A stretch of DNA of 64,000 bases from positions 310,001 to 374,000 of the forward strand of contig NZ_JAAQPI010000007.1 in the NCBI RefSeq assembly GCF_011683955.1. Reading direction: 5' to 3'. Below are positions 1-64,000 of this stretch, piece by piece. The translations under genes were made by a program, and so were the position numbers. Origin of the DNA: Pseudomaricurvus alkylphenolicus (GTDB lineage Bacteria; Pseudomonadota; Gammaproteobacteria; Pseudomonadales; Cellvibrionaceae). The notes under the pieces were generated by a model. The model was given only the letters and a program-made list of their open reading frames with translations. It was not told the origin of the DNA and did no database searches. The first letter of the stretch is position 1; the number at the start of each line of letters is the position of its first letter.

Positions 1-524
1 TCACGCTCAAGGGTTGTTCTCGGGATAAACGACAGCTTTCCGGAAGTCCCTGTCGTATGGTTCGGACGTAATGCTGTGTGGCTTTCCAATGTATCTAACC
101 ACTCATCAATGCCTCCGCAGTGAGCCACGGAGATACCGGACAGGTCCACACTGGTAAGGTCATCAAACCAGCGGGTCAGAAGATCGAATCGATTTTTCTC
201 CAGAAGTGAAAGCGGATACGACTTATACTCCGTATGATCGAATAGCAGTGGTACTACATCGGTCAGTGTATGAATCGAAGCTATTTTGGCCCGGTCAGCC
301 TTCGACTTCAGCCGTTTCAGTCCTGGTGCCAGACTGTCAAAGCGAGTCTTGAGCGCTTGCAATTGAAAAGCTTCAATCTCCCCTCGCTCCATTCCGAAAA
401 GTTCGTCCCAACTCTTATGGATATATGCGCTGATTGCGTCCTCTACCACGTTATTTTCCTCCCCGACTTCGAGTCTGAAATATTCGAACAAGGCGGGTTG
501 AATGACAACGTCATCTGCTGTCAA
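1..524 (-). CDS. Partial adenylate-forming (acyl-CoA synthetase/GH3-like) protein, C-terminus cut off by window edge
   Basis: An open minus-strand frame of about 174 codons runs off the left edge. It begins at TTG (524) just after an in-frame TGA; GTG at 449 or an internal ATG are other possible starts. Near residues 155-170 it has a Gly/Ser/Thr loop followed by Lys (TGTSGKLSFIPR), the shape of the ATP/AMP-binding P-loop of ANL-superfamily ligases and relatives such as phenylacetate-CoA ligase. The upstream part is charged and mostly helical, without a motif I recognise. It lies 44 bp downstream of the AraC gene on the same strand, so it may be the last gene seen of the acyl-CoA operon and could activate its substrate. 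Coding is clear; the exact function is inferred from one motif. Confidence 0.62.
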   Translation of the reverse strand, partial: MTADDVVIQPALFEYFRLEVGEENNVVEDAISAYIHKSWDELFGMERGEIEAFQLQALKTRFDSLAPGLKRLKSKADRAKIASIHTLTDVVPLLFDHTEYKSYPLSLLEKNRFDLLTRWFDDLTSVDLSGISVAHCGGIDEWLDTLESHTALRPNHTTGTSGKLSFIPRTTLER

Positions 525-568
525 TCAGTCGTCATCTCGTGATAAGCAGTCATTAATGAGGAAAACGC

Positions 569-1642
569 TTATGGATTGGTGGTGCGTCTGTACTCACTCG
601 GTGTTAATCCAGTCCAGCGTTTGAATGAGCGAGAGAAGTTGCTGTAGTCCGAGTAGCCAACCTGATAGGCGACTTCCTTGATGGACAACCTGTTTTGCTG
701 GATATATCGTTTGGACAACTCCGCACGCGTATCGTCGAACACTTTCTGGAAACTGGTATTATTCTGCTTTAATCGAATATAGAGCATTCGAACACTGACA
801 CCGAGTTTGCCGGCGACAAGCTCAATTCTGATATCTTCTGACGGTAACAAATGCAGAATCTGTGCTCGGACCAATGCCACTACATCCGAACGGTCAACCT
901 CAATCACCAGATCAGCGAGTATAGACTCCATTTTTGTCAGAAATTGAGCGTCCCCGCCAGGGAGTTCCTCGTCCAGCACGCTGCGATCGAAATATAGCGC
1001 GCTTTCCGGTGTATCAAACTGCGGTTTAACGCCAAACACTGCCAGGTACCTGTCTTTGTGTTCTCTCGGCTCCGGTCTGCTCACATCTACCCGCACCGGG
1101 TACAGATCCGGACGATACACCTGCTGCATATCGGTCAATAGCGCAGCGGCCCACCAGTCTGTTAACACTGGCTGATGGCTGACGCCGGGTTGGAGTTTTA
1201 ACATCACCTTTGCCTGGTCACCTGTCTCCGTCAACTCCGAATGCCAGAAGGTGGACACCAGACTCGCGTACTTTCTTCGTAAGCAAAAATATTCTCTGAG
1301 ATTGCGGCTGGCATACAGTGCCGAGCTCAGGGGCCCGTAACGTAGTGGATGTGTGCATTGGGCAATATAGAGCCCCAAAGTTGGATCGGACAACGTATTA
1401 GAAATGATATCAATGAGGCGGGTAATGGACTTTTGCGGAATGTGCTGATGGTCCGATTGGATAGTCCTGAGATCGAGACCCACTTGTGAAAACAGATGAT
1501 CGGCGTCCAGGCCGACGCCGGTGATAGCCCTGGCGAGCGATAAAGTAACCCTGCCCAAGGTGGCTTTTTTGCTGTCATCTGTTTTCATCACATGTGTGCT
1601 ATCGCCCAAGGTATCTGGGCTCGCGCTTTTCTGCGAACGCAC
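569..1642 (-). CDS. AraC-family transcriptional regulator (PF12625-type N-domain)
   Basis: About 357 residues from a GTG start at 1642; an ATG at 1588 is an alternative and neither has a strong SD. The N-terminal two thirds match the arabinose-binding-like domain of the OruR/ArgR-like AraC subgroup. The C-terminal 90 residues carry the double helix-turn-helix, with the second-helix signature IKEVAYQVGYSDYSNFSRSF and the closing GLTPSEYR. Regulators of this type often sense fatty-acid or steroid-like compounds. It lies 18 bp after an acyl-CoA dehydrogenase gene, the last regulator position of a run of tightly packed genes, so it is the first candidate to bind the 31-nt element at 7038-7120 and 9624-9654. 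That link is inference. Confidence 0.9.
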   Translation of the reverse strand: MRSQKSASPDTLGDSTHVMKTDDSKKATLGRVTLSLARAITGVGLDADHLFSQVGLDLRTIQSDHQHIPQKSITRLIDIISNTLSDPTLGLYIAQCTHPLRYGPLSSALYASRNLREYFCLRRKYASLVSTFWHSELTETGDQAKVMLKLQPGVSHQPVLTDWWAAALLTDMQQVYRPDLYPVRVDVSRPEPREHKDRYLAVFGVKPQFDTPESALYFDRSVLDEELPGGDAQFLTKMESILADLVIEVDRSDVVALVRAQILHLLPSEDIRIELVAGKLGVSVRMLYIRLKQNNTSFQKVFDDTRAELSKRYIQQNRLSIKEVAYQVGYSDYSNFSRSFKRWTGLTPSEYRRTTNP

Positions 1643-1660
1643 GAGGCCCCATTGGTTAGT

Positions 1661-2815
1661 TCAGTAGTCCAGTTGAACAAGGGACTCACTGATCTTTTCC
1701 TTTAGATAGTCCAGGCTTTTCCCCGCTGAAAACAGGGAGGTGGAATCCCGTACATAGCGCTGTATATCGTACTCCATGGTATAGCCATAACCGCCCAGGA
1801 TCTGAAGACCGTCCATGGCCGACTTAACGGCGACCTCTGCCCCAAGGCAGCGGGCCATATTGATCGCGTCAGAACAGCTTTTGCCCTGTTCCCTTAACCA
1901 GGCCGCCCGATAGACCATCAGGCGAGCCGCCTCTGTTTTTGCGGCAACATCAGACAGCATATGGCCAATCGCGGGATAGCGCGCAATCACTTGCCCGAAC
2001 TGCACACGCTGCCTGGCATAGTCCAATGCGTATTCAAAAGCCCCCTGAGCCATGCCGACCGCACTGGCTGCGTACGCCAATTGTACCGTGTCGCTGATTG
2101 AGGCCAGCTGTTGTCGCCCTTTACCTGACTGGGCTTCGCCCCCCAAAATATCGGCCGCAGAAACTTCAACGTCGTTAAAACTGATGTCACAAGTATTGGC
2201 GCCCCATTGCCCCATTGTGTCGACACGACTGACCTCGACGCCTTCTGCCTTTGCATCGACACAGAAGAGCGTGACTTCATCATCGACTTTTGCCCCGTCG
2301 GTACGAGCCAGAACGATCAGCAGTTCCGCCTGATCCGCCAGAGAGACATAAGCCTTCTCCCCCCGAATGACGAACTGGTCACCTCGCTGCTTTGCTGTGG
2401 TCTCTGTAAACTCAACGTCCGCATCTTCCGGCTCGGCAAATGCCAGCGATGTCATCAGGGACTGCGCAGCAATCTTTTCCAGATAACGCTCTTTTTGAGA
2501 TTCGCTGCCCAACTCGCTGATGACGGCACCACCAAAAAACGTTGGACCTATATAGCAGTTGGCTAATACCGGGTACGCTGAGGCCAGCTCTTCTACCACA
2601 ATACAGGCGGCCAGAGTGTTTACACCTGCTCCTGCGAAACGTTCGGGAATCATCATGCCACTGAATCCCAATGTTCCCAGCTTATTGAAAAGCTCTTGGG
2701 GAAATTGCCCTTGCTCCTCCAGCTGGCCAACCACCTCCCGGGTACATTCTTTAGAGACCCAGTCCTTGACGGCATCCCGGATCATGGTATTTTCGAGGTT
2801 TAAATCAAAATCCAT
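1661..2815 (-). CDS. Acyl-CoA dehydrogenase, probable non-catalytic (beta) subunit
   Basis: 384 residues with the three-part ACAD fold. The start at 2815 (MDFDLNLEN) is preferred over the longer frame because GAGGAG sits 8 nt upstream. The region that holds the catalytic Glu of medium-chain ACADs (YEGT) reads FSAGKS here, and no Glu is found at the isovaleryl-type position either (DTVQLAYAAS). In the heterotetrameric ACADs of steroid degradation (ChsE family) one subunit lacks the base, so this looks like the inactive partner of the next gene upstream in the operon (2856-4001). FAD binding and acyl-CoA alpha,beta-desaturation would then belong to the complex. The subunit assignment is inferred from the missing residue. 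Confidence 0.88.
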   Translation of the reverse strand: MDFDLNLENTMIRDAVKDWVSKECTREVVGQLEEQGQFPQELFNKLGTLGFSGMMIPERFAGAGVNTLAACIVVEELASAYPVLANCYIGPTFFGGAVISELGSESQKERYLEKIAAQSLMTSLAFAEPEDADVEFTETTAKQRGDQFVIRGEKAYVSLADQAELLIVLARTDGAKVDDEVTLFCVDAKAEGVEVSRVDTMGQWGANTCDISFNDVEVSAADILGGEAQSGKGRQQLASISDTVQLAYAASAVGMAQGAFEYALDYARQRVQFGQVIARYPAIGHMLSDVAAKTEAARLMVYRAAWLREQGKSCSDAINMARCLGAEVAVKSAMDGLQILGGYGYTMEYDIQRYVRDSTSLFSAGKSLDYLKEKISESLVQLDY

Positions 2816-2855
2816 CGAAGCACTCCTCATACTGATTAATCTGTGTCAGAGCCCG

Positions 2856-4001
2856 CTATAACCCCAGCTGTTTGGCGATGACATTCTTTTGGATCTGAGA
2901 GGTGCCGCCGCCAATGGTGAGCAGGGAAATATCACGGAACAGGTGCTGCACACTGGACGCCATGGTGTAGCCGTCGGCGCCCATCACCTCCAATCCCATC
3001 AGCGATACTTTCTTGCCGGTTTCTGCGCAAAAGTACTTGCACATCGCGGTTTCCTTGATGCAGTTCACACCGTTCACCATCATTGACGCTGTGTTGTAGG
3101 CCAGCTGTCGGGCGGCTTCCAGCAGGGTCGCCATTTCTGCGATTTTGTGCTCCAGTTCCTGGAGACGAATGCTACTGCCCACCCGTTGTTTGCGTTTTCG
3201 TATGTGAACAACACATTCGTTTACAACAGTGTCCATAATACCGATGGTTGTGGCTGACAGACCCAATCGTTCACCATTGAGCAGGCGCATCATCTGCGGC
3301 CAGGCGGTGTTCACACACTCAGGTCCTCCAAGAATGTTGTCCCTGGATACTCGCACATTTTCATAATAAACCTCACAGGTATCCGAGCCTTTACTGCCCA
3401 GCTTTTTCAGCGGTGTGGCGCGGTAACCCGGCGAGCGGGTGTCAACCAAGAATGAGGTAATGCCCCCATAGCGATCCGATGCGGTTCGCGTATGGGTGAT
3501 GGAGATATCGGCCACACTGGCACCCGAGGTAAAGATCTTGGCGCCGTTCAGCACGTAATCATTGCCGTCGGGAACAGCCGACATTCGAATATTACCGGCA
3601 TCGGAACCCGAATCGGGTTCGGTCAGTCCGAAACAGAATTTCAACTCTCCTTTCGCCAGGCGTGGCAGATACTCGTCACGCTGCGCATCGTTGCCATTCA
3701 CGATCAGAATATTGCTGCCATACAATTGCACATTGCCGGCGGCAAAGGTCAGCACCGGGAGCGCCTTGGCGATTTCTTCTGAGAAAATCATCATGTCGAT
3801 GATATTGCCTTCATCGCCACCGTATTTTTTCGGAATGTTGATTTTCCAGAAGCCCTGCTCGCCCAGCTTCTTCATCAATTCGTGGGGGTATTCATCGCGA
3901 CGGTCAACTTCTTGCGCGACCTCACGGGGAATTTCCCGGGCAACAAACGCCGCGGTTTTCTCTCGTAACTCTTGCTGCGATGGAGTGAAACGATAGCTCA
4001 T
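2856..4001 (-). CDS. Acyl-CoA dehydrogenase, probable catalytic (alpha) subunit
   Basis: 381 residues; start 4001 (MSYRFTPSQQ) has GGAAGGT about 6 nt upstream. The FAD/substrate loop FGLTEPDSGSDAGN is intact. The usual C-terminal base is replaced (GGGTSQIQ instead of YEGTSQIQ), but a Glu occurs in helix G (NGERLGLS, near residue 235), the position used by isovaleryl-CoA dehydrogenase and by the ChsE catalytic subunits. It probably desaturates a branched or bulky acyl-CoA with the 1661-2815 product. Spacing is 24 bp from the DUF35 gene upstream and 40 bp to the partner gene downstream, consistent with one transcript. Confidence 0.9.
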   Translation of the reverse strand: MSYRFTPSQQELREKTAAFVAREIPREVAQEVDRRDEYPHELMKKLGEQGFWKINIPKKYGGDEGNIIDMMIFSEEIAKALPVLTFAAGNVQLYGSNILIVNGNDAQRDEYLPRLAKGELKFCFGLTEPDSGSDAGNIRMSAVPDGNDYVLNGAKIFTSGASVADISITHTRTASDRYGGITSFLVDTRSPGYRATPLKKLGSKGSDTCEVYYENVRVSRDNILGGPECVNTAWPQMMRLLNGERLGLSATTIGIMDTVVNECVVHIRKRKQRVGSSIRLQELEHKIAEMATLLEAARQLAYNTASMMVNGVNCIKETAMCKYFCAETGKKVSLMGLEVMGADGYTMASSVQHLFRDISLLTIGGGTSQIQKNVIAKQLGL

Positions 4002-4025
4002 AGCACCTTCCCTCAAACGTGGCAG

Positions 4026-4448
4026 CTAAAGAGGTCTGAATTTTGGCAGGGTAATGTCGTCGTTGATTTTTTCAAACACAACACTGACCGGCATACCAAT
4101 CTTGATGTCTTCCAGCTCGCAGTCCACAAGATTACTGGCGATGCGGACGCCTTCCACACCATCCAGTTCGATCATCACCGTCGCATAGGGGTAGGTAAAT
4201 CCCCGGGCCGGGAATTCGCCCACGGACGTGTTTCTGCAAATAATGTAGCTGTAAACCGTGCCCTTGCCCTCTACAGGATGCCATTCCATCGCCGTGGAAT
4301 TACATTTCGCGCACATAGGCTGTGGCGGATGACAATAGGTTTCGCAGCAACTGCAACGCTGTATACGCAGCTCGTGATTTTTGCATCCATCCCAGTGCCC
4401 CTTGGTCATTTCGTTAACTTTTGGAATAGGCTTTTTGTATTCGCTCAT
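4026..4448 (-). CDS. DUF35/OB-fold Zn-ribbon protein, partner of thiolase-like aldolase (ChsH2 C-domain-like)
   Basis: 140 residues. Cys32, Cys35, Cys46 and Cys49 form a rubredoxin-like zinc ribbon, followed by an OB-fold (YSYIICRNTSVGEFPARG, then PYATVMIELDGVEGVRIASNLV), the standard DUF35 arrangement. In steroid side-chain degradation the DUF35 domain of ChsH2 binds and activates the Ltp2 aldolase. Here it is a free-standing protein whose gene starts 3 bp after the Ltp2-like gene, so a 1:1 complex is likely. Confidence in the family is high; the steroid-type role is inferred from neighbours. Confidence 0.92.
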   Translation of the reverse strand: MSEYKKPIPKVNEMTKGHWDGCKNHELRIQRCSCCETYCHPPQPMCAKCNSTAMEWHPVEGKGTVYSYIICRNTSVGEFPARGFTYPYATVMIELDGVEGVRIASNLVDCELEDIKIGMPVSVVFEKINDDITLPKFRPL

Positions 4449-4451
4449 GGT

Positions 4452-5624
4452 TTACTTCCTCAAAATCAATGCCGCTGTCGGCGCGGGAACCCCACCGGTG
4501 ACCAATACCGTCTCCGCATCCTGCACTTGTGCTGTCGACGTCCCCCTTACCTGCCTGACGCCCTCGACGATGTGGTTAAAGCCGTGGATATAAGCCTCAC
4601 TGAGGTGACCCCCATGAGTGTTCACCGGTAGCTCGCCGCCCAATTCGATGCGGCCGTTTTCCACGAAGGCTCCTCCCTCTCCCTTCTTACAGAAGCCGTA
4701 ATCCTCCAATTGTGTCAGCAGGGTGTAGGTGTAGCAGTCGTAAATTTGCGCCACATCGATGTCCTGCGGCGTCATGTCAGCCATTTCAAACAAACGCGGG
4801 GCGACATAGGCCGACTGAGTCTCCGGAAAGTCGAACTTGAATGGCAGTTGCTCCCACCACAGTGTCGTCTTGGGAATACCCAATACCTGAGCACATGCCC
4901 GAATATACGCAGGGGTTTGTTTCAGATCTCTCGCCCGCTCGGCAGAGGTGACAATCACCGCCGCAGCGCCATCACAGGGGGAAATGGCTGAATCGAGCTC
5001 TCGCAATGGCTCCGTCGTAAAGGGTGAGTCGTAGTAATCCTCAAGGGTCAGGGGATCTCTTCTTATCGCATTGGGATTCATCGCGGCGTGCTTTCTGGCC
5101 GCCACCGCGATTGCCCCCAATTGGGCATTGGTGGTACCGTATTCATGCATGTGCCTTTGGGTCATCATCGAAAACACATCCATCATGGCCGTCCAGCCAA
5201 AGGGGCGAAGAAAATCACCTGACCCCGACGCCCTGGCCCACAGCGTGGTCGAGTTATGGACCGCTCCCTGCATAAAGTCATAGGGAGTAAAAGAACGGTA
5301 GACAACCACGCAGTTGGCCATACCGCTGGCAACCGCCATCACCGCCTGGGTTACGGCAGAGCAGCCAGAGCCACCACCAAAAAAGGTTTCGCCCCAATAG
5401 GTGACGTTGGGCAGCCCCAGATTGGCGGCAATCATTTCCACGGAGGAGGATGAATCGACGCTGTATTTCAGGATTCCATCAATGTCTTTGACATTGATGC
5501 CCGCATCTTCAACCGCGTTGGTAATCGCTTCCAGCGCCAGAGAAAAGGAATCCCTTCCGGAGTTGACCAGGTACTCCGTCTGTCCTATCCCTGCAATAGC
5601 GCATTTATCTCTCATTTGCTTCAT
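4452..5624 (-). CDS. Thiolase-fold lipid-transfer protein/Ltp2-like acyl-CoA retro-aldolase
   Basis: 390 residues with GGGGAG about 7 nt before the ATG at 5624. The fold is of the thiolase/SCP-x type (AIAGIGQTEY at the N-terminus, SPCDGAAAVIVTSAERA, HGGHLSEAYIHGFNHI near the C-terminus). The Tyr in IYDCYTYT and the Tyr in LSEAYIHG match the positions proposed as catalytic in Ltp2-type retro-aldolases, while the thiolase nucleophile context is altered (GGGSGCSA). Coupling with the DUF35 gene, MaoC hydratase and ACAD pair suggests cleavage of a beta-hydroxy acyl-CoA side chain without thiolytic CoA. An ordinary thiolase-like enzyme is the alternative. Confidence 0.88.
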   Translation of the reverse strand: MKQMRDKCAIAGIGQTEYLVNSGRDSFSLALEAITNAVEDAGINVKDIDGILKYSVDSSSSVEMIAANLGLPNVTYWGETFFGGGSGCSAVTQAVMAVASGMANCVVVYRSFTPYDFMQGAVHNSTTLWARASGSGDFLRPFGWTAMMDVFSMMTQRHMHEYGTTNAQLGAIAVAARKHAAMNPNAIRRDPLTLEDYYDSPFTTEPLRELDSAISPCDGAAAVIVTSAERARDLKQTPAYIRACAQVLGIPKTTLWWEQLPFKFDFPETQSAYVAPRLFEMADMTPQDIDVAQIYDCYTYTLLTQLEDYGFCKKGEGGAFVENGRIELGGELPVNTHGGHLSEAYIHGFNHIVEGVRQVRGTSTAQVQDAETVLVTGGVPAPTAALILRK

Positions 5625-5659
5625 TGTGTACTCCCCTAAATTCGTACGTTTCCCGCTTC

Positions 5660-6115
5660 TCAGTGATCCTCAGCCGGTTTGCACTGCATCAACAGGGTTT
5701 CGGTGCCCTCTACACACACTTCGCCCCTTTGGTTAACAATTTGGAATCGCGATTTCACCGTTCCGCGATCACCCCGACTGGTCAGCCGGGTTTCCATGAC
5801 CTTAATGTTTGCGGTAATCGTATCTCCGATGACCGTGGGGCCGGGAATTTTGAGATCCATACCCAGAAATCCCACCGTCGTACCATCCACAATGCCGAGT
5901 TTCTGTTTGAGGCCTGAATACATGGAAACCACCAGCAGTCCCTGGGCAATGCGTTGACCGAAGGGTTGACCTTTAGCGTACTCTTCGTCCGTGTGCATGG
6001 ATGCGTTATCCCAGGACAATGCACTGAAAAGCACGATGTCGGCTTCGGATACTGTGCGCGAAGGCGTTGTATATTCCTCTCCTTCGACAAATTCTTCAAA
6101 ATACTTGGCAGCCAT
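5660..6115 (-). CDS. MaoC-like (R)-specific enoyl-CoA hydratase
   Basis: 152 residues. The start at 6115 (MAAKYFEEF) is chosen because the longer frame would overlap the upstream gene by about 90 bp. Single hotdog domain with the hydratase signature: Asp-Asn...His in SWDNASMHTDEEYA, then FGQRIAQGLL, where the usual AHG is AQG. This is the hydration step between the ACAD pair and the aldolase. The 4-bp gap from the citrate-synthase-like gene indicates co-transcription. Substrate is unknown. Confidence 0.9.
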   Translation of the reverse strand: MAAKYFEEFVEGEEYTTPSRTVSEADIVLFSALSWDNASMHTDEEYAKGQPFGQRIAQGLLVVSMYSGLKQKLGIVDGTTVGFLGMDLKIPGPTVIGDTITANIKVMETRLTSRGDRGTVKSRFQIVNQRGEVCVEGTETLLMQCKPAEDH

Positions 6116-6119
6116 TGCT

Positions 6120-6980
6120 TTAGCTCTTTTTGATGTACTGTTCCGGCAAGTCGCGCTCACCAACGCCCGTGTATTGCTGCATATGCGGCGGAACGATACG
6201 CAGCGGCACACCGTCTCTCAGCTCTTCTGAAATATGAGCGACCAGCGCCGGTGTGTAGCCAAGAACAGCGATTCCGGTAATCTCCACCGGAGTAAAACCG
6301 AGCTCAGCGCCGATGCAGGCGACACGAGCGGGCCAGTTGAGAGAGATCTCCCGTCCGATTTTGACTTCTGCCGCCTTGCGAATGGCCTCATAAATCCCTG
6401 AGTACTCGCCAATCAGGCCCAGTTCGTCCTGAACTTTCAGCAAGCTTTCGGCTCGCAGATCAGCATCTCGATAGTAGGGATGCCCAAGACCGGGTACCGC
6501 TTCTCCACGGTCCAGATAGCTGCTCACCACTTTTTCCGCAACTTCTTCGGCGCTCAGGTTTTCAGCCTTCATTTGCTGGTAGGCACTTTCGAGCAGTTCC
6601 CCGGCGAATTGCGGCGATACATAGGTTCGGCCCAGTGACAAGATACCCGCCGCGATACCGGGTATGGGCGAATCGGGCGATGCCGAGACAATGGTCCGGC
6701 CGGGTACGGTTACCATGCTGTTAAAGCCATAGTCGCCAATAGAGCAAAGCAGTGCGTCAACCATCTTACGCTGCTTGTCATCCGGCAACTCGCCGCGTAT
6801 CACAAGATAGACCATTTCCGCGAAGGACATTTTGCTTTCAATCATGTCACACAGGCGGTAACCCCTGACGACAGAATTTCCGGTATCCGGATTCACCTGG
6901 CTGATACTGGTGGACCAATATTCATTCCAGTTTTTATTTTTGATGAATGAAAACAGTGATTTGCGCTTTTTCTTCGCCAT
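6120..6980 (-). CDS. Citrate-synthase/citryl-CoA-lyase-like protein lacking the first catalytic His
   Basis: 286 residues, SD AGAGGA before ATG 6980. The chain follows the short citryl-CoA lyase/citrate synthase type: YRLCDMIESKMSFAEMVYLVIRGELP, GLGHPYYRDADLRAESLL (second His region) and PALVAHISEELRDG. Where family members have the first catalytic His (HGGA after AAG-LL-G), this one reads GILSLGRTYVSPQFAG, so the His is missing. The protein may act on a non-citryl CoA ester, or be regulatory. It is the first gene of the seven- or eight-gene minus-strand operon and starts just downstream of the large inverted repeat at 7038-7120. Confidence 0.82.
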   Translation of the reverse strand: MAKKKRKSLFSFIKNKNWNEYWSTSISQVNPDTGNSVVRGYRLCDMIESKMSFAEMVYLVIRGELPDDKQRKMVDALLCSIGDYGFNSMVTVPGRTIVSASPDSPIPGIAAGILSLGRTYVSPQFAGELLESAYQQMKAENLSAEEVAEKVVSSYLDRGEAVPGLGHPYYRDADLRAESLLKVQDELGLIGEYSGIYEAIRKAAEVKIGREISLNWPARVACIGAELGFTPVEITGIAVLGYTPALVAHISEELRDGVPLRIVPPHMQQYTGVGERDLPEQYIKKS

Positions 6981-7037
6981 GCCTAATCCTCTAAGAATCT
7001 GTCGAGGCGTTTACTCTGCAAGTTTTGTGGAATTGGC

Positions 7038-7120
7038 GGAATGTCAGGAACAGTACTTCGGCTTACCCAAACAATTCACTGAAGGTTTTGGCTAAGTCAA
7101 AGTACGGTTCCTAACATTCC
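7038..7120. promoter_or_regulatory. Large imperfect inverted repeat in divergent promoter region (two copies of a 31-nt element)
   Basis: Left arm 7038-7068 and right arm 7090-7120 are reverse complements at 26 of 31 positions, with pairing extending inward for a few more bases. The outer part (7038-7058 against 7100-7120) has 2 mismatches in 21. Each arm ends in GGAATGT/ACATTCC and has a GGCTAAGTC-like inner end. It lies between the divergent genes starting at 6980 (-) and 7178 (+), and a third copy is at 9624-9654. Most simply it is the operator of a dimeric regulator controlling both directions. The regulator is not known; the local AraC protein is the first guess. Confidence 0.7.
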
Positions 7121-7177
7121 AAAACCCAGAAACACCCAGCAGGCTGGTACCTTTGGCATTTGCTCAGAGGTCATCTT

Positions 7178-9592
7178 ATGCGCACAATCGCGGCATCTCG
7201 AACGCTGTTATTCCTGTTGATCAGCGTCGCGATAACCATCGCCGTAGTCTCAGGATTGAGTTGGTTGAATCATTACAAACATGATGGGGAACTTCGCTTA
7301 TCCGGCTTGAAACAACCCGTCAGCGTGGTTCGCGATGAAAAGGGAATGGCGTATATCTATGCACAGAACCACTGGGACGCAACACGGGCACAAGGCTTTA
7401 TCACCGCCCAGGACCGCCTGTTCAGCATGGAGATGACCCGTCGTATGGTAACCGGTCGCCTCGCAGAAATAATGGGGGATACGGCCCTGAAAGCGGATAT
7501 TGAGCAGCGGACTGTCGGTATTCACCGCGCGGCAAAAAAACATTTTGATCTTTTGAACGATCGCGACAAACGTTACCTGCAGCATTATGTCGATGGTATT
7601 AATGCCTATATCCAAACGAGATCCGAAGAACACCCCATCAAGCTCAACCTGGCCGGTATTGAACTTGAGCCCTGGACACCCGCAGACTCGCTGGCCATTT
7701 TTTATCTCTTCGGTTGGGGGAGTTCCTCCAACTTAAAAACCGAAATCATTAATCAGCTCTTGGTGGACAAGGTTGGATTAGACAAAGCACAACAGATATT
7801 CGCCTTGAACATCAATCCCGATGACGAAAATAAAACTGGTGCTGGCCCTGAAATCTCCCATAACTCCAATATGAGCTCACTCAACCTGATGGAATCATCC
7901 AGCCTCAACAGTTTTCTGGAGCAACACCCGCTTCAGTTGGGCAGTAACAATTGGTCTGTATCCGGAGAGCTCTCTGAGGGCGGTAAACCCATTGTCGCAA
8001 ACGACCCCCATTTGAAATCCAATATACTGCCCGGACCTGCTTATCCCATGGCCATTATCACCCCGGAATATCGAATCGTCGGTTCCGGCATCGCGGGAAT
8101 GCCAACGATGCTGATCGGCCGTACCGAGCATGTAGCTATCGGTGCCACAAATGGGTATGGCGACACACAGGATCTCTATGTAGAAACCATCGACCCGCAA
8201 AATCCGAGTCACTATCTGGAAGGGACTAAATCACTCCCTCTTGAAATCATTGAAGAGACATTTCGCGTAAAGGACGATCGTGAAGCCAGCGGTTACAGAA
8301 AGGTAAATCACAACATAAGACTCACCAGAAGAGGTCCGCTGGTTAGTGGTATTTTCGATGGTCTGAACACCGACAAGGCTCTGTCTATGCGCTGGTCCAT
8401 GCTCGAAGCAATGGAACCTTCGATTGCCCTGGATGGCATTTTGTTTGCCCAGTCCGTCGACGATGTCAGGACGACGCTAAGCAGCAAAACCATGATATCG
8501 GCGAACTGGGTGTTTGCCGACATTCACGGAAACATCGGCTATCAGGCCAGTGGCAGAATTCCAATTCGCCGTCAGGGAGAAAGCTGGCTGCCCTACCCCG
8601 TTACCAGTGACAAAGATAACTGGATCGGCTGGATTCCCACTGAACATATGCCCCAAAGCGAAAACCCCTCCAGGGGCTGGGTAGGCACCGCTAACCAGAA
8701 GGTCGTTGGCGATGATTATCCCTACTACTATTCCTCTTATTTTTCCCACTCTTACCGGTATCAGCGCATGCGCGAGCTGTTGGATTCCCGCCGAATAATG
8801 AGCATTGATGATCATTGGCAATATCAGCGCGACACCAAGAACATGATGGCTGTGACCATCGCTCCGAGAATGGCCGAAGCTCTGCTAAAGCATCAAGACA
8901 CGCTTGTCATGGGAAAGGTCCTCGACGAATGGAACCACCATGATGATATTGACCTGGCCGCGCCGGCCATTTTTCACAGTACTTATCAAGAGTTAGCCAA
9001 GCTGGTGTTTGAAGATGAATTGGGCGAAGAACTCGCTGCTCAAATGTTGGAAATCAGGTATCTGTGGCAGGAGCGACTGGAAAAGATGATTATGGACGCT
9101 CAATCCCCCTGGTTTGATATCACAACCAGCCGGGCATCGGAGGAAACCCTCGACGACCTTCTGTATCAGGCCGCCATAGCTGCCAAAAACTCCTTACAGG
9201 AAAAGATGGGCGAAGACCCGATGCAGTGGCGCTGGGGTGAAATCCATACCATTGAATTCAACAGCCCATTGCGTTCCAAAGGCTTTGGTAAAAGTCTGCT
9301 CGGCGCTGGTACTCATCCGTTCCCGGGGTCAGGCGAAACCATTCATCGTGCCGCTTTTGGCTTTGCTCAGCCGTTCGACACGAGTTTTTCCGCTTCATTG
9401 CGCATGATCGCTGACTTGAGTGACACCGAGAAGGTGCTCGCGGTAATACCCGGTGGTACCTCGGGCCGTTTATTCAGCCCTCACCGAGACGACCAGGTGC
9501 AGGCTTTCGTCACCGGTGAAAAGCGATATTGGTGGTTCAGCGACGAGAAAATCAGCCAACACGCCGTCAGTCGACTGGAGCTGATACCCTAA
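7178..9592 (+). CDS. Penicillin-acylase-family Ntn hydrolase (acyl-homoserine-lactone/amide acylase-like)
   Basis: 804 residues from ATG 7178 (AGAGGT 6 nt upstream; the longer frame adds six residues). An N-terminal membrane or signal segment (LLFLLISVAITIAVVSGL) sends it to the periplasm. The chain has the typical order: alpha part with QAQ-like GFITAQDRLFSMEMTRR, spacer, then the autoprocessing site GSNNW near residue 256, whose Ser becomes the N-terminal nucleophile of the beta subunit. The oxyanion/binding Asn region and late HPFPGSGETIHRA follow family norms. Substrates of this family range from beta-lactams to acyl-homoserine lactones and N-acyl amides, and specificity cannot be read here. 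Its promoter shares the 31-nt element with the acyl-CoA operons, suggesting it releases a fatty-acid-like moiety for them. Confidence 0.93.
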   Translation: MRTIAASRTLLFLLISVAITIAVVSGLSWLNHYKHDGELRLSGLKQPVSVVRDEKGMAYIYAQNHWDATRAQGFITAQDRLFSMEMTRRMVTGRLAEIMGDTALKADIEQRTVGIHRAAKKHFDLLNDRDKRYLQHYVDGINAYIQTRSEEHPIKLNLAGIELEPWTPADSLAIFYLFGWGSSSNLKTEIINQLLVDKVGLDKAQQIFALNINPDDENKTGAGPEISHNSNMSSLNLMESSSLNSFLEQHPLQLGSNNWSVSGELSEGGKPIVANDPHLKSNILPGPAYPMAIITPEYRIVGSGIAGMPTMLIGRTEHVAIGATNGYGDTQDLYVETIDPQNPSHYLEGTKSLPLEIIEETFRVKDDREASGYRKVNHNIRLTRRGPLVSGIFDGLNTDKALSMRWSMLEAMEPSIALDGILFAQSVDDVRTTLSSKTMISANWVFADIHGNIGYQASGRIPIRRQGESWLPYPVTSDKDNWIGWIPTEHMPQSENPSRGWVGTANQKVVGDDYPYYYSSYFSHSYRYQRMRELLDSRRIMSIDDHWQYQRDTKNMMAVTIAPRMAEALLKHQDTLVMGKVLDEWNHHDDIDLAAPAIFHSTYQELAKLVFEDELGEELAAQMLEIRYLWQERLEKMIMDAQSPWFDITTSRASEETLDDLLYQAAIAAKNSLQEKMGEDPMQWRWGEIHTIEFNSPLRSKGFGKSLLGAGTHPFPGSGETIHRAAFGFAQPFDTSFSASLRMIADLSDTEKVLAVIPGGTSGRLFSPHRDDQVQAFVTGEKRYWWFSDEKISQHAVSRLELIP

Positions 9593-9623
9593 GCAGGTTA
9601 ACCGCCTCGCACGAGAATGATTC

Positions 9624-9654
9624 GGCTAAGTCGAAGGATTGTTAGCAACATTCC
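9624..9654 (+). promoter_or_regulatory. Third copy of the 31-nt element, upstream of second acyl-CoA operon
   Basis: Ungapped match at 24 of 31 positions to the right arm at 7090-7120: it starts with GGCTAAGTC, has AAG and GTT in the same places, and ends with AACATTCC. It stands 62 bp before the ATG of the ACAD gene at 9717. Same length, same orientation towards the plus-strand gene and conserved ends support a common operator. Confidence 0.6.
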
Positions 9655-9716
9655 TTATGGCCTCACAAACCTGCACATTATTGACTGCAAACCCTAAGCA
9701 GCATATAGGAAGCCAC

Positions 9717-10892
9717 ATGCACACAAAATTTTCGTCGGAAGACATTCAGTTTCGCGACGAGGTCAGGGCCTTTATGCGCGATGCCTACACACCGGATCTC
9801 GCGCGCCGCATCGCCTCGGACAAAACCTTTAAAGATGCCCAGGTGGAATGGGAGAAAAAGCTCTACGAGAAGGGCTGGATCGCTCCCCACTGGCCCAAGG
9901 AATACGGTGGCGCCGGCTGGAGTATCGCCCAGAAGTTCATCTACGAAAGTGAGCGCTCAGCAGTCGGTGCACCAGATGTGATGCCCTTTGGCCTGAAAAT
10001 GCTGTCGTCCGTGATTCTGAAATTTGGCAGCGAAGCCCAGAAGCAGCGTTTTCTGCCAAAAATTCTGAGCAGCGACGAATGGTGGTGCCAGGGTTATTCG
10101 GAGCCCGGCGCCGGCTCAGATCTGGCCGCCCTCAAAACCAGTGCAGCACTGGACGGCGACGAGTACGTCGTCAATGGCCACAAGATCTGGACCAGCTACG
10201 CACACAATGCCGACTGGATCTTTTGTCTGGTCAGAACCAGCAAAGAAGAAAAACGCCAGCAGGGCATCAGCTTTCTGCTGATTGACATCAACACCCCGGG
10301 TATCACCATTCGCCCCATTGTCTCCATTGACGGTCGCCACACCTTGAATGAGGTCTTCTTCGACGACGTGCGCGTACCCAAAGAAAATATGGTGGGTGAA
10401 CCCGGTAAAGGCTGGACCTACGCCAAAGCCCTGCTCACCCACGAGCGCTCCATGGCCGGCGTTGCCGACTCCAAACGCGACCTTGAACAAATACGCCAGT
10501 GGGCCAGCGAGGAAGTCAATGGCGGGCAGGCCCTGCTTGACGACCCCACGTTCAGTAAGCGCCTGACCGATGTGGAGATTGACCTGATGGCGCTGGAATT
10601 TACCGAACTGCGTTCTGTGGCCAAAGCCATGAAAGGCGAAGGCCCCGGCACCGAATCTTCAGTACTGAAAATCAAAGGTACGGAGATTCAGCAGGCCGTT
10701 CAGGAGCTGCGCATGGATATTGCCGGCTACTACGGCGCCGTGGTTCAAGGTGAGCTCAGCAGTCACGAGGTTGGTCACGACTTCGGCAGTTCCGCCCGCG
10801 AAAAGTACATGTACGGCCGGGCCGCCTCCCTCTACGGCGGTTCCAATGAAATTCAAAGGAACATTATCGCCAAATTTGTTTTGGGCCTTTAA
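9717..10892 (+). CDS. Acyl-CoA dehydrogenase, probable catalytic (alpha/large) subunit
   Basis: 391 residues from ATG 9717 (MHTKFSSEDIQF), with AGGA 8 nt upstream; the longer frame adds an implausible 26 residues. Similar to pimeloyl-CoA dehydrogenase large subunit/FadE26-type proteins: GYSEPGAGSDLAALKT, GHKIWTSYAHNADW, and C-terminal SLYGGSNEIQRNIIAK. The medium-chain base is absent (YGGS), but Glu in LLTHERSMAG (near residue 245) fits the ChsE4 catalytic position. It should form a heteromer with the next gene. First gene of a four-gene plus-strand operon. Confidence 0.92.
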   Translation: MHTKFSSEDIQFRDEVRAFMRDAYTPDLARRIASDKTFKDAQVEWEKKLYEKGWIAPHWPKEYGGAGWSIAQKFIYESERSAVGAPDVMPFGLKMLSSVILKFGSEAQKQRFLPKILSSDEWWCQGYSEPGAGSDLAALKTSAALDGDEYVVNGHKIWTSYAHNADWIFCLVRTSKEEKRQQGISFLLIDINTPGITIRPIVSIDGRHTLNEVFFDDVRVPKENMVGEPGKGWTYAKALLTHERSMAGVADSKRDLEQIRQWASEEVNGGQALLDDPTFSKRLTDVEIDLMALEFTELRSVAKAMKGEGPGTESSVLKIKGTEIQQAVQELRMDIAGYYGAVVQGELSSHEVGHDFGSSAREKYMYGRAASLYGGSNEIQRNIIAKFVLGL

Positions 10893-10930
10893 GCCGTTTT
10901 GCTTTGTCACGACGGGTTTGGTTGGCCCCT

Positions 10931-10948
10931 GTAGCAGCGGGCTGCTAC
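10931..10948. repeat. REP-like palindrome (GTAGCAGC...GCTGCTAC)
   Basis: Perfect 8-bp inverted repeat with a 2-base centre, in the 119-bp gap between the two ACAD genes. The same arms, extended to CCGTAGCAGC/GCTGCTACGG, recur at 46132-46180. This is typical of dispersed REP-type hairpins in gammaproteobacteria; it could also stabilise the upstream message end. Confidence 0.5.
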
Positions 10949-11011
10949 GGAATTGGTCAGGCCCCACGTGACAATGTAGGCGTAAGAGCCTTTTTAATCC
11001 GGAGTAAAAAC

Positions 11012-12148
11012 ATGGATTTCGATTTGAGTCCGGAGCAGCGCATGCTCCAGGAAAGCGTCTCGCGTTTTGTGCAAGACGCCTACGACTTTGAAACACGCAC
11101 CAAGGTGATTGCAGCAGACGCCGGTAGCGACGACAAGCTCTGGCAACAGTTTGCCAGGTTGGGCTGGTTGGCGGTGCCCTTTGCCGAGGATCTCGGTGGC
11201 ATCGGCGGCTCTGCCGTCGACCTGATGGTCATCATGGAAGAGTTCGGCAAAGGTCTGGTGGCCGAGCCTTACGTGGTGAACACGTTGCTGTTTGGAGGTC
11301 TGCTCGGTCAGAGCCAAAACCACAGTATATTTTCTTCATTGATCGAACGTATCATTGCTGGTGAACTGCAGGGCGCCTTCGCCTTTCTCGAACGCCAGAG
11401 CCGCTTCGAACTGTTCGACGTTACCACCAGGGCGGAAAAAGATGACAATCGCTTTATTCTCAACGGAGAAAAAACCCTGGTGATGAACGGCGCCGCTGCC
11501 GAGCAGATCATCGTCCTGGCCCGCACAGGTGGCAAGCAATGTCATGAGCTGGGCACGACCCTGTTTGTCGTAGACGCCAATGCTGAAGGTATCGAAAAAA
11601 CCGGCGTCCGCCTGATGGATGGCCAGAAGGTCGCCAATATTCAATTCAATAATGTGGTGGTCTCCGCGCAGAGCATTGTCGGTGCCGTTGACCACGCCGC
11701 TCCCCTGGTGCGAGAGGTTGTCGCCCGCGCCTCTTTGGCCCTTTGCGCCGAAGCCGTGGGCATTATGGAAAAGCTCTACACCACCACCGTGGAATACACC
11801 AAGGTTCGCAAGCAATTCGGTGTTGCCATCGGTTCCTTTCAGACCCTGCAGCACCGCATGGCAGACATGTTTATCGAGTACGAACAAGCCAAATCCCTGC
11901 TCTATCGCACCGTGTGCTCAATCGACGAACAGGCCGACGATATTGAAAAGAACATCCTGGCACTGAAAGTCATGGTTGGCAGGGCCGGCAAATTGATCGG
12001 TGGTGACGCCATCCAGCTGCACGGTGGTATGGGCCTGACCGACGAGCTGGATGTCGGCCACTATGTCAAACGCCTGATGATGATCAACACTATGTTCGGC
12101 GACGCCGACTACAGCCAGAAGAAATTCGCGCAGATTATGGCTGCGTGA
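11012..12148 (+). CDS. Acyl-CoA dehydrogenase, probable non-catalytic (beta/small) subunit
   Basis: 378 residues from ATG 11012 (MDFDLSPEQRM) with GGAG 7 nt upstream. ACAD fold is clear (FVVDANAEG, KVRKQFGVAIGSFQTLQHRMADM, QLHGGMGLTDELDVGHYVKRL), but neither candidate catalytic Glu is present: the helix-G region reads REVVARASLALCAEAVG and the C-terminal loop MINTMFGDAD. This is the pattern of the small subunit of pimeloyl-CoA dehydrogenase and of ChsE-type partners. It should pair with the 9717-10892 product, mirroring the pair at 1661-4001. Confidence 0.9.
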   Translation: MDFDLSPEQRMLQESVSRFVQDAYDFETRTKVIAADAGSDDKLWQQFARLGWLAVPFAEDLGGIGGSAVDLMVIMEEFGKGLVAEPYVVNTLLFGGLLGQSQNHSIFSSLIERIIAGELQGAFAFLERQSRFELFDVTTRAEKDDNRFILNGEKTLVMNGAAAEQIIVLARTGGKQCHELGTTLFVVDANAEGIEKTGVRLMDGQKVANIQFNNVVVSAQSIVGAVDHAAPLVREVVARASLALCAEAVGIMEKLYTTTVEYTKVRKQFGVAIGSFQTLQHRMADMFIEYEQAKSLLYRTVCSIDEQADDIEKNILALKVMVGRAGKLIGGDAIQLHGGMGLTDELDVGHYVKRLMMINTMFGDADYSQKKFAQIMAA

Positions 12149-12161
12149 TAAGGACGAGAGC

Positions 12162-12623
12162 ATGACCCTCAGTATCAAAAAAGAAGAGATCGAAAATTAC
12201 ATTGGCTACGAAGCCGAACCCACGCCCTGGCACACGGTTACTCAAGATCAAATAGACCAGTTTGCCGAATGCACCCTGGACCGACAGTACATCCATGTGG
12301 ACCCGGAAAAAGCCAAAGGCTCGCCGTTTGGCTCCACCATCGCCCACGGCTTTTTAACCCTGTCGATGCTGTCTCATTTCGCCGCGAGCTACAGCATTCT
12401 GATTGAAGACATGGTCATGGCGGTAAATTCCGGCTTTGACAAGATTCGCTTTCTGGCGCCGGTCAAGGTCGACAGTCGCATTCGCGGACGCGCCAAGTTC
12501 GTCGATATTCAGGAGAACGCCCCGGGACAGTTTCGCATCAAAACCGAAGTGTCGGTGGAGATCGAAGGTGAAGACAAACCCGCACTGATCGCCGAATGGA
12601 TCACCGTACAGATCATCAGCTGA
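12162..12623 (+). CDS. MaoC-like enoyl-CoA hydratase
   Basis: 153 residues, 13 bp after the ACAD gene, SD GGACGAG. Hotdog domain with RQYIHVDPEKAKGSPFGSTIAHGFLTLSM, which holds the His/Asp region and the AHG turn of (R)-specific hydratases. It would hydrate the enoyl-CoA made by the ACAD pair just upstream. The substrate is unknown. Confidence 0.93.
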   Translation: MTLSIKKEEIENYIGYEAEPTPWHTVTQDQIDQFAECTLDRQYIHVDPEKAKGSPFGSTIAHGFLTLSMLSHFAASYSILIEDMVMAVNSGFDKIRFLAPVKVDSRIRGRAKFVDIQENAPGQFRIKTEVSVEIEGEDKPALIAEWITVQIIS

Positions 12624-12659
12624 CTTCATCGTGGTCATAACAGAATTCTTGAGGTAACT

Positions 12660-12716
12660 ATGAATATCCGAATTAAAGACAAGGTAGAGTACGTCAGGAG
12701 CTTTCAAGATGTATGA
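12660..12716 (+). CDS. 18-codon upstream ORF (leader peptide or gene remnant)
   Basis: ATG 12660 follows a good SD (TTGAGGTAACT) and reads MNIRIKDKVEYVRSFQDV before TGA at 12714-12716, overlapping the ATG of the next gene (12709) in another frame. Its first residues resemble the beginning of short-chain dehydrogenases (IKDKV), so it may be the stump of a deleted SDR gene; alternatively it couples translation of the following ACAD gene. No evidence of expression. Confidence 0.3.
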   Translation: MNIRIKDKVEYVRSFQDV

Positions 12717-14481
12717 ATATAGAGCTCCCCTGCGGGACATCCGTTTTGTTCTGGAAGAATTACTGGACTGCGACTCGCACTACCAGTCGCTGCCCGGAGG
12801 CTCCCAGGTCAATCGCGAGTTGCGTGATGCAATTTTCAATGAAGCGGCAAAATTCTCCGAGCAGATTCTGGCTCCACTGCGCCGAAGTGGTGACGAGGAG
12901 GGCTGTAGCTGGAGTGAGTCTGGCGTCAGTACCCCAAGTGGTTTTATCGACGCCTATCGCCAGTATGTGGATGGCGGCTGGCCCGGCTTGAGCATGCCGG
13001 AAGAACTTGGCGGCCAGGGCTTGCCCTTGTCAGTCGATCTGGTGTGTGGTGAGTTTACCGGCCAGGCCAACCAGGCGTGGGCCATGTACCCCGGCCTCTC
13101 CTCCGGTTGCCGCATGACCATCAGCGCTCACGGTACCGAACAACAGCGGCAGACCTATCTGCCGAATATGGTGTCCGGCAATTGGACCGGCACCATGTGC
13201 CTGACAGAGCCCCAGTGCGGCAGCGACCTGAGTTTTCTGAAAACCCGGGCCGCCCCCAACGACGACGGCAGCTACGCGATCACCGGCACCAAGATATTTA
13301 TCAGTGCCGGTGAACATGACATGGCAGAGAACATCGTTCACCTGGTACTGGCTCGTGTGCCGGGCGCACCTGAAGGCACCCGTGGCATCTCGCTGTTTAT
13401 CGTACCCAAATTCCTGCCCACCGCTGATGGCCATTGCGGAGAACGCAACGCCGTACACTGTGGATCCGTCGAACACAAGATGGGCATCCACGCCAACGCC
13501 ACCTGTGTGATGAATTTCGACGCTGCCAAAGGTTTTTTGTTAGGAGAACTCAACCGCGGCCTCAACGCGATGTTCACCTTTATGAACACCGCTCGTATTG
13601 GCACCGCATCCCAGGGTATGAACCACGCCGAGGTCGCCCTGCAGGGTGCTCTCAACTACGCCAAAGAGCGCGAAGCCGGTCGTTCCCTCTCCGGTGTAAA
13701 AGCGCCTGACCGCCCGGCTGACCCACTGATCGTACACCCGGACGTGCGCCGCATGCTGCTGACCATTCGCGCCTTTGCCGAGGGTGGTCGCGCGTTTGCA
13801 CACTATCTGGCGCAACTGAGCGATCACGAATGGCAATCGCACGGCGACACCCAGAAGAACGCCAAAGACTTACTGGCCTTCCTCACGCCCATTGCCAAGG
13901 GCTTTATGACAGAAACGGGCCTGGAGGCGGCCAACCTGGGTATGCAGGTATATGGCGGCCATGGCTTTATCCGCGAGTGGGGCATGGAGCAAAACCTGCG
14001 CGATGCCAGAATCTCCACGCTCTACGAGGGCACCACCGGCATTCAATCCCTGGACCTGCTGGGTCGCAAAACCCTGGCCGATGGCGGAGCTTCGCTGCAG
14101 AACTTTATCGCCATTATCGAAGCGGACCTGCAAGATATGGACGAGCAGTTCTCACAACCCCTGACCGCACGGCTGCGTGAGTGGCAATCCCTGGCCAGCG
14201 TGATCGGCTCGCGGGTGCAGTCTGACCTGGACGAACTGGGCGCAGTGGCCGTAGACTACCTGATGTACAGCGGCTACGTGGTAATGGCCTGGTTTTGGGG
14301 TCGGATGGGAACCCTGGCTCTCGCCCGCCAGCAAGACGAAGCCTTCTACGCCATGAAACTGGCAACGGCGCAGTTTTACTTTGGCAAGCTGCTGCCGCGA
14401 ACGCTGACCCATAAGGCCTGTATCGAAAGCGGTGTCAGCGCGATCATGAGCATTGACGATGAGCAATTCGCGCTTTTTTAA
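12709..14481 (+). CDS. Long acyl-CoA dehydrogenase (DmdC/PF12806 type)
   Basis: 590 residues, AGGAG 8 nt before ATG 12709. It has the N-terminal extension, ACAD core (GTMCLTEPQCGSDLSFLKTRA, ISAGEHDMAENIVHLVLAR) and the C-terminal helical extension typical of 3-methylmercaptopropionyl-CoA dehydrogenase DmdC and relatives. The catalytic Glu is in the canonical place (ISTLYEGTTGIQSLDLLGRK). Unlike the two ACAD pairs it should work as a homomer. Members of this type take many medium or aromatic acyl-CoAs, so dmdC is not assigned. Last gene of the 9717-14481 operon; a hairpin follows at 14524. Confidence 0.93.
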   Translation: MYEYRAPLRDIRFVLEELLDCDSHYQSLPGGSQVNRELRDAIFNEAAKFSEQILAPLRRSGDEEGCSWSESGVSTPSGFIDAYRQYVDGGWPGLSMPEELGGQGLPLSVDLVCGEFTGQANQAWAMYPGLSSGCRMTISAHGTEQQRQTYLPNMVSGNWTGTMCLTEPQCGSDLSFLKTRAAPNDDGSYAITGTKIFISAGEHDMAENIVHLVLARVPGAPEGTRGISLFIVPKFLPTADGHCGERNAVHCGSVEHKMGIHANATCVMNFDAAKGFLLGELNRGLNAMFTFMNTARIGTASQGMNHAEVALQGALNYAKEREAGRSLSGVKAPDRPADPLIVHPDVRRMLLTIRAFAEGGRAFAHYLAQLSDHEWQSHGDTQKNAKDLLAFLTPIAKGFMTETGLEAANLGMQVYGGHGFIREWGMEQNLRDARISTLYEGTTGIQSLDLLGRKTLADGGASLQNFIAIIEADLQDMDEQFSQPLTARLREWQSLASVIGSRVQSDLDELGAVAVDYLMYSGYVVMAWFWGRMGTLALARQQDEAFYAMKLATAQFYFGKLLPRTLTHKACIESGVSAIMSIDDEQFALF

Positions 14482-14523
14482 CTCCGACGGGTAAATTCTC
14501 AACCCGGTGCCAGGGACATTCAG

Positions 14524-14552
14524 TCAAGCCGCCATAAGCGCTGGCGGCTTGA
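14524..14552 (+). terminator. Hairpin after the second acyl-CoA operon
   Basis: Perfect 10-bp inverted repeat TCAAGCCGCC/GGCGGCTTGA with a 9-nt loop, 43 bp after the stop of the DmdC-like gene. No T-run follows, so it is either a weak terminator or a 3' stabilising hairpin. Confidence 0.5.
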
Positions 14553-15269
14553 CGACACATCCTCGAATGCCACACATTGCAGGTTATTAGACTAGTCTGA
14601 TTGTTCGCGAATAAACTGTCGCAGTGCGTTCGGGAGACACCTGCCCAACGGCAACTCCGTCCCAATTACCCTGAGTACCCAAGGCATTGCACGTTTCCAC
14701 GGGAACCAGCCAATCTCCATGGCGGATTCAGATGCTCTTTAGGATTCAGACCCTATCAAAGTGTTCAGTTAGGCGGTATCTCTTTGATTTAAGGAATAAA
14801 TATCTCCTGCCTGCAAATGGTCATCGTAGAGGCTCTGGACGGATTATTCTACGGTATCAAGGCCGCGTACCCGACCGGAGTCGCAGAGGAGGGAACTGGC
14901 GTTGATGCCAGAAGAAAGCCCGTATGGGAGGGCAATAGTGGTCGTAATCTGGTTGATGAGGTTGCACGAGGGGGATAGCTTATTTCTGTCAGTAAATACT
15001 AACAGGCAGGTCATAACCCGAAGCGGAATGTTAGCTCTTTCTAATATAAAGCTGTCCCGCTGGACAAAATTTACACAAATTGTGACCTGAAACCCCAGGG
15101 CTGTAGAAACAGACCGCTGCAACGTGATATAACACCTCAAACTTATAGGGAATTAAGGTTTGACACTGATGCAAAGGGATTTCGCTTCCTGCCCCAAATT
15201 CCCATCTATTAATATTCGTCAGAGTGACATAGTTAATCGCGTCACGTGGACGTTGAATAAAATCGTTAG
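14553..15269. other. About 720 bp without a convincing gene
   Basis: Open frames here are short, lack SD sites and show no motif on either strand. Composition shifts from the GC-richer operon to the AT-rich array that begins at 15276, so this may be the junction of an acquired block. No inverted terminal repeats, tRNA or integrase were seen. Confidence 0.5.
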
Positions 15270-15275
15270 TTGCAC

Positions 15276-15722
15276 ATGAATAATCACATTAATCTCAGAG
15301 TCGAAGGATCGGAAGGCGGAACTCAACCCGTAGAGGTCGAGTCGATTTCGTCAAATGTATATCGCATCTTGTATTCTCCTGGGTTCGTGGAGGATGTGGC
15401 CGCTGGCGATATTATCCGGGTGACTGACGAGGAGACTGGTGCATTTGAAGTAATTGAATATGGCGGCAATGTTTCAGTAAAAATCTCTGATACTTCTCTA
15501 ATCATTGAAAAGCTTTCTAAGATTGATCAGATATTGTCTAAAGTAAATGCGCGCCGAGATGGAAACCTAGAGCATGTCGCCGTCTGGACGATTCCCGCCG
15601 AGTCAGGGTTCGAGGCAATTGAGACATCAATAGCTAAAGCCTGTGAGCTACTAGAAGAGCCTGTTTGGTGGTATGGCAATGTATATGATTCGCAAAATAA
15701 TCCAATTAACTGGTGGCGTTAG
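15276..15722 (+). CDS. DUF4265-like protein
   Basis: About 148 residues; ATG 15276 preferred to TTG 15270, neither with a clear SD. The N-terminal half reads like DUF4265: two short strands, then VYRILYSPGFVEDVAAGDIIRV and GNVSVKIS. The C-terminal half (residues 100-148) is alpha/beta and ends in Trp-rich VWWYGNVYDSQNNPINWWR. Proteins of this family are often found as orphan genes next to toxin/immunity clusters; biochemical function is unknown. First gene of an AT-rich plus-strand array. Confidence 0.6.
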   Translation: MNNHINLRVEGSEGGTQPVEVESISSNVYRILYSPGFVEDVAAGDIIRVTDEETGAFEVIEYGGNVSVKISDTSLIIEKLSKIDQILSKVNARRDGNLEHVAVWTIPAESGFEAIETSIAKACELLEEPVWWYGNVYDSQNNPINWWR

Positions 15723-15741
15723 GTTCTTGTAACCTGAAATT

Positions 15742-16056
15742 ATGAAATTCAATTGGAAAGAAAGTCGCGATTTTATTTATCTTCTGATAATGCTTGCTTC
15801 AGCCCCATACTGGTATACAGATAATGGCGGCGACCCTATTGATTCTGAAATTTGGTGGGGGCTATATTTAATAATCTTTGTTACCGCCTTCCCATTAGTG
15901 CTGGGTAAAGTGACTTTAAATTTATATCGCAGTGTTCGCTACTCAAGAAAAGAGCGGGAGACAATGAATAGCACGGGGTTTATTGCCACCTTAAGTGTTG
16001 GCTGGCTTATAATCATTCCTATAATTTTGTCCGTGTACAAGGATTTAACTCTGTGA
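15742..16056 (+). CDS. Small membrane protein, unknown
   Basis: 104 residues with three hydrophobic segments: about residues 9-24, 36-56 and 77-99. There are two basic loops, and the gene starts 19 bp after the DUF4265-like gene, so the two may be co-translated. No family recognised. Codon use is AT-rich like its neighbours. Confidence 0.55.
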   Translation: MKFNWKESRDFIYLLIMLASAPYWYTDNGGDPIDSEIWWGLYLIIFVTAFPLVLGKVTLNLYRSVRYSRKERETMNSTGFIATLSVGWLIIIPIILSVYKDLTL

Positions 16057-16058
16057 AC

Positions 16059-16136
16059 GTTAACAAGGCCAGCCAGAGGGGAAAAATAATCACTGCTTCG
16101 CTCTGGTTTTTCGGCCTCGGATGGCAGCGTTAATCT
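16059..16136. repeat. attC-like imperfect dyad in the first spacer of the array
   Basis: The left end reads TTAAC..GCCA.CC..GAGG and the right end CCTCGGATGGCAGCGTTAA, which pair with a few mismatches. An inner CCAGAG/CTCTGG pair is also present. The layout (about 80 bp, TTAAC/GTTAA ends) recalls an integron attC site, but the consensus boxes are imperfect and no integrase is present. Confidence 0.3.
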
Positions 16137-16140
16137 AAGT

Positions 16141-16162
16141 GTCTCCTTTTGGCACTATTGAG
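16141..16162 (+). repeat. Array spacer motif, copy 1
   Basis: GTCTCCTTTTGGCAC followed by TATTGAG. It agrees with the consensus GTCCGCTTTTGGCAC at 13 of 15 positions and lies just before the membrane-protein gene at 16187. Confidence 0.6.
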
Positions 16163-16186
16163 CCTCCTTGGTAAAGGAAAATTAAA

Positions 16187-16597
16187 TTGAACGAATATGA
16201 AAAATCGGCAGGTAGACCACTAGAAATCATTGTTGGCATAATTTCGTTGGGTATTTCCATTATTCTTCTCCTGGCGTTTGGATTTCTTGTCTTAAAGGCC
16301 AATGTAGGATGGCCCATGCTCCTCGGTGGTCTTTTCCTGGGCCTGCTTTGCTATTGGTTTGGCAATATCGCCGTTCGCCTCTTTCTTAATAGGAAAAATT
16401 CTCAAGGAGGTCTCCTTTCATCTTCAGGACTTATGTTTTGGTGTGTATTTCTAGGATTGGGATCTGTAGGTATGGTAGTGATGGGAATTTGGGGGGGACA
16501 GTTAGGAACGGTACTAGGCGGGGCGGGCATGCTCATCGCATGCTGCTATGGTTGGCGTATAGGTTCGAATCGGAAAATGAAGGGAAAGAGCATTTAA
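16187..16597 (+). CDS. Four-TM membrane protein, unknown
   Basis: 136 residues from a TTG start with AAGGAAAA upstream. Four predicted membrane segments (about residues 9-30, 34-60, 80-100, 104-122) and a basic C-terminus (RIGSNRKMKGKS). No recognised family. Flanked on both sides by copies of the spacer motif. It could be a bacteriocin- or toxin-immunity-like membrane protein, but this rests on context only. Confidence 0.55.
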   Translation: MNEYEKSAGRPLEIIVGIISLGISIILLLAFGFLVLKANVGWPMLLGGLFLGLLCYWFGNIAVRLFLNRKNSQGGLLSSSGLMFWCVFLGLGSVGMVVMGIWGGQLGTVLGGAGMLIACCYGWRIGSNRKMKGKSI

Positions 16598-16605
16598 ATC
16601 AAACC

Positions 16606-16629
16606 GTCCGCTTGTGGCACAGTAGAGAC
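16606..16629 (+). repeat. Array spacer motif, copy 2
   Basis: GTCCGCTTGTGGCAC (14 of 15 to consensus) followed by AGTAGAGAC, in the 58-bp spacer before the Imm26-like gene. Confidence 0.6.
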
Positions 16630-16655
16630 TAACAAGTTTTTTAGAATATAGAATT

Positions 16656-17048
16656 ATGAATATCGCATACCCATTCATACCAAAATCTACAAGCCGAATC
16701 GAACAGGGACAATTCTGGGCGGTTCCATTAGATAATGGCTATGGATGCGGAGTTGTTCTCGCCAAGCTATCGAACCAAGGAAAAATCGATACCAGACTAT
16801 TCCTGGCAGGTCTACTTGATTGGTCCGGTACGGATGAGCCAACGCTGAGCAGTATAGAGAATGCGGTCGTTATAGAAAGAGGTTTTGCACACATAAAAAG
16901 TATCACTGAAACCGGCGGTAAAATCATAGATTCAGGCTATGTGGTATGTAATTTCTCTAAAGAGGTGGAAGACACGGACTCCATAAGCACCTGGGGTTAC
17001 CATTTTATTTCAAAGTTGGCAGCTAAGAATGCAGAAGCCACTAAGTAA
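16656..17048 (+). CDS. Imm26-like immunity protein (tentative)
   Basis: 130 residues. The N-terminus IEQGQFWAVPLDNGYGCGVVLA matches the beginning of Imm26/related immunity domains (GD-F-AVPL-DGRYG-GRV), with beta-rich continuation TRLFLAGLLDW and a Trp/Tyr-containing C-terminus. No toxin gene is adjacent, so it would be an orphan immunity gene. SD is weak. The family call depends on one motif. Confidence 0.5.
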   Translation: MNIAYPFIPKSTSRIEQGQFWAVPLDNGYGCGVVLAKLSNQGKIDTRLFLAGLLDWSGTDEPTLSSIENAVVIERGFAHIKSITETGGKIIDSGYVVCNFSKEVEDTDSISTWGYHFISKLAAKNAEATK

Positions 17049-17110
17049 AACTAACCCGTTTCTCTGGATCAGAACACGGGATCTGACTGCTTATTTCGAG
17101 ATTGTTCAGT

Positions 17111-17136
17111 GGCCGCTTCTGGCACATCAGAGGCGG
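17111..17136 (+). repeat. Array spacer motif, copy 3 (forms hairpin)
   Basis: GGCCGCTTCTGGCAC (13 of 15 to consensus). Here the motif is the left half of a hairpin: CCGC-TCTG pairs with CAGA-GCGG at its right end. This suggests the original repeat was palindromic. Confidence 0.6.
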
Positions 17137-17163
17137 AGCGATGGTTAAAGAAGGGATTTGTGA

Positions 17164-17448
17164 ATGACAGAAATAGTAAATTGCAGTGAACACGGGCCAA
17201 ATCAAGCTTGCATGATTTGCTGTCATCTAGCAAAAGAGAACGGAAAGGAGTTTGCACACGTACTCGTAGAGCCAGATGACGATGACATGGAAACTGCAAT
17301 GTGCGTTGACTGTGAAGCTCACTTACTAAGCTCAGACGGATGGACCGAAGAACTAAACGAATTTGCAAAATGGAAGATTTATTGCAGACAATGCTTCGAA
17401 CAAACTTTGAAAAATCATTACCTCGTAGCGGAAGGGTACATGAAGTAG
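17164..17448 (+). CDS. Cys-rich putative zinc-binding protein
   Basis: 94 residues with regularly placed Cys/His: CSEHG-NQACMICCHL near residues 7-21, MCVDCEAHL at 46-54 and YCRQCFEQ at 73-80. This gives three CxxC-like pairs consistent with zinc binding. It resembles a family of small uncharacterised proteins that start C-KHG and occur as accessory genes in many bacteria, often near immunity proteins. Acidic middle (EPDDDDMET). Function unknown. Confidence 0.6.
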   Translation: MTEIVNCSEHGPNQACMICCHLAKENGKEFAHVLVEPDDDDMETAMCVDCEAHLLSSDGWTEELNEFAKWKIYCRQCFEQTLKNHYLVAEGYMK

Positions 17449-17497
17449 ATGTTCATCGCACATATGCCATCCGTACTGAGTACACAGTGTTGAAACT

Positions 17498-17519
17498 ATC
17501 CGGTTTTGGCACTATACCG
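17498..17519 (+). repeat. Array spacer motif, copy 4
   Basis: ATCCGGTTTTGGCAC (13 of 15 to consensus) followed by TATACCG, in the 93-bp spacer before the gene at 17542. Confidence 0.6.
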
Positions 17520-17541
17520 CCGTACTGGTTAGGCACCAATC

Positions 17542-17949
17542 ATGAAATTTGAATCACACTTTCGTTATCAGAAGATGTTAGAACTCCCGTCAGGGGAAAT
17601 TCGGCCTCTGTTGAGCGAGATCAAGAGTATAATCGAGACACGATTAAAACAGACATTATCCGAGTTTGACGATACAGCCAGCACTCCAAATCAGGGTGCG
17701 ATAGATAACCAGTTTGTTCGAGATAGAAAGAAGCGTACAGCTTACTTCGACGCTATTGAGGCAATCGCAGAAGAACTCAATGAGTTGGGGCACCGATTGC
17801 TACCACTGGATCAAGATAATGACATCGATTTTGATTCAACTAGTGTATCTTGGGCTACAAACTGGATGAGCGACTCGCCTTTCGGGTTAGACTTAGAGAT
17901 ATCACCGAGCAAGGCTCAGGTTCTATGGGTGGTATCACCAAATCCTTAG
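17542..17949 (+). CDS. Hypothetical cytosolic protein
   Basis: 135 residues, acidic, mainly helical in the first 100 (LSEIKSIIETRLKQTLSEF, AYFDAIEAIAEELNELGHRL) with a short beta-rich end (FGLDLEISPSKAQVLWVVSP). Typical size and composition for an immunity-type protein, but no family motif. Starts directly downstream of a spacer motif. Confidence 0.5.
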   Translation: MKFESHFRYQKMLELPSGEIRPLLSEIKSIIETRLKQTLSEFDDTASTPNQGAIDNQFVRDRKKRTAYFDAIEAIAEELNELGHRLLPLDQDNDIDFDSTSVSWATNWMSDSPFGLDLEISPSKAQVLWVVSPNP

Positions 17950-18012
17950 TAAAGTCAGTCCTAGTCGAGAGCGCAACAGTGCGCACGGGCCATATTCGCA
18001 TTGTGATGTACT

Positions 18013-18034
18013 GTCCGCAAATGGCACATTAAGG
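18013..18034 (+). repeat. Array spacer motif, copy 5
   Basis: GTCCGCAAATGGCAC (12 of 15 to consensus) followed by ATTAAGG, in the 117-bp spacer before the secreted-protein gene at 18067. Confidence 0.55.
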
Positions 18035-18066
18035 AATGCATAAGGCAAAAAAATCGGTTACCCCAT

Positions 18067-18468
18067 ATGAAAATCGTCGCTTTTTTCTTATTGCTTATAT
18101 TTTTCTACAGCTCTGCTTATGCGTGCCCAATTGACCCTTGGTATCGTGTTGCAAACAACTATGAGAACTTCCTAGAAAATGCAGATGTTGTTTTCCTAGG
18201 AAAGCTTGATACCTACGAAATGGAAAGTGAACTCAAACAAATAGCAACGTTCATAATAATCAAGGGATTTAAAGGTGATCTTAAATTTGGCGAAAAGATT
18301 GTTGTTAAAAATCACCACAATACCAGTTGTTCGCGGCAGTTCCATCCACCGGGAGCCGCCTTTTATGTGTTCGCCAACAATGTGGATTCTGGTAGTTATA
18401 TCATAGACGGCTATGCAACGTTCGTCCCAATGAGCGTTGCACTTGAAACAAATATGGGGCTAAAGTAA
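18067..18468 (+). CDS. Secreted protein, possible TIMP/netrin-like (NTR) fold
   Basis: 133 residues. A signal peptide (IVAFFLLLIFFYSSAYA) would be cleaved just before Cys20, giving a mature N-terminus CPIDP. The remainder is beta-rich: NADVVFLGKLDTYE, ATFIIIKGFKGDLKFGEKIVV, an SCS around residue 84 and FHPPGAAFYVFA. An N-terminal Cys immediately after signal cleavage followed by this strand pattern is like bacterial TIMP-like proteins. Confidence in export is good, in the fold moderate. Confidence 0.55.
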   Translation: MKIVAFFLLLIFFYSSAYACPIDPWYRVANNYENFLENADVVFLGKLDTYEMESELKQIATFIIIKGFKGDLKFGEKIVVKNHHNTSCSRQFHPPGAAFYVFANNVDSGSYIIDGYATFVPMSVALETNMGLK

Positions 18469-18503
18469 GAAGTATAATGATAGCAGGAAGTACTGAGAAC
18501 AGA

Positions 18504-18527
18504 GTCCGATTTTGGCACCATTGAGAC
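18504..18527 (+). repeat. Array spacer motif, copy 6
   Basis: GTCCGATTTTGGCAC (14 of 15 to consensus) followed by CATTGAGAC, in the 93-bp spacer before the gene at 18562. The downstream half resembles copies 1 and 2 (ATTGAG, GAGAC). Confidence 0.6.
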
Positions 18528-18561
18528 ACTTTTTATCTGCTACTCCTAAAAAGGAAGCAGC

Positions 18562-18999
18562 ATGAAATACACGTTCAATCTGTTAATCCTCATGGTTTCA
18601 TTGATACCTCTCATGACAACTGCTTGTGAGCTTCATCTTGCTGGGAAATGGAAATTAAATTTTGAATACTATTTAGACTCTATTTCAGAAGGTGATCCAG
18701 ATGTTAAGCAGAGATTGAGTGATATCTGGGATGGTCAGCCATTCATAAAGATTTCACTTGATGATACTAAAGGGAAATACGCTCAAAAATGGGCAGGCGG
18801 ATGGAGCAGTTTCAATTTCGATTATCGAATATCTCCTGGTGAAAGTGATTCTTGTGAGTTTACATTTACCGCCTACACTGGCAACGAAGAAATAACGACC
18901 GAAGCCATGAAGATCTGGGTTACTCCCGAAGGATTTTGCCAACGCCCTTTGGTTAACGCTAAGATTACCGATTGCTATCTCAAAGACGGAGAACAGTGA
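18562..18999 (+). CDS. Exported protein of unknown function
   Basis: 145 residues with AAGGAAGCAGC before ATG. Signal peptide about residues 1-20 ending MTTAC; a lipoprotein site is possible but the lipobox is poor. Mature part has LAGKWKLNFEYY, a motif seen at the start of small lipocalin-like barrels, and five Cys that could form disulfides. No family assigned. Confidence 0.5.
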   Translation: MKYTFNLLILMVSLIPLMTTACELHLAGKWKLNFEYYLDSISEGDPDVKQRLSDIWDGQPFIKISLDDTKGKYAQKWAGGWSSFNFDYRISPGESDSCEFTFTAYTGNEEITTEAMKIWVTPEGFCQRPLVNAKITDCYLKDGEQ

Positions 19000-19130
19000 T
19001 TCGATTCAGTCCGATACCAGCACTACTGCAACAGCCGACATCGACGACAGGATACAACGGCAGCAATAAGTGGGCCTATGACAAGCGAATTCCTGTCGAC
19101 TATCTAATGGAAATGGATTGTGATAAATAA
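18996..19130 (+). CDS. Candidate 44-aa ORF overlapping the previous stop (GTGA)
   Basis: GTG at 18996 overlaps the TGA of the exported-protein gene by 4 nt and opens 44 codons. The second half (NGSNKWAYDKRIPVDYLMEM) looks protein-like. It may be a translationally coupled small gene, the broken C-terminus of a longer protein, or chance. No SD of its own. Confidence 0.25.
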   Translation: MIRFSPIPALLQQPTSTTGYNGSNKWAYDKRIPVDYLMEMDCDK

Positions 19131-19346
19131 AAATAAGGATTTATCAATATTTTTTGAAAGTTGAGGCTTTTATGTGGCTAGCTCGTAACTCATGGTTAGC
19201 ATTATTTGGTTTAATGGCCGCTGATGCACCAGTTTCAAGTGATTCAGCTGCTCTGGCGTTGGTTAAATTGAATCCATCCACAAATGACATTGTAGTGACG
19301 CACTGATCGCGCAGCCCGTATAGCAATAAACAACATAAGAGGCAAA
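19131..19346. other. Intergenic, nothing clear
   Basis: AT-rich, with only short frames on either strand and no copy of the spacer motif. It ends in AAGAGGC just before the membrane-protein gene at 19347. Confidence 0.4.
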
Positions 19347-19688
19347 ATGGATATCGCGCTAATACAGATAATTGCGATAGTTGCCGGCGGAGTAGCGATA
19401 TTTGCCATCGCTAGGCTGTCCCGAAAGTCTCACGATAGGCAATACGGAAAACCTTCTTTCAAGGATAAGCTTAGATTTGCCTCAATCTTTGTCTGTACAC
19501 TTGGGTTTATGCTTTCCGCAGTTGTATTCTTTCCCATGCTCGCGGCAATTCTGATTGCCGCAATCATCTCCTGCAGCTATTTAGGAATCATAGATGAGAA
19601 GCCTGGTGTCTATAGGGATGTTATGTATTCCGCGACAATTTGCTCTTTAATTTCAGGCTTTTTGGGCCTGGTAATCCATGCCAGGTGA
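19347..19688 (+). CDS. Small four-TM membrane protein, unknown
   Basis: 113 residues; hydrophobic segments about 3-22, 40-62, 64-78 and 92-111, with a basic loop RLSRKSHDRQYGKPSFKDK. No family recognised. It closes the AT-rich plus-strand array. Confidence 0.5.
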   Translation: MDIALIQIIAIVAGGVAIFAIARLSRKSHDRQYGKPSFKDKLRFASIFVCTLGFMLSAVVFFPMLAAILIAAIISCSYLGIIDEKPGVYRDVMYSATICSLISGFLGLVIHAR

Positions 19689-19748
19689 AAGGGTGATATA
19701 TGTATCCTTTTGTAAGTTGTTACTGAATGTGGAATCAGTGTTGGACGG

Positions 19749-19777
19749 CTGACGTGCTCGAGTAATTTGACTATACT
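19749..19777 (+). promoter_or_regulatory. Putative sigma70 promoter of VOC gene
   Basis: CTGACG, 17 bp, TATACT, about 80 bp before ATG 19855. A CTCGA/TCGAG pair brackets the -10 region. Confidence 0.4.
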
Positions 19778-19854
19778 TGTCGAGGTTGGAGTACAGTGGA
19801 GTGGAATGGTAGAGCCAAGCTTGATGACTGGGCATCCAAGCTTAAGGAGCAGAA

Positions 19855-20250
19855 ATGAAAGTCTATGTGACAAGCGTATTTGTTGATGACCAGGCAAGGG
19901 CACTTGATTTTTACACCAACATCCTCGGCTTTGAGAAAAAAACCGATCTTCCTGTAGGTGATTTTAGATGGCTTACAGTGACAGGAAAGGACGACCCTAG
20001 CGGCACGGAGCTACTGCTGGAGCCCAGCAATCATAGGGCAGTTCCCGGGTTCAAGGCTGCGCTCGTTGCGGACGGCATACCGGCGGCATCGTTTAAAGTT
20101 GATGACCTGAGGGCGGAATATCGACGGCTTCATGGTCTGGGCGTTGAATTTGTTCAAGAGCCGATGGTAGCAGGAGATGTAACAATGGCTGTGTTCAATG
20201 ATACCTGTGGCAATTTGATACAGATTATCGAGATGAAATCCGATAATTAA
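19855..20250 (+). CDS. VOC-superfamily (glyoxalase/bleomycin-resistance-like) protein
   Basis: 131 residues, SD AAGGAG. Two beta-alpha-beta-beta-beta modules: VTSVFVDDQARALDFYTNILGF at the N-terminus and FKVDDLRAEYRRLHGLGVEF later, ending DTCGNLIQIIE with the metal-ligand Glu. Small single-domain VOC proteins may be lyases, dioxygenases or drug-binding proteins, and the substrate cannot be told. Stands alone before the riboswitch region. Confidence 0.88.
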   Translation: MKVYVTSVFVDDQARALDFYTNILGFEKKTDLPVGDFRWLTVTGKDDPSGTELLLEPSNHRAVPGFKAALVADGIPAASFKVDDLRAEYRRLHGLGVEFVQEPMVAGDVTMAVFNDTCGNLIQIIEMKSDN

Positions 20251-20326
20251 TGGTCCAAGCGATGAGGTAAAGGTCAATATTGAATACATTTAATAATTTC
20301 GATAACAAATTTATATTAACGTCAAA

Positions 20327-20354
20327 TTGACGCCAAAAACCACATTGTTAGAAT
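20327..20354 (+). promoter_or_regulatory. Sigma70-like promoter for the riboswitch transcript
   Basis: TTGACG (20327-20332), 16 bp, TAGAAT (20349-20354). The -35 box is half of a palindrome CGTCAA-A-TTGACG, a possible repressor site. Transcription would start about 10 bp before the riboswitch. Confidence 0.6.
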
Positions 20355-20372
20355 AAGACGTATCAATTCTGT

Positions 20373-20453
20373 AAAAGGCAACCCCAATTGAAAAGATGGG
20401 GGCGCAAAGCTACCGGTCTAAGGGGTATCTACTCTATGACAGCGGGGTCGCCA
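20373..20453 (+). ncRNA. Cyclic di-GMP-I (GEMM) riboswitch
   Basis: The conserved blocks occur in order: GGCAACCCC, GAAAAG tetraloop region, GGGGGCGCAAAGCTACCGG, TCTAAGG, then ACAGCGGGGTCGCC closing the 3' side. This matches the GEMM-I aptamer (GGCAA, GACGCAAAGC, CCGG-CUAA, AGCGGGGUUACC) with compensated changes. A 9-bp hairpin with arms ATCCTTCG/CGAAGGAT follows at about 20460-20481 and may be part of the expression platform. It sits in the leader of the response regulator gene at 20541. Confidence 0.88.
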
Positions 20454-20540
20454 GAAGTCATTATCCTTCGTTCGAAGGATAGGTCTTTGCCCCTGTTACA
20501 ACCGAGTAGGTACGCACGAAGTTTTACTGAGGGCACAAGG

Positions 20541-20915
20541 ATGGCAAAAATCATAATTGTAGACGACAGTGTCACTGTCCGGAATATGGTCTCTTCGATT
20601 TTAAAGCGTGACGGACACGAGGTATCTGAATCCCAGGATGGACGTCGAGCTTTCACCATTGCACGCAAGTCGCAGTTCGATCTCGTCTTGACCGATTTGA
20701 TCATGCCGGGGTGCAGCGGTATCGATCTACTGCGGAAGTTAAAGCAACTCCAACGCTATACCCAGGTGCCGGTTTTATTGATGTCCACAGACAACCAGGA
20801 GAAAACCAAGGCAGAGGGAAGAGTGGCCGGTGCTGCAGGGTGGATTACCAAACCGTTTGATCCGGCGAAATTGCGCTCTACGGTCAACTATCTTCTACAG
20901 GATCAACCCGGGTAA
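20541..20915 (+). CDS. Single-domain response regulator (CheY/PilH-like)
   Basis: 124 residues from ATG 20541; the longer frame would run through the riboswitch and is rejected. Receiver domain complete: acidic pair Asp8-Asp9, phospho-acceptor Asp52 (LVLTDLIMP), Ser82/Thr83 and Lys104 (ITKPF). No output domain, so it acts by protein contact in a chemotaxis, pilus or adaptation circuit. Its expression is probably controlled by c-di-GMP through the riboswitch in its leader. No kinase is adjacent. Confidence 0.93.
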   Translation: MAKIIIVDDSVTVRNMVSSILKRDGHEVSESQDGRRAFTIARKSQFDLVLTDLIMPGCSGIDLLRKLKQLQRYTQVPVLLMSTDNQEKTKAEGRVAGAAGWITKPFDPAKLRSTVNYLLQDQPG

Positions 20916-20991
20916 TTGACGTCAGACAGCCGGCCTGTTTAGGGTCAATATTGTGGCGACCTGCGCGCATATGCGTTTCTACTGTGACCTC

Positions 20992-21022
20992 TTGACCTGA
21001 CTATAGCTTCACGGTTTACTGT
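20992..21022 (+). promoter_or_regulatory. Putative MerR-type promoter/operator
   Basis: TTGACC, long spacer (19 bp to TACTGT; 17 bp to an alternative TTTACT), with a GACC/GGTT dyad in between, 37 bp before the first gene of the MerR pair. Overlong spacers with such dyads are the usual targets of MerR activators, so autoregulation is likely. Confidence 0.45.
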
Positions 21023-21058
21023 TTAGGCCCTGACACCATGACAGAGGCTATATAGACA

Positions 21059-21475
21059 ATGGCGATTACTGATGAGGTATTTCTGGAACAGTTTGAGAAT
21101 CAAACACTGTCACCTGATCTATTTGACCATTATGGCCACCTTCGACTGGCTTGGTTGTATCTCAATCGATATTCATTGGATGAAGCCATAGAGAAAGTGA
21201 CTGATGGTATTGCTTTATACGCCCGCAGTCTCGGAGCTGGCGATAAGTTTCAACGCACTCTGACTGAGGCGATCGTAAGAATAATGGCTCTTAGAAAAGA
21301 GAATGGAAACACGGATACGTTAAGGGCTTACCTCGCAGAAAACAGAGATCTGATTGAAGATATCCGAGCTGTGGTCGGGGCCCACTACAGTAGCGAACGA
21401 CTTAACTCTGAAGCTGCTAGAACCCGCTTTGTCAGCCCTGACCTTCGACCTTTGGATTCCGTGAGCGTGCCATGA
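21059..21475 (+). CDS. Conserved hypothetical protein paired with MerR regulator
   Basis: 138 residues, soluble, helical. The segment FDHYGHLRLAWLYLNRYSLDEAIEKV has regularly spaced His and Trp, and recalls a family of uncharacterised proteins that I have seen next to regulators. The stop overlaps the MerR start by 4 bp (ATGA), so the two are translationally coupled, and it may be the effector-linked enzyme or a co-regulator. Function unknown. Confidence 0.75.
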   Translation: MAITDEVFLEQFENQTLSPDLFDHYGHLRLAWLYLNRYSLDEAIEKVTDGIALYARSLGAGDKFQRTLTEAIVRIMALRKENGNTDTLRAYLAENRDLIEDIRAVVGAHYSSERLNSEAARTRFVSPDLRPLDSVSVP

Positions 21476-22020
21476 CCTACTCCATAGGTGAGTTGGGTAA
21501 AGAATTTGGACTATCTCGCAGTACGTTACTTTACTATGACAAGTTGGGTCTGCTGAAACCATCCGGTCGTAGCGACGCCAACTATCGTCAATATACGGAG
21601 CGGGATCACCAACGGCTGGCGAAGATCATTACCTATCGAGATACGGGGATGTCATTGCAAGCCATTGGTGAGTTGCTGTCGCAATCCGAACACAATAGCC
21701 TGGTAGCGGTGTTGGAGGCTCAAGTCGAGCAGCTCAATCAAGAAATTCAGCGTTTACGTAGGCAACAACAGCTTACCATTGAGCTACTGCAGAGCAGCGG
21801 ATTCGACCGCCCCGCTCGTTCAATGAATAAACAACAGTGGGTGCAGCTACTGGAATCCGCCGGTATGTCAGATGAAGATATGTGGCAGTGGCATCAGGAA
21901 TTTGAGTCGCGTATGCCGGAGGCTCATCAGGACTTTTTGGAATCGCTGAATATGTCTGACACAGAAATCAAACAGATCCGCAGACAGTCCAGGCACGACA
22001 AGAAGTTCACGGGAAGTTAG
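21472..22020 (+). CDS. MerR-family transcriptional regulator
   Basis: 182 residues. N-terminal winged helix YSIGELGKEFGLSRSTLLYYDKLGLLKPSGRS, then the second DNA-binding part (RQYTERDHQRLAKIITYRDTGMSLQAI), a long coiled coil about residues 75-105, and a C-terminal helical effector region without Cys metal ligands. It probably controls its own operon from the site at 20992-21022. Confidence 0.92.
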   Translation: MTYSIGELGKEFGLSRSTLLYYDKLGLLKPSGRSDANYRQYTERDHQRLAKIITYRDTGMSLQAIGELLSQSEHNSLVAVLEAQVEQLNQEIQRLRRQQQLTIELLQSSGFDRPARSMNKQQWVQLLESAGMSDEDMWQWHQEFESRMPEAHQDFLESLNMSDTEIKQIRRQSRHDKKFTGS

Positions 22021-22094
22021 CTCAACCTTGAATTGCTGAAGCAGGTGTATAAACTCACTGGCAAACTAACGGGATACGAAGGTGAAGAGGCCCT

Positions 22095-23066
22095 ATGGAA
22101 AAACCTCGATTTCACATTTCTCTTCTACATCCTCGCTACAGCTTAACCTGGCTGTTGATTGCAGGCTGGTGGCTGATCGCCCAACTACCCTTTAGGGTGC
22201 AGCTAGTGATGGGAAGAGGCCTCGGTTGGTTTATGTACAAATTCGCCAAGCGCCGCTGCCTGATAGCCAGGCGTAATATAGAACTCTGCTTTCCAGAATT
22301 GAGCCCGGAACAGCGGGATAAGATGTTGCGCGGCACCATCAATTCTGCCGCAATCGCGCTTTTCGAAACAGGGATTAGTTGGTTTTGGCCCCAAACACGA
22401 TTGAATAATCTCTTCCAGGTTGAGGGGCTTGATCATCTGGAGAAGCTGGAAGGTCAAGGGGCACTGCTGTTGGGATTGCATTTTACCACCCTTGAGATCG
22501 CCGGTGTGGCCATTAATCGGGCGATCTCTATCGATATGATGTATCGGCCCCATAAAAACCCTGTTTATGATTATGTTCAGCGCAGAGGCCGCGAACGCCA
22601 CAATCCCGAGACTAATGTTATTCCACGCGATGATGTGCGCGGAACGATCCGAGCGCTAAAACGGGGTCGAATAATCTGGTATGCACCGGATCAGGATTAT
22701 GGCCCCAAACAGAGCATCTTTGCGCCTTTTTTTGGGGTGGAGGCCGCATCGGTTACCGCCACCGTGCGTTTCGCCAAAATGGGCAAGGTACCAGTCATCC
22801 CCCTGACCCATACTCGGCTGCCGGGCGGTCAGGGCTACCGAGTCACGGTTCACCCCCCACTGGAGGAATTCCCAAGCGGAGATGATCTTACCGATGTTTG
22901 CCGTGTGAATGCCTTTTTCGAAGAGCAAATTCGAAAAAAACCCGAGCAATACCTTTGGGTGCATCGCCGCTTTAAAACCCGCCCACCGGGCGAAAATGAT
23001 CTATATGGTATACCAAAACGCAAGCGAAAGCGCCGAAAGGCCAGGCAGGTGCAATCGCGGAGCTAG
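22095..23066 (+). CDS. lpxL: Lipid A biosynthesis acyltransferase (LpxL/HtrB family)
   Basis: 323 residues. N-terminal membrane anchor (LTWLLIAGWWLIAQL), acyltransferase HX4E site (LHFTTLE, His near residue 128), then MMYRPHKNPVYDYVQRRGRERH and APDQDYGPKQ, all characteristic of late lipid A acyltransferases at the inner membrane. The C-terminus is rich in Lys/Arg (IPKRKRKRRKARQ). Could be LpxL or the paralogue LpxP/LpxM by substrate. Ends with a 4-bp convergent overlap with the next gene. Confidence 0.92.
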   Translation: MEKPRFHISLLHPRYSLTWLLIAGWWLIAQLPFRVQLVMGRGLGWFMYKFAKRRCLIARRNIELCFPELSPEQRDKMLRGTINSAAIALFETGISWFWPQTRLNNLFQVEGLDHLEKLEGQGALLLGLHFTTLEIAGVAINRAISIDMMYRPHKNPVYDYVQRRGRERHNPETNVIPRDDVRGTIRALKRGRIIWYAPDQDYGPKQSIFAPFFGVEAASVTATVRFAKMGKVPVIPLTHTRLPGGQGYRVTVHPPLEEFPSGDDLTDVCRVNAFFEEQIRKKPEQYLWVHRRFKTRPPGENDLYGIPKRKRKRRKARQVQSRS

Positions 23067-23488
23067 ACCAGTAAATAGGTGGCCAGCATGATATTGAGCG
23101 CCATCATTACAAAGTCCGTGACGAAAATAAACAGCATAGTACCCTTCAATACCTGCCATACGCCTTCACCTTTGAGGTTTTGCAATGCAATGGGTACGTT
23201 GAATGCGAACTGGGTTCCGTGAGCGACGGCAAAGACCCACAGCAGCAACGCTCTTTGCTGGTCGCTCGGGAATACATCCAGATAGATCAGCAACAGGATA
23301 TTGCAGAGCGCAAACGCCAGATTGAATCCCCCCAGAAATTTCCCGGAGGCAATCAAAGTATCAAAGACCGGCGTCTCTCTATGCTCGGGAGGAACCACCA
23401 CCTTCGCGAAAATTTTGGAACGAACAGAAAACACGTTAAAGCCCATCAGAAACCAGAGCGCATTAAGTGCCAGTACGGTATACAGCAT
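23063..23488 (-). CDS. Small membrane protein, unknown
   Basis: 141 residues with four membrane segments (about 1-18, 43-70, 82-100, 114-140). No motif recognised. It lies 16 bp downstream of the SRPBCC gene on the same strand and probably belongs to its transcript. Confidence 0.7.
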   Translation of the reverse strand: MLYTVLALNALWFLMGFNVFSVRSKIFAKVVVPPEHRETPVFDTLIASGKFLGGFNLAFALCNILLLIYLDVFPSDQQRALLLWVFAVAHGTQFAFNVPIALQNLKGEGVWQVLKGTMLFIFVTDFVMMALNIMLATYLLV

Positions 23489-23504
23489 GATCTTTCCTTA
23501 AATT

Positions 23505-24041
23505 CTAGTGAACAAACTTTGTGGTAGACGCAAACGGCACTGGCCAGGCGGCTTCCAGATTCGTTTTCAGTGTCTTTAGTGCCTTGATGGATGCCGGCTG
23601 TACCTGTGAAGCCAGTTTTTTCAACGCGGGCTGCTCCTCGGCCTGTTTGATTACCGGAAAGTATTCCAGAGTTCGGGTTAATAATGTGCCTTCGATGGTT
23701 TCCAGCAATTGGTACTGAATGCTTCCGATGACCTTGTCTGACGAGTATTCAACCTTCCAGGCTATTGGCGCCTGTGTTTTGACCACAACATAGCTGAATG
23801 TTGTATCCACATGGCCGACAGTGACAACTTCTGAAAATTTTTGTCCAAGTGCCAAAGATCCGCCAGGCGTTTTTGCTGACTTTGAGCTGGGATACCACTC
23901 ATGCCATTTGTCCGGCTGGGTAATGTATTGGTATACCGTGGTGATTGGGGCATGAATATGAACGTGATTGATGTTTTGTTCGGCGATTGCGGAAAAACTG
24001 ATGATGATCAGTGGCACCATATATAGTGTTCGCAACAACAT
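23505..24041 (-). CDS. Exported SRPBCC (START-like) protein
   Basis: 178 residues from ATG 24041 (GGAG 6 nt upstream). Signal peptide LLRTLYMVPLIIISFSAIA. Mature protein has the polyketide-cyclase/START pattern HIHAPITTVYQYITQPDKWHEWYPSS followed by a beta sheet and a long C-terminal helix. It likely binds a hydrophobic ligand in the periplasm. Divergent from the AraC gene at 24171, which may regulate it. Confidence 0.78.
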   Translation of the reverse strand: MLLRTLYMVPLIIISFSAIAEQNINHVHIHAPITTVYQYITQPDKWHEWYPSSKSAKTPGGSLALGQKFSEVVTVGHVDTTFSYVVVKTQAPIAWKVEYSSDKVIGSIQYQLLETIEGTLLTRTLEYFPVIKQAEEQPALKKLASQVQPASIKALKTLKTNLEAAWPVPFASTTKFVH

Positions 24042-24170
24042 AGGGCTCTCCAAAGGGTTTTCAATATTGGCTGATAGTATCCAGACTCGTGCAAAAAAAG
24101 ACGATTACACGAGTGACCAAAACGTGATACTTTCGGACATTATCGGTTTTTTGGTATTAAGGAAGCAGCG

Positions 24171-25175
24171 TTGATCAACTGGCAGAGACTGAGAGACACC
24201 ACCGGTGTCTCGATCCTATTGGAGATAGGATCGGAACTCGGCATGAGTATCGATAGCTGCCTGGCCAGAACCCGGATTGACCCGAATAGGCTGGATGACC
24301 CTCTGGCCAGTATTCCTGTATGGCAGGAACTGGCTCTGATTCGCAATATCCAAGCCTTTCGCAGCAGCGACGAACAGCTTGGCCTGATGGTCGCCCGACG
24401 CTGCACCGCATCCACGATGGGTATGTTTGGCCAGGCGCTGGCGGCCAGCGACTCCTTACAGCAGGCACGGCAGCTGATGGAGCGCTATGAATTACTCGGT
24501 TTGGCTTTTAGCCGCTTTGAGTTTTCAACCACAAAACATCAGTTGTGTATGACGCTGCATGATTTTGAAGTCCCCGCTGATTGCCAGCGCTTTTGTGAGG
24601 AACGCGGTCTGGGCGGATGCCTGGTTTTGTTCTCTGACTTGCTGGGCGCGCCAGTGAAGGCGAAAACCGTCAGCATGCGCCTGCCACCGCCGGCAGATGC
24701 GGATGTCTACAGCGATTATTTTGGTGTCGATGTTCAATATGAAGCCCAAAGCACGCAAATCACCTTTGACCGAGCCATTGAGCAACAGGTATTACCCAAC
24801 GCCAATCGAAAAATCCGACTCGCGAGCGAGCGTTACTGCGATGAGGTTATCGCCGCACACGCGTTACCGATGACGTTCGAAGCTCGGGTGCAGGAGCTGC
24901 TGCAAAACCACGATCTGGCGCTGGACCTCGAAGAAGTTGCTCAACACCTTGGGATGAGCAGCCGGCAACTGCGCCGCTATCTGACCGGGGAGTCCACTAA
25001 CTTTCGGCAGATACTGCTGAAATTGAAATTTACTCGCGCTCAGGCACTGCTGGAAGCTGGAATGCCGGTAAGTCAGGTTGCCCTGCAACTCGGTTATACC
25101 AGTGCAGCAAGCTTTTCCCGGGCATTCAAGAAACAGACGGGCATTGCCCCCAAGTTTGTCAATAAGACGGGATAA
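24171..25175 (+). CDS. AraC-family transcriptional regulator
   Basis: 334 residues from a TTG start with AGGA about 7 nt upstream. N-terminal PF12625-type sensing domain; C-terminal double HTH with LDLEEVAQHLGMSSRQLRRYL and MPVSQVALQLGYTSAASFSRAFKKQTG. Same subgroup as the regulators at 569 and 26826. Divergently placed from the SRPBCC/membrane gene pair, its most likely target. Confidence 0.9.
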   Translation: MINWQRLRDTTGVSILLEIGSELGMSIDSCLARTRIDPNRLDDPLASIPVWQELALIRNIQAFRSSDEQLGLMVARRCTASTMGMFGQALAASDSLQQARQLMERYELLGLAFSRFEFSTTKHQLCMTLHDFEVPADCQRFCEERGLGGCLVLFSDLLGAPVKAKTVSMRLPPPADADVYSDYFGVDVQYEAQSTQITFDRAIEQQVLPNANRKIRLASERYCDEVIAAHALPMTFEARVQELLQNHDLALDLEEVAQHLGMSSRQLRRYLTGESTNFRQILLKLKFTRAQALLEAGMPVSQVALQLGYTSAASFSRAFKKQTGIAPKFVNKTG

Positions 25176-25230
25176 ACGAGACTTGCCGGCACAGATGATT
25201 AACAGTCTCGTCTACCGTTGGCAGCTGATT

Positions 25231-26730
25231 TTAAGCCGGTTCTGTCTCCTCGTTAGCCGGCGAAGATTCCTGAATCAAGTCATAGGCATCCCACCTGGGC
25301 GTCTCCATCTCTTCGACAAAGCGTTGATAATTCCAGGGCCAACTTGCCGGAATACCTTCGGCGTCCAGGTACCAGCTTTGGCAACCACCGGTGTACCAGA
25401 TGGTTGTTTTGGCGGCCGCGGTTCGTTCAGCGTCGAACTGCTCCATCGCTGCGCGGGTGACGCAAACCTCGGTACAGTCATCGTTTCTGATCTTGTCCAA
25501 GAGCTGGGCTATGTAGTGCCATTGTTTCTCTGCAATATCCACGAGTGAAAAGTTACCCACCGGACCATTGGGACCATTCAACATAAAAAAGTTGGGAAAG
25601 TCAGGCATGTTGATCGCCATATAGGCCACCGGTTTTTTCTCCCACAGGGATTCCAGGTCTAATCCATTTCGACCCGTCATCTTGATGGAACGCATAAACT
25701 GATCGGTTTTGAACCCGGTTGCCACAGCGATAACATCCAGCTCGTGCAAGGCGCCGTCTTTGGTACGAATACCGCTCTTCTCAATGCATTCGATATCCTC
25801 TCTCACCAAGGTGGCACCCGGTTTTTGAATGGCTTGGTAATAGTCAGGAGAGAAGATCAGGCGTTTGCATAAGGGTTCATGATCCGGTCGAAGCTGTTCC
25901 CGCAGTTGTGGATCGGTAACGCTTTGCTCCAGATTATCGAAGCATGCCTGCCTCATAAACTGCGCACCATCCGACGTTGGCTGAGTCAGCGCGTGTGTAT
26001 ATCTCTCAACATTTGCGTTGTATTCTTCGACATTCATCTCTGCTTCCAGCAACGCTGGATCGGAGCGAAAGCCCGCTCTCTGTGCCTCGGAGTAATAGCC
26101 ATTCTCTACCGGCATAATCCACTGCGGATTGCGGACAAAATGCGATACGTTTTCGGCACGCCCTACCAATGCGGAAATAATCTGTACGCCGGTTGATCCC
26201 ATGCCGATCACGCCCACTCGTTTTCCGTCGAGGGGTACCGAATGATCCCAGCGTGCGGTGTGAAATATCGCCCCTTCAAAGTCATCCATACCGGGAATAT
26301 TGGGGGTACTGGGGTGGTGCAATACTCCGGTGGCAGCAATAACAATATCGGCCAGGTCCGAGCTGCCGTCGCTCAGCTTCAGATGCCATTGACTGCCTCG
26401 AAAAGCGGCCTCCTTCACTTCGCAGTTGAAGCGGATTAATTCACCAACATTGTACTTTTCCACAGCACGTTCGAAGTACGCTTGAATTTCACTGCCCGGA
26501 GGCAAGTATCGACTCCAGTCCGGGTTGCGTTCGAACGTATAGGTATAGTGGTGAGAAGGGGTATCGCAGGTCAGACCAGGGTAGGTATTGTCTCGCCAGG
26601 TACCGCCGATCCGATTGGCTTTTTCATAGATGCAAACGTTATCGTAGCCATCTTCCTTGAGTTTGATACCGGCCAGGATGCCCGCCATCCCGGCGCCGAT
26701 AACCACTACCCGCAGTTGTTTGTTGCCCAT
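25231..26730 (-). CDS. Flavin-containing Baeyer-Villiger-type monooxygenase
   Basis: 499 residues. FAD-binding GxGxxG at the N-terminus (VVVIGAGMAGILAG), a second Rossmann motif for NADPH (VGVIGMGSTGVQI), and between them FEGAIFHTARWDH, the Baeyer-Villiger fingerprint FxGxxxHTxxW with Asp in place of the final Pro. It would oxidise ketones to esters or a related substrate with NADPH and O2. Next to an AraC regulator, and across from a TonB receptor and SDR, which fits conversion of an imported alcohol/ketone. Confidence 0.92.
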   Translation of the reverse strand: MGNKQLRVVVIGAGMAGILAGIKLKEDGYDNVCIYEKANRIGGTWRDNTYPGLTCDTPSHHYTYTFERNPDWSRYLPPGSEIQAYFERAVEKYNVGELIRFNCEVKEAAFRGSQWHLKLSDGSSDLADIVIAATGVLHHPSTPNIPGMDDFEGAIFHTARWDHSVPLDGKRVGVIGMGSTGVQIISALVGRAENVSHFVRNPQWIMPVENGYYSEAQRAGFRSDPALLEAEMNVEEYNANVERYTHALTQPTSDGAQFMRQACFDNLEQSVTDPQLREQLRPDHEPLCKRLIFSPDYYQAIQKPGATLVREDIECIEKSGIRTKDGALHELDVIAVATGFKTDQFMRSIKMTGRNGLDLESLWEKKPVAYMAINMPDFPNFFMLNGPNGPVGNFSLVDIAEKQWHYIAQLLDKIRNDDCTEVCVTRAAMEQFDAERTAAAKTTIWYTGGCQSWYLDAEGIPASWPWNYQRFVEEMETPRWDAYDLIQESSPANEETEPA

Positions 26731-26825
26731 TACTAAAATCTCCGTCGATCAGCATTTGTGGCTAATCTACTAAAAGACTTTTGAGCCGAGACATCTGTAC
26801 TGCTTGACCAACAGAACTTTAATGC

Positions 26826-27869
26826 TCAATTAGCGGTATGGTTTGCACGCCAATCTGAAGGTGAATACCCTGTCCAGCGCCTGAACGCCTGCCTGAATGT
26901 GGTGGTATTTCTGAAACCCAGCCGGTTTGCCAACTGCCCGACGGGCAGATCGGTTTGCGCCAGGTAATCGCAGGCGATATCCATCAAGCACTGATCGCGG
27001 ATCTCGCGGTATGAGGTGTCCTGGTCGGCGAGTTGCCGACGGAAGGTGGAGCTGGGAATATCAACCGTTTTGGCAATTTGCACAAGACTGGGTATTGGTA
27101 GCGCCTGATGAACCGAGGCACTAATGAGTGCGGACACTTGTTGCACCAACTCCGACTTGGTGGGCTCGAACACTCCACAGGGGAAGACTTCGAAAAACGC
27201 CTGAAAATCACCCGGAGTCACGATGACAGCCTTATCGAGATCCCGCTTGTCGTACTCCAGGAAATTGACGTCGCCCCCCGTTAACACCGACGTATTGAAG
27301 AGTTGTAGAAACGGAAGAACGTCCTCACGACTGATCGAGCCGATACAGACTCGCATCGGTTGTACCAAACCATTGACCAGCCAATGGAACAACTGCTTAA
27401 AAGCAAACAGTCCGGTAATATCGACAAGATCGGCAGCGACAGTTCTTTCACCACGAACGGAATTTTGTGTGAATTTTACGGTCTCTTCGCCCTTGATAAT
27501 GTGCAAGTCACCCGCCCTGGGATACAACATACTGGCAAAGTCGCAGACGAGCGCCATGGCTTCGCCTAAAGTAGAAGCAGAAAGCGTGCAGCGACACATC
27601 AGCTCTACCTCTTTGCGCGAATTGGGAGCATGGGAGTCGCTGCCTGCAACATGCTGCTCAAGTCGTTGCACCACCTCCAGATAACACTGGGAAAACTCGT
27701 GGGGCGACAGGGCGCGGGTAGGCAGATGGAGACTGTCGCCCACGGCTTCAAGCTCGTCTTGCAGTAGCTCCAACACCGGCCCAAAGGGAGTGTCAGCCAT
27801 AGCGGCAAAGTGAGGTCCTGAATTCATTTCACCCATCCAACCCATCTTGTGAGCACTTTGATTGCCCAT
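26826..27869 (-). CDS. AraC-family transcriptional regulator
   Basis: About 347 residues if ATG 27869 (MGNQSAHKMG) is used; the frame is open to 27920 and later Mets (27839, 27824) are also possible, as no start has a clear SD. C-terminal HTH is clear: LVQIAKTVDIPSSTFRRQLADQ and DLPVGQLANRLGFRNTTTFRQAFRRWTGYSPSDWR. It stands between the monooxygenase gene (same strand) and the divergent TonB receptor, and probably controls both. Confidence 0.88.
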   Translation of the reverse strand: MGNQSAHKMGWMGEMNSGPHFAAMADTPFGPVLELLQDELEAVGDSLHLPTRALSPHEFSQCYLEVVQRLEQHVAGSDSHAPNSRKEVELMCRCTLSASTLGEAMALVCDFASMLYPRAGDLHIIKGEETVKFTQNSVRGERTVAADLVDITGLFAFKQLFHWLVNGLVQPMRVCIGSISREDVLPFLQLFNTSVLTGGDVNFLEYDKRDLDKAVIVTPGDFQAFFEVFPCGVFEPTKSELVQQVSALISASVHQALPIPSLVQIAKTVDIPSSTFRRQLADQDTSYREIRDQCLMDIACDYLAQTDLPVGQLANRLGFRNTTTFRQAFRRWTGYSPSDWRANHTAN

Positions 27870-28019
27870 TATGAGCAATTTGATGCGGTCTAGCCACAAG
27901 AGATCCTTGTAATCTAACAACTCTGGTTAATTTCCGTACACAGAGCAAGCCTAATGATAACGTCAACACCGTGTGCGGCAGGATTTCGAATTGTCTTTGT
28001 TTATTGAGGAGCACAAGAG

Positions 28020-30539
28020 ATGGGTACACACCGCCAGCCAAAGGTCGGAATACTTTCATCAACAATAGCCGCCCTTACCTGCTTGCAGGTTTATGCACAA
28101 GCATCAGAGCCGGGGCTGACCCTGGAGGAAATCGTGGTGGTTGCCGAGCGGCGCGAGTCGTCCCTGCAGGAGACACCCATCGCCATTTCGGCATTCAATG
28201 CCGAAACCCTCAAGGATATGGGGATCAAACGCATCTCTGATGTGACTGGGTTTGCCCCCAATGTGAATATTGAAACGCAGCCGGCGACCTCTTCCGGTTC
28301 CAGCATCGTTATTCGCGGTATTACCGAGGGGGAACCCAGCCTGACGGTAGATCCACCCACTGGCGTTTACCTCGATGGCGTCTACTTCGCCCGTTTGGTC
28401 GGCAATACCTTTGATGTTGTGGATCTTGAACGCATTGAGGTGCTACGCGGCCCCCAGGGCACCCTATACGGGCGCAATACCACAGCCGGGGCAATCAATC
28501 TGGTGCCTAAGAAACCCAGTGGCGAGCTGGGTTTCGTGCAGAAGATCACCCTGGGCAGCCACGACCGGTTTCGATCCTCCACCACCATAGACACCCCCAA
28601 AGTGGGCGATGTCAGTGCCAAATTTACCTATATGCACTACCAGCAGGACGGATGGATCGACAACGATACACCTAACGATCTGCGCATTAACGATAATGGT
28701 GATGCCGGTGATTTTGGGGAGCGCGACGAAAGTGCCTGGCGCCTGGCCCTGCGCTGGGAGCCCAATGAAAAGACTCTGATTGATTACGCCTACGATCAGT
28801 CCCAAATGGATAATATGCCGGCGTTGTTTCAGACACTGGTCACCGACGGCACCGGGCCCGGCCCGGTATTTGGCCCTAACGCGACGGGCGTGCCAAACTT
28901 TGGAACAGGTGCCAATGATCTGGGTATCGCGGACCGTGTGTTGCTGGGGGTTTATGCTGCCGCTGGTAATATGCCCGGCGCACAGCTGTGTTCTCTGGAT
29001 CCCGCCTGCGTGAGTTTTGTCAACGCGCCTAACCCGGCCTTTGGTGGATTACCGCCCTCTGCCGGCATTCTGGCACAGTTGCAGGGTCAGTACGGCGTGG
29101 CGGCAAGCAGCGTCACCGATGCGGATGAGTTGTCCGACGGAGGGATTCAGGCCTACGCCCACAACGAACAGTTTGATCTGTCGGGCCACGCGTTGAACAT
29201 CAGTTATGAGCTCAGCGACAATATCACCTTAAAGTCGATTACCTCCTATCGCGATTTTGAACGTGACCATCGCACAGAATTTGGATCCGCCAATCTCGAC
29301 CTGCGGACGCTTGGCGGTGGCGTGCTTACCTTATTTGCCGGCGGTCAGCGCGGTGTAACCGGGTCCAAGGGCGAACAGTTTTCGCAAGAGTTGCAGGTTA
29401 TCGGTGAGTTCGACCGCTGGCGATATGTTGCCGGCGCCTATTATTTTCAGGAGGAAAACCAGGAAACCAGCCAGGAACAAACCCCTTTCTCTTTCGGTGT
29501 GTTCGAATCACCGCGTGGCTACACCGCTGACAACAGCGCTTGGGCACTTTATGCGCAGGGCAGTTTCACTCCAAAAATTCTCGATGAGAAGCTGGAAGTC
29601 ACCCTGGGCTTGCGCTATTCGGAAGACAGCCGGGAAATGTCGATTACTGAAACACCGCTCGGTAGCACAACCCCTATTAGCGCGGACTTTGAAGAGGATT
29701 TTGACAATGTCTCCGGCACTCTGATTCTCAACTATGCAGTGACCGATCAAACCAGTGTTTACGCCTCTGTCAGCACCGGCTACAAAACGGGAGGGTATTT
29801 GTCGAGAACCTCGATCGCCAATCAACGCCCTTATGATGAAGAAACGCTGATCAATTATGAGTTTGGCTGGAAATCGCAATTGTGGGATAACCGTGTGCGA
29901 TTGAACGGCGCTGTTTTTCACAGTCTTTATGAAGATAAACAACTGTCGCAATTTGTTCCCACCACCTCGGGCGCCGAGACCATTATTTCCAACGCCGGTG
30001 AAGCCGAATACACAGGTGTGGAGATGGAACTGACGGTGTTGCTCACACAAGGTCTGACAACACATTTGAGTTACGGTTATCTGGACGCGCAATACAATCA
30101 ATACACCTTTTTTGACCCCACTGGACAATTTTGTGGCTCTCCAGGCACAGTTTGCGACGTCCGCGATCGCGGCAACTTCCCGTGGACGTCAAAACACACC
30201 GGCTCCGCCAGCTTGGCTTATGAGTTCGAGCCCTTTGGTTTCGGTTCGCTGTCTGCCCGCATTGATGCCTCCTATCGATCGAACTACACCCCCGGCACGA
30301 TTGAGGGACGTTTTGACGAGTTTGTGGAAACCGGCGATGTCACTCTGGTGAACGGCAGGCTCAGCCTGAAAGATATCCCCCTTTCCCGGGGTGCCATGGA
30401 GCTTTCCATATGGGGCAGAAACCTGACGGACAAAGTGTATCCCGCCAACGCCATCTCCGCTTTTGAGGCGGTGGGCTTCGCCGGCTCCGTTATGAATCAG
30501 GAGCGCAGCTGGGGGTTGGATTTTATTTACACTTACTGA
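28020..30539 (+). CDS. TonB-dependent outer-membrane receptor
   Basis: 839 residues, SD GAGGAG. Signal peptide, then TonB-box region (LEEIVVVAERRESSLQETP), plug domain (LDGVYFARLVG, DVVDLERIEVLRGPQGTLYGRNTTAGAINLV) and a 22-strand barrel ending GLDFIYTY. The plug style is of the large Sphingomonas/Cellvibrionales receptor group used for hydrophobic carbon sources rather than siderophores. The 41-bp gap to the SDR gene suggests an operon. No Fur-like box seen upstream. Confidence 0.95.
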   Translation: MGTHRQPKVGILSSTIAALTCLQVYAQASEPGLTLEEIVVVAERRESSLQETPIAISAFNAETLKDMGIKRISDVTGFAPNVNIETQPATSSGSSIVIRGITEGEPSLTVDPPTGVYLDGVYFARLVGNTFDVVDLERIEVLRGPQGTLYGRNTTAGAINLVPKKPSGELGFVQKITLGSHDRFRSSTTIDTPKVGDVSAKFTYMHYQQDGWIDNDTPNDLRINDNGDAGDFGERDESAWRLALRWEPNEKTLIDYAYDQSQMDNMPALFQTLVTDGTGPGPVFGPNATGVPNFGTGANDLGIADRVLLGVYAAAGNMPGAQLCSLDPACVSFVNAPNPAFGGLPPSAGILAQLQGQYGVAASSVTDADELSDGGIQAYAHNEQFDLSGHALNISYELSDNITLKSITSYRDFERDHRTEFGSANLDLRTLGGGVLTLFAGGQRGVTGSKGEQFSQELQVIGEFDRWRYVAGAYYFQEENQETSQEQTPFSFGVFESPRGYTADNSAWALYAQGSFTPKILDEKLEVTLGLRYSEDSREMSITETPLGSTTPISADFEEDFDNVSGTLILNYAVTDQTSVYASVSTGYKTGGYLSRTSIANQRPYDEETLINYEFGWKSQLWDNRVRLNGAVFHSLYEDKQLSQFVPTTSGAETIISNAGEAEYTGVEMELTVLLTQGLTTHLSYGYLDAQYNQYTFFDPTGQFCGSPGTVCDVRDRGNFPWTSKHTGSASLAYEFEPFGFGSLSARIDASYRSNYTPGTIEGRFDEFVETGDVTLVNGRLSLKDIPLSRGAMELSIWGRNLTDKVYPANAISAFEAVGFAGSVMNQERSWGLDFIYTY

Positions 30540-30580
30540 AAGCCCGTTTCAAAACATAACCATGTAGAGACAGATGTTAA

Positions 30581-31450
30581 ATGAATCAATGGAACAACAA
30601 AGTCGCCGTCATTACCGGCGCTGCCAGTGGTATCGGTTCCGGTCTGGCCCGATATGCTGCCAAACAGGGTATGCGAGTTATAGCCGCTGATGTGGACACT
30701 CAAGGGCTTGAAGCGCTGGAGAAAGAACTAAAGTCACAAGAACTGTCGATCATCACCACAGTGACCGATGTCTCCGATCCACGGGCCGTTGAAGAGTTAG
30801 CGGCGGCGGCTTTTGAGACTTATGGCAAGGTCAACTTTTTATTTAACAACGCCGGTGTACTTGTTGATGGCAAAAGCTGGGAACGCACTGTTAAGGATTG
30901 GCAGTGGTGTCTGAATGTGAATGTGATGGGTGTGGTCAATGGCATTCGCAGCTTTGTTCCCAGGATGCTGCAGCAACAAGCGCAAGGCCGTGTTATCAAT
31001 ACATCTTCCATCGGCGGATTGCTGAGGGGTGGCGCGTTTTTGGGCCCTTATCAAGGCACCAAACATTTTATTACCGCCATTACCGAAACGCTTTACAGCG
31101 AGCTGTCGCAAGAGAGCGCTCCTGTTACCGCGTCCGTGTTATGCCCTGCAGAGGTAGCAACCGGCATTTGGAATTCGGATCGCCTTCGCTCCGACGAGCA
31201 GAGCAATCCATTGGGCAGTGAGGCCGAACAACAGTTTCGCAACCTTATCGCGGAAGGCGTCGCCAAGGGCTTATCGACGGATGAGTTCGCGGCCAGAGTA
31301 TTTGCCGGTATCGAAGCGGACAAATTCTGGCTGCTGCCACAGCCCGAATTCAAACCGGCATTTCAGCTACGTGCCGAGAGTATTCTGAATGAAAGCAACC
31401 CAATGTCGACCGATGAAATGGTTGCGCGCTTGATGAATACTGAGGGGTAA
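30581..31450 (+). CDS. Short-chain dehydrogenase/reductase (SDR)
   Basis: 289 residues. NAD(P) motif ITGAASGIGSG, NNAG (FLFNNAGVL), catalytic Ser in NTSSIGG and YxxxK in YQGTK. Asp at the end of strand 2 (IAADVD) favours NAD+. It probably oxidises a hydroxyl group of the substrate taken up by the receptor gene 41 bp upstream, feeding the ketone to the monooxygenase. That order is inference. Confidence 0.93.
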   Translation: MNQWNNKVAVITGAASGIGSGLARYAAKQGMRVIAADVDTQGLEALEKELKSQELSIITTVTDVSDPRAVEELAAAAFETYGKVNFLFNNAGVLVDGKSWERTVKDWQWCLNVNVMGVVNGIRSFVPRMLQQQAQGRVINTSSIGGLLRGGAFLGPYQGTKHFITAITETLYSELSQESAPVTASVLCPAEVATGIWNSDRLRSDEQSNPLGSEAEQQFRNLIAEGVAKGLSTDEFAARVFAGIEADKFWLLPQPEFKPAFQLRAESILNESNPMSTDEMVARLMNTEG

Positions 31451-31456
31451 AATCGG

Positions 31457-31482
31457 TAGAGTCTGGGGATCACCAGACTCTA
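31457..31482. terminator. Bidirectional hairpin between SDR and purC
   Basis: Perfect 10-bp inverted repeat TAGAGTCTGG/CCAGACTCTA with 6-nt loop, located in the 42-bp gap between two convergent genes. No strong T-run on either side. Confidence 0.55.
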
Positions 31483-31492
31483 AACCGCACAA

Positions 31493-32620
31493 TCAATCAG
31501 CAATCAAATCGTACTGCTGACGCAGGACTTCGATAATCTCCGCCTTGGGATCAGCGGACAGTTCGATCTTCTGGCCGGTGATTTTCTCGGCAATACCGGT
31601 ATAGGTCTCAGACACCGCCATCAACGCACTCATGGGCAATTCATTATCGCGGGCCAACGCCGTACGCTCATCCATGCGCTCTTTGTTGAGCAGAATATCC
31701 GAGTCTTCAAAGTGGTTAAGCAGAAACTGGCGGAAACCCTCTTTGGAATTCTCAACGATCTTGCCGTCGCGGTAGCTTTCGCCATCCCAAATGCGGGAGG
31801 AATCCGGGGTACCCACCTCATCCATATAAATCAGTTTTTCCTGACCGGATTTATCCGTCACAAATCCGAATTCGAACTTGGTATCCACAAAGATCTGGTC
31901 GAGCTTTTCCAGCTCGGTGCTGATAACGTTAAAGCCTTCCTTCAGAAGCTTTTCGTAGGTATCAATATCGTCGCGAGAACGGAAGTTAAACGCTTCGAAA
32001 TTGTCCTCGATATTGGTACGGGTGATGTTCACATCATCGGCTTCGGGCACGCCGGGAATCCCCTTCAGGATACCCTTGGTGGAGGGGGTAATCAGCAGCT
32101 CGGGCAGCTTCTGGTCTTTTTGCAGACCATCGGCGATTTCTATACCGCAGAACTCCCGCTCACCCTTGGCGTAGGAGCGCCACATGGAGCCGGTGATGTA
32201 CTGGCGGCAGATGGCCTCGATCATGACCGGCTTGGCCTTTTGTACAATCCAGACAAAAGGATGTGGAATATCGAGGATATGACTGTCGGCCAAGCCCTGG
32301 TCACGAAAGAGCCTGAACCAGTGGTTGGAAATGGCGTTCAGCGCTGCCCCCTTGCCAGGCACCCCCTGGACGCCGCCTTCGCCGGTCCAGATGCAGTCAA
32401 ACGCTGAGATGCGGTCGCTGATCACCATGATGGCCAGAGGTGCATCCGGGGCAACATCGTAGCCCTTTTCCTCGATCAAACGACGGCTGTCCGCCTCTGT
32501 GAGCCAGTAGACTGAACGTACCTTGCCACTGTGAACCGGCTTATCGGTACGGATCGGCAGGTCGTCGTTGACGGCCAATACGGATGCTTTCAGGGCTTGT
32601 TGTTCGGGTGTGAGGCTCAT
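31493..32620 (-). CDS. purC: Phosphoribosylaminoimidazole-succinocarboxamide synthase (PurC)
   Basis: 375 residues from ATG 32620 ([10 protein letters not shown]); the longer frame crosses the valS promoter and is rejected. SAICAR synthetase signature [12 protein letters not shown], then [16 protein letters not shown] and FEFGFV. This is the longer PurC form found in several gammaproteobacteria, not the 237-residue E. coli type. Purine biosynthesis step from CAIR and Asp to SAICAR. Divergent from valS. Confidence 0.95.
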
Positions 32621-32724
32621 GGAGAGGGTCCTGTGTCTGACCTGGAATTCAAGGGGGCGCATTTTAACAGAATGTCGGCCCAGGAATGTAGCTCCACGGG
32701 CTCCCAACACTCCCAAAGCCATTG

Positions 32725-32730
32725 TATAAT
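32725..32730 (+). promoter_or_regulatory. Putative -10 box for valS
   Basis: TATAAT about 93 bp before the valS ATG, in the divergent purC-valS region. No good -35 box at the right distance, so only the -10 is claimed. Confidence 0.35.
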
Positions 32731-32822
32731 CTGGCCCCTTTGAATTCGCGAACCCGGCCCGGCGGCAAATAATGCCCTGATTGGGCCCCAACTGCGCCTT
32801 TTGACACAGATTGTTGAGACTT

Positions 32823-35621
32823 ATGGACAAAACCTACCAGCCAGCGGCTATCGAAAAAAACTGGTACGAGACCTGGGAGAATAACGGCTACTTCAAGCCT
32901 TCCGGCGAGGGTGAGCCTTACTGCATCATGATCCCGCCGCCCAACGTTACGGGCAGCCTGCACATGGGCCACGGCTTCCAGGAATCCATTATGGATGCCT
33001 TGATCCGTTACCACCGCATGAAAGGCCACAATACCCTGTGGCAGGTGGGCACCGACCACGCTGGTATCGCCACCCAGATGGTGGTGGAACGCCAGCTGGA
33101 TGCCGATGGCATCTCTCGCCATGACCTGGGTCGCGACAAGTTTATCGAGAAGGTCTGGGAGTGGAAGGAAGAGTCCGGCGGCACCATTACCCGCCAGCTG
33201 CGTCGCCTGGGCGCCAGCCCTGACTGGTCCACCGAACGTTTCACCATGGACGATGGCTTCTATAAAGCCGTGCAGGAAGTATTTATCCGCCTCTATGAAG
33301 ACGGCCTGATTTACCGAGGCAAGCGCCTGGTGAACTGGGACCCGAAGCTGCACACCGCCGTTTCCGATCTGGAGGTGCTGTCTGAAGAGGAAGACGGCTT
33401 CCTGTGGCACTTCCGCTACCCGCTGACTGACGGCTCGGGACATCTGGTGGTCGCCACCACCCGTCCCGAGACCATGCTGGGCGACTCCGCGGTAGCGGTT
33501 CACCCGGAAGATGAGCGCTACAAGCACCTGATCGGCAAAACCATCACCCTGCCTCTGGTGGGCCGCGAGATTCCCATTATCGCCGACGACTATGTCGACA
33601 TGGAGTTCGGAACCGGCTGTGTGAAGATCACCCCGGCGCACGACTTTAACGACTACGAGATGGGCCAGCGCCACGACCTGCCGCTGATTAACGTGTTTAA
33701 CGACGATGCCCAGATCAACAAGAACGCCCCCGAGAAGTACCAGGGCATGGACCGCTTCGACGCCCGCAAGCTGATCGTCGAGGATTTTGAAGCGCTGGAC
33801 CTGCTGGAGAAGATCGACGATCACAAACTGAAGGTGCCTCGCGGCGACCGTACCGGTGTGGTGATCGAGCCATACCTGACCGACCAGTGGTACGTTAAGA
33901 CCCAGCCCCTGGCGGACGAGGCCATCAAGGCCGTTGAGGGTGGTGATATCGAGTTTGTACCCAAGCAGTACGAGAACATGTACTTCTCCTGGATGCGAGA
34001 CATCCAGGACTGGTGCATCTCCCGCCAGCTGTGGTGGGGCCACCGCATTCCCGCCTGGTACGACGAAGACGGCAATGTCTACGTCGGCCGCAGCGAAGAA
34101 GAGGTACGCGAGAACAACAACATCGCCGCCGACGTTGCCCTGAAGCAGGACGACGACGTGCTGGACACCTGGTTCTCCTCCGGTCTTTGGACCTTCGGTA
34201 CCCTGGGCTGGCCTGAGGAAACCGAGCTGCTGAAGACCTTTAACCCCACCAACGTGCTGGTGACGGGCTTCGATATCATCTTCTTCTGGGTCGCGCGCAT
34301 GATCATGCTGACCCTGTACTTCCGCAAGCAGGTACCCTTCAGCACCGTCTATGTGCACGGCCTGGTGCGAGACAGCCATGGGCAGAAGATGTCCAAATCC
34401 AAGGGTAACGTGCTCGACCCCATCGACCTCATCGATGGCATCGACCTGGAATCCCTGGTGGCCAAGCGCACTGGCGGCATGATGGTGCCGCACCTGCGCC
34501 AGAAGATCGAAAAGCAGACCCGCAAGGAGTTCCCGGACGGCCTGGCCGCCTATGGTACCGATGCCCTGCGTTACACCTATTACTCTCTCGCCAGCACCGG
34601 TCGCGACATCAAGTTTGATGTGGGTCGTATCGAGGGCTTCCGCAACTTCTGTAACAAGATCTGGAACGCCTCACGTTATGTGTTAATGAACTGCGAGGTT
34701 CAGGACGATGAAGGCAATCGCGTCGATGCGCAGGATTGCGGACAGAATGGGTCTGACGATTATGAACTGTCCGTAGCGGATCGCTGGATTGTCTCCAAAC
34801 TGCAGCAGGCCGAGAAGGCCGTTGCCGAAGGCGTTGAGTCCTACCGCTTCGATCTGGCCTCCCAGGCCCTGTACGACTTTATCTGGAACGAGTACTGCTC
34901 CTGGTATCTGGAGCTGTCCAAGCCGATCCTCAACAGCGACGATTTCTCCGCCGCGCAGAAGAAAGGCACTCGCCGCACCATGGTGCGGGTGCTGGAAACC
35001 ACCCTGCGTCTGGCTCACCCGCTGATGCCCTTTATCACAGAAGAGATCTGGCAGCGGGTTAAAGATCTGGCAGGCGCTGAGGGTGACACCATTATGACTG
35101 CGGCGCTGCCCATCTGCGACGACAGCAAGATCGACGAACAGGCCATGACCGACGTGGAATGGCTCAAAGGCGTGATCGAGGGCGTGCGCAACATCCGTGG
35201 CGAGATGAACATCTCCCCGGCCAAGAGCATTCCGCTGTTCTTTGCCAACGGCTCCGACAACGATCAGCGCTGCCTGAACGAGAACACCCTGTTCCTGCAG
35301 AAGCTGGCCAGCCTCGAATCCGCCACTTGGTTGAATGCCGGTGACGAAGCACCTCTGTCTGCCACTGCGCTGGTTGGTGAAATGGAAATTCTGGTACCCA
35401 TGGCTGGCCTGATCGATGTGGAAGCGGAAACCGCTCGCCTGAACAAAGAGATCGACAAGATCAAGAAGGACGTGGGCCGCGTTGAGGGCAAACTCAACAA
35501 TCCCAAGTTTGTCGATAAGGCCCCTGCCGAAGTGGTGCAGAAGGAGAAAGACAAGCTGGCGGATATGCAGTCTGCGTTGGGCAAGCTGGAAGAGCAGATT
35601 GGGAAGTTGGCGGAGTTGTAA
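32823..35621 (+). CDS. valS: Valyl-tRNA synthetase
   Basis: 932 residues from ATG 32823. Class I motifs: [15 protein letters not shown] (HIGH type) near residue 40 and [14 protein letters not shown] (KMSKS) near residue 522; editing domain between them; C-terminal coiled coil rich in Lys/Glu ([21 protein letters not shown]), the tRNA-binding arm of ValRS. Usual full length. A terminator follows at 35646. Confidence 0.98.
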
Positions 35622-35645
35622 TCCACCGTTTTCCGATCTTCACAA

Positions 35646-35670
35646 GAGGCCGCTTAAGCGGCCTTTTTTA
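35646..35670 (+). terminator. Rho-independent terminator of valS
   Basis: GGCCGCTTAAGCGGCC stem immediately followed by TTTTTT, 25 bp after the stop codon. It also lies just beyond the end of the convergent GGDEF/EAL gene. Confidence 0.9.
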
Positions 35671-35673
35671 TGG

Positions 35674-38646
35674 CTATGCGATTTTCACCGGACGGTGGAT
35701 GCCATAGCCCTGGGCGTAGTCGACGCCAATATCCTTGAGGCAAGCCAGCGTCTCTTTATTCTCTACCCACTCTGCGATGGTTTTTTTGCCCATGACCTGG
35801 GCAATTTCATTGATGGACTTGACCATAGCAAAATCAATTGGATCATCGATCATGTCTTTGATAAAGCCGCCATCGATTTTGATATAGTCTACTGCAAGGT
35901 TCTTAAGGTAACCGAAAGAAGAAACACCACTTCCGAAATCGTCCAATGCAAATTGAAAACCCATTGCACGTAGCTCTCCAATAAATGCGATGGCACTGGC
36001 CAGGTTAGCAATCGTTGCGGTTTCCGTTATTTCAAAGCAAATCTTTTCTGCAGAAACTTTCGAATTGCTGAGTTCGCTTTTGACAAATGCCAAAAAGCTG
36101 CCGTCGCCCAGCGAGAGACCTGACAAATTAATCGTACAGTATCGCATTTTCTCCAACGGTTGACTGTCGCTGCCCAGCCATTGAAATGCCCTGGCAACGA
36201 CCCAGCGATCAATCTGCACGGACAGATCATAGCGCTCCGCTGCCGGCAAGAATGCGCCCGGTAAAATCAGTTCATCTTCTTCCTGCAAACGAACCAACAG
36301 TTCGTAGGCAGGGTATGCTGAATGATCGGACTGAAGGTCAACAATTTCTTGAGCAAATAACTGTAATCGGTTATCCGATATGGCATCTTTTATCCGATTG
36401 ACCCAATTCATTTCTCCGCGCCGGCGGCGAATATCCTGATCATGATCCCGATAGATATGAATGCGATTTCGTCCTGAATCTTTGGCTACGTAGCAGGCGG
36501 CATCTACTGTGCTCATCACCTCGTCGATCGAAAGCGTGTTCGACGTTACCGCAGCAACCCCGATGCTGACACCCACAGAGTATTTTTTCTGCTCCCAGAT
36601 AAAGTGAAATTCCTCAATCGATCGGCGCAGATTCTCGGCGACATGCTCGGCCTGTACGAGATCACAATTCTCCATAAGAACACCGAACTCGTCGCCTCCC
36701 AAACGCGCCAGAGAATCCCCCTTGCGCAGTTTTAGGGCCAGGAACGCCGCCAGATTTTTGAGCAGCGTATCACCAGCCAAATGACCGCAGGAGTCATTGA
36801 TGACTTTGAACTGATCAAGGTCGAGATAACAAACCACATGCTCCATCGGCGTTCCCAGCGATTGCTCCAGCAACCGCTGCAAACGTCGTTCGAATTCGAA
36901 TCGATTGATCAAACCAGTCAGAGAGTCGTGCGATGCCTGATAAGAGAGTTCCTGGGACAATTTGTGACGTTCAGAAATATCTTCAGAGACAATAAACAGG
37001 ATCGGCTGCCGTTGATCGCCCTGAACCAGCCTCGCGGTTTCACGAACCCAAATAATGTCTCCGTTACGGTGCCGTTTTCGTAGCTCCCAGCTGTGAGCTT
37101 CGCCATTGGCCGCAAAACTGTCTGCCAAACCGGCCAGCAGCTTCGCCTTGTCTTCCTCGTGCACCAGATTTGAGAGCTTCGAATTGAGGAGATCATTGAC
37201 GGTGTAACCCAGTTTTTGAGCCCCGAAGGCATTCACTGAAACTATGTTTGCGTCCGCGGAGACCGAAAAAAATATGGAGGGTGTATCGTCATACATTGAC
37301 CTCAAACGTTGCTCGCTTTGGGACAGCGCTTGCTCCGCCAATTTCAGTTCCGTAATGTCTCGGGCACATACCACAACCCCTTCGACTTGACCCTCTGCTC
37401 CGTAGTAGGGATTGTGACGCCCCTGAATGCAGTGAGAGCTGCCGTCGGGAAGATCTCGCCAAAACTCAATGGTATTAACCTCTCCTCTCAACGATCTGTC
37501 CAATACCTCCTTTAGGCCCCCGTGGAATACCTCTTCACCGTGCAGATTAACCACGGTGTCGCCAATGATCTCATCTGCAGGGCGGGCGAATTTCTTAGAG
37601 TAGCTCTGATTGACAGCTCGGTAAACATAGTTGGCATCGACCAATGAGAGCAGGTCATCAGTTGATGCGAGAATCTCCGAGTATAACTTCCAGCGCCTTT
37701 CCGCTCGAACTCGTTCCAGTTCGCAGGAGGCGCGAACCGCATACACCTTCAATATCGCTTCGAGCTTTTCTGCCCGCTCAATGGGAGTCTGGTGCAGAAT
37801 GCAAAGCAAGCCAATCGGGCGGCGGGCGGAATCCAGCAACGGAGCGGCGATAATACCCTCAGCACTGGTTTCCTGAAAGAGCCGGGAGTGTGGGTATTGA
37901 AGCAGGGCTTCTTTGACAATGGTCAGAACCGATGCTTGTCGTAAATCGAGGCTTAAGCCATCCAGAGTGAACTCGCTTGCCTCAAGCTGATGGCCTCTGT
38001 GATAAACCGCCAAAGTTGAAAAACGTTGATCTTCATACTCTTCCAGCTCGGCGATGACCGTATAGTCTGCTCTGAGAATCTCTCCCACCACTTTCGCCAG
38101 CTCAGCGAAGAAGTGCTCATCAGCAGGCAGGTGAAACCCCTTTTGAAGGGACTCGGACAAATGCGACGTGTTGGCTCTTTCGAGTTCAGCCCCACAGCGA
38201 GCAGCGTAAGATTGCAGCACGAAGGTCAACCAATCACGCCGATCAAGCGGTTTGGTATCGAGAATAACAATGTGACCAGAAACGACACCCGTCGAGTTAA
38301 AAACGGGCACAGCCATATAACCAACGGCTTCCAAATCCACCAGGTCCTGATCATAGGGGAAAAGACCCTGTATATTCTCAGGGTAATAGCAGAGATCTCC
38401 ACCAATAACATCTTCGCAAGGAGTGTTTGCCAAGGGGTATTCCATGTTATCGAGCAGTTGATCATGATGGCAGAACGCGAGCATTCTGAGTCGCGTGGTG
38501 GGATAATCACAACACTCGGTAATAAAGGCGTAGCAAACTTCAGCTTCACGAGCTATATTCCTGGCGGCCTGACGAAAAAAATCTCCGCCATCAATAGCAA
38601 CCAAATCATCAATCAAATGGCGGTGATCTGTGGTACCTTGCGACAT
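35674..38646 (-). CDS. GAF/PAS diguanylate cyclase/phosphodiesterase (GGDEF-EAL)
   Basis: About 990 residues from ATG 38646 (MSQGTTDHRH); the frame extends to 38730 and the SD is weak either way. Domains in order: two GAF-like segments (about 20-330), PAS (about 340-470), second PAS with PAC (about 480-590), GGDEF near 647 (ARLGGDEFGVL, intact) and EAL from about 780 (YELLVR in place of EAL; DDFGSGVSSFGYLKNL and KTIAEWVEN intact). Both catalytic sites appear usable, so net output on c-di-GMP would depend on sensing. It is cytosolic, with no membrane segment. Divergent from a receiver-like protein, and its product is the ligand of the riboswitch at 20373. Confidence 0.92.
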   Translation of the reverse strand: MSQGTTDHRHLIDDLVAIDGGDFFRQAARNIAREAEVCYAFITECCDYPTTRLRMLAFCHHDQLLDNMEYPLANTPCEDVIGGDLCYYPENIQGLFPYDQDLVDLEAVGYMAVPVFNSTGVVSGHIVILDTKPLDRRDWLTFVLQSYAARCGAELERANTSHLSESLQKGFHLPADEHFFAELAKVVGEILRADYTVIAELEEYEDQRFSTLAVYHRGHQLEASEFTLDGLSLDLRQASVLTIVKEALLQYPHSRLFQETSAEGIIAAPLLDSARRPIGLLCILHQTPIERAEKLEAILKVYAVRASCELERVRAERRWKLYSEILASTDDLLSLVDANYVYRAVNQSYSKKFARPADEIIGDTVVNLHGEEVFHGGLKEVLDRSLRGEVNTIEFWRDLPDGSSHCIQGRHNPYYGAEGQVEGVVVCARDITELKLAEQALSQSEQRLRSMYDDTPSIFFSVSADANIVSVNAFGAQKLGYTVNDLLNSKLSNLVHEEDKAKLLAGLADSFAANGEAHSWELRKRHRNGDIIWVRETARLVQGDQRQPILFIVSEDISERHKLSQELSYQASHDSLTGLINRFEFERRLQRLLEQSLGTPMEHVVCYLDLDQFKVINDSCGHLAGDTLLKNLAAFLALKLRKGDSLARLGGDEFGVLMENCDLVQAEHVAENLRRSIEEFHFIWEQKKYSVGVSIGVAAVTSNTLSIDEVMSTVDAACYVAKDSGRNRIHIYRDHDQDIRRRRGEMNWVNRIKDAISDNRLQLFAQEIVDLQSDHSAYPAYELLVRLQEEDELILPGAFLPAAERYDLSVQIDRWVVARAFQWLGSDSQPLEKMRYCTINLSGLSLGDGSFLAFVKSELSNSKVSAEKICFEITETATIANLASAIAFIGELRAMGFQFALDDFGSGVSSFGYLKNLAVDYIKIDGGFIKDMIDDPIDFAMVKSINEIAQVMGKKTIAEWVENKETLACLKDIGVDYAQGYGIHRPVKIA

Positions 38647-38897
38647 ATCGTTGACCGGTCTCCGAAGATCTCTTGATTCACAAGTATAAACTATCTCGCT
38701 TACACCATAGCTTCCATGCAATACACACAAAATGTATGGTTATTTTCCGAATCTGAACTTTGCGCTTTTGTGGCCGAGCTTGCCTTACTGAGGGCAAGGT
38801 CTATATTGAAGATACGTCGTTAAACGACCAACAATGGGAAAAAGGCCTGCAATGGATCGCGTGAACAACTATCAATACTGACTGATAACAACGCGAT

Positions 38898-40031
38898 ATG
38901 ACTGACTTAAATGCCACTCCCAACAAGGTTCTGGTACTGGATCACGATGACGCATTCGTCTCCGCGATTGTAGACGCCCTGCACCCCACCGAAGTCAGCC
39001 ATCACCCTGATGGTACCGCAGTGAGATCGGCTGACGGCTTTTCTGAATTCGACCTGATCATTTTAAATGACCAACTGAAGAGTGAAAGTGCCCGTGAGCT
39101 TTGCCGGATTATTCGAAAAAGCGATGAACACATTCCCGTTATATTCGCCTCCTATGAGAGTACCCTGGACTCCAAACTGGAAGCTTATGGTGCCGGTGGC
39201 AACGGCTTTTTCGATAAGGATGAAGAGTTTAAGGAACTGCCTCTGAAGGTCTCTACGCTGATCAGTCATCATCGCGCGCATCAATCGTTGTTGAAAAATC
39301 TGGAAACCAGTAACGAGCTTCTTTTTGCCTCCCAGCAAACCACCGCCCATATCCATGCGATCAATCGATTTATCAATAACAGTAACCAGTGCAAGAATGA
39401 GGAGTCGTTGTTTTGTGTTTTCTTCCATACACTCAAGGAGCTGGGCATAGACGGTGTACTGGAAATCTCCGACTTCGATCGTCGGCCGAGTTTTGGCAGC
39501 ATCAGCCCACTTGAATCAGAAATTCTGCAGATGGCCGGACAACTTCCCCGAGTTCATTCCTTTGGGAAAAGCCGGGCTGTTTTTAACTGGTCCAGCTGCC
39601 GTTTTCTGGTTCGCCATGTGGGTGAGATGATGGATGTACTGGCCATGCTGATGGATGCTTTGGAATTTCGAATTCGTAAATCCAGGGAAGAAGCCCGCTT
39701 GCTCAAGCAGATTTCTGATATCGAGCAGCTTTGCGAAGTCAGCAAGGATTCCGTGGCGTCTTTAGTTCAGGAAATGTCTAATTCGATCAGTGCTGAACTG
39801 ATGTCTCTCGGACTGGTTTCGTCCTTGTGTGAGGAGGAGGAGCAGCATCTGGAAGAAATTATCAGCCGCTACAATGATCAGATTCAAGGCATCCTGTCCC
39901 ATCAGGATGACTACAACCAGCTGTTAAAAAGCACTGTGGATTCCATGCGCGAGGAAAACGAAGGCTTCCGCGCGTTCCTGGATAACATCAAACGCAGCGA
40001 TGAGCAGCAGGATTCGATCGATCTGTTTTAA
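38898..40031 (+). CDS. Receiver-like protein with degenerate phospho-site and coiled coil
   Basis: 377 residues. N-terminal 125 residues follow a response-regulator fold: KVLVLDHDDAFVSAIVDAL, DLIILNDQLKS, FASYEST, GFFDKDEEF. The acceptor position shows Asn-Asp where most receivers have a single aligned Asp, and the conserved Lys is moved, so phosphorylation is doubtful. The rest has a linker with helices and a C-terminal coiled coil (about 265-375), no known output domain. Divergent from the GGDEF/EAL gene with a 250-bp gap, suggesting a common pathway. Confidence 0.75.
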   Translation: MTDLNATPNKVLVLDHDDAFVSAIVDALHPTEVSHHPDGTAVRSADGFSEFDLIILNDQLKSESARELCRIIRKSDEHIPVIFASYESTLDSKLEAYGAGGNGFFDKDEEFKELPLKVSTLISHHRAHQSLLKNLETSNELLFASQQTTAHIHAINRFINNSNQCKNEESLFCVFFHTLKELGIDGVLEISDFDRRPSFGSISPLESEILQMAGQLPRVHSFGKSRAVFNWSSCRFLVRHVGEMMDVLAMLMDALEFRIRKSREEARLLKQISDIEQLCEVSKDSVASLVQEMSNSISAELMSLGLVSSLCEEEEQHLEEIISRYNDQIQGILSHQDDYNQLLKSTVDSMREENEGFRAFLDNIKRSDEQQDSIDLF

Positions 40032-40909
40032 TCTGGTTTGTCGATCAGGGACTTCAAGAGCAACATCGCGTTACTGTGGGCGGACACATTTTCCGGCCAC
40101 ACCGCATATACCGGTATCGGGTCCACGGACCAGTCCGGCAATAGTTCGACTAACTCTGACTCGGTGATTGCCTCATCAACCAGATAGTCCGGCGGTGTCG
40201 CCACACCCAGACCAAATCGACAAAACTGCGTCATCAACTCAACGCTATTCACGCTGACGCAATTCACAAACTGAACGGTGACTGGCTTACGCCCGGGTTT
40301 CTTTAGTGTTCGCTCCCTTGGCAGCATGGACAATCGAATCCACTGCCAATCGCTCAAGTCCCTGGGGGTTTTGGGTGGTGTATGACGGTGATAATAGTCT
40401 GCTGAACACACTAATTTTCTTTCGATGTTCCCCAGACGCCGTGACTTGATGGCGCTGTCCTCCATCGCGCCGATGCGAAAGGCCAGGTCAACCCCTTCCT
40501 GAACGATATTCTGGCGCTCGTCGGTGCTGCTGATCTGTAGCTCAATACCGGGATATTGATGGGCAAAGTCCGCCACTTTGCGTGCCCAAGGGGATCGAAT
40601 CAACACGGAGGGCAGTGCCAGCTTGAGTCGGCCTGAGGGGACGTCCGCTTGAGGTTGCACCTTTGCCAGTCCCGTTCTTGCCAATTCCAGCATCTGCTCG
40701 GCCGATTCAAACAGCTGCTCGCCTTCATGAGTAAGTTTGAGAGAACGTGTCGAACGGTAGAGCAACGCGTTACCCAATCGCTGCTCCAGCTGGGAGATGT
40801 GGTAACTGACAACCGAGGGAGACAGGTCTAAAGACTGTGCAGCCGCCCGGAAAGAACCCAGTCGAACGGTTTCTGCAAATATCGCCATGGAACGTAGGTC
40901 GTCAATCAT
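40028..40909 (-). CDS. LysR-family transcriptional regulator
   Basis: 293 residues. N-terminal winged HTH (MAIFAETVRLGSFRAAAQSLDLSPSVVSYHISQLEQRLG) and periplasmic-binding-protein-like effector domain. Divergent from the LysE-type exporter gene at 41018, the usual arrangement in which LysR activates export of an amino acid. Overlaps the previous convergent gene by 4 bp. Confidence 0.93.
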   Translation of the reverse strand: MIDDLRSMAIFAETVRLGSFRAAAQSLDLSPSVVSYHISQLEQRLGNALLYRSTRSLKLTHEGEQLFESAEQMLELARTGLAKVQPQADVPSGRLKLALPSVLIRSPWARKVADFAHQYPGIELQISSTDERQNIVQEGVDLAFRIGAMEDSAIKSRRLGNIERKLVCSADYYHRHTPPKTPRDLSDWQWIRLSMLPRERTLKKPGRKPVTVQFVNCVSVNSVELMTQFCRFGLGVATPPDYLVDEAITESELVELLPDWSVDPIPVYAVWPENVSAHSNAMLLLKSLIDKPD

Positions 40910-41017
40910 TGGGGAGCAATTTATTATGCAAATTTTTGGAACATAGAGATCTAATTAAACCATATTATAAATCAATAAGCATCAATCTAAACTGATGTCT
41001 CTACTCAAGGAGGCACC

Positions 41018-41638
41018 ATGTTCACCGATATAACCACTACGATTATTGCCATCGGGCTATATGCCCTGTCCATGTCGATCAGTCCCGGACCCGTGAATAT
41101 GCTTGCCCTGTCTTGCGGTGTCCGTCTGGGCCTGCGCAAGGCCATGGGTTTTGTATCTGGCGCGACGATTGGCTTTAGCCTTCTGTTGTTGGCCATCGGT
41201 TTGGGATTGAGCAATCTGGTTGATCCCAGCTCTGTGCTATTCAAGCTCTTGAAGTTTTCGGGGTTGGGGTTCATTGCCTGGATAGGCTTTCGCATCGCCA
41301 CATCTGCGCCTGAGAATGGAGTTATTCAGCATCGAGACACTCAGAATGAACCAACAGGGGGAAGCACCGGTGCCTTCTGGCACGGATTTTTGCTTCAGTG
41401 GTTGAATCCCAAAGCCTGGCTGGCCTGCATAGCAGGGATAGCCGCGTTTGGGGTTTCATCGCTTCACGAACTGTGGGTGTTTAGCGGGATCTACTTCTGC
41501 ATCTGTTATCCATCGATTGCAGCCTGGGCACTTTTGGGCAATCGCCTGCAACAATGGCTGCGGTCATCCCGCAATATGCGGCGTTTTAATCTCGTAATGG
41601 GCCTTTCATTGATACTCGTGGCCACAAGCATGATATGA
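41018..41638 (+). CDS. LysE/RhtB-family amino-acid exporter
   Basis: 206 residues with strong SD AAGGAGG. Six membrane segments and the family opening ALSMSISPGPVNMLALSCGVRLGLRKAMGFVSG, then FLLQWLNPKAW. Expected to export an amino acid or derivative; substrate unknown. The 108-bp gap to the LysR gene is AT-rich and should hold the LysR site. Confidence 0.93.
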   Translation: MFTDITTTIIAIGLYALSMSISPGPVNMLALSCGVRLGLRKAMGFVSGATIGFSLLLLAIGLGLSNLVDPSSVLFKLLKFSGLGFIAWIGFRIATSAPENGVIQHRDTQNEPTGGSTGAFWHGFLLQWLNPKAWLACIAGIAAFGVSSLHELWVFSGIYFCICYPSIAAWALLGNRLQQWLRSSRNMRRFNLVMGLSLILVATSMI

Positions 41639-41779
41639 GGGATAAAGTTGTCGTAACCGCAGGTGAAACAGTTCCCATCCAGGTTCAAGACGAGGATGGC
41701 AACCAGTCTTTGATATATATCCCCCGCGGGCCTATCGGAATTTGGGGCGGCAGCTTTTGGCTACCGCGAATTTTCAGAG

Positions 41780-43927
41780 TCAGAACTTGCGAACAACTTT
41801 ACCGACCACGGAACGCGTCTCGCCGGGGAAGCAATCGCCGCGTACCAGACAGGTGCCGTAGTACTCTTCGTCGGTAAGGTTACGCAGGTTAAGGGTCAGA
41901 TCCCAATCCTGGTTTTCGTAACCCACCATGGCATCAAACAGAGTCGCTCCCTCTGTGACAACCTGACCGTGAATCACAACGCCCGGAGCAACGGTGCTGA
42001 ACTGATTGCTTTCGTTCTCTCCCGCATAGCGTACACCCAGTGCCGCCTTAAAGCCGAGCAGATCCCCTTCAGAAGGTTGGTACTGAACCCAGGCGGAGAA
42101 TTGCTTTTCGGGGATACTGTCAAAGGCTACGCCTTCGGCGCTTTCAGTATCCATAATGGTGAGGTTGGCTTCGACACTGATGTCTTCGTGCACACGGGTA
42201 TGGACTTCCAGTTCAAAACCTTTTGAAGTGCCGACACCTTCCTGCTGGCTGTTAGCCTCCGTGATGAGAGAGGCTGGGTTGGCCAGATTGGTTTCCTCGA
42301 TATCGAAATAGGCAGCCGTGATGTAGGTCTGGCTCCCTTGCGGCTGGTACTTGATACCTGCTTCCCACTGTTCACCTTCGCGGGGTTTCAATGGCTGATT
42401 GGTCAGGCCGTCATTACCGACTACAGGCTCGAAGGACTCCGCATAGCTGATGTAGGGAGACAATCCCATGTCGAAAGCGTAGAGCACACCCGCACTGGCG
42501 GAAAGCGCATAGTCCCCCTGTTTGGGACTGCCCGCACTGCCAGATTTACTGTCGTCATAGCGAAGCCCCAGATTGACCTTCCACTTACCTACGGAAATCT
42601 GGTCATTAAGATAGATGCCGTGTTCTTCGGTGCGAGACTCCGGTGCGTCGTAGCCTGGCTGCAGACTGGCAAATGCTGCAGGCAGTTCACCATTGACGGG
42701 ATTAAAAATATTGATGCTGTCGACACTGCGCAGATAGGTCAGGTTATTGTCCGTAATCACCTCCTGATAAGAAACTCCGGCAAATACCTCGTGCGCCAGA
42801 TTGCCGGTCTCGAACTCGTAACGCATGCGCAGATCCACAGCCAGTTGCTCAGAGCTGGCATCACTCAGGTACCAGGTGCGCTGGCCATTGCCGTCGGCAT
42901 CAACACGCGGTGAAGCACCGTTAAAATCGATCCAGGTCTGGAAATAATCCACATCGGCGTCCTTGTAGCGAATCACGCCTTCTAGGGAAAGTTGATCCGT
43001 AACTTCATGGTTGGCCAACAGACTCACCAAGGTGGAGTCTGTGTTGTAGCGGTTAAAGTCCGGGTGCCCCAGGTAGGCGGAGCTGTCGAGCTGTTGTTGG
43101 GTGGGCTGCGCGCACAAGAAATCCGGGGATACTTTGACGTCACTGCTCAGGCAGCCGCTGGCCTGCAGGGGCAAAAACTGATGCGCCGTATCGGTATCGC
43201 GATCCAGCACTTCGGCCATCAAAGTCACGCTGGTCGTCTCGTTTTGGTAGGTGATGGAGGGCATAAAGATCGCCGCATCATCCTGAACATTGTCAACCTG
43301 GGTGTCCGAGTCGCGATAGAGCCCAACCATACGGAAGTAGAGGTTGTTCGTCAGTTCCAGATTGATATCACCGGAAATCTGCTGGCGATTGTCCGAGCCA
43401 TATTCCACAACGACCTCACCGTCTTTATCGGGGCCGGCGAGCTTGGAAATCGCGTTAACGATACCACCCGGAGTACCTTTACCGTAAAGCACAGAAGCAG
43501 GACCTTTCAGCACTTCCACCTGTTCCAGCATGTACACATCGGAGCGACTGTTGTTGTAAAAGCCAAACAGAACCTGTTGCCCGTCGCGGTACTCAGCAGC
43601 GTCAAACCCGCGGACCTTCGGAAAATCGCCGCGGGTTGAAAAGCCATAGGTGTCACCCATCACACCGGAGGTATAAGCCAGAATATCATCCAGGCTCAGA
43701 GCACCTTTATCGCGGAACATGTCTTCGCTTTCGATCGAAATTGAGCGAGCCGTTTCCAAAATGGGCACCGCTGACTTGGTGGCACCGTAGCGGGAAAGGT
43801 TGCCGACAACGTTGATCTCTTCAATTTCCCCCTCGCTCTGTGCAATGGTGCCTGGTGCAAAAGTTACGGCCTGTACTGCCGCAGCCAGTATGAGGGGTGA
43901 AAAACGTATCCTGCTCCGGTATTTCAT
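41780..43927 (-). CDS. TonB-dependent siderophore receptor
   Basis: 715 residues, SD AAGGGAG. Signal peptide, TonB box (IEEINVVGNLSRYGATKS), plug with KVRGFDAAEYRDGQQ and MLEQVEVLKGPASVLYGKGTPGGIVNAISK, and a barrel ending VGKVVRKF with terminal Phe. The plug signature is that of ferric-siderophore receptors (FhuA/FpvA type, TIGR01783). It follows the small gene at 43951-44430 by 23 bp, and a Fur-like box stands upstream of that gene. Confidence 0.95.
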   Translation of the reverse strand: MKYRSRIRFSPLILAAAVQAVTFAPGTIAQSEGEIEEINVVGNLSRYGATKSAVPILETARSISIESEDMFRDKGALSLDDILAYTSGVMGDTYGFSTRGDFPKVRGFDAAEYRDGQQVLFGFYNNSRSDVYMLEQVEVLKGPASVLYGKGTPGGIVNAISKLAGPDKDGEVVVEYGSDNRQQISGDINLELTNNLYFRMVGLYRDSDTQVDNVQDDAAIFMPSITYQNETTSVTLMAEVLDRDTDTAHQFLPLQASGCLSSDVKVSPDFLCAQPTQQQLDSSAYLGHPDFNRYNTDSTLVSLLANHEVTDQLSLEGVIRYKDADVDYFQTWIDFNGASPRVDADGNGQRTWYLSDASSEQLAVDLRMRYEFETGNLAHEVFAGVSYQEVITDNNLTYLRSVDSINIFNPVNGELPAAFASLQPGYDAPESRTEEHGIYLNDQISVGKWKVNLGLRYDDSKSGSAGSPKQGDYALSASAGVLYAFDMGLSPYISYAESFEPVVGNDGLTNQPLKPREGEQWEAGIKYQPQGSQTYITAAYFDIEETNLANPASLITEANSQQEGVGTSKGFELEVHTRVHEDISVEANLTIMDTESAEGVAFDSIPEKQFSAWVQYQPSEGDLLGFKAALGVRYAGENESNQFSTVAPGVVIHGQVVTEGATLFDAMVGYENQDWDLTLNLRNLTDEEYYGTCLVRGDCFPGETRSVVGKVVRKF

Positions 43928-43950
43928 GATTGCTCCCTTGGTCAGATTTT

Positions 43951-44430
43951 TTAATGAATGTTGCGGATTTGATTGGGTGCCGCGTAACGCTTGTTGATGC
44001 GGAAATCGGGATCAGTGGTAAGCGCTTCCACCAGCGGATTAATGAGCCCGTCCTTGGGCTGAGTTAAGGTCACGCCGTCCAACTCGCAATTCACCAATTG
44101 CAATAGAATATTGGCGTCACACTGGAAACCACGCCCACGCAGCAGAGCTCCGAACTCTACGGCCGTTCGCGCAAATCGCGTCTCAGCACGACTGCGATTG
44201 CTGTCGCGGTGCAGGAGTATGGTTGCCACCTCCATCGCGTTACCGAAGGTCACCAATGCTTTTTGCCAGTTGGCCTCCTGTGCCTTTTCACGCCCGGCAA
44301 GAATGGCTTCGGCCCAAAAGCGGCGAGCCTCTCGGGCGTCCCGCATCAACGCCTGGCGGTGGTGGTTACAGAGAAAATGAAAACTTCTCGCCTGTTTGTT
44401 GCCGCGGTTGTTGCTTGTGTCATTGCTCAT
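43951..44430 (-). CDS. Small soluble protein of iron operon, unknown
   Basis: 159 residues from ATG 44430 (MSNDTSNNRGN), AGGA upstream. His/Cys-containing SFHFLCNHHRQALMRDAREARRFW, then mostly helical. No domain recognised. First gene of the Fur-box-controlled operon with the siderophore receptor, so iron-linked by context. The gene beginning is 47 bp from the box at 44477-44495. Confidence 0.75.
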   Translation of the reverse strand: MSNDTSNNRGNKQARSFHFLCNHHRQALMRDAREARRFWAEAILAGREKAQEANWQKALVTFGNAMEVATILLHRDSNRSRAETRFARTAVEFGALLRGRGFQCDANILLQLVNCELDGVTLTQPKDGLINPLVEALTTDPDFRINKRYAAPNQIRNIH

Positions 44431-44476
44431 GGTGATTCCTGTAGGTTCCCTGCACAGTCGAGACGCAAACATTAAT

Positions 44477-44495
44477 ACGAACCATTATCATTTGC
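44477..44495 (-). promoter_or_regulatory. Fur-like box
   Basis: On the minus strand it reads GCAAATGATAATGGTTCGT, agreeing with the 19-bp Fur consensus at 12 positions including the TGATAAT core. Just upstream of the gene at 44430. It closely resembles the box at 46898-46916. Confidence 0.6.
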
Positions 44496-44650
44496 AATAA
44501 GGAATTAGATGTTCCCTTCGACCAGACCTGGATGTCCTGTCTGGGTCTGCTTAATTCGATGAATTAGCATGGCAGGACAGCACCTTATCGGGGCAGTCCG
44601 AGCGTGGAGAAGCGGGCAAGAGAGCAGTATGGAAACCGGCGGCCTGAACG

Positions 44651-46108
44651 TCAGTCGCCGGGAAGCAGATTGGGCTCAGGTGAATCGATCACTGCTTGGC
44701 GACTCAGTAACCAGACTCCAGTCAGACCCACTAGCAACAGGATTAGATCTACTGCCAACCCAATCCCGGCCGTCGTGTGCGCCTCTGTGTACCAGAGATG
44801 GGCGAGCGCCAGCGTCACCAGACTCGCACTGAGCAGCCACTGTAATGATGCGCGCACTTTCGTTGCGCAATTGGTAACGATGCCGGCAACCAGCACCAGT
44901 GCAGTAATCCCCCAGAAAGTACCCGTTGCCAAAGTGGGTACAAACACCGACAGCAGCGCCGAACCGCTCAATCCGAGCGGAGTTCCCCAGACCAATGCTG
45001 CCCAGGCAGAATTGATCCGGGTCTCGCGCTTGCGCTTGGCCAGCCAGATATTGATGCCACCGGCACAAACCACGGTCAGAGCCAGACCGAAAACAACATA
45101 GAGTAGCTTCACGCCGAAACCGCCAAACTGGCCAAAGTGCAACCGATAAACGGAGTAAGCAACAACCCGGGCCACCGGCCCGTCCGACAAGCCCTGATGG
45201 TTGACGTAATCACCCGCACTGTTGAATCGATAGATCTCGGAGTAAGTCAGCCGGCCCGGAAGTGTTGCGGCAATTTCCAGAAACTGTTTGCGGCTACCGG
45301 GATGCTGGTAAGCCAGGTAAATGGGTTCGGCCTCGGGAGCAACACGCCGCAGCTCGTCCAATGCCCGCCGGGTATCAAAGGGACTGATTTCCCCATCCAT
45401 AATCGGGTCGGCACCATAAACGGCGTCCATAATCGCAGTAAGATCATTGTTGTAGAGCAATGGCGCTGCGACGACCACCATAACACTGATCAGCCCGATA
45501 TAAGCGCCTGTCAAGGCGATCATAAGAGAAAAGGGCAGGCTCCAGACACTCAGGCGATTGTGGATGTCTGTTTGCTGAAGGCGATAGGATTGCTCAAGGC
45601 GCAGCTTGAAGGCGTCTTTGATAATGGCAGGATGTGCCAACACGCCAGAAAGAGCCAACCCCAGCAGCATCACGCCAAAGATACCCACGATGATCATGCC
45701 AAAGTTCTCTGGCAGGTGAAGATAGTAGTGCAGGTGCCGCAACATGGCGGCAAAACCCGCTTCCTCTAGGGGAACCTCAGTGAGATTCCCTGCGGAGTCG
45801 GTAAACCATTCATGTTCTGCGGTCGCAACGTGGGCGCGGGGCATGCCATCAGTAGGCGGCATCACCCAAATGGTTTCCGGAGAGGTATCCGAACGCTGCA
45901 GGATTTGCTGCCGGGCGTTGTCTATCGCCCGCGGCGAAAGGGTGTCAAATTCATCGATGTGCGGTTGTTGCCAACGTTCAAACTCGTGCCCAAACACCAG
46001 CACCGTGCCGCTAAGGCAGATCAGGTAGAGTCCGGCTCCGAGTGAAACACCCATCCACTTGTGGGCATGAAGCATTTGTTTTATCAGCTGTTTCGATGCG
46101 TAAAGCAT
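44651..46108 (-). CDS. PepSY-domain membrane protein (siderophore-iron reductase type)
   Basis: 485 residues. Four main membrane helices with His residues spaced for haem or metal (HAHKWMGVSLGAGLYLICLSGTVLVF, MLRHLHYYLHLP, IIVGIFGVMLLGLALSGVLAHP, HNRLSVWSLPFSLMIALTG), a periplasmic PepSY region and a C-terminal membrane bundle. Proteins of this kind lie beside siderophore receptors and are thought to reduce iron at the inner membrane. The start of a 46213-44651 operon is preceded by a Fur-like box. Confidence 0.9.
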   Translation of the reverse strand: MLYASKQLIKQMLHAHKWMGVSLGAGLYLICLSGTVLVFGHEFERWQQPHIDEFDTLSPRAIDNARQQILQRSDTSPETIWVMPPTDGMPRAHVATAEHEWFTDSAGNLTEVPLEEAGFAAMLRHLHYYLHLPENFGMIIVGIFGVMLLGLALSGVLAHPAIIKDAFKLRLEQSYRLQQTDIHNRLSVWSLPFSLMIALTGAYIGLISVMVVVAAPLLYNNDLTAIMDAVYGADPIMDGEISPFDTRRALDELRRVAPEAEPIYLAYQHPGSRKQFLEIAATLPGRLTYSEIYRFNSAGDYVNHQGLSDGPVARVVAYSVYRLHFGQFGGFGVKLLYVVFGLALTVVCAGGINIWLAKRKRETRINSAWAALVWGTPLGLSGSALLSVFVPTLATGTFWGITALVLVAGIVTNCATKVRASLQWLLSASLVTLALAHLWYTEAHTTAGIGLAVDLILLLVGLTGVWLLSRQAVIDSPEPNLLPGD

Positions 46109-46131
46109 GAACGATTCCCAATCCGCATTCT

Positions 46132-46180
46132 CCGTAGCAGCCCGAGGGCGAGCGGTCGCGCTCAGAGCGCGCTGCTACGG
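46132..46180. repeat. REP-like element, second copy
   Basis: 10-bp perfect arms CCGTAGCAGC and GCTGCTACGG enclose a second small stem (GAGCG/CGCTC). Same arms as the palindrome at 10931-10948. Located in the gap between the two genes of the iron operon. Confidence 0.55.
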
Positions 46181-46212
46181 TGAGTTCAAGCTTAACTAAG
46201 TGCCATTCGACC

Positions 46213-46791
46213 TTAGATATAAAGAGTTAATAAAGAACCAAGGCCAATTCCCATCAGAACAATGGGTGGACGCCAGGCTTTTGCATCGGCGCAGGCCCAT
46301 ACTGCCGCAATCGCCCAGATCGTCGGAAACAGAAATGCCATTAGCACCAAGCGCGTAGGTTCGGAAAAAGGCAACACCGGCAGCAGGGCGACACACAACA
46401 TCACACTCCCAATACCCGCCAGGGGGCCTGCTGCTATAAACGCAGTCGCCTTAGCCCAAACTCGCCGATCTTTTGCAATGAATAGGGTCTTTTCCGCTTT
46501 ATCTGATTTAGCGCGCGTGGCTTTGGTTGATTCTCTGCTCAACCGCAGCTGGCGCCAAAAAATCAACAGCCAGACGAACAGCGTGGTGAGCAGCAGAACA
46601 AAAACAGTCGCAAACTCCAACCCTACTGACGATGACCACAGTGCAACCGCTAATACCAGGCCCACCCAGGGAGCCAGTTTTCTCCAAAGAGGTCGCCGGG
46701 CGGAACCGGCCTGCCACAGACGCAGCAACTCCCAGGCGCAAATTCCGCATAATGCGGCAGAAATAAGATCGTTAATGACGCCCTCGTCCAT
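46213..46791 (-). CDS. Membrane protein of iron operon, unknown
   Basis: 192 residues with about five or six membrane segments and a basic cytoplasmic loop near residues 82-110 (RQLRLSRESTKATRAKSDKAEK). No family recognised; small multi-TM proteins of this kind accompany PepSY proteins in siderophore operons. First gene of the operon, with a Fur-like box about 107 bp upstream. Confidence 0.75.
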   Translation of the reverse strand: MDEGVINDLISAALCGICAWELLRLWQAGSARRPLWRKLAPWVGLVLAVALWSSSVGLEFATVFVLLLTTLFVWLLIFWRQLRLSRESTKATRAKSDKAEKTLFIAKDRRVWAKATAFIAAGPLAGIGSVMLCVALLPVLPFSEPTRLVLMAFLFPTIWAIAAVWACADAKAWRPPIVLMGIGLGSLLTLYI

Positions 46792-46897
46792 AGACCTGTT
46801 TATTCCCTATTCTGGAGGATTCAACTGGAGAGTCCCGATTCATCGTGACTTGCATTCTGATGCCTTACCTACAACGGCCAGAGAAATTAACCCAAAT

Positions 46898-46916
46898 ACA
46901 AATAATTATCAACTGC
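46898..46916 (-). promoter_or_regulatory. Fur-like box
   Basis: Minus-strand reading GCAGTTGATAATTATTTGT: 11 of 19 matches to the Fur consensus, with the same GCAnnTGATAATnnTT pattern as the box at 44477-44495. Lies between the divergent genes at 46791 (-) and 46999 (+). Confidence 0.5.
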
Positions 46917-46998
46917 AATTGGCTTTGAATCCACTAAAGACAAACCAAGGCAGTTGGGGCAGACTTCCACCTCTCTCAATCTGTTAAAGGAGCTAACC

Positions 46999-47721
46999 GT
47001 GGCACTGGTCTCGCGCACTATCGAATACACAGTTGAAGGTACCCTGTTGGAAGGCTATCTCGTTTGGGACGACAGCTGGGATGGCCCTCGTCCCGCAGTG
47101 GCTGTCGCCCACACCTGGGCCGGCCGGGGGGAGTTTGAGTGCGGCAAGGCTCGTAAACTGGCGGAACAGGGTTACGTGGGCTTCGCGCTGGATATGTATG
47201 GTAAGGGGATTCTCGGTACCGGTCCCGAGGAAAACGCGGCACTGATGAACCCACTGCTGGAAGACCGTGCGCTGCTGCAAAAGCGCATCAACGGTGCCAT
47301 CGAGTGTCTACGCGAGCAACCGCAAGTAAATGCCGCGCAAGTGGCAGCTATGGGCTTCTGCTTTGGCGGTTTGTGCGCACTGGATCTGGCCCGCTCAGGC
47401 TCCGATGTCTGCGGTGTGGTGAGCTTTCACGGGCTGTTTACACCTGCCGCCAACCTGCCCAAGCCTCAGATTCAAACCAAAGTGCTTTGCCTGCACGGGT
47501 ACGATGACCCCATGGCCAAACCCGACAGCATGGTTGCCCTGGCCGATGAGATGAACGCTGCCGGCGCCGATTGGCAGGTGCACGCCTATGGCGGCACCGT
47601 GCATGCGTTTACCAATCCAGTTGCTGCCGACCCCGATAATGGGTTGGCCTATAGCAAGAAGGCTGATCGCCGGTCCTGGCAGGCACTTATGAACTTTCTG
47701 GAAGAAGTATTCAGTGTCTAA
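46999..47721 (+). CDS. Dienelactone hydrolase family protein
   Basis: 240 residues. GTG start at 46999 chosen for AAGGAG 8 nt upstream; the longer frame lacks an SD. Alpha/beta hydrolase with Cys nucleophile (AMGFCFGGLCAL), Asp in CLHGYDDPMAK and His in GTVHAFTNP, the Cys-Asp-His triad of dienelactone hydrolases. Substrate unknown. Its upstream region is shared with the iron operon. Confidence 0.92.
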   Translation: MALVSRTIEYTVEGTLLEGYLVWDDSWDGPRPAVAVAHTWAGRGEFECGKARKLAEQGYVGFALDMYGKGILGTGPEENAALMNPLLEDRALLQKRINGAIECLREQPQVNAAQVAAMGFCFGGLCALDLARSGSDVCGVVSFHGLFTPAANLPKPQIQTKVLCLHGYDDPMAKPDSMVALADEMNAAGADWQVHAYGGTVHAFTNPVAADPDNGLAYSKKADRRSWQALMNFLEEVFSV

Positions 47722-47777
47722 CGTCTCAACCACATAGGCACAAGATTAACAGGATAACCCTTTGAGCTGCAGCCGAA

Positions 47778-48464
47778 TCAACGGGTCTGCAGCTCCAACA
47801 GCTGTTCTTGCAGTTCTTCAATTTGAGACTGCATCTGAGCCACCTGCTGCTCCAGCGCCAGAATTCGATCATTGTCTGCGCCGGCACCCGCACTGGGGCC
47901 AGAGGTGACTTGAGCAGAGGCAGCCTCCGCCATTGCCTCAACATCCACCTCCCCGCTAAACAAATGCGCGTAACGGGATTCCCGCTTGCCCGGCTCTCGG
48001 GGCAATCTCACCACATAGGCTTTTTCGGGGTCATGCGATAACCGCTGCAGGGTTGCCTCCACTTCTTTAACATCACTGAATTTGCACAGGCGATTGGTAC
48101 GGGTGCGAAGCTCGCCCGGCGTTTGCGGCCCCCGCAACAAGAGCACACAAATGACACCCAGCTCCTGTTCATCAAACTGCAGTTTGGAAAACTCCGTATT
48201 ACAAAAACGATGCTGGAGTTTGGTCACCCGGCTCCCGAATCCGCTGTTTTCTGTCACCAGATGTTGTTTGACCAGTTCATCGACCGTCTCCTGAACCACG
48301 CTCTCGTCGAGATCCAATACCGGCTCCCGGTTGCTCTTTTGATTGCAACCCGTCGTCAGGGAGTTCAGGGATAAGGGGTATTGGTCGGGCGTGGTGATCT
48401 GCTTTTCAATCAGCACGCCGATTACGCGGGTTTCTTCCAAGCTTAAATTCATTGCCTCTGCCAT
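47778..48464 (-). CDS. yceH: YceH/DUF480 family protein
   Basis: 228 residues. N-terminal [31 protein letters not shown] and [12 protein letters not shown] are the YceH signature; two winged-helix-like domains, then a C-terminal coiled coil ([20 protein letters not shown]). Exact role unknown; often considered a DNA- or envelope-linked protein. Confidence 0.92.
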
Positions 48465-48471
48465 AGCAGCA

Positions 48472-48846
48472 TCATCCTATCTGTTGATCCTCCTGGAGAT
48501 CCGACCACACCGCAAATTCGTTGCCACTCGGTTCAAGAAAGTGAAAGCGCCGACCGCCAGGAAAAGAAAATATCGGTTTGCAAATGTTACCACCGGCGGC
48601 TTCCACACTCGCCCGGGTTTGTTCCAGATTTTTGCTGTAGAACACCATGAGAGCTGCGCCGTTTTGCGTTTGGGAACTCTGATCGGATTTGAAAAACCCG
48701 CCGTCCAGGCCTTGATCAGAGAATGCGGTGTATTCGTCACCAAAATCCTGGAAATTCCAGCCAAACGCCTTGGTAAAAAACGTCTTGGTCGCAGGGATAT
48801 CACTTGCGGGAAATTCGACGTAGTTTAGTTTTTCGTGCTCGTTCAT
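48472..48846 (-). CDS. VOC-superfamily protein
   Basis: 124 residues with [26 protein letters not shown] at the start and [18 protein letters not shown] at the end, matching two VOC modules with a metal-site Glu. Ends 7 bp before yceH on the same strand. Small VOC proteins of this form are commonly annotated as glyoxalase-like; no substrate can be named. Confidence 0.9.
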
Positions 48847-48888
48847 AGTCTCTCCTTAACTTCTTTCAACGTTAGCACATCACTGCCG

Positions 48889-49533
48889 TTACCGACATTT
48901 TGTATTAGCTAAAGGTCGTCTCGCCACCAGAAAGCAGGCGATGGATTTTCCCTCCGGCACAAATTGATACTCAATATCAAAGCCCGCGCCCTTCAAACTG
49001 TTTTGCAAATCGGCCCGACTGAAGACCCGAACCTCAGGAATCAGTCCCAGAAAACTGCCAACAGGACCAACGTACCGAAACCAGCCCATATTGTCACCCA
49101 GGCAGGCGGTGCTGCTGACAAATATTCCGCCCGGCTTCAGCAGCTCAAATACACGGGAGATGGCAGCTTGAGGATCTTCCAACAGATGCAGAATGCTCAT
49201 GCCCAGAATCATATCAAAGGATTGCTTTTCGGCCTGAAAGTCTTCGAGAGCGGAGATCTCAAAGCTAAGGTTATCGATGGGGTTGGACGCCAGTTTGCGC
49301 TGGGCTATTTCAATCATCTTGGGAGAGACGTCAATGGCTTTATAGTCACCGGCCCCCGGTGCCAGCAGCAAGGCAGTGGAGCCCGTGCCACAACCGAATT
49401 CAAGCACCTTGTGGTCGGCGTTCAAGCAATCCCTGACCTTGTCCAGCTTGTGTTGGTAAGCATCTTCATCCGCGATGGGCTGCTTGGCATAGCGTTCGGC
49501 GATACGGTTCCAGAAGCGAACGGATGTTCCCAT
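48889..49533 (-). CDS. Class I SAM-dependent methyltransferase
   Basis: 214 residues. SAM-binding motif I LEFGCGTGSTALLLAPG, motif II KAIDVSPKMIEIAQRKL and later MILGMSILHLLEDP. Small-molecule methyltransferase in the UbiE/Methyltransf_11 style. Divergent from a LysR gene at 49632 across a palindromic region (49579-49611), so it is the likely target. Confidence 0.92.
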   Translation of the reverse strand: MGTSVRFWNRIAERYAKQPIADEDAYQHKLDKVRDCLNADHKVLEFGCGTGSTALLLAPGAGDYKAIDVSPKMIEIAQRKLASNPIDNLSFEISALEDFQAEKQSFDMILGMSILHLLEDPQAAISRVFELLKPGGIFVSSTACLGDNMGWFRYVGPVGSFLGLIPEVRVFSRADLQNSLKGAGFDIEYQFVPEGKSIACFLVARRPLANTKCR

Positions 49534-49578
49534 GGCAAATCTCCTTTAGATAACGAAAGCGGATAGTCATTATATTTA

Positions 49579-49611
49579 TGCAAAAATTGGCTTAATATAG
49601 CCATTTTTGCA
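49579..49611. promoter_or_regulatory. 33-bp near-palindrome between divergent LysR and methyltransferase genes
   Basis: TGCAAAAAT-TGGCT on the left is the reverse complement of AGCCA-TTTTTGCA on the right except for one extra T, with an AT-rich TAATAT centre. The position, 21 bp before the LysR start and 46 bp before the methyltransferase start, fits a LysR operator. Confidence 0.6.
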
Positions 49612-49631
49612 GCTGAGTTATTCATATTTGC

Positions 49632-50528
49632 ATGGATTGGCGATCAATTAAATACGACTGGAATCGGGTACGGGCATTTTTGGTGACTGCCGAAGAGGGT
49701 TCCCTTTCTGCAGCCGCTCAGGCGTTGGGGGTCTCCCAGCCCACCCTGGGGCGGCAGGTGTCCGCCTTGGAAGCAGAGCTGGGCCTGGCACTGTTTGAGC
49801 GGGTGGGCAGAGGCCTGGAACTGACCCCAGGGGGCCTGGAGCTACTCGAACACGCCCGCTCCATGGCGGATGCCGCGACTCAACTATCGTTGGTGGCTAC
49901 CGGTCAGTCTGACTCCCTGGAGGGGGACATCTGCATCAGTGCCTCTGAAGCAATGGCCACCTTTATGCTGCCTCCCATTCTTCACAGACTTCGCCTGGAG
50001 CAACCCCGTATTCACGTCACATTGCTGGCCACCAATGATCCCAGTGATTTGCGACGCCGGGAAGCGGACATCGCCGTGCGTTCCTTCCGCCCTACCCAGC
50101 CGGATTTGATCGCGCGAAGAGTCACGGAGTTTAAGGCTAACCTCTATGCCACTCCTGAGTATCTGGCGCTCTTGGGTAACCCCAATTCTACAGCAGACTT
50201 TTCTGGTGCCGACTTCCTGGGCTTTAATGATAACCATGAGCTGATGAAGGGACTTAACGAATGGGGTTTTCAGCTGACACCGGAAAACTTCCCGGTAATG
50301 ACGGAAAACCACATTGCCCAGTGGGAGCTGGTTAAACAGGGCCTGGGGATTGGCGTGATGATGCAGCAGGTAGGAGACGCCGAGCCACGAGTGCAACGTA
50401 TTTTGCAGAATTACGAACCCATGAGTGGCGAGATCTGGCTGGTGGCACATCGAGAGCTGCGAACCAGCCGGCGAGTCCGAATGGTTTTTGATTTTTTGGC
50501 GCAGGCACTGTCTCAGGCAAAGGTTTAG
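49632..50528 (+). CDS. LysR-family transcriptional regulator
   Basis: 298 residues. Winged HTH (FLVTAEEGSLSAAAQALGVSQPTLGRQVSALEAELG) and effector domain. ATG 49632 directly follows the palindrome. Probably represses or activates the divergent methyltransferase gene and itself. Confidence 0.93.
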   Translation: MDWRSIKYDWNRVRAFLVTAEEGSLSAAAQALGVSQPTLGRQVSALEAELGLALFERVGRGLELTPGGLELLEHARSMADAATQLSLVATGQSDSLEGDICISASEAMATFMLPPILHRLRLEQPRIHVTLLATNDPSDLRRREADIAVRSFRPTQPDLIARRVTEFKANLYATPEYLALLGNPNSTADFSGADFLGFNDNHELMKGLNEWGFQLTPENFPVMTENHIAQWELVKQGLGIGVMMQQVGDAEPRVQRILQNYEPMSGEIWLVAHRELRTSRRVRMVFDFLAQALSQAKV

Positions 50529-50534
50529 GATCGA

Positions 50535-50563
50535 TGTAGGATTGCGCCAACCTCAGACGTCTA
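50535..50563 (+). promoter_or_regulatory. Candidate ECF-sigma promoter
   Basis: TGTAGG, 17 bp, CGTCTA, about 33 bp before the DGPF gene. -10 boxes with CGTC are typical of ECF sigma factors, and autoregulation by the sigma encoded downstream is the usual arrangement. Confidence 0.35.
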
Positions 50564-50596
50564 CACTAGAACGACAACCAAGAAGGAGATGTCGCC

Positions 50597-50968
50597 ATGC
50601 AATACTCCCTACTGATTTACGGCTCTGAAGGAATCTATGAACGCCTCTGCGAAGAGGAACAACAACAGATCATGCAGGGCCACTATGACCTGCAGGCCGT
50701 ACTGGCCGAACGGGGTGAGTTCTCGTCGGCGAAACTCATGTCCACCACCAGTGCCGTCACGCTGCAACCCACCCAGGCCGTCGCCCAGCCGGCTCTGGTC
50801 AAAGACGGCCCTTTTGCAGAAACCAAGGAACGTCTGCTGGGCTTTTACACCTTTGAGTGCGATACCCTGGACGACGCTATCGAGCTGGCCAATAAGCTGT
50901 CGTCGCCTTACGTCAGGCTGGAGGTCCGCCCCGTGGATTGGGCTGGCGGTGTGCTGGCAGGCTTATGA
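50597..50968 (+). CDS. YciI-like DGPF-domain protein
   Basis: 123 residues, strong SD AAGGAGA. Alpha+beta YCII-related fold with the DGPF motif (VKDGPFAETKERLLGFYTFE). Such proteins are partners of ECF42-type sigma factors; their biochemical role is not established. The stop overlaps the sigma start by 4 bp (ATGA). Confidence 0.92.
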   Translation: MQYSLLIYGSEGIYERLCEEEQQQIMQGHYDLQAVLAERGEFSSAKLMSTTSAVTLQPTQAVAQPALVKDGPFAETKERLLGFYTFECDTLDDAIELANKLSSPYVRLEVRPVDWAGGVLAGL

Positions 50969-52215
50969 CCGACGAACACCAGTGGTTGCAGGCCAGATTT
51001 GCCGATATCCGGCCCAGGGCGCTGGCCGCCCTGGTAAGGCGTTTTCGCGATCTCGAATTGGCGCAGGATTGTTTTGCCACAGCCTGCGTTCGCGCCCTGG
51101 ATAAATGGCCTGAGGAGGGTTTACCCAACGACCCGCTCGCCTGGTTGATTACGGTCGCCGGCAATGCCGGCATTGATACGCTCAGACGTCAGCAGCGGAT
51201 TGCCGAGAAATCAATGCTACTGGATCAGGGGTCTGAACTCCTGGACGACGGGATTGAGGATCAACTGGACAATCAAGTATTCAGGGACGACATCCTGCGA
51301 TTGCTGTTTATCTGCTGCCATCCTGACCTGTCACCGCAGGACCAATCGGCTCTTGCCCTGCGGGTGGTTGCCGGGCTGTCGGTCGCCGAGATCGCCAGTG
51401 CCTTTTTGGTGAAACGTAAAACCATGGAACAGCGTATCACCCGTGCCAAGCACACCGTCGCCAAAGCCGACGTCGCCTTCGCCCCCCCCGACCTGGAGCA
51501 ACGCCACCGCCGCCTCAATACGGTGATGCTGATGTTGTACCTGCAATTTAACGAGGGTTGGTCGGCCAGCGGTGGGAACGCCGTTATTAAATTACCCCTG
51601 TGTGAAGAAGCCATTCGACTGGCACGCTTGCTCTTGGAGCTGTTCCCCGGCATCAGTGAACTGATGGGGTTACTGGCGTTGTTTTTGTTACAACACTCTC
51701 GCCGCAAGGCGCGTGTTTGCGATGGCAATTTAATTCCCTTAGCGGAACAGGATCGCTCTCAGTGGGATCAGATGCAAATTTCCGAAGCTTCCGCACTACT
51801 GGACAAAGCACTGCGACACAGAACGCCCGGCACCTACCAGATTCAGGCAGCCATTGCGGCCGTCCACAGCCATGCTGCTACGGACGATGCGACCGACTGG
51901 GAGGAAATCGAAAAGCTCTACCGGGCGCTTTACCTGCTGGAACCCACACCCGTGGTTAAACTCAACCATGCCTCCGCCGTGGCTCAAGTGGCCGGCCCCC
52001 AGGCTGCGCTGGATATGCTGGCACCACTGAGTGAATCCCTGGACAGCTACCGCTGGTTTCACACCGCCAAAGCCAGCTTTTTGATGGATCTCAGCCAACC
52101 GGCTAAAGCAAAGAGCGCCTACCAACAGGCCTTGGAGCTCAACCCCACCCCCGAAGAAAGACGCTTTATTGATGAAAAAATTCGAGCCTGCGAAAAAAGT
52201 TTGAATCCCTTGTAG
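50965..52215 (+). CDS. ECF sigma factor with C-terminal TPR-like extension (ECF42 type)
   Basis: 416 residues from ATG 50965; the longer frame adds nine residues inside the previous gene. Sigma2 region FRDLELAQDCFATACVRAL, sigma4 HTH ALRVVAGLSVAEIASAFLV, then a 220-residue helical extension (DUF6596-like) with TPR-like repeats, near AKAKSAYQQALELNPTPEER. This is the layout of ECF42 sigma factors, which need the extension for activity and occur with DGPF proteins, as here. No anti-sigma gene is visible, as is usual in this group. Confidence 0.93.
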   Translation: MTDEHQWLQARFADIRPRALAALVRRFRDLELAQDCFATACVRALDKWPEEGLPNDPLAWLITVAGNAGIDTLRRQQRIAEKSMLLDQGSELLDDGIEDQLDNQVFRDDILRLLFICCHPDLSPQDQSALALRVVAGLSVAEIASAFLVKRKTMEQRITRAKHTVAKADVAFAPPDLEQRHRRLNTVMLMLYLQFNEGWSASGGNAVIKLPLCEEAIRLARLLLELFPGISELMGLLALFLLQHSRRKARVCDGNLIPLAEQDRSQWDQMQISEASALLDKALRHRTPGTYQIQAAIAAVHSHAATDDATDWEEIEKLYRALYLLEPTPVVKLNHASAVAQVAGPQAALDMLAPLSESLDSYRWFHTAKASFLMDLSQPAKAKSAYQQALELNPTPEERRFIDEKIRACEKSLNPL

Positions 52216-52308
52216 GCATCGTCGAATGGGCAGCGTCCTTGTCGTGAAGCCAGCGCAAACACACTGGCGACTAATGACAGAGTTAATTCACAAGACGAGG
52301 AAATTCCT

Positions 52309-52689
52309 ATGAGCATTACCATGACAACTCCAGGTGCCGCTGGTTGGATTCAATACACTGGCCCCGACACCGATGCCGCCAAGGCGTTCTACCGCGATGT
52401 GATGGGTTGGAACATCGCCGATATGCCCATGCAGGATGGCTCCAGTTACCCGGGCATTGTGGTTGAAGACACCCCCATTGGCGGCTTTTCTCCCGAGCCG
52501 GCAGAGCAGGGTACCTGGACCATCTTTATTACCGTGCCAGACGTCGACGCCAGCATTGGCCGAGCGCGGGAATCAGGCGCCGAGATTGTCAGCGAACCTG
52601 CGGACTATCCCGGTGTTGGCCGCATCGCTACCCTGCTCGATCCGCAAGGCGCCCGCATCGCGCTGGTCACCTACGAGAGCATGCAATGA
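52309..52689 (+). CDS. VOC-superfamily protein
   Basis: 126 residues, SD GAGGAAA. VOC modules WIQYTGPDTDAAKAFYRDVMGWN and FITVPDVDASIGRARESGAEIV, ending LLDPQGARIALV. Follows the sigma gene and overlaps the MAPEG gene by 4 bp (ATGA). Part of the presumed ECF42 regulon. Confidence 0.9.
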   Translation: MSITMTTPGAAGWIQYTGPDTDAAKAFYRDVMGWNIADMPMQDGSSYPGIVVEDTPIGGFSPEPAEQGTWTIFITVPDVDASIGRARESGAEIVSEPADYPGVGRIATLLDPQGARIALVTYESMQ

Positions 52690-53078
52690 TACTCCCGGTG
52701 ACCGCGCTGTTTGCGGCAATCATGGCCCTGATACAGTTCCCGATGACGATGGTGGTGGGTATTCGTCGCGCCCAAACCGGCATTCATTTTATGACGGGGG
52801 ATGATGTGGTGCTGATGCGCCGCATGCGCGCCCACGGTAATTTTACCGAGACCGTGCCCATCATCCTGCTGGCCATGGCGGCGGCCGAATCGGTGGGTGC
52901 TTCATCCACGTTACTGTACGCTTGTGGCATTGCCTTACTGCTGGGGCGGTTGGTGCACTTCGTGAATCTGTGTCGCGATGGTGCGCCACAGATTCGTGCG
53001 TTGGGCATGATACTGACCCTCACCGCCATGGTGATATTGCCGGGGTTTACGCTGCTGCGATTAGCGGGCTGGGTTTAA
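52686..53078 (+). CDS. MAPEG-family membrane protein
   Basis: 130 residues with four membrane helices. RMRAHGNFTETVPIILLAM is the MAPEG signature (glutathione S-transferase-like membrane proteins). In bacteria members often serve detoxification. Translationally coupled with the VOC gene, so they probably act in one stress response. Confidence 0.92.
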   Translation: MILPVTALFAAIMALIQFPMTMVVGIRRAQTGIHFMTGDDVVLMRRMRAHGNFTETVPIILLAMAAAESVGASSTLLYACGIALLLGRLVHFVNLCRDGAPQIRALGMILTLTAMVILPGFTLLRLAGWV

Positions 53079-53120
53079 TACCTGAGCCTCGTTAGCGGGC
53101 AAGTGTTTTCACAGCGCTGA

Positions 53121-53152
53121 GCGTTCCGTCATGCTCTGCAGGGATGGAACGC
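53121..53152. terminator. Possible hairpin between convergent genes
   Basis: GCGTTCC and GGAACGC are perfect complements separated by 18 nt, between the ends of the MAPEG gene and the AIM24-like gene. No T-run. Confidence 0.35.
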
Positions 53153-53172
53153 TTCCAGGGCAATTCGAAAAT

Positions 53173-53970
53173 TTATTCGTCGCCGTCGATGAAGTCCCCA
53201 AAGCCGCCCAGCACAGAGCCTTCGCCTTTGCGCTCACCGCCGGCGCGTGGAGCGTGGGCAAGGATATTATTGGCCAGACGCGAGAACGGCAGACTCTGGA
53301 GCCAGACCGTGCCGGTACCGGACAGTCGAGTCAGGAAGATACCTTCGCCACCGAAGATCATACTCTTCAGGCCACCCGCACGCTGGATATCGCAGTCGAT
53401 GCCGCCGGTATATGCCACCAGACAACCGGTGTCCACCAACAGGTCTTCGCCGTTGAGTTCTTTCTTGATGATGCAGCCGCCAGCGTGAACAAAGGCCATA
53501 TCATCGCCTTCGATTTTTTGCAGGATAAAGCCTTCGCCACCAAAAAAACCGGAACCGATTTTGGCATTCAGATGAATACCAATTTGGGTGCCGAGGGAGG
53601 CGCACAGGAAAGAATCTTTCTGGCAGATCACCATGCCGTCATATTGATCCATGTGCAGAGGAATAATCTTACCGGAGTATGGCGCAGCGAAAGACACACG
53701 CTTCTTGCCGGCGCCTTCGTTGGTAAAGTGGGTCATAAAGATCGACTCACCGGTCAGTACACGTTTGCCCACGCTGAGCAGCTTGCCCATGATGCCGGAG
53801 CTGGCCGCAGAGCCATCGCCCATCTTGGCCTCGAACTTAATGGAGGAATCCATATAGTTCATCATGCCCGCTTCGGCCACCACGGTCTCACCTGGGTCCA
53901 GTTCGACCTCCACCATCTGGATGTCGTCACCAAAAATTTCGTAATCTATTTCGTGGCACGTTTTGCTCAT
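53173..53970 (-). CDS. AIM24/TIGR00266-family protein
   Basis: 265 residues from ATG 53970 (AGGAGACGACG upstream). Beta-rich chain with [45 protein letters not shown] and [35 protein letters not shown], which repeat in the TRAP-like/AIM24 fold. Role unknown; the family includes a mitochondrial protein needed for membrane organisation. Good SD and a full-length frame. Confidence 0.93.
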
Positions 53971-54101
53971 CGTCGTCTCCTGTAAATTCGATGGAAGTCC
54001 ATGTGCTTTAGTGGTGCTATGAATAACACTAAAGCTCGGTGAATGAAAACCCAATTAGCGTTATAGCCAACCTTTTCACACCCCGGTTCAGTTTAAAACG
54101 A

Positions 54102-54394
54102 TCATCCCCCGGCAATAGCGCCGACAATCAATAGCGGCTCCGCACCCTCGGCAATATTGCTGGGTAATTGCTGGTCGGGTGACTGATGGGACCAGTCTTC
54201 GCCATTGGCGAAAAATCTCACCATCGGCCGTCGCTGTTGCGTGACATGGTCGCGAACGGTGCCGGCCAGCATCGGGTAACACTGCTCCAAGCGATCGAGA
54301 ATTCTGGCCAGAGTAACCGGCGCCGGCACATCGAGTTGCACCTCGGCGTCTGTATGAGCCAACAGCTGCAGGCCCTGTGGCAGAACCACGCGAA

Positions 54395-54398
<4 letters not shown>
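54102..54398 (-). CDS. MoaD/ThiS-like ubiquitin-fold protein ending in Gly-Gly
   Basis: 98 residues. Ubiquitin-like pattern: [22 protein letters not shown], helix [14 protein letters not shown], and a C-terminal tail [10 protein letters not shown]. The end Gly-Gly is the conjugation or thiocarboxylate site of MoaD/ThiS/Urm1 proteins. Start overlaps the stop of the BNR gene by 4 bp (ATGA), so the two are coupled. No E1-like (MoeB/ThiF) gene in the window. Confidence 0.85.
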
Positions 54399-55624
<1,226 letters not shown>

Positions 55625-55714
55625 TGCTGCCTCCCTTTTCCTTGAGTGGTATTGCCGAACCCCAAGTGTAGTTCACCCGGAACTGTCTGCGGCGCCAACT
55701 CTGATATGGGAGGA

Positions 55715-56686
55715 TTAGGCGCGCGTGCCGTGAAAATGATGGCGATAGATCCCTGGCGTCACTCCCAGGGTTTTCAGAAATACCCGGCGCAACCGCTCTT
55801 CGCGACCAAAGCCGGCGCTGACGGAAATCGCCTCGGAGCTCATCTGGGTGGACTCCAGCAGTTCACGTGCCCGCTCCAGCCGTAATCTCTCCAAGAATCG
55901 CGCCGGAGTCATGCCGGTTACGTGGTTAAATTGACGGGCGAAATGACGCGGGCTCATGCAGCAGAACGCCGCCATATCCTCCACCGACGCCGGGCGCTGT
56001 AAATCGCTCAGCAGCCAATCGTGCAGCGCACTGAAATCCGACCCGGCCCGCTGGCGCAATTCCAAAGGCGCACTGAATTGTGACTGACTACCGGGCCGAC
56101 GCAGGTACAACACCAGATCGCGCGCCACTTCCAGCGCCAACTCCGCACCGTAGTCCTGCTCCACCAGCGCCAACGCAAGATCAATTCCGGCGGTCACCCC
56201 GGCACTGGTGCTGATGGAGCCGTCCTGAAGATAGATGGCGTCGGGGTGTACATTGAGGTCTGGATACTCCCGACCCAGCTGTTCCGTAAAACGCCAGTGA
56301 GTCGTGCATTGCCTGCCGTCCAGCAGCCCCGCTTCCGCCAGTAAAAAGGCGCCGGTGCAGACAGACGCCAAGCGCGAGGATCGCCCGGCACGCTCTTCCA
56401 ACCGCTTGATCAGTGCCGCATCCCTGCGGGCAGAATCAAAACCCAAACCTCCGGCGACCATCAGATAGTCACTGCCATCGCCATCGCCCAGTTGTCGATG
56501 GGCATCCAGCGCGACGCCGGAGGAAGTCCTGACCAACCCTTTATTTGCAGCCGACAAAACCAACTGATAGGCACCGCCCTTGCCCTGGCTGCCGTGCACA
56601 ATATTCGCGGCCGCAAACACATCCATCGGCCCGATAACATCCAACGCAGCGGCTTGGGGATAGATCAGCATTTCAACGGTCAGCAT
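55715..56686 (-). CDS. GlxA-family regulator (DJ-1/PfpI domain + AraC HTH)
   Basis: 323 residues. N-terminal DJ-1/PfpI domain with VCTGAFLLAEAGLLDGRQCTTHW (Cys elbow) and C-terminal AraC double HTH (SVEDMAAFCCMSPRHFARQF, SEAISVSAGFGREERLRRVF). Start chosen at ATG 56686, following GAGGAGCCC. The neighbour at 56727 is a single DJ-1/PfpI protein on the same strand, an arrangement that suggests a linked enzyme/regulator pair. Confidence 0.92.
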   Translation of the reverse strand: MLTVEMLIYPQAAALDVIGPMDVFAAANIVHGSQGKGGAYQLVLSAANKGLVRTSSGVALDAHRQLGDGDGSDYLMVAGGLGFDSARRDAALIKRLEERAGRSSRLASVCTGAFLLAEAGLLDGRQCTTHWRFTEQLGREYPDLNVHPDAIYLQDGSISTSAGVTAGIDLALALVEQDYGAELALEVARDLVLYLRRPGSQSQFSAPLELRQRAGSDFSALHDWLLSDLQRPASVEDMAAFCCMSPRHFARQFNHVTGMTPARFLERLRLERARELLESTQMSSEAISVSAGFGREERLRRVFLKTLGVTPGIYRHHFHGTRA

Positions 56687-56726
56687 GGGCTCCTCGCGAA
56701 TTTAGGCGTCGGTAATAAGCTTTAGT

Positions 56727-57320
56727 TTATACCTCAGCCAAGTATGGGGGCGCAGGCTCGTATTGCAGCAGTTTTCGTACCTGGCGGGAATGGTCGGGGT
56801 TGTGCAGCTGGCCCAGCAACCACAACGCCATATCAATACCGGCTGAGACGCCCTGGGAGGTGACCATATTACCGTCACGGACGTACCGCATTTCCGGCAG
56901 CACCTCAACGCTCTCATCCTTGGAAAGTTCGTCAATCAACATCCAGTGGGTGGTGGCTTTTTTGTCCTGCAGCAATCCCGCTTTTTGCAGAATCAGGCTG
57001 CCGGTACATACGGCGGTTACATATTGCACTTGAGCAGCCACAGTCTGCACCCAATCGATGGCACGCGAGCTGGAAAGCGCTGCTTGCAGTTCGTTAGCAC
57101 CGGGGACCAAGAGAATATCCAGCGTGGGGTGATCGTCAAACGTAAATTGAGGAATCACCTGCATGCCATTGGCGCAGGTGATGGGCTCGTCGGTTTCGGC
57201 GATCGTGACAACCTGACCCGCGTTAAGCACATGGCGGGACAAATCGAAAGCCTCGTAAGGCCCTACAAAATCCAGGGAGGCAACGCCCTGATAAAGATAA
57301 ATGCCGTAGGTGTAATTCAT
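56727..57320 (-). CDS. DJ-1/PfpI-family protein (isonitrile-hydratase-like)
   Basis: 197 residues. DJ-1 fold with TAVCTGSLILQKAGLLQDKKATTHW, in which the Cys sits in the nucleophile elbow, and GVSAGIDMALWLLGQL. Such proteins include isonitrile hydratase and glyoxalase-III-like enzymes, and the substrate is not known. Same strand as GlxA, 40 bp upstream. Confidence 0.9.
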   Translation of the reverse strand: MNYTYGIYLYQGVASLDFVGPYEAFDLSRHVLNAGQVVTIAETDEPITCANGMQVIPQFTFDDHPTLDILLVPGANELQAALSSSRAIDWVQTVAAQVQYVTAVCTGSLILQKAGLLQDKKATTHWMLIDELSKDESVEVLPEMRYVRDGNMVTSQGVSAGIDMALWLLGQLHNPDHSRQVRKLLQYEPAPPYLAEV

Positions 57321-57660
57321 AGCGGTGGTGCTCCTAATGATTTCAACATCGAGGGTTAAACACTGCGCTTATGGCTAAGCTCAGCGATACCTTATGAAAA
57401 CCATTGCGTGGCAGCCATGACATAATACCAGCAAATCCTGCCATTAGAACACCAACGTTAAAACCAGTAGGGCTGACTGGAACAGATATTGGCAGAATAG
57501 GGATGAAATCATCCACCAGAGTTGGGCTCGCAGGCTTCAACCCGGCAGCTCTTGGCGATATATCTTCAGCAATTGATGGTAAATGTCACCCAGCGGACAG
57601 TTCGATACTTGCCCGACGAGATAGAGTATGGTTTTACTCACACGGCCACAGGAATCCCGT
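57321..57660. other. 340-bp divergent intergenic region
   Basis: Between divergent DJ-1 and ThDP-enzyme genes. Short open frames on both strands show no motif or SD. Promoters must lie here, but none stands out. Confidence 0.4.
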
Positions 57661-59196
57661 ATGAACGGTGCAGAAGCCCTACTCCAAACCTTAATCGACA
57701 GTGACGTCGAGGTCTGTTTCGCCAACCCCGGCACCTCGGAAATGCAGCTGGTGGCAGCGATCGATAAGATCCCCGGCATGCGCCCCATTCTGGGCCTGTT
57801 CGAGGGCGTGGTCACCGGTGCCGCTGACGGCTATGGCCGTATGGCCGATAAACCCGCCGCCACTCTGCTGCACTTGGGCTCCGGTTTTTCCAACGGTATG
57901 GCCAATCTGCACAATGCCAAACGCGCGTTTACCCCCATAGTGAATATCGTAGGTGACCACGCCAGCTATCACCTGGAGTTGGATGCTCCGCTCACCTCTG
58001 ACGTGCCTGGACATGCCGCCCTGGCCAGCGACTGGTATCGCATCAGCGATTCGGCAGAAACCATGGCACAGGATGGCGCGGATGCCGTTGCCGCCTCGCT
58101 GGAAGGACGCTGTGCCAGCGTGATCGTACCCGCCAACTACGCCTGGACGGAGGGTGCGGAGCCTGTTGCACCCAAAGCGGCCTCCGAACGCCCAAAAGTG
58201 GCGGACGATCTGATCAGCCAGGCGGCCAACGCCCTGAAAAGCGGTGAAGCCAGTTGCTTGTTTCTGGGCGGCAAAGCGCTGCGGGAAGATGGCCTGAACG
58301 CCGCCGCCCGTATCGCCGCAGCCACTGGCGCACGGCTGATCAGTGAGGTTTTTCCAGCCCGCATCCAGCGAGGTCGTGGCCGCCCGAGCGTCGAGCGCCT
58401 GCCTTACCTGGGTGAGTTCGCAGCGGATGCTCTCAAGGATTTAAAACACATGGTGCTGGTCGGTGCCAAAGCGCCGGTTTCATTTTTTGCCTACCCCGAT
58501 AAGCCCGGCAGGCTCTGGCCTGAGCAGTGCAACCTGATCGAGTTGGCTAACCAACTACAAGATCAGGTTGGTGCATTGGAAGCCCTCGCCGATGCACTCG
58601 AAGCTCCCGCTGAAGTTGTGTTGGAGGACACTCCACTGCCGGAGATTCCAACAGGCCCCATGACCGCAGAAACCGTCGGAGCCGTAATCGCCAATCTGAT
58701 GCCGGAAAACGCAGTCGTTTCTGACGAGTCCAACACCAGCGGCATTTTTTCCTACGGCTATTACGACGGTGCCGCGCCCCACGATTGGATGACCCTGACC
58801 GGCGGCGCCATCGGCCAGGGCTTGCCGCTGGCGATGGGTGCTGCGGTTGCCTGCCCAAATCGCAAGGTCATTAATCTGCAGGCCGACGGCAGTGCCATGT
58901 ACACCAATCAGGCGCTGTGGACCATGGTGCGGGAAGATCTCGACGTTTGCGTCGTCATCTATAACAACAGCAGCTACGCGATTCTCGATCTTGAGCTGAT
59001 GCGCGTGGGCGTTGAGAACCCTGGCGAACGAGCGCGTTCTATGCTGGACCTCTCCAACCCGTCGCTGGACTGGACCAAACTCGCCGAAGGTATGGGCGTG
59101 CCCGCTACCCGAGCCTCCAGTACCGAAGAGTTTAAAGCTCAATTTGAAGAAGCCATGGCGAATAAAGGGCCCCGCCTGATCGAGGTGATGCTCTAA
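57661..59196 (+). CDS. Thiamine-diphosphate enzyme, acetolactate-synthase-like
   Basis: 511 residues from ATG 57661 (MNGAEALLQT). Catalytic Glu in the LFEGVVTGAADGYGR region, central domain, and C-terminal ThDP/Mg site LQADGSAMYTNQALW ... YNNSSYAIL. Architecture of acetolactate synthase/benzaldehyde lyase type decarboxylases. No regulatory small subunit is adjacent, and the gene is single. Likely acts on a 2-oxo acid, but the substrate is not readable. A 9-bp hairpin follows. Confidence 0.92.
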   Translation: MNGAEALLQTLIDSDVEVCFANPGTSEMQLVAAIDKIPGMRPILGLFEGVVTGAADGYGRMADKPAATLLHLGSGFSNGMANLHNAKRAFTPIVNIVGDHASYHLELDAPLTSDVPGHAALASDWYRISDSAETMAQDGADAVAASLEGRCASVIVPANYAWTEGAEPVAPKAASERPKVADDLISQAANALKSGEASCLFLGGKALREDGLNAAARIAAATGARLISEVFPARIQRGRGRPSVERLPYLGEFAADALKDLKHMVLVGAKAPVSFFAYPDKPGRLWPEQCNLIELANQLQDQVGALEALADALEAPAEVVLEDTPLPEIPTGPMTAETVGAVIANLMPENAVVSDESNTSGIFSYGYYDGAAPHDWMTLTGGAIGQGLPLAMGAAVACPNRKVINLQADGSAMYTNQALWTMVREDLDVCVVIYNNSSYAILDLELMRVGVENPGERARSMLDLSNPSLDWTKLAEGMGVPATRASSTEEFKAQFEEAMANKGPRLIEVML

Positions 59197-59222
59197 GTTT
59201 CCCATATTCCAATGACAAACAT

Positions 59223-59253
59223 CCACGGCAGTCATTCAACGACGCTGCCGTGG
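59223..59253 (+). terminator. Hairpin after the ThDP-enzyme gene
   Basis: Perfect 9-bp arms CCACGGCAG/CTGCCGTGG with 13-nt loop, 26 bp after the stop. A short T-rich stretch comes only later, so it is a moderate candidate. Confidence 0.5.
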
Positions 59254-59535
59254 TTAATCAACTGTTCTTTTTGCAGCCGCGGCTGCGCATCCCCGCTGCA
59301 ACAGATAGCATTTGTGGTTCTGTTTGAGCGCTTTAGCACTCGCGATCGCTACCACCTATCCTGGCTACAGAAAGCTCATAGCGCCCGGAAATAGCCCCGA
59401 AAAGCCACTAAAAACTGCGATTCTTGCCCTTTCGACACGGTTATCAGAAGTATTTACCAGCCTTGCTGAGTACAATTAGGGGTTGCAAACCCACAAACAT
59501 GATGGTTGAATCAGGTTTCATAAAGCGAGGCAGAT
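59254..59535. other. Intergenic region before TetR operon
   Basis: About 280 bp with no gene. It ends in GCGAGGCAGAT (weak SD) before the TetR start at 59536. The operon promoter and a TetR operator are expected here but no clear dyad was found. Confidence 0.35.
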
Positions 59536-60120
59536 ATGACAGCGACTCCCAAAACCAAACGGGGCGAAATGACACGCCAGAAGATTCTGGCGGCGGCACA
59601 AAAGGAAATTGGCACCAAGGGGTTTGCGCTGGCGTCGGTCAGTAGCATTACCGCCGCCGCAGGGGTTGGGCAGGGTACGTTTTATATTTACTTCAAGAGC
59701 AAAGAAGAAGTGTTGCGTGCACTGGTGATCCAGTTGGGTCGGGATGTGCGTCACAGCCTCACCGCAGCGACTGAACAAGCCAGTTCGCGGTTGGAGGCGG
59801 AACGCCAGGGTATCTCGGCGTTTTTGGACTTTGTTCGCGAGAACAAAGAAATGTACAAGGTGGTGCACGAGGCCCAGTTTGTGGACCCGGAAATCCACCG
59901 GCAGTACTACACCGACTTTGCCGAAGCCTATTGCGAACGGCTGAAAAAGGCCAGCTCCGATGGCGAGATCAAGAGCATCGACCACGAAGCCTGCGCCTGG
60001 GCTTTGATGGGCATGAGTGAATTTTTGGGTATGCGCTACGGCTTTTGGGATGACTCCAAGTCGAGCAAGAAAATTGCCGACGCCGTATTTAATATGATTG
60101 AGACGGGATTGAAAAAATGA
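59536..60120 (+). CDS. TetR-family transcriptional regulator
   Basis: 194 residues. N-terminal HTH (ILAAAQKEIGTKGFALASVSSITAAAGVGQGTFYIYFKSKEEVL) and helical ligand domain. The stop overlaps the next gene's start (ATGA). As the first gene of an acyl-CoA operon it probably senses acyl-CoA, in FadR/PsrA-like TetR manner. Confidence 0.94.
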   Translation: MTATPKTKRGEMTRQKILAAAQKEIGTKGFALASVSSITAAAGVGQGTFYIYFKSKEEVLRALVIQLGRDVRHSLTAATEQASSRLEAERQGISAFLDFVRENKEMYKVVHEAQFVDPEIHRQYYTDFAEAYCERLKKASSDGEIKSIDHEACAWALMGMSEFLGMRYGFWDDSKSSKKIADAVFNMIETGLKK

Positions 60121-60914
60121 CCGACGACGGGAGTGACTCGAGCAGCTTGGTCGAGTTCAGTGTTAACGCCGGCCAGGCAACCATTACATTGAATCGGCCA
60201 GAACGCCATAACAGTCTCACTCCCGCATTGACGTCTGAACTGCTCGAGGCACTGAATCGAGCACAAGTGCTAGGCCAGGATCAGGATATTCACAGTGTTG
60301 TCCTTCGGGCTGAGGGCAGTAACTTTTCCACCGGCGGTGACGTTGCCGCGTTTTTGGAAGCCGGTACGGAACGCGCTGACTATGCCAGACTGCTGGTGGG
60401 GCAGTTGAATCAAGCCATCCTGGCCATTCTGCACCTGTCGGTACCGGTCATCTGCCGCGTACAGGGCATTGTCACCGGCGGCTCACTGGGTTTTGTGCTG
60501 GCCAGCGATCTGGTGGTGGCGACCGATGAAACCTGGTTTGCTCCCTTTTACAGTGTTGTGGGCTTTGCTCCCGACGGTGGCTGGTCTGCTATTTTGCCGG
60601 ATGTTATTGGCATCAACCGAACCCGGGAAATCCAGCTGCTGAACCGTAAAATCAGCGCCCAGCAAGCGCAAAGCTGGGGTTTGATTAACAGCGTCGTGCC
60701 ACAAAATGGCCTGGATGATCAGGTACAACAATGGCAACACGAACTGGCGGGCAAGGTGCAAAGCTCTTTGGCGTGCACCAAACAAACCTTGCGCACAGAA
60801 AACGATCTGGCGCAGATCGAAGCCCGCCTGGAGTTGGAGCGACAAACCTTTGTCGAACAAATTGTGAAACCCGAAGTTGAACAGGGAATGCAACGGTTTT
60901 TAAATAGGAGCTGA
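60117..60914 (+). CDS. Enoyl-CoA hydratase/isomerase-family protein
   Basis: 265 residues. Crotonase fold: ITLNRPERHNSLTPALTSEL, LRAEGSNFSTGGDVAAF (oxyanion hole) and GIVTGGSLGFVLASDLVVA, then VGFAPDGGWS. The two Glu of true hydratases are not in place (GGSLGF instead of GGCELA; no Glu before VGFAPDGG), while APDGG is seen in isomerase-like PaaG/DCI types. So isomerase or another reaction is more likely than hydration. Confidence 0.85.
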   Translation: MTDDGSDSSSLVEFSVNAGQATITLNRPERHNSLTPALTSELLEALNRAQVLGQDQDIHSVVLRAEGSNFSTGGDVAAFLEAGTERADYARLLVGQLNQAILAILHLSVPVICRVQGIVTGGSLGFVLASDLVVATDETWFAPFYSVVGFAPDGGWSAILPDVIGINRTREIQLLNRKISAQQAQSWGLINSVVPQNGLDDQVQQWQHELAGKVQSSLACTKQTLRTENDLAQIEARLELERQTFVEQIVKPEVEQGMQRFLNRS

Positions 60915-60917
60915 CCC

Positions 60918-62468
60918 ATGGTTACCCCCACCGCCACCACCGACAGCTACCCAATCGTGGATTTGCTGGCCAATCGCGCACGCCTGACGCCGGATAATAT
61001 TGCCTTTGTTCTGGCCAATGGCCAGGGTGCCATCACGTATCAGGTGTTTAACGACAACATCAATCGCTGTGCCAACCTGCTGGCGGAACACCAGATTCAA
61101 TCCGGCGATACTGTTGCCATTCTGTGCCACAACTGCGTAGAGTTTTTTGAACTGTTATTTGCCTGTGCCCGTGTGGGTGCCGTATTGGTTCCGCTGAATT
61201 GGCGCCAAACGGCCAGCGAACTACAGCCGATTGTTGTGGAAAGTGGTGCCCAGCTGCTGTTCGCCGACGCCAACACCACGGAACTTGCCGCACAATTGCG
61301 CAAAGACTGCCCACAAATCAACTTACTGGCTCTGGACCCGGACACCGCGACAGCGCTCCAAGCCCCGCTCTACGAACAACTGAGGGATTATCAGGAGCCG
61401 ACGTTTACCGAAGCCACCCGACAGCCCGGCGAACTCTGGTACCTGCTCTACACCTCCGGCACCACTGGCAAACCCAAAGCCGTGATACAGACCTTCGGCA
61501 TGGCGCTGGCCAACTACGTCAATTCCAACCAGGCCATCGAACTGACTCCACGCGACACGACGTTGAACTTTTTGCCGTTGTTCCACACTGCGGGCATTAA
61601 CCTCTATACACTGCCGATGCTGTTCGCCGGCGGTACCGTGATCCTGTTGCCAAAATTCGATGAAGATCGAGTGTGCGAACTGATCAACGACGGCCGTATA
61701 TCCGTATTTTTTGGCGTACCGGCTATCTATCGCGCACTGAGCCTGCATCCCCGTTTTCCTGAGTTGGAGTTATCCGCCGTGCGCTCCTGGGGCTGTGGCG
61801 GCGCGCCAATTCAAACCGAAATTCTGGAACACTTTGCCAAACACAACGCACGCATCTGCAACGGTTTTGGCATGACCGAAACCGGCCCCATGACCTTTTT
61901 GATGGACCCGGACCGCGCTCTGGAAAAACTCGGTTCTATCGGTAAACCCCAGATACTCACCAGCGTAAAAATCGTTGATGAGAACGGCCAGAAAGTCCAA
62001 CAGGGCGAAGCCGGCCAACTGCTATTAAAAGGCGCCAACATCACACCCGGCTACTGGAACAATCCGGAAGCAACCGCTCAGACCTTCGACGGCGAAGGCT
62101 GGTTGTGCTCCGGCGACGTGGCCCGCCAGGATAAGGACGGTTACTTTTTTATCGTCGACCGCATCAAAGACATGTACATCTCCGGCGGGGAAAACGTCTA
62201 CCCAGCAGAGGTGCAGGCCGTTATTGAACAACACGATACCGTACTCGAATCTGCAGTTATCGGCATACCCGATGATCGCTGGGGCGAAGTGGGCTGCGCC
62301 TTTGTGATCGCCAAGCCCGGGGCGGATGTCAACCTGGATCAATTGGCGCAACACTGCAAGGCCCACCTGGCCACCTACAAAGTGCCCAAGCGGTTTGTTG
62401 TGTGTGACGACTTCCCCCGCACCGCAGCGGGTAAAGTACAGAAGAATTTACTACGTGAACCTGCATGA
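60918..62468 (+). CDS. AMP-forming acyl-CoA synthetase/ligase
   Basis: 516 residues, SD AGGAG. ANL-superfamily motifs: LLYTSGTTGKPKAVI (P-loop), GFGMTETGP, YISGGENVYPAEV and TAAGKVQKNLL with the catalytic Lys at the end. Activates a carboxylic acid to its CoA thioester with ATP. Gene order with crotonase and MaoC proteins fits a fatty or aromatic side-chain acid. Confidence 0.95.
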   Translation: MVTPTATTDSYPIVDLLANRARLTPDNIAFVLANGQGAITYQVFNDNINRCANLLAEHQIQSGDTVAILCHNCVEFFELLFACARVGAVLVPLNWRQTASELQPIVVESGAQLLFADANTTELAAQLRKDCPQINLLALDPDTATALQAPLYEQLRDYQEPTFTEATRQPGELWYLLYTSGTTGKPKAVIQTFGMALANYVNSNQAIELTPRDTTLNFLPLFHTAGINLYTLPMLFAGGTVILLPKFDEDRVCELINDGRISVFFGVPAIYRALSLHPRFPELELSAVRSWGCGGAPIQTEILEHFAKHNARICNGFGMTETGPMTFLMDPDRALEKLGSIGKPQILTSVKIVDENGQKVQQGEAGQLLLKGANITPGYWNNPEATAQTFDGEGWLCSGDVARQDKDGYFFIVDRIKDMYISGGENVYPAEVQAVIEQHDTVLESAVIGIPDDRWGEVGCAFVIAKPGADVNLDQLAQHCKAHLATYKVPKRFVVCDDFPRTAAGKVQKNLLREPA

Positions 62469-62478
62469 GGTACCCCCA

Positions 62479-62871
62479 ATGTCGCCAGAGCCGGTAGCCA
62501 TTTCGCTGAACACCCATAAAACCTTCACCCAGGAAGAGTTTGACCTGTTCGCGAAAATCAGCGGGGACAACAACCCCATCCACGTCGACCCGCAATACTC
62601 CGCCAACAGCCGATTTGGTCGCACCGTCTCCCACGGGATGTTGCTGTACAGCGTGATCTGGGGCCTGATCAAAAATCACTTCCCTACGGCACGGCAACAG
62701 CAACAATACCTGATGTTTCCCGCCCCCACCTACACCGACGAACCGATGACGGTGCAGCTCACCGGCACCCGATCGGGCAACCGCTGTGAAATAAAAGGCA
62801 CCATGACGCGCGACCAGGACGGAGAAGTCACCTGCATTGCGGAAACCGTTATCGAATTGGAGGGGCAGTAA
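62479..62871 (+). CDS. MaoC-like enoyl-CoA hydratase
   Basis: 130 residues from ATG 62479 (GAGGT 8 nt upstream); the longer frame runs through the ligase gene in another phase. Hydratase motif complete: Asp...His in SGDNNPIHVDPQYSANSRFG and SHGMLL, so (R)-specific hydratase activity is expected. The ligase gene ends 10 bp earlier. Confidence 0.93.
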   Translation: MSPEPVAISLNTHKTFTQEEFDLFAKISGDNNPIHVDPQYSANSRFGRTVSHGMLLYSVIWGLIKNHFPTARQQQQYLMFPAPTYTDEPMTVQLTGTRSGNRCEIKGTMTRDQDGEVTCIAETVIELEGQ

Positions 62872-62873
62872 AC

Positions 62874-63236
62874 ATGTTTAACATCGGCGACCGCGCAGAA
62901 ACCGAACGACGCTTTTCCAAAGCCGACCTGGAAGACTTTGGCCGCCTGAGCGGCTTTGCTCCGGAAAACGGTCAAGTGCCGGAACCTCTGCTGGCGGGAA
63001 TGATTTCCGACTTGCTAGGTACCACCTTGCCCGGCGAAGGCACCATGTACATGAAGCAGAAAACCGACTTCAAAGCTCGCGGCCAGGCCGACGAAACTGT
63101 CGTTGCCAGCGTTGAAATCACCCGGATTCGCGAAGATAAGCAGCTCATCAACCTCAAGACCCGGTGTTTAAATTCCCGAGGCGATGTGCTGTCGGAGGGT
63201 GAAGCACTGGTGATTCACCCTGGGGTTGGAAACTAG
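62874..63236 (+). CDS. Hotdog-fold protein without the hydratase His
   Basis: 120 residues, 2 bp after the MaoC gene. The sequence runs parallel to its neighbour (FGRLSGFAPENGQVPEPLLAGMISDLLG against the hydratase motif) but lacks the Asp-His pair. It could be the non-catalytic half of a heteromeric hydratase, as in ChsH1/ChsH2-type enzymes, or another hotdog enzyme such as a thioesterase. Confidence 0.75.
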   Translation: MFNIGDRAETERRFSKADLEDFGRLSGFAPENGQVPEPLLAGMISDLLGTTLPGEGTMYMKQKTDFKARGQADETVVASVEITRIREDKQLINLKTRCLNSRGDVLSEGEALVIHPGVGN

Positions 63237-63239
63237 ATC

Positions 63240-64000
63240 TTAAAACCGTACCCGAGCGCCAACAGTGAGTGATTCCGTATCCAAAGATACGGGCTCCAGG
63301 CGGTAGGGGGGAAGGATTCCCACAAAGGGTTCATCTGGAAAGAAACCGAAAAAGGGGTCTTCCGAAAGTGCAGTCACCGGTTCGAATACTGGGATCATTT
63401 GATCGGTATCCACCTTCAGTTCCTCGTAGCTGACAAAAACAGCAAAAGCCGGAGTGACAAAGTACTCTACGCCGATCCGATAGGTGTCGGTATCGTCTGC
63501 CAGAGCCCTATCTCTGAAATTGACCTTCTCAAACCCCAATACAATCCGCGTGTTGCGGTTAGGGTATGCGGAGAACATAAAGGAATATTGATCGTTATCC
63601 TGCTCCCAGTGGTATTGCTCCTCAGTTTCTCGCGCATAGCCTACGTCCACGGCGTAGTGATAGTCTGAGTACTGTCCGAGGTGGCGGAATGCCACTGATG
63701 CCCTGTCAGTCTCACGATTGGGAGGATCAACGATGTCTGCACAACCAAACCCGGCACAATGAAAACTTCGGAAATCAATATCGATGTCCTCATCCTTGTG
63801 AGCGTAGCCCACCACAAGTGTTGTGGTGTCCCACAAGTATTTCCCGACACTCAGTGAGTATGCATCGGCTTCAATTTCTTCGGTCTGGTAATCAGATTCC
63901 TCACGACTGATACTACCAAAAATCAACCAACCCGATTCCGGATGCACATACCAGCCCGATAGAGCCAGGCCCTGTGCATCAGCGTCGCCGCTCAAGAAAT
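63240..64000 (-). CDS. Outer-membrane beta-barrel protein, N-terminus beyond window
   Basis: At least 253 residues; the frame stays open at the right edge, so the start lies outside. Alternating strands with aromatic girdles (SGWLIFGSISREESDYQ, SLSVGKYLWDTTTLVVGYAH, YHYAVDVGYARETEEQYHW, IVLGFEKVNF) and a terminal VGARVRF ending in Phe mark a porin-like barrel. Convergent with the hotdog gene, 3 bp apart. No family name can be given. Confidence 0.75.
   Translation of the reverse strand, partial: FLSGDADAQGLALSGWYVHPESGWLIFGSISREESDYQTEEIEADAYSLSVGKYLWDTTTLVVGYAHKDEDIDIDFRSFHCAGFGCADIVDPPNRETDRASVAFRHLGQYSDYHYAVDVGYARETEEQYHWEQDNDQYSFMFSAYPNRNTRIVLGFEKVNFRDRALADDTDTYRIGVEYFVTPAFAVFVSYEELKVDTDQMIPVFEPVTALSEDPFFGFFPDEPFVGILPPYRLEPVSLDTESLTVGARVRF

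Follow-up and report, generated by a model that had tools for sequence, protein, structure and literature searches.

It is an open question how small defence-type genes come together in arrays outside integrons. Integrons are strings of single-gene cassettes, each with a recombination site at its 3' end. In dif modules, as far as the accessible part of one article describes them, genes lie between short two-arm sites with a 6-bp spacer, and the spacers of recombining sites are identical or nearly so (PMC13141974). The biogenesis of the recombinase-associated acquired interbacterial defence (rAID) arrays of Bacteroidales is called an area of active research in the part of a 2025 preprint available to us (PMC12247911).

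The window analysed here is a stretch of DNA of 64,000 nucleotides from Pseudomaricurvus alkylphenolicus. A preliminary description had noticed in it a string of small genes with one copy of a 15-nt motif in each of six consecutive spacers, and had read it as a collection of cassettes that a repeat had served to build or maintain. We consider it reasonably probable that this array is one of five cassette arrays in the genome, made by site-specific recombination through a tyrosine recombinase; the catalysis, the enzyme and the crossover are inferred.

Layout of the array

The six motif copies were found where they had been reported, with 13, 14, 13, 13, 12 and 14 matches out of 15, all on the plus strand, one in each of six consecutive spacers (window positions 16141-18518). 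With up to 3 mismatches allowed, the 64-kb window contains nine matches, against 2.23 expected and a maximum of 6 in 100 shuffles, and six of the nine lie within 2.4 kb on a single strand. The span first given to the array (15276-19688; Table 1) is slightly generous, because the spacer between genes 1 and 2 (15722-15742) has no motif copy and gene 9 is preceded by a degenerate copy only. That degenerate last site has a counterpart at L012:10210, with core TGGCAT and a weight-matrix score of 4.0. The one Rfam match in the window at gathering cut-offs was a c-di-GMP-I riboswitch, which lies beyond the array. None of the genome's recombinase matches that were found lies near the array, as the preliminary description had supposed for an integrase.

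Table 1. Features of the window array (positions in the 64,000-nt window)
Feature	Position	Strand	Basis or remark
Leader start site	15005..15028	+	site layout kept, core TAACCC replacing TGGCAC; low weight-matrix score
Conserved non-coding leader, array head	15014..15263	+	76-81% identity to the stretches heading the genome's other four arrays
Gene 1, DUF4265	15276..15722	+	Pfam PF14085, 48.5 bits, cut-off 27
Gene 2, membrane-type small protein (by eye)	15742..16056	+	ORF; no Pfam match above cut-off
Integron attC-type element inside array	16061..16132	+	~85% to C68:3551-3622
Site 1	16141..16164	+	motif match and weight matrix
Gene 3, membrane-type protein (by eye)	16187..16597	+	ORF; no Pfam match above cut-off
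Site 2	16606..16629	+	motif match and weight matrix
Gene 4, Imm26-family immunity-like protein	16656..17048	+	Pfam PF15428, 27.6 bits, cut-off 23.3
Site 3	17111..17134	+	left border of unit common to window array and array C6
Gene 5, Cys-rich small protein	17164..17448	+	unit 97% identical in array C6, neighbours different
Site 4	17498..17521	+	right border of unit common to window array and array C6
Gene 6	17542..17949	+	ORF; no Pfam
Site 5	18013..18036	+	left border of unit also present, decayed, at C23:179.5 kb
Gene 7, secreted-type small protein (by eye)	18067..18468	+	ORF; no Pfam
Site 6	18504..18527	+	left border of unit common to window array and array C68 end
Gene 8	18562..18999	+	62.5% identity to gene of array C68 end
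Degenerate last site, core CAGCAC	19009..19032	+	weight-matrix score 6.4, under cut of 10
Gene 9	19347-19688		preceded only by degenerate site at 19009

The 24-bp site

The 15-nt motif forms the left-hand portion of a longer site of 24 bp, which is composed of a 9-bp arm, the 6-bp core TGGCAC and a partly inverted second 9-bp arm, the arms being GTCCGCTTT-like. The suspicion of a palindromic ancestor was borne out: the identity of arm 2 with the reverse complement of arm 1 is 0.43, against 0.27 after shuffling, and none of 2000 shuffles reached the observed value (30 sites, not all independent). Nearly all sites have the TGGCAC core, a constancy that is partly by construction, as the search was seeded with TGGCAC here and TGGC was fixed in the search next to recombinase genes. 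Array sites with TGGCAC and up to 3 mismatches are confined to a single strand within each array; the site is also observed outside arrays, as repeat ends.

Equal abundance of the motif elsewhere had been named as grounds for refutation. The 15-nt motif is indeed not enriched genome-wide at up to 3 mismatches (438 matches, 438 in the reversed control; 50 versus 36 at up to 2), but the objection fails for the 24-bp form, with 64 matches versus 3 reversed in the array genome. The evidence therefore rests on clustering and on the longer form.

Among the 144 family genomes sampled, only the array genome stands far above the reversed control for the 24-bp form, a comparison limited by the derivation of the pattern from that genome itself; two other family genomes gave 7 versus 0. 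Those in one of the two, G136, were judged to be due to chance, three of the seven being one identical string and none array-like by eye. G312 gave 8 versus 0. The site recurs in a second genus. A wider pattern had a match in 127 of 293 genomes of the order, with 18 versus 3 reversed in the array genome; a few genomes exceeded the control, several of them from one other family (f20; e.g. 20 versus 5, 9 versus 0).

Five arrays with a common leader and shared units

Five arrays of small unrelated genes were observed in the genome, in each of which the genes are co-oriented; the site follows most genes. Thirty-two sites exceed the weight-matrix cut of 10 across the five regions, at least one of which (L011:7702) is a repeat end and not an array site. 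All five arrays are headed by a shared non-coding leader of 219-277 bp, with the core TAACCC in 5/5, differing from the cassette core. It gave no clear signal of RNA structure (10 of the 66 predicted pairs showed a compensated change, and the covariation term was unfavourable at +1.2), and was absent from 143 other family genomes, from wider genome contigs searched with one exact pattern, and from plasmids and phages. The sole viral match of the leader search was to the same strain (100% over 4505 bp). An origin of the leader as a remnant of a recombinase region was rejected for want of convincing similarity. At C30 a partial leader lies beside a serine recombinase, with the 15-nt motif once, at 3 mismatches, on the opposite strand.

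The 38 genes that we picked from the ORF lists of the five arrays encode proteins of 85-252 amino acids (median 135.5). The reported lack of mutual similarity was upheld by blastp (E<=0.01), which found no similar pair inside the window array; the three similar pairs among the 38 proteins each correspond to a unit present in two arrays. Seven of the 35 array proteins scanned passed a Pfam cut-off, two of them in named immunity families (Imm26 and Imm11), so that some of the cargo is immunity-like as judged from its sequence; protection against the toxins of neighbours is an inferred function for some genes.

Units common to several arrays are observed with different neighbours, and the other outcome named as refuting, one gene order in all relatives, was not encountered. 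The unit of gene 5, compared between the window array and array C6, is conserved over 402 bp with a site at both ends. In seven comparisons, chosen because the shared stretch reaches a site, homology was seen to stop within the site, one 40-bp flank having 30-39 of 40 matches and the other lying in the shuffled range; only 6 of the 14 ends of shared stretches fall at sites. The five arrays, the re-neighboured units and the seven junctions inside the repeat lend support to the idea of a collection built through a repeat. Live mobility is not demonstrated: neither a circular form nor strain polymorphism of the units was seen.

Inferred mechanism and candidate enzyme

In the mechanism that we infer, a unit would be one small gene with a 24-bp recombination site at its 3' end. 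A tyrosine recombinase would pair two like-oriented sites and exchange strands within the 6-bp core, the core acting as crossover region and the arms as binding sites, and single units could thereby be excised, inserted or reordered with the sites regenerated. The likely enzyme, again by inference, would be a short tyrosine recombinase of about 200 amino acids whose genes are elsewhere bordered by the site.

This candidate matches Phage_integrase (68 bits), while its best NCBIfam matches are XerA and XerC, also FimE-type invertases, all below cut-offs. A TGGCCG version of the site was observed within 220 bp downstream, facing the 3' end of the recombinase gene, at 44 of 77 loci, compared with 5 for outward-facing sites and 14 in the reversed control, and 30 of 49 distances measured on this side from the recombinase to the outer end of the site were 49-64 bp. 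Upstream of the gene a site facing it was present at 22/80 loci (outward, 4; control, 6). The half pattern GNCNGCTNNTGGC occurred 121 times in the 80 loci, versus 25 reversed, and the 24-bp TGGCAC site was not enriched there (3, 12 and 222 matches at 0, 1 and 2 mismatches, versus 0, 18 and 181 reversed). Dense arrays near these genes are rare, with at least three same-strand sites in 4 kb at 2/80 loci (control, 0). In G045 a recombinase frame lies some 30 bp beyond a site, and its transcription points away from other genes that bear sites.

No intact short recombinase was found in the P. alkylphenolicus genome. Its two copies are both broken and have no 24-bp TGGCAC site (up to 2 mismatches) within 1.5 kb on either side; an open copy in G013 likewise lacks the TGGCAC site. 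With only broken copies found, the arrays may no longer change, or may depend on an enzyme supplied in trans.

Alternative explanations

The exchange of cassettes could be real and yet be done in trans by the host XerC/XerD or another tyrosine recombinase, a reading that overlaps with ours and that we hold unlikely without setting it aside. The 97% identity of a shared unit suggests fairly recent movement, despite the broken short recombinase, and the genome has other integrase-like genes. However, the arms are by eye unlike the Xer arms of pdif sites, insofar as these are given in the accessible part of PMC13141974, and no TGGCAC site (up to 1 mismatch) was found at the genome's recombinase genes in 13 partly overlapping stretches, which left one of 11 matches uncovered.

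The sites might instead be solo ends that a MITE or a one-ended transposon has left behind, neighbouring genes having been moved by end-based transposition or gene conversion. An abundant repeat of about 319 bp has the same site at both ends, inverted, position 21 of the site being G in 65 of 68 flanks, and its remnants adjoin one array and one decayed array (L011, L100). We nevertheless regard this origin as rather improbable: terminal inverted repeats flanking each unit, as expected of a MITE, are met by the repeat but not by the array units, whose sites face one way without a partner end; no target duplication was seen by eye; and the outer arm, beyond the repeat, is conserved too. On the recombination model that we prefer, the inverted sites at the repeat ends are not explained by simple excision.

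Six start codons each have one copy ahead of them, the end of the 24-bp site lying 20-34 bases away. This placement would suit a shared promoter or regulator-binding site, in which case the small genes would form a regulon and the motif would merely travel along with shared units. Such a regulon is very doubtful, as sigma-70-like matches in the region number 9 against 10.3 expected and none of the nine starts at a site, the site ends the repeat on both sides, it occurs downstream of recombinase genes, and in Massilia (L201) genes and sites point in opposite directions. The spacing, compared by eye with the sigma-54 consensus, does not fit either.

An integron integrase is present on the same contig (C68:5267-6211; 434.7 bits, cut-off 265), the sole match over the IntI cut-off, more than 300 kb from the window array; six attC candidates accompany it, separate from the array. 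The attC-type element inside the array ends in TTAACAAG...GCGTTAA, folds on the bottom strand into a hairpin of -21.9 kcal/mol and resembles one adjoining that integrase; a simple scan for attC gave no hit anywhere in the window array, this element included. Despite the integrase and this single element, it is scarcely credible that the arrays are remnants of an ordinary integron (CALIN) with decayed attC sites, since the sites lack attC core ends, the element stands apart beside site 1, and the seven junctions fall in the 24-bp site and not in attC.

Comparison with known systems

In the way they are inferred to work the arrays resemble integrons, Acinetobacter dif modules and Bacteroidales rAID, but they lack at least one of the features tested for membership in each. 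They share with integrons and CALIN the single-gene cassettes with a 3' site, and with the latter the lack of an adjoining integrase, but their site is not attC (RYYYAAC...GTTRRRY hairpin); IntI next to the array and attC between cassettes are both unmet, there being one attC-type element versus six TGGCAC sites. Acinetobacter dif modules (pdif sites, XerC/XerD) likewise have genes between short sites of two arms and a 6-bp spacer, but, by eye and within the accessible part of the source, the arm sequences differ and the 11-bp arms of XerC/XerD are not met (PMC13141974); moreover, units here face one way and the arrays are on large contigs, not small plasmids. Co-oriented short genes with a conserved intergenic motif meet one feature of rAID, whereas a tyrosine recombinase gene at the array head does not: none was seen among the genome matches or by eye in the ORF lists, the flanking ORFs not all having been scanned with Pfam. 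rAID carries orphan immunity genes, which the genes here may or may not be; only a minority of them belong to a named immunity family. The candidate enzyme resembles simple tyrosine recombinases of Xer and FimB/FimE type in its size and sub-threshold matches, and no site or cassette role was described for these in the literature searched. The six site strings were also not found in that literature, which omits most subscription papers.

Conclusion

The data suggest a cassette-swapping system that works like integrons, although its site is another one and its enzyme probably so too. We can propose only tentatively, and would not yet assert, that bacteria have here a third system of cassette capture alongside integrons and dif modules, consisting of a widespread short tyrosine recombinase, a 24-bp palindromic site with a lineage-specific 6-bp core (TGGCAC here, TGGCCG in Pseudomonas and others) and, in some genomes, arrays of small, partly immunity-type genes that outlive the enzyme. 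The defined 24-bp site, the shared units in different contexts and the candidate enzyme family make the question of array assembly testable. Since 442 of 72,556 plasmid records (E<=1e-20) contain relatives of the recombinase, gene shuffling through sites of this kind may extend far outside the array genome.

Clustering of the motif

The six copies of the 15-nt motif that the preliminary description had placed in consecutive spacers of the array were recovered there on a single strand, each matching at 12 to 14 of 15 positions. With up to three mismatches the window holds nine matches, versus 2.23 expected (100 shuffles, maximum 6), and six of the nine lie within 2.4 kb. A genome-wide search gave four further clusters in the source genome and no overall enrichment at up to three mismatches (438 matches versus 438 for the reversed motif); at up to two the counts were 50 versus 36. 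It is clustering that constitutes the signal.

The 24-bp site

When an iterated weight matrix was run over the five array regions, 32 copies scored above the cut (see Table), one of them part of a repeat remnant. Conservation continues past the 15-nt motif, position 21 being G in 29 and position 23 C in 20 of the 32 copies. Because such sites also adjoin recombinase genes, we read the site, from sequence alone, as two 9-bp arms around a 6-bp core, TGGCAC, the second arm being inverted and weaker. The inverted-arm match was 0.43 versus 0.27 after shuffling, a value reached by none of 2000 shuffles; the 30 sites used were those left after stricter filters and are not all independent. The constancy of TGGCAC in the source genome is partly by construction, since this core served as seed.

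The 24-bp form, GNCNGNTNNTGGCAC-N6-GNC, was found 64 times in the source genome versus 3 times reversed, an excess that is partly circular, this genome being the source of the pattern. Many of these copies are the ends of a repeat, mostly of 319 bp, and KWCCGGTTATGGCAC with up to one mismatch occurs 120 times there versus 18 in the control. Among 39 loci picked from the latter list, mostly those listed as pairs, 34 were two-ended by our own pairing rule, with the ends facing outward and, in the flanks, G at position 21 (65/68) and C at position 23 (60/68). The outer arm is kept in the flanks of this repeat, and no target duplication was seen at its copies.

In 143 other genomes of the family, the 24-bp form gave 7 versus 0 matches in two genomes (G045 and G136) and counts far nearer the control in the others. 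G136 did not hold up on inspection. G045 did, with 20 sites versus 4 in the control at up to two mismatches, distributed over five regions; they sit among strings of small genes (Imm50 in one of ten scanned), and several are joined to ends resembling the integron site attC. Counts above the reversed control in another genome, G312 (8 versus 0), and in some genomes of another family of the same order make these possible further carriers.

Organization of the arrays

A common non-coding leader heads all five arrays, matching the window leader over 219-277 bp at 76-81% identity. In all five, the leader itself starts with a site of like layout with core TAACCC, and the genes picked from ORF lists are transcribed away from it. 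The 38 array proteins are 85-252 aa long (median 135.5) and include only three similar pairs, each corresponding to a unit (small gene plus site) found in two arrays. Seven of 35 scanned proteins exceeded the Pfam cut-off (DUF4265, Imm26, Macro, PEMT, DUF2695, Imm11 and Cys_rich_CPCC), two of them belonging to named immunity families. The C20 array stretch is also present in a virus collection, and this one array may lie on a prophage or satellite.

Seven junctions were compared, chosen because a shared stretch runs up to a site there. Each time, one of the 40-bp flanks matched at 30-39 of 40 positions and the other was in the shuffled range; roughly 1.8% of the positions in the arrays are no more than 3 bp away from a core (array lengths entered by hand). 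Beyond the leader alone, the arrays share seven stretches, six of whose 14 ends are at sites. The other eight count against site-bounded exchange: both ends of three stretches (an attC pair, a 68-bp and a 64-bp stretch) and the right end of two further pairs. Judged by eye from the weight-matrix list, the 68-bp stretch has one of its ends inside a very degenerate site.

Coordinates of the features (L, sub-stretches with their own coordinates; C, contigs of the source genome)
Feature	Location	Detail
Array region	window	6 copies above score cut
Array region, motif cluster	C20 start	7 copies
Array region, motif cluster	C6:194-201 kb	12 copies
Array region, motif cluster	C2:83 kb	3 copies; L011:7702 in repeat remnant
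Array region, motif cluster	C68 end	4 copies
Junctions 1-2	gene-5 unit, start and end	window vs C6, 97% over 402 bp
Junction 3	C6 10688 unit, start	vs C2
Junction 4	gene-8 unit, start	window vs C68 end
Junction 5	C6 first unit, end	vs C2
Junctions 6-7	C23:179.5 kb, both sides of one site	decayed array: unit ending at 10634 in C6, then unit starting at 18013 in window
attC pair	window 16061-16132; L012 8547-8618	shared, both ends non-site
68-bp stretch	L010 11035; L012 10368	shared, both ends non-site
64-bp stretch	L010 12594; L011 8086	shared, both ends non-site
attC-type elements in/near arrays	the attC pair; L055 3551-3622; L101 5018-5089	78-89% alike
Integron integrase gene	L055 5198-6241	434.7 bits (cut-off 265); start of contig holding window
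Six attC candidates	L055 126-4016	upstream of integrase gene
C20 array neighbours	L009 4735-6951; L064	HTH-like gene; phage replication gene A protein (PF05840, 302.5 bits)
Tandem repeats	L009 16298-18091	~285 bp each, 69-78% alike
Leader-fragment locus	L057 (C30) 8967-9047, 9583-10296	fragment between small minus-strand genes and divergent serine recombinase gene
c-di-GMP-I riboswitch	window 20367-20455	69.3 bits; directly downstream of array, ahead of response-regulator-like ORF (by eye)
~319-bp repeat	L013 13566-13893; 34 two-ended copies among L103-L141	inverted sites at ends
G045 sites	L145-L147	several with second GTCYGCTYT-like copy ~46 bp upstream, joined to right part of attC-like element (by eye)

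A candidate recombinase

In G045 the catalytic part of a tyrosine recombinase is encoded in a frame about 30 bp beyond a site; from its likely start onward, this frame is interrupted by one stop. A relative in genome G013 is an open 208-aa frame with HxxR and GH, the tyrosine motif being assigned by eye, and the source genome has two copies, both broken. No site at up to two mismatches was found within 1.5 kb either side of the G013 copy or of the two broken ones. Scanning the named genomes with the G013 protein yielded at least 552 relatives among at least 590 candidate stretches, of which the best 80 were kept. The TGGCAC 24-bp form was not enriched in these 80 loci (3, 12 and 222 matches at 0, 1 and 2 mismatches versus 0, 18 and 181 reversed), whereas the half pattern GNCNGCTNNTGGC was (121 versus 25 in the control). 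Within 220 bp downstream, at up to one mismatch, it faced the gene in 44 of the 77 loci with enough sequence (facing away 5, reversed 14), the distance from gene to outer site end being 49-64 bp in 30 of 49. Upstream it faced the gene in 22 of 80 (facing away 4, reversed 6), and 17 loci had it on both sides. The loci are not independent, as many come from related Pseudomonas. Of the 47 tabulated among the best 80, 34 have a site within 120 bp and the core is TGGCCG in 31, TGGC belonging to the search pattern.

At least three same-strand sites within 4 kb were found in two of the 80 loci (control 0). At the densest, in Massilia aurea (L201), small genes alternate with sites and run against the site direction, with Pfam support for two of four chosen genes. 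At several Pseudomonas loci (L184, L185, L188 and others), different IS-like ends have a GACCGCTTTTGGCC-type half site immediately before them, as though this site were a target for other elements.

Relation to known systems and proposed mechanism

None of the six site strings was found in the literature searched. The working mode resembles that of integron arrays, Acinetobacter dif modules and Bacteroidales rAID (recombinase-associated acquired interbacterial defence), but each has at least one tested membership feature that these arrays do not meet. Integrons have attC between cassettes and IntI beside the array; here there is as a rule no attC between units, and no IntI adjoins the arrays. 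The arms of dif modules are Xer arms, which by eye the present arms do not resemble. rAID is the closest of the three, by the size of its cargo, its co-orientation and an intergenic motif; it carries a recombinase at the array head, a position at which none of the recombinase matches of the source genome lies. The attC-type elements in or near the arrays hint that integron cassettes may have been captured into them.

Conservative site-specific recombination that uses a 6-bp crossover region fits the junctions within the site, the inverted arms, the lineage-varying core and the adjoining tyrosine recombinase genes. It does not explain the role of the leader, its differing core or the spread of the inverted-site 319-bp repeat. 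That the short tyrosine recombinase acts at the site, catalysis included, is an inference, and we hold the identity of the enzyme with less confidence than the mechanism as a whole. The feature itself is real and unusual; the reading we favour is a variant kind of recombinase-made cassette array that has its own site, and we hold the mechanism as a whole to be somewhat probable. Since the recombinase is broken in the source genome, the arrays may now be fossil or served in trans. Under the proposed mechanism, site copies in direct repeat would allow a unit to be released or inserted, and inverted copies would flip it.
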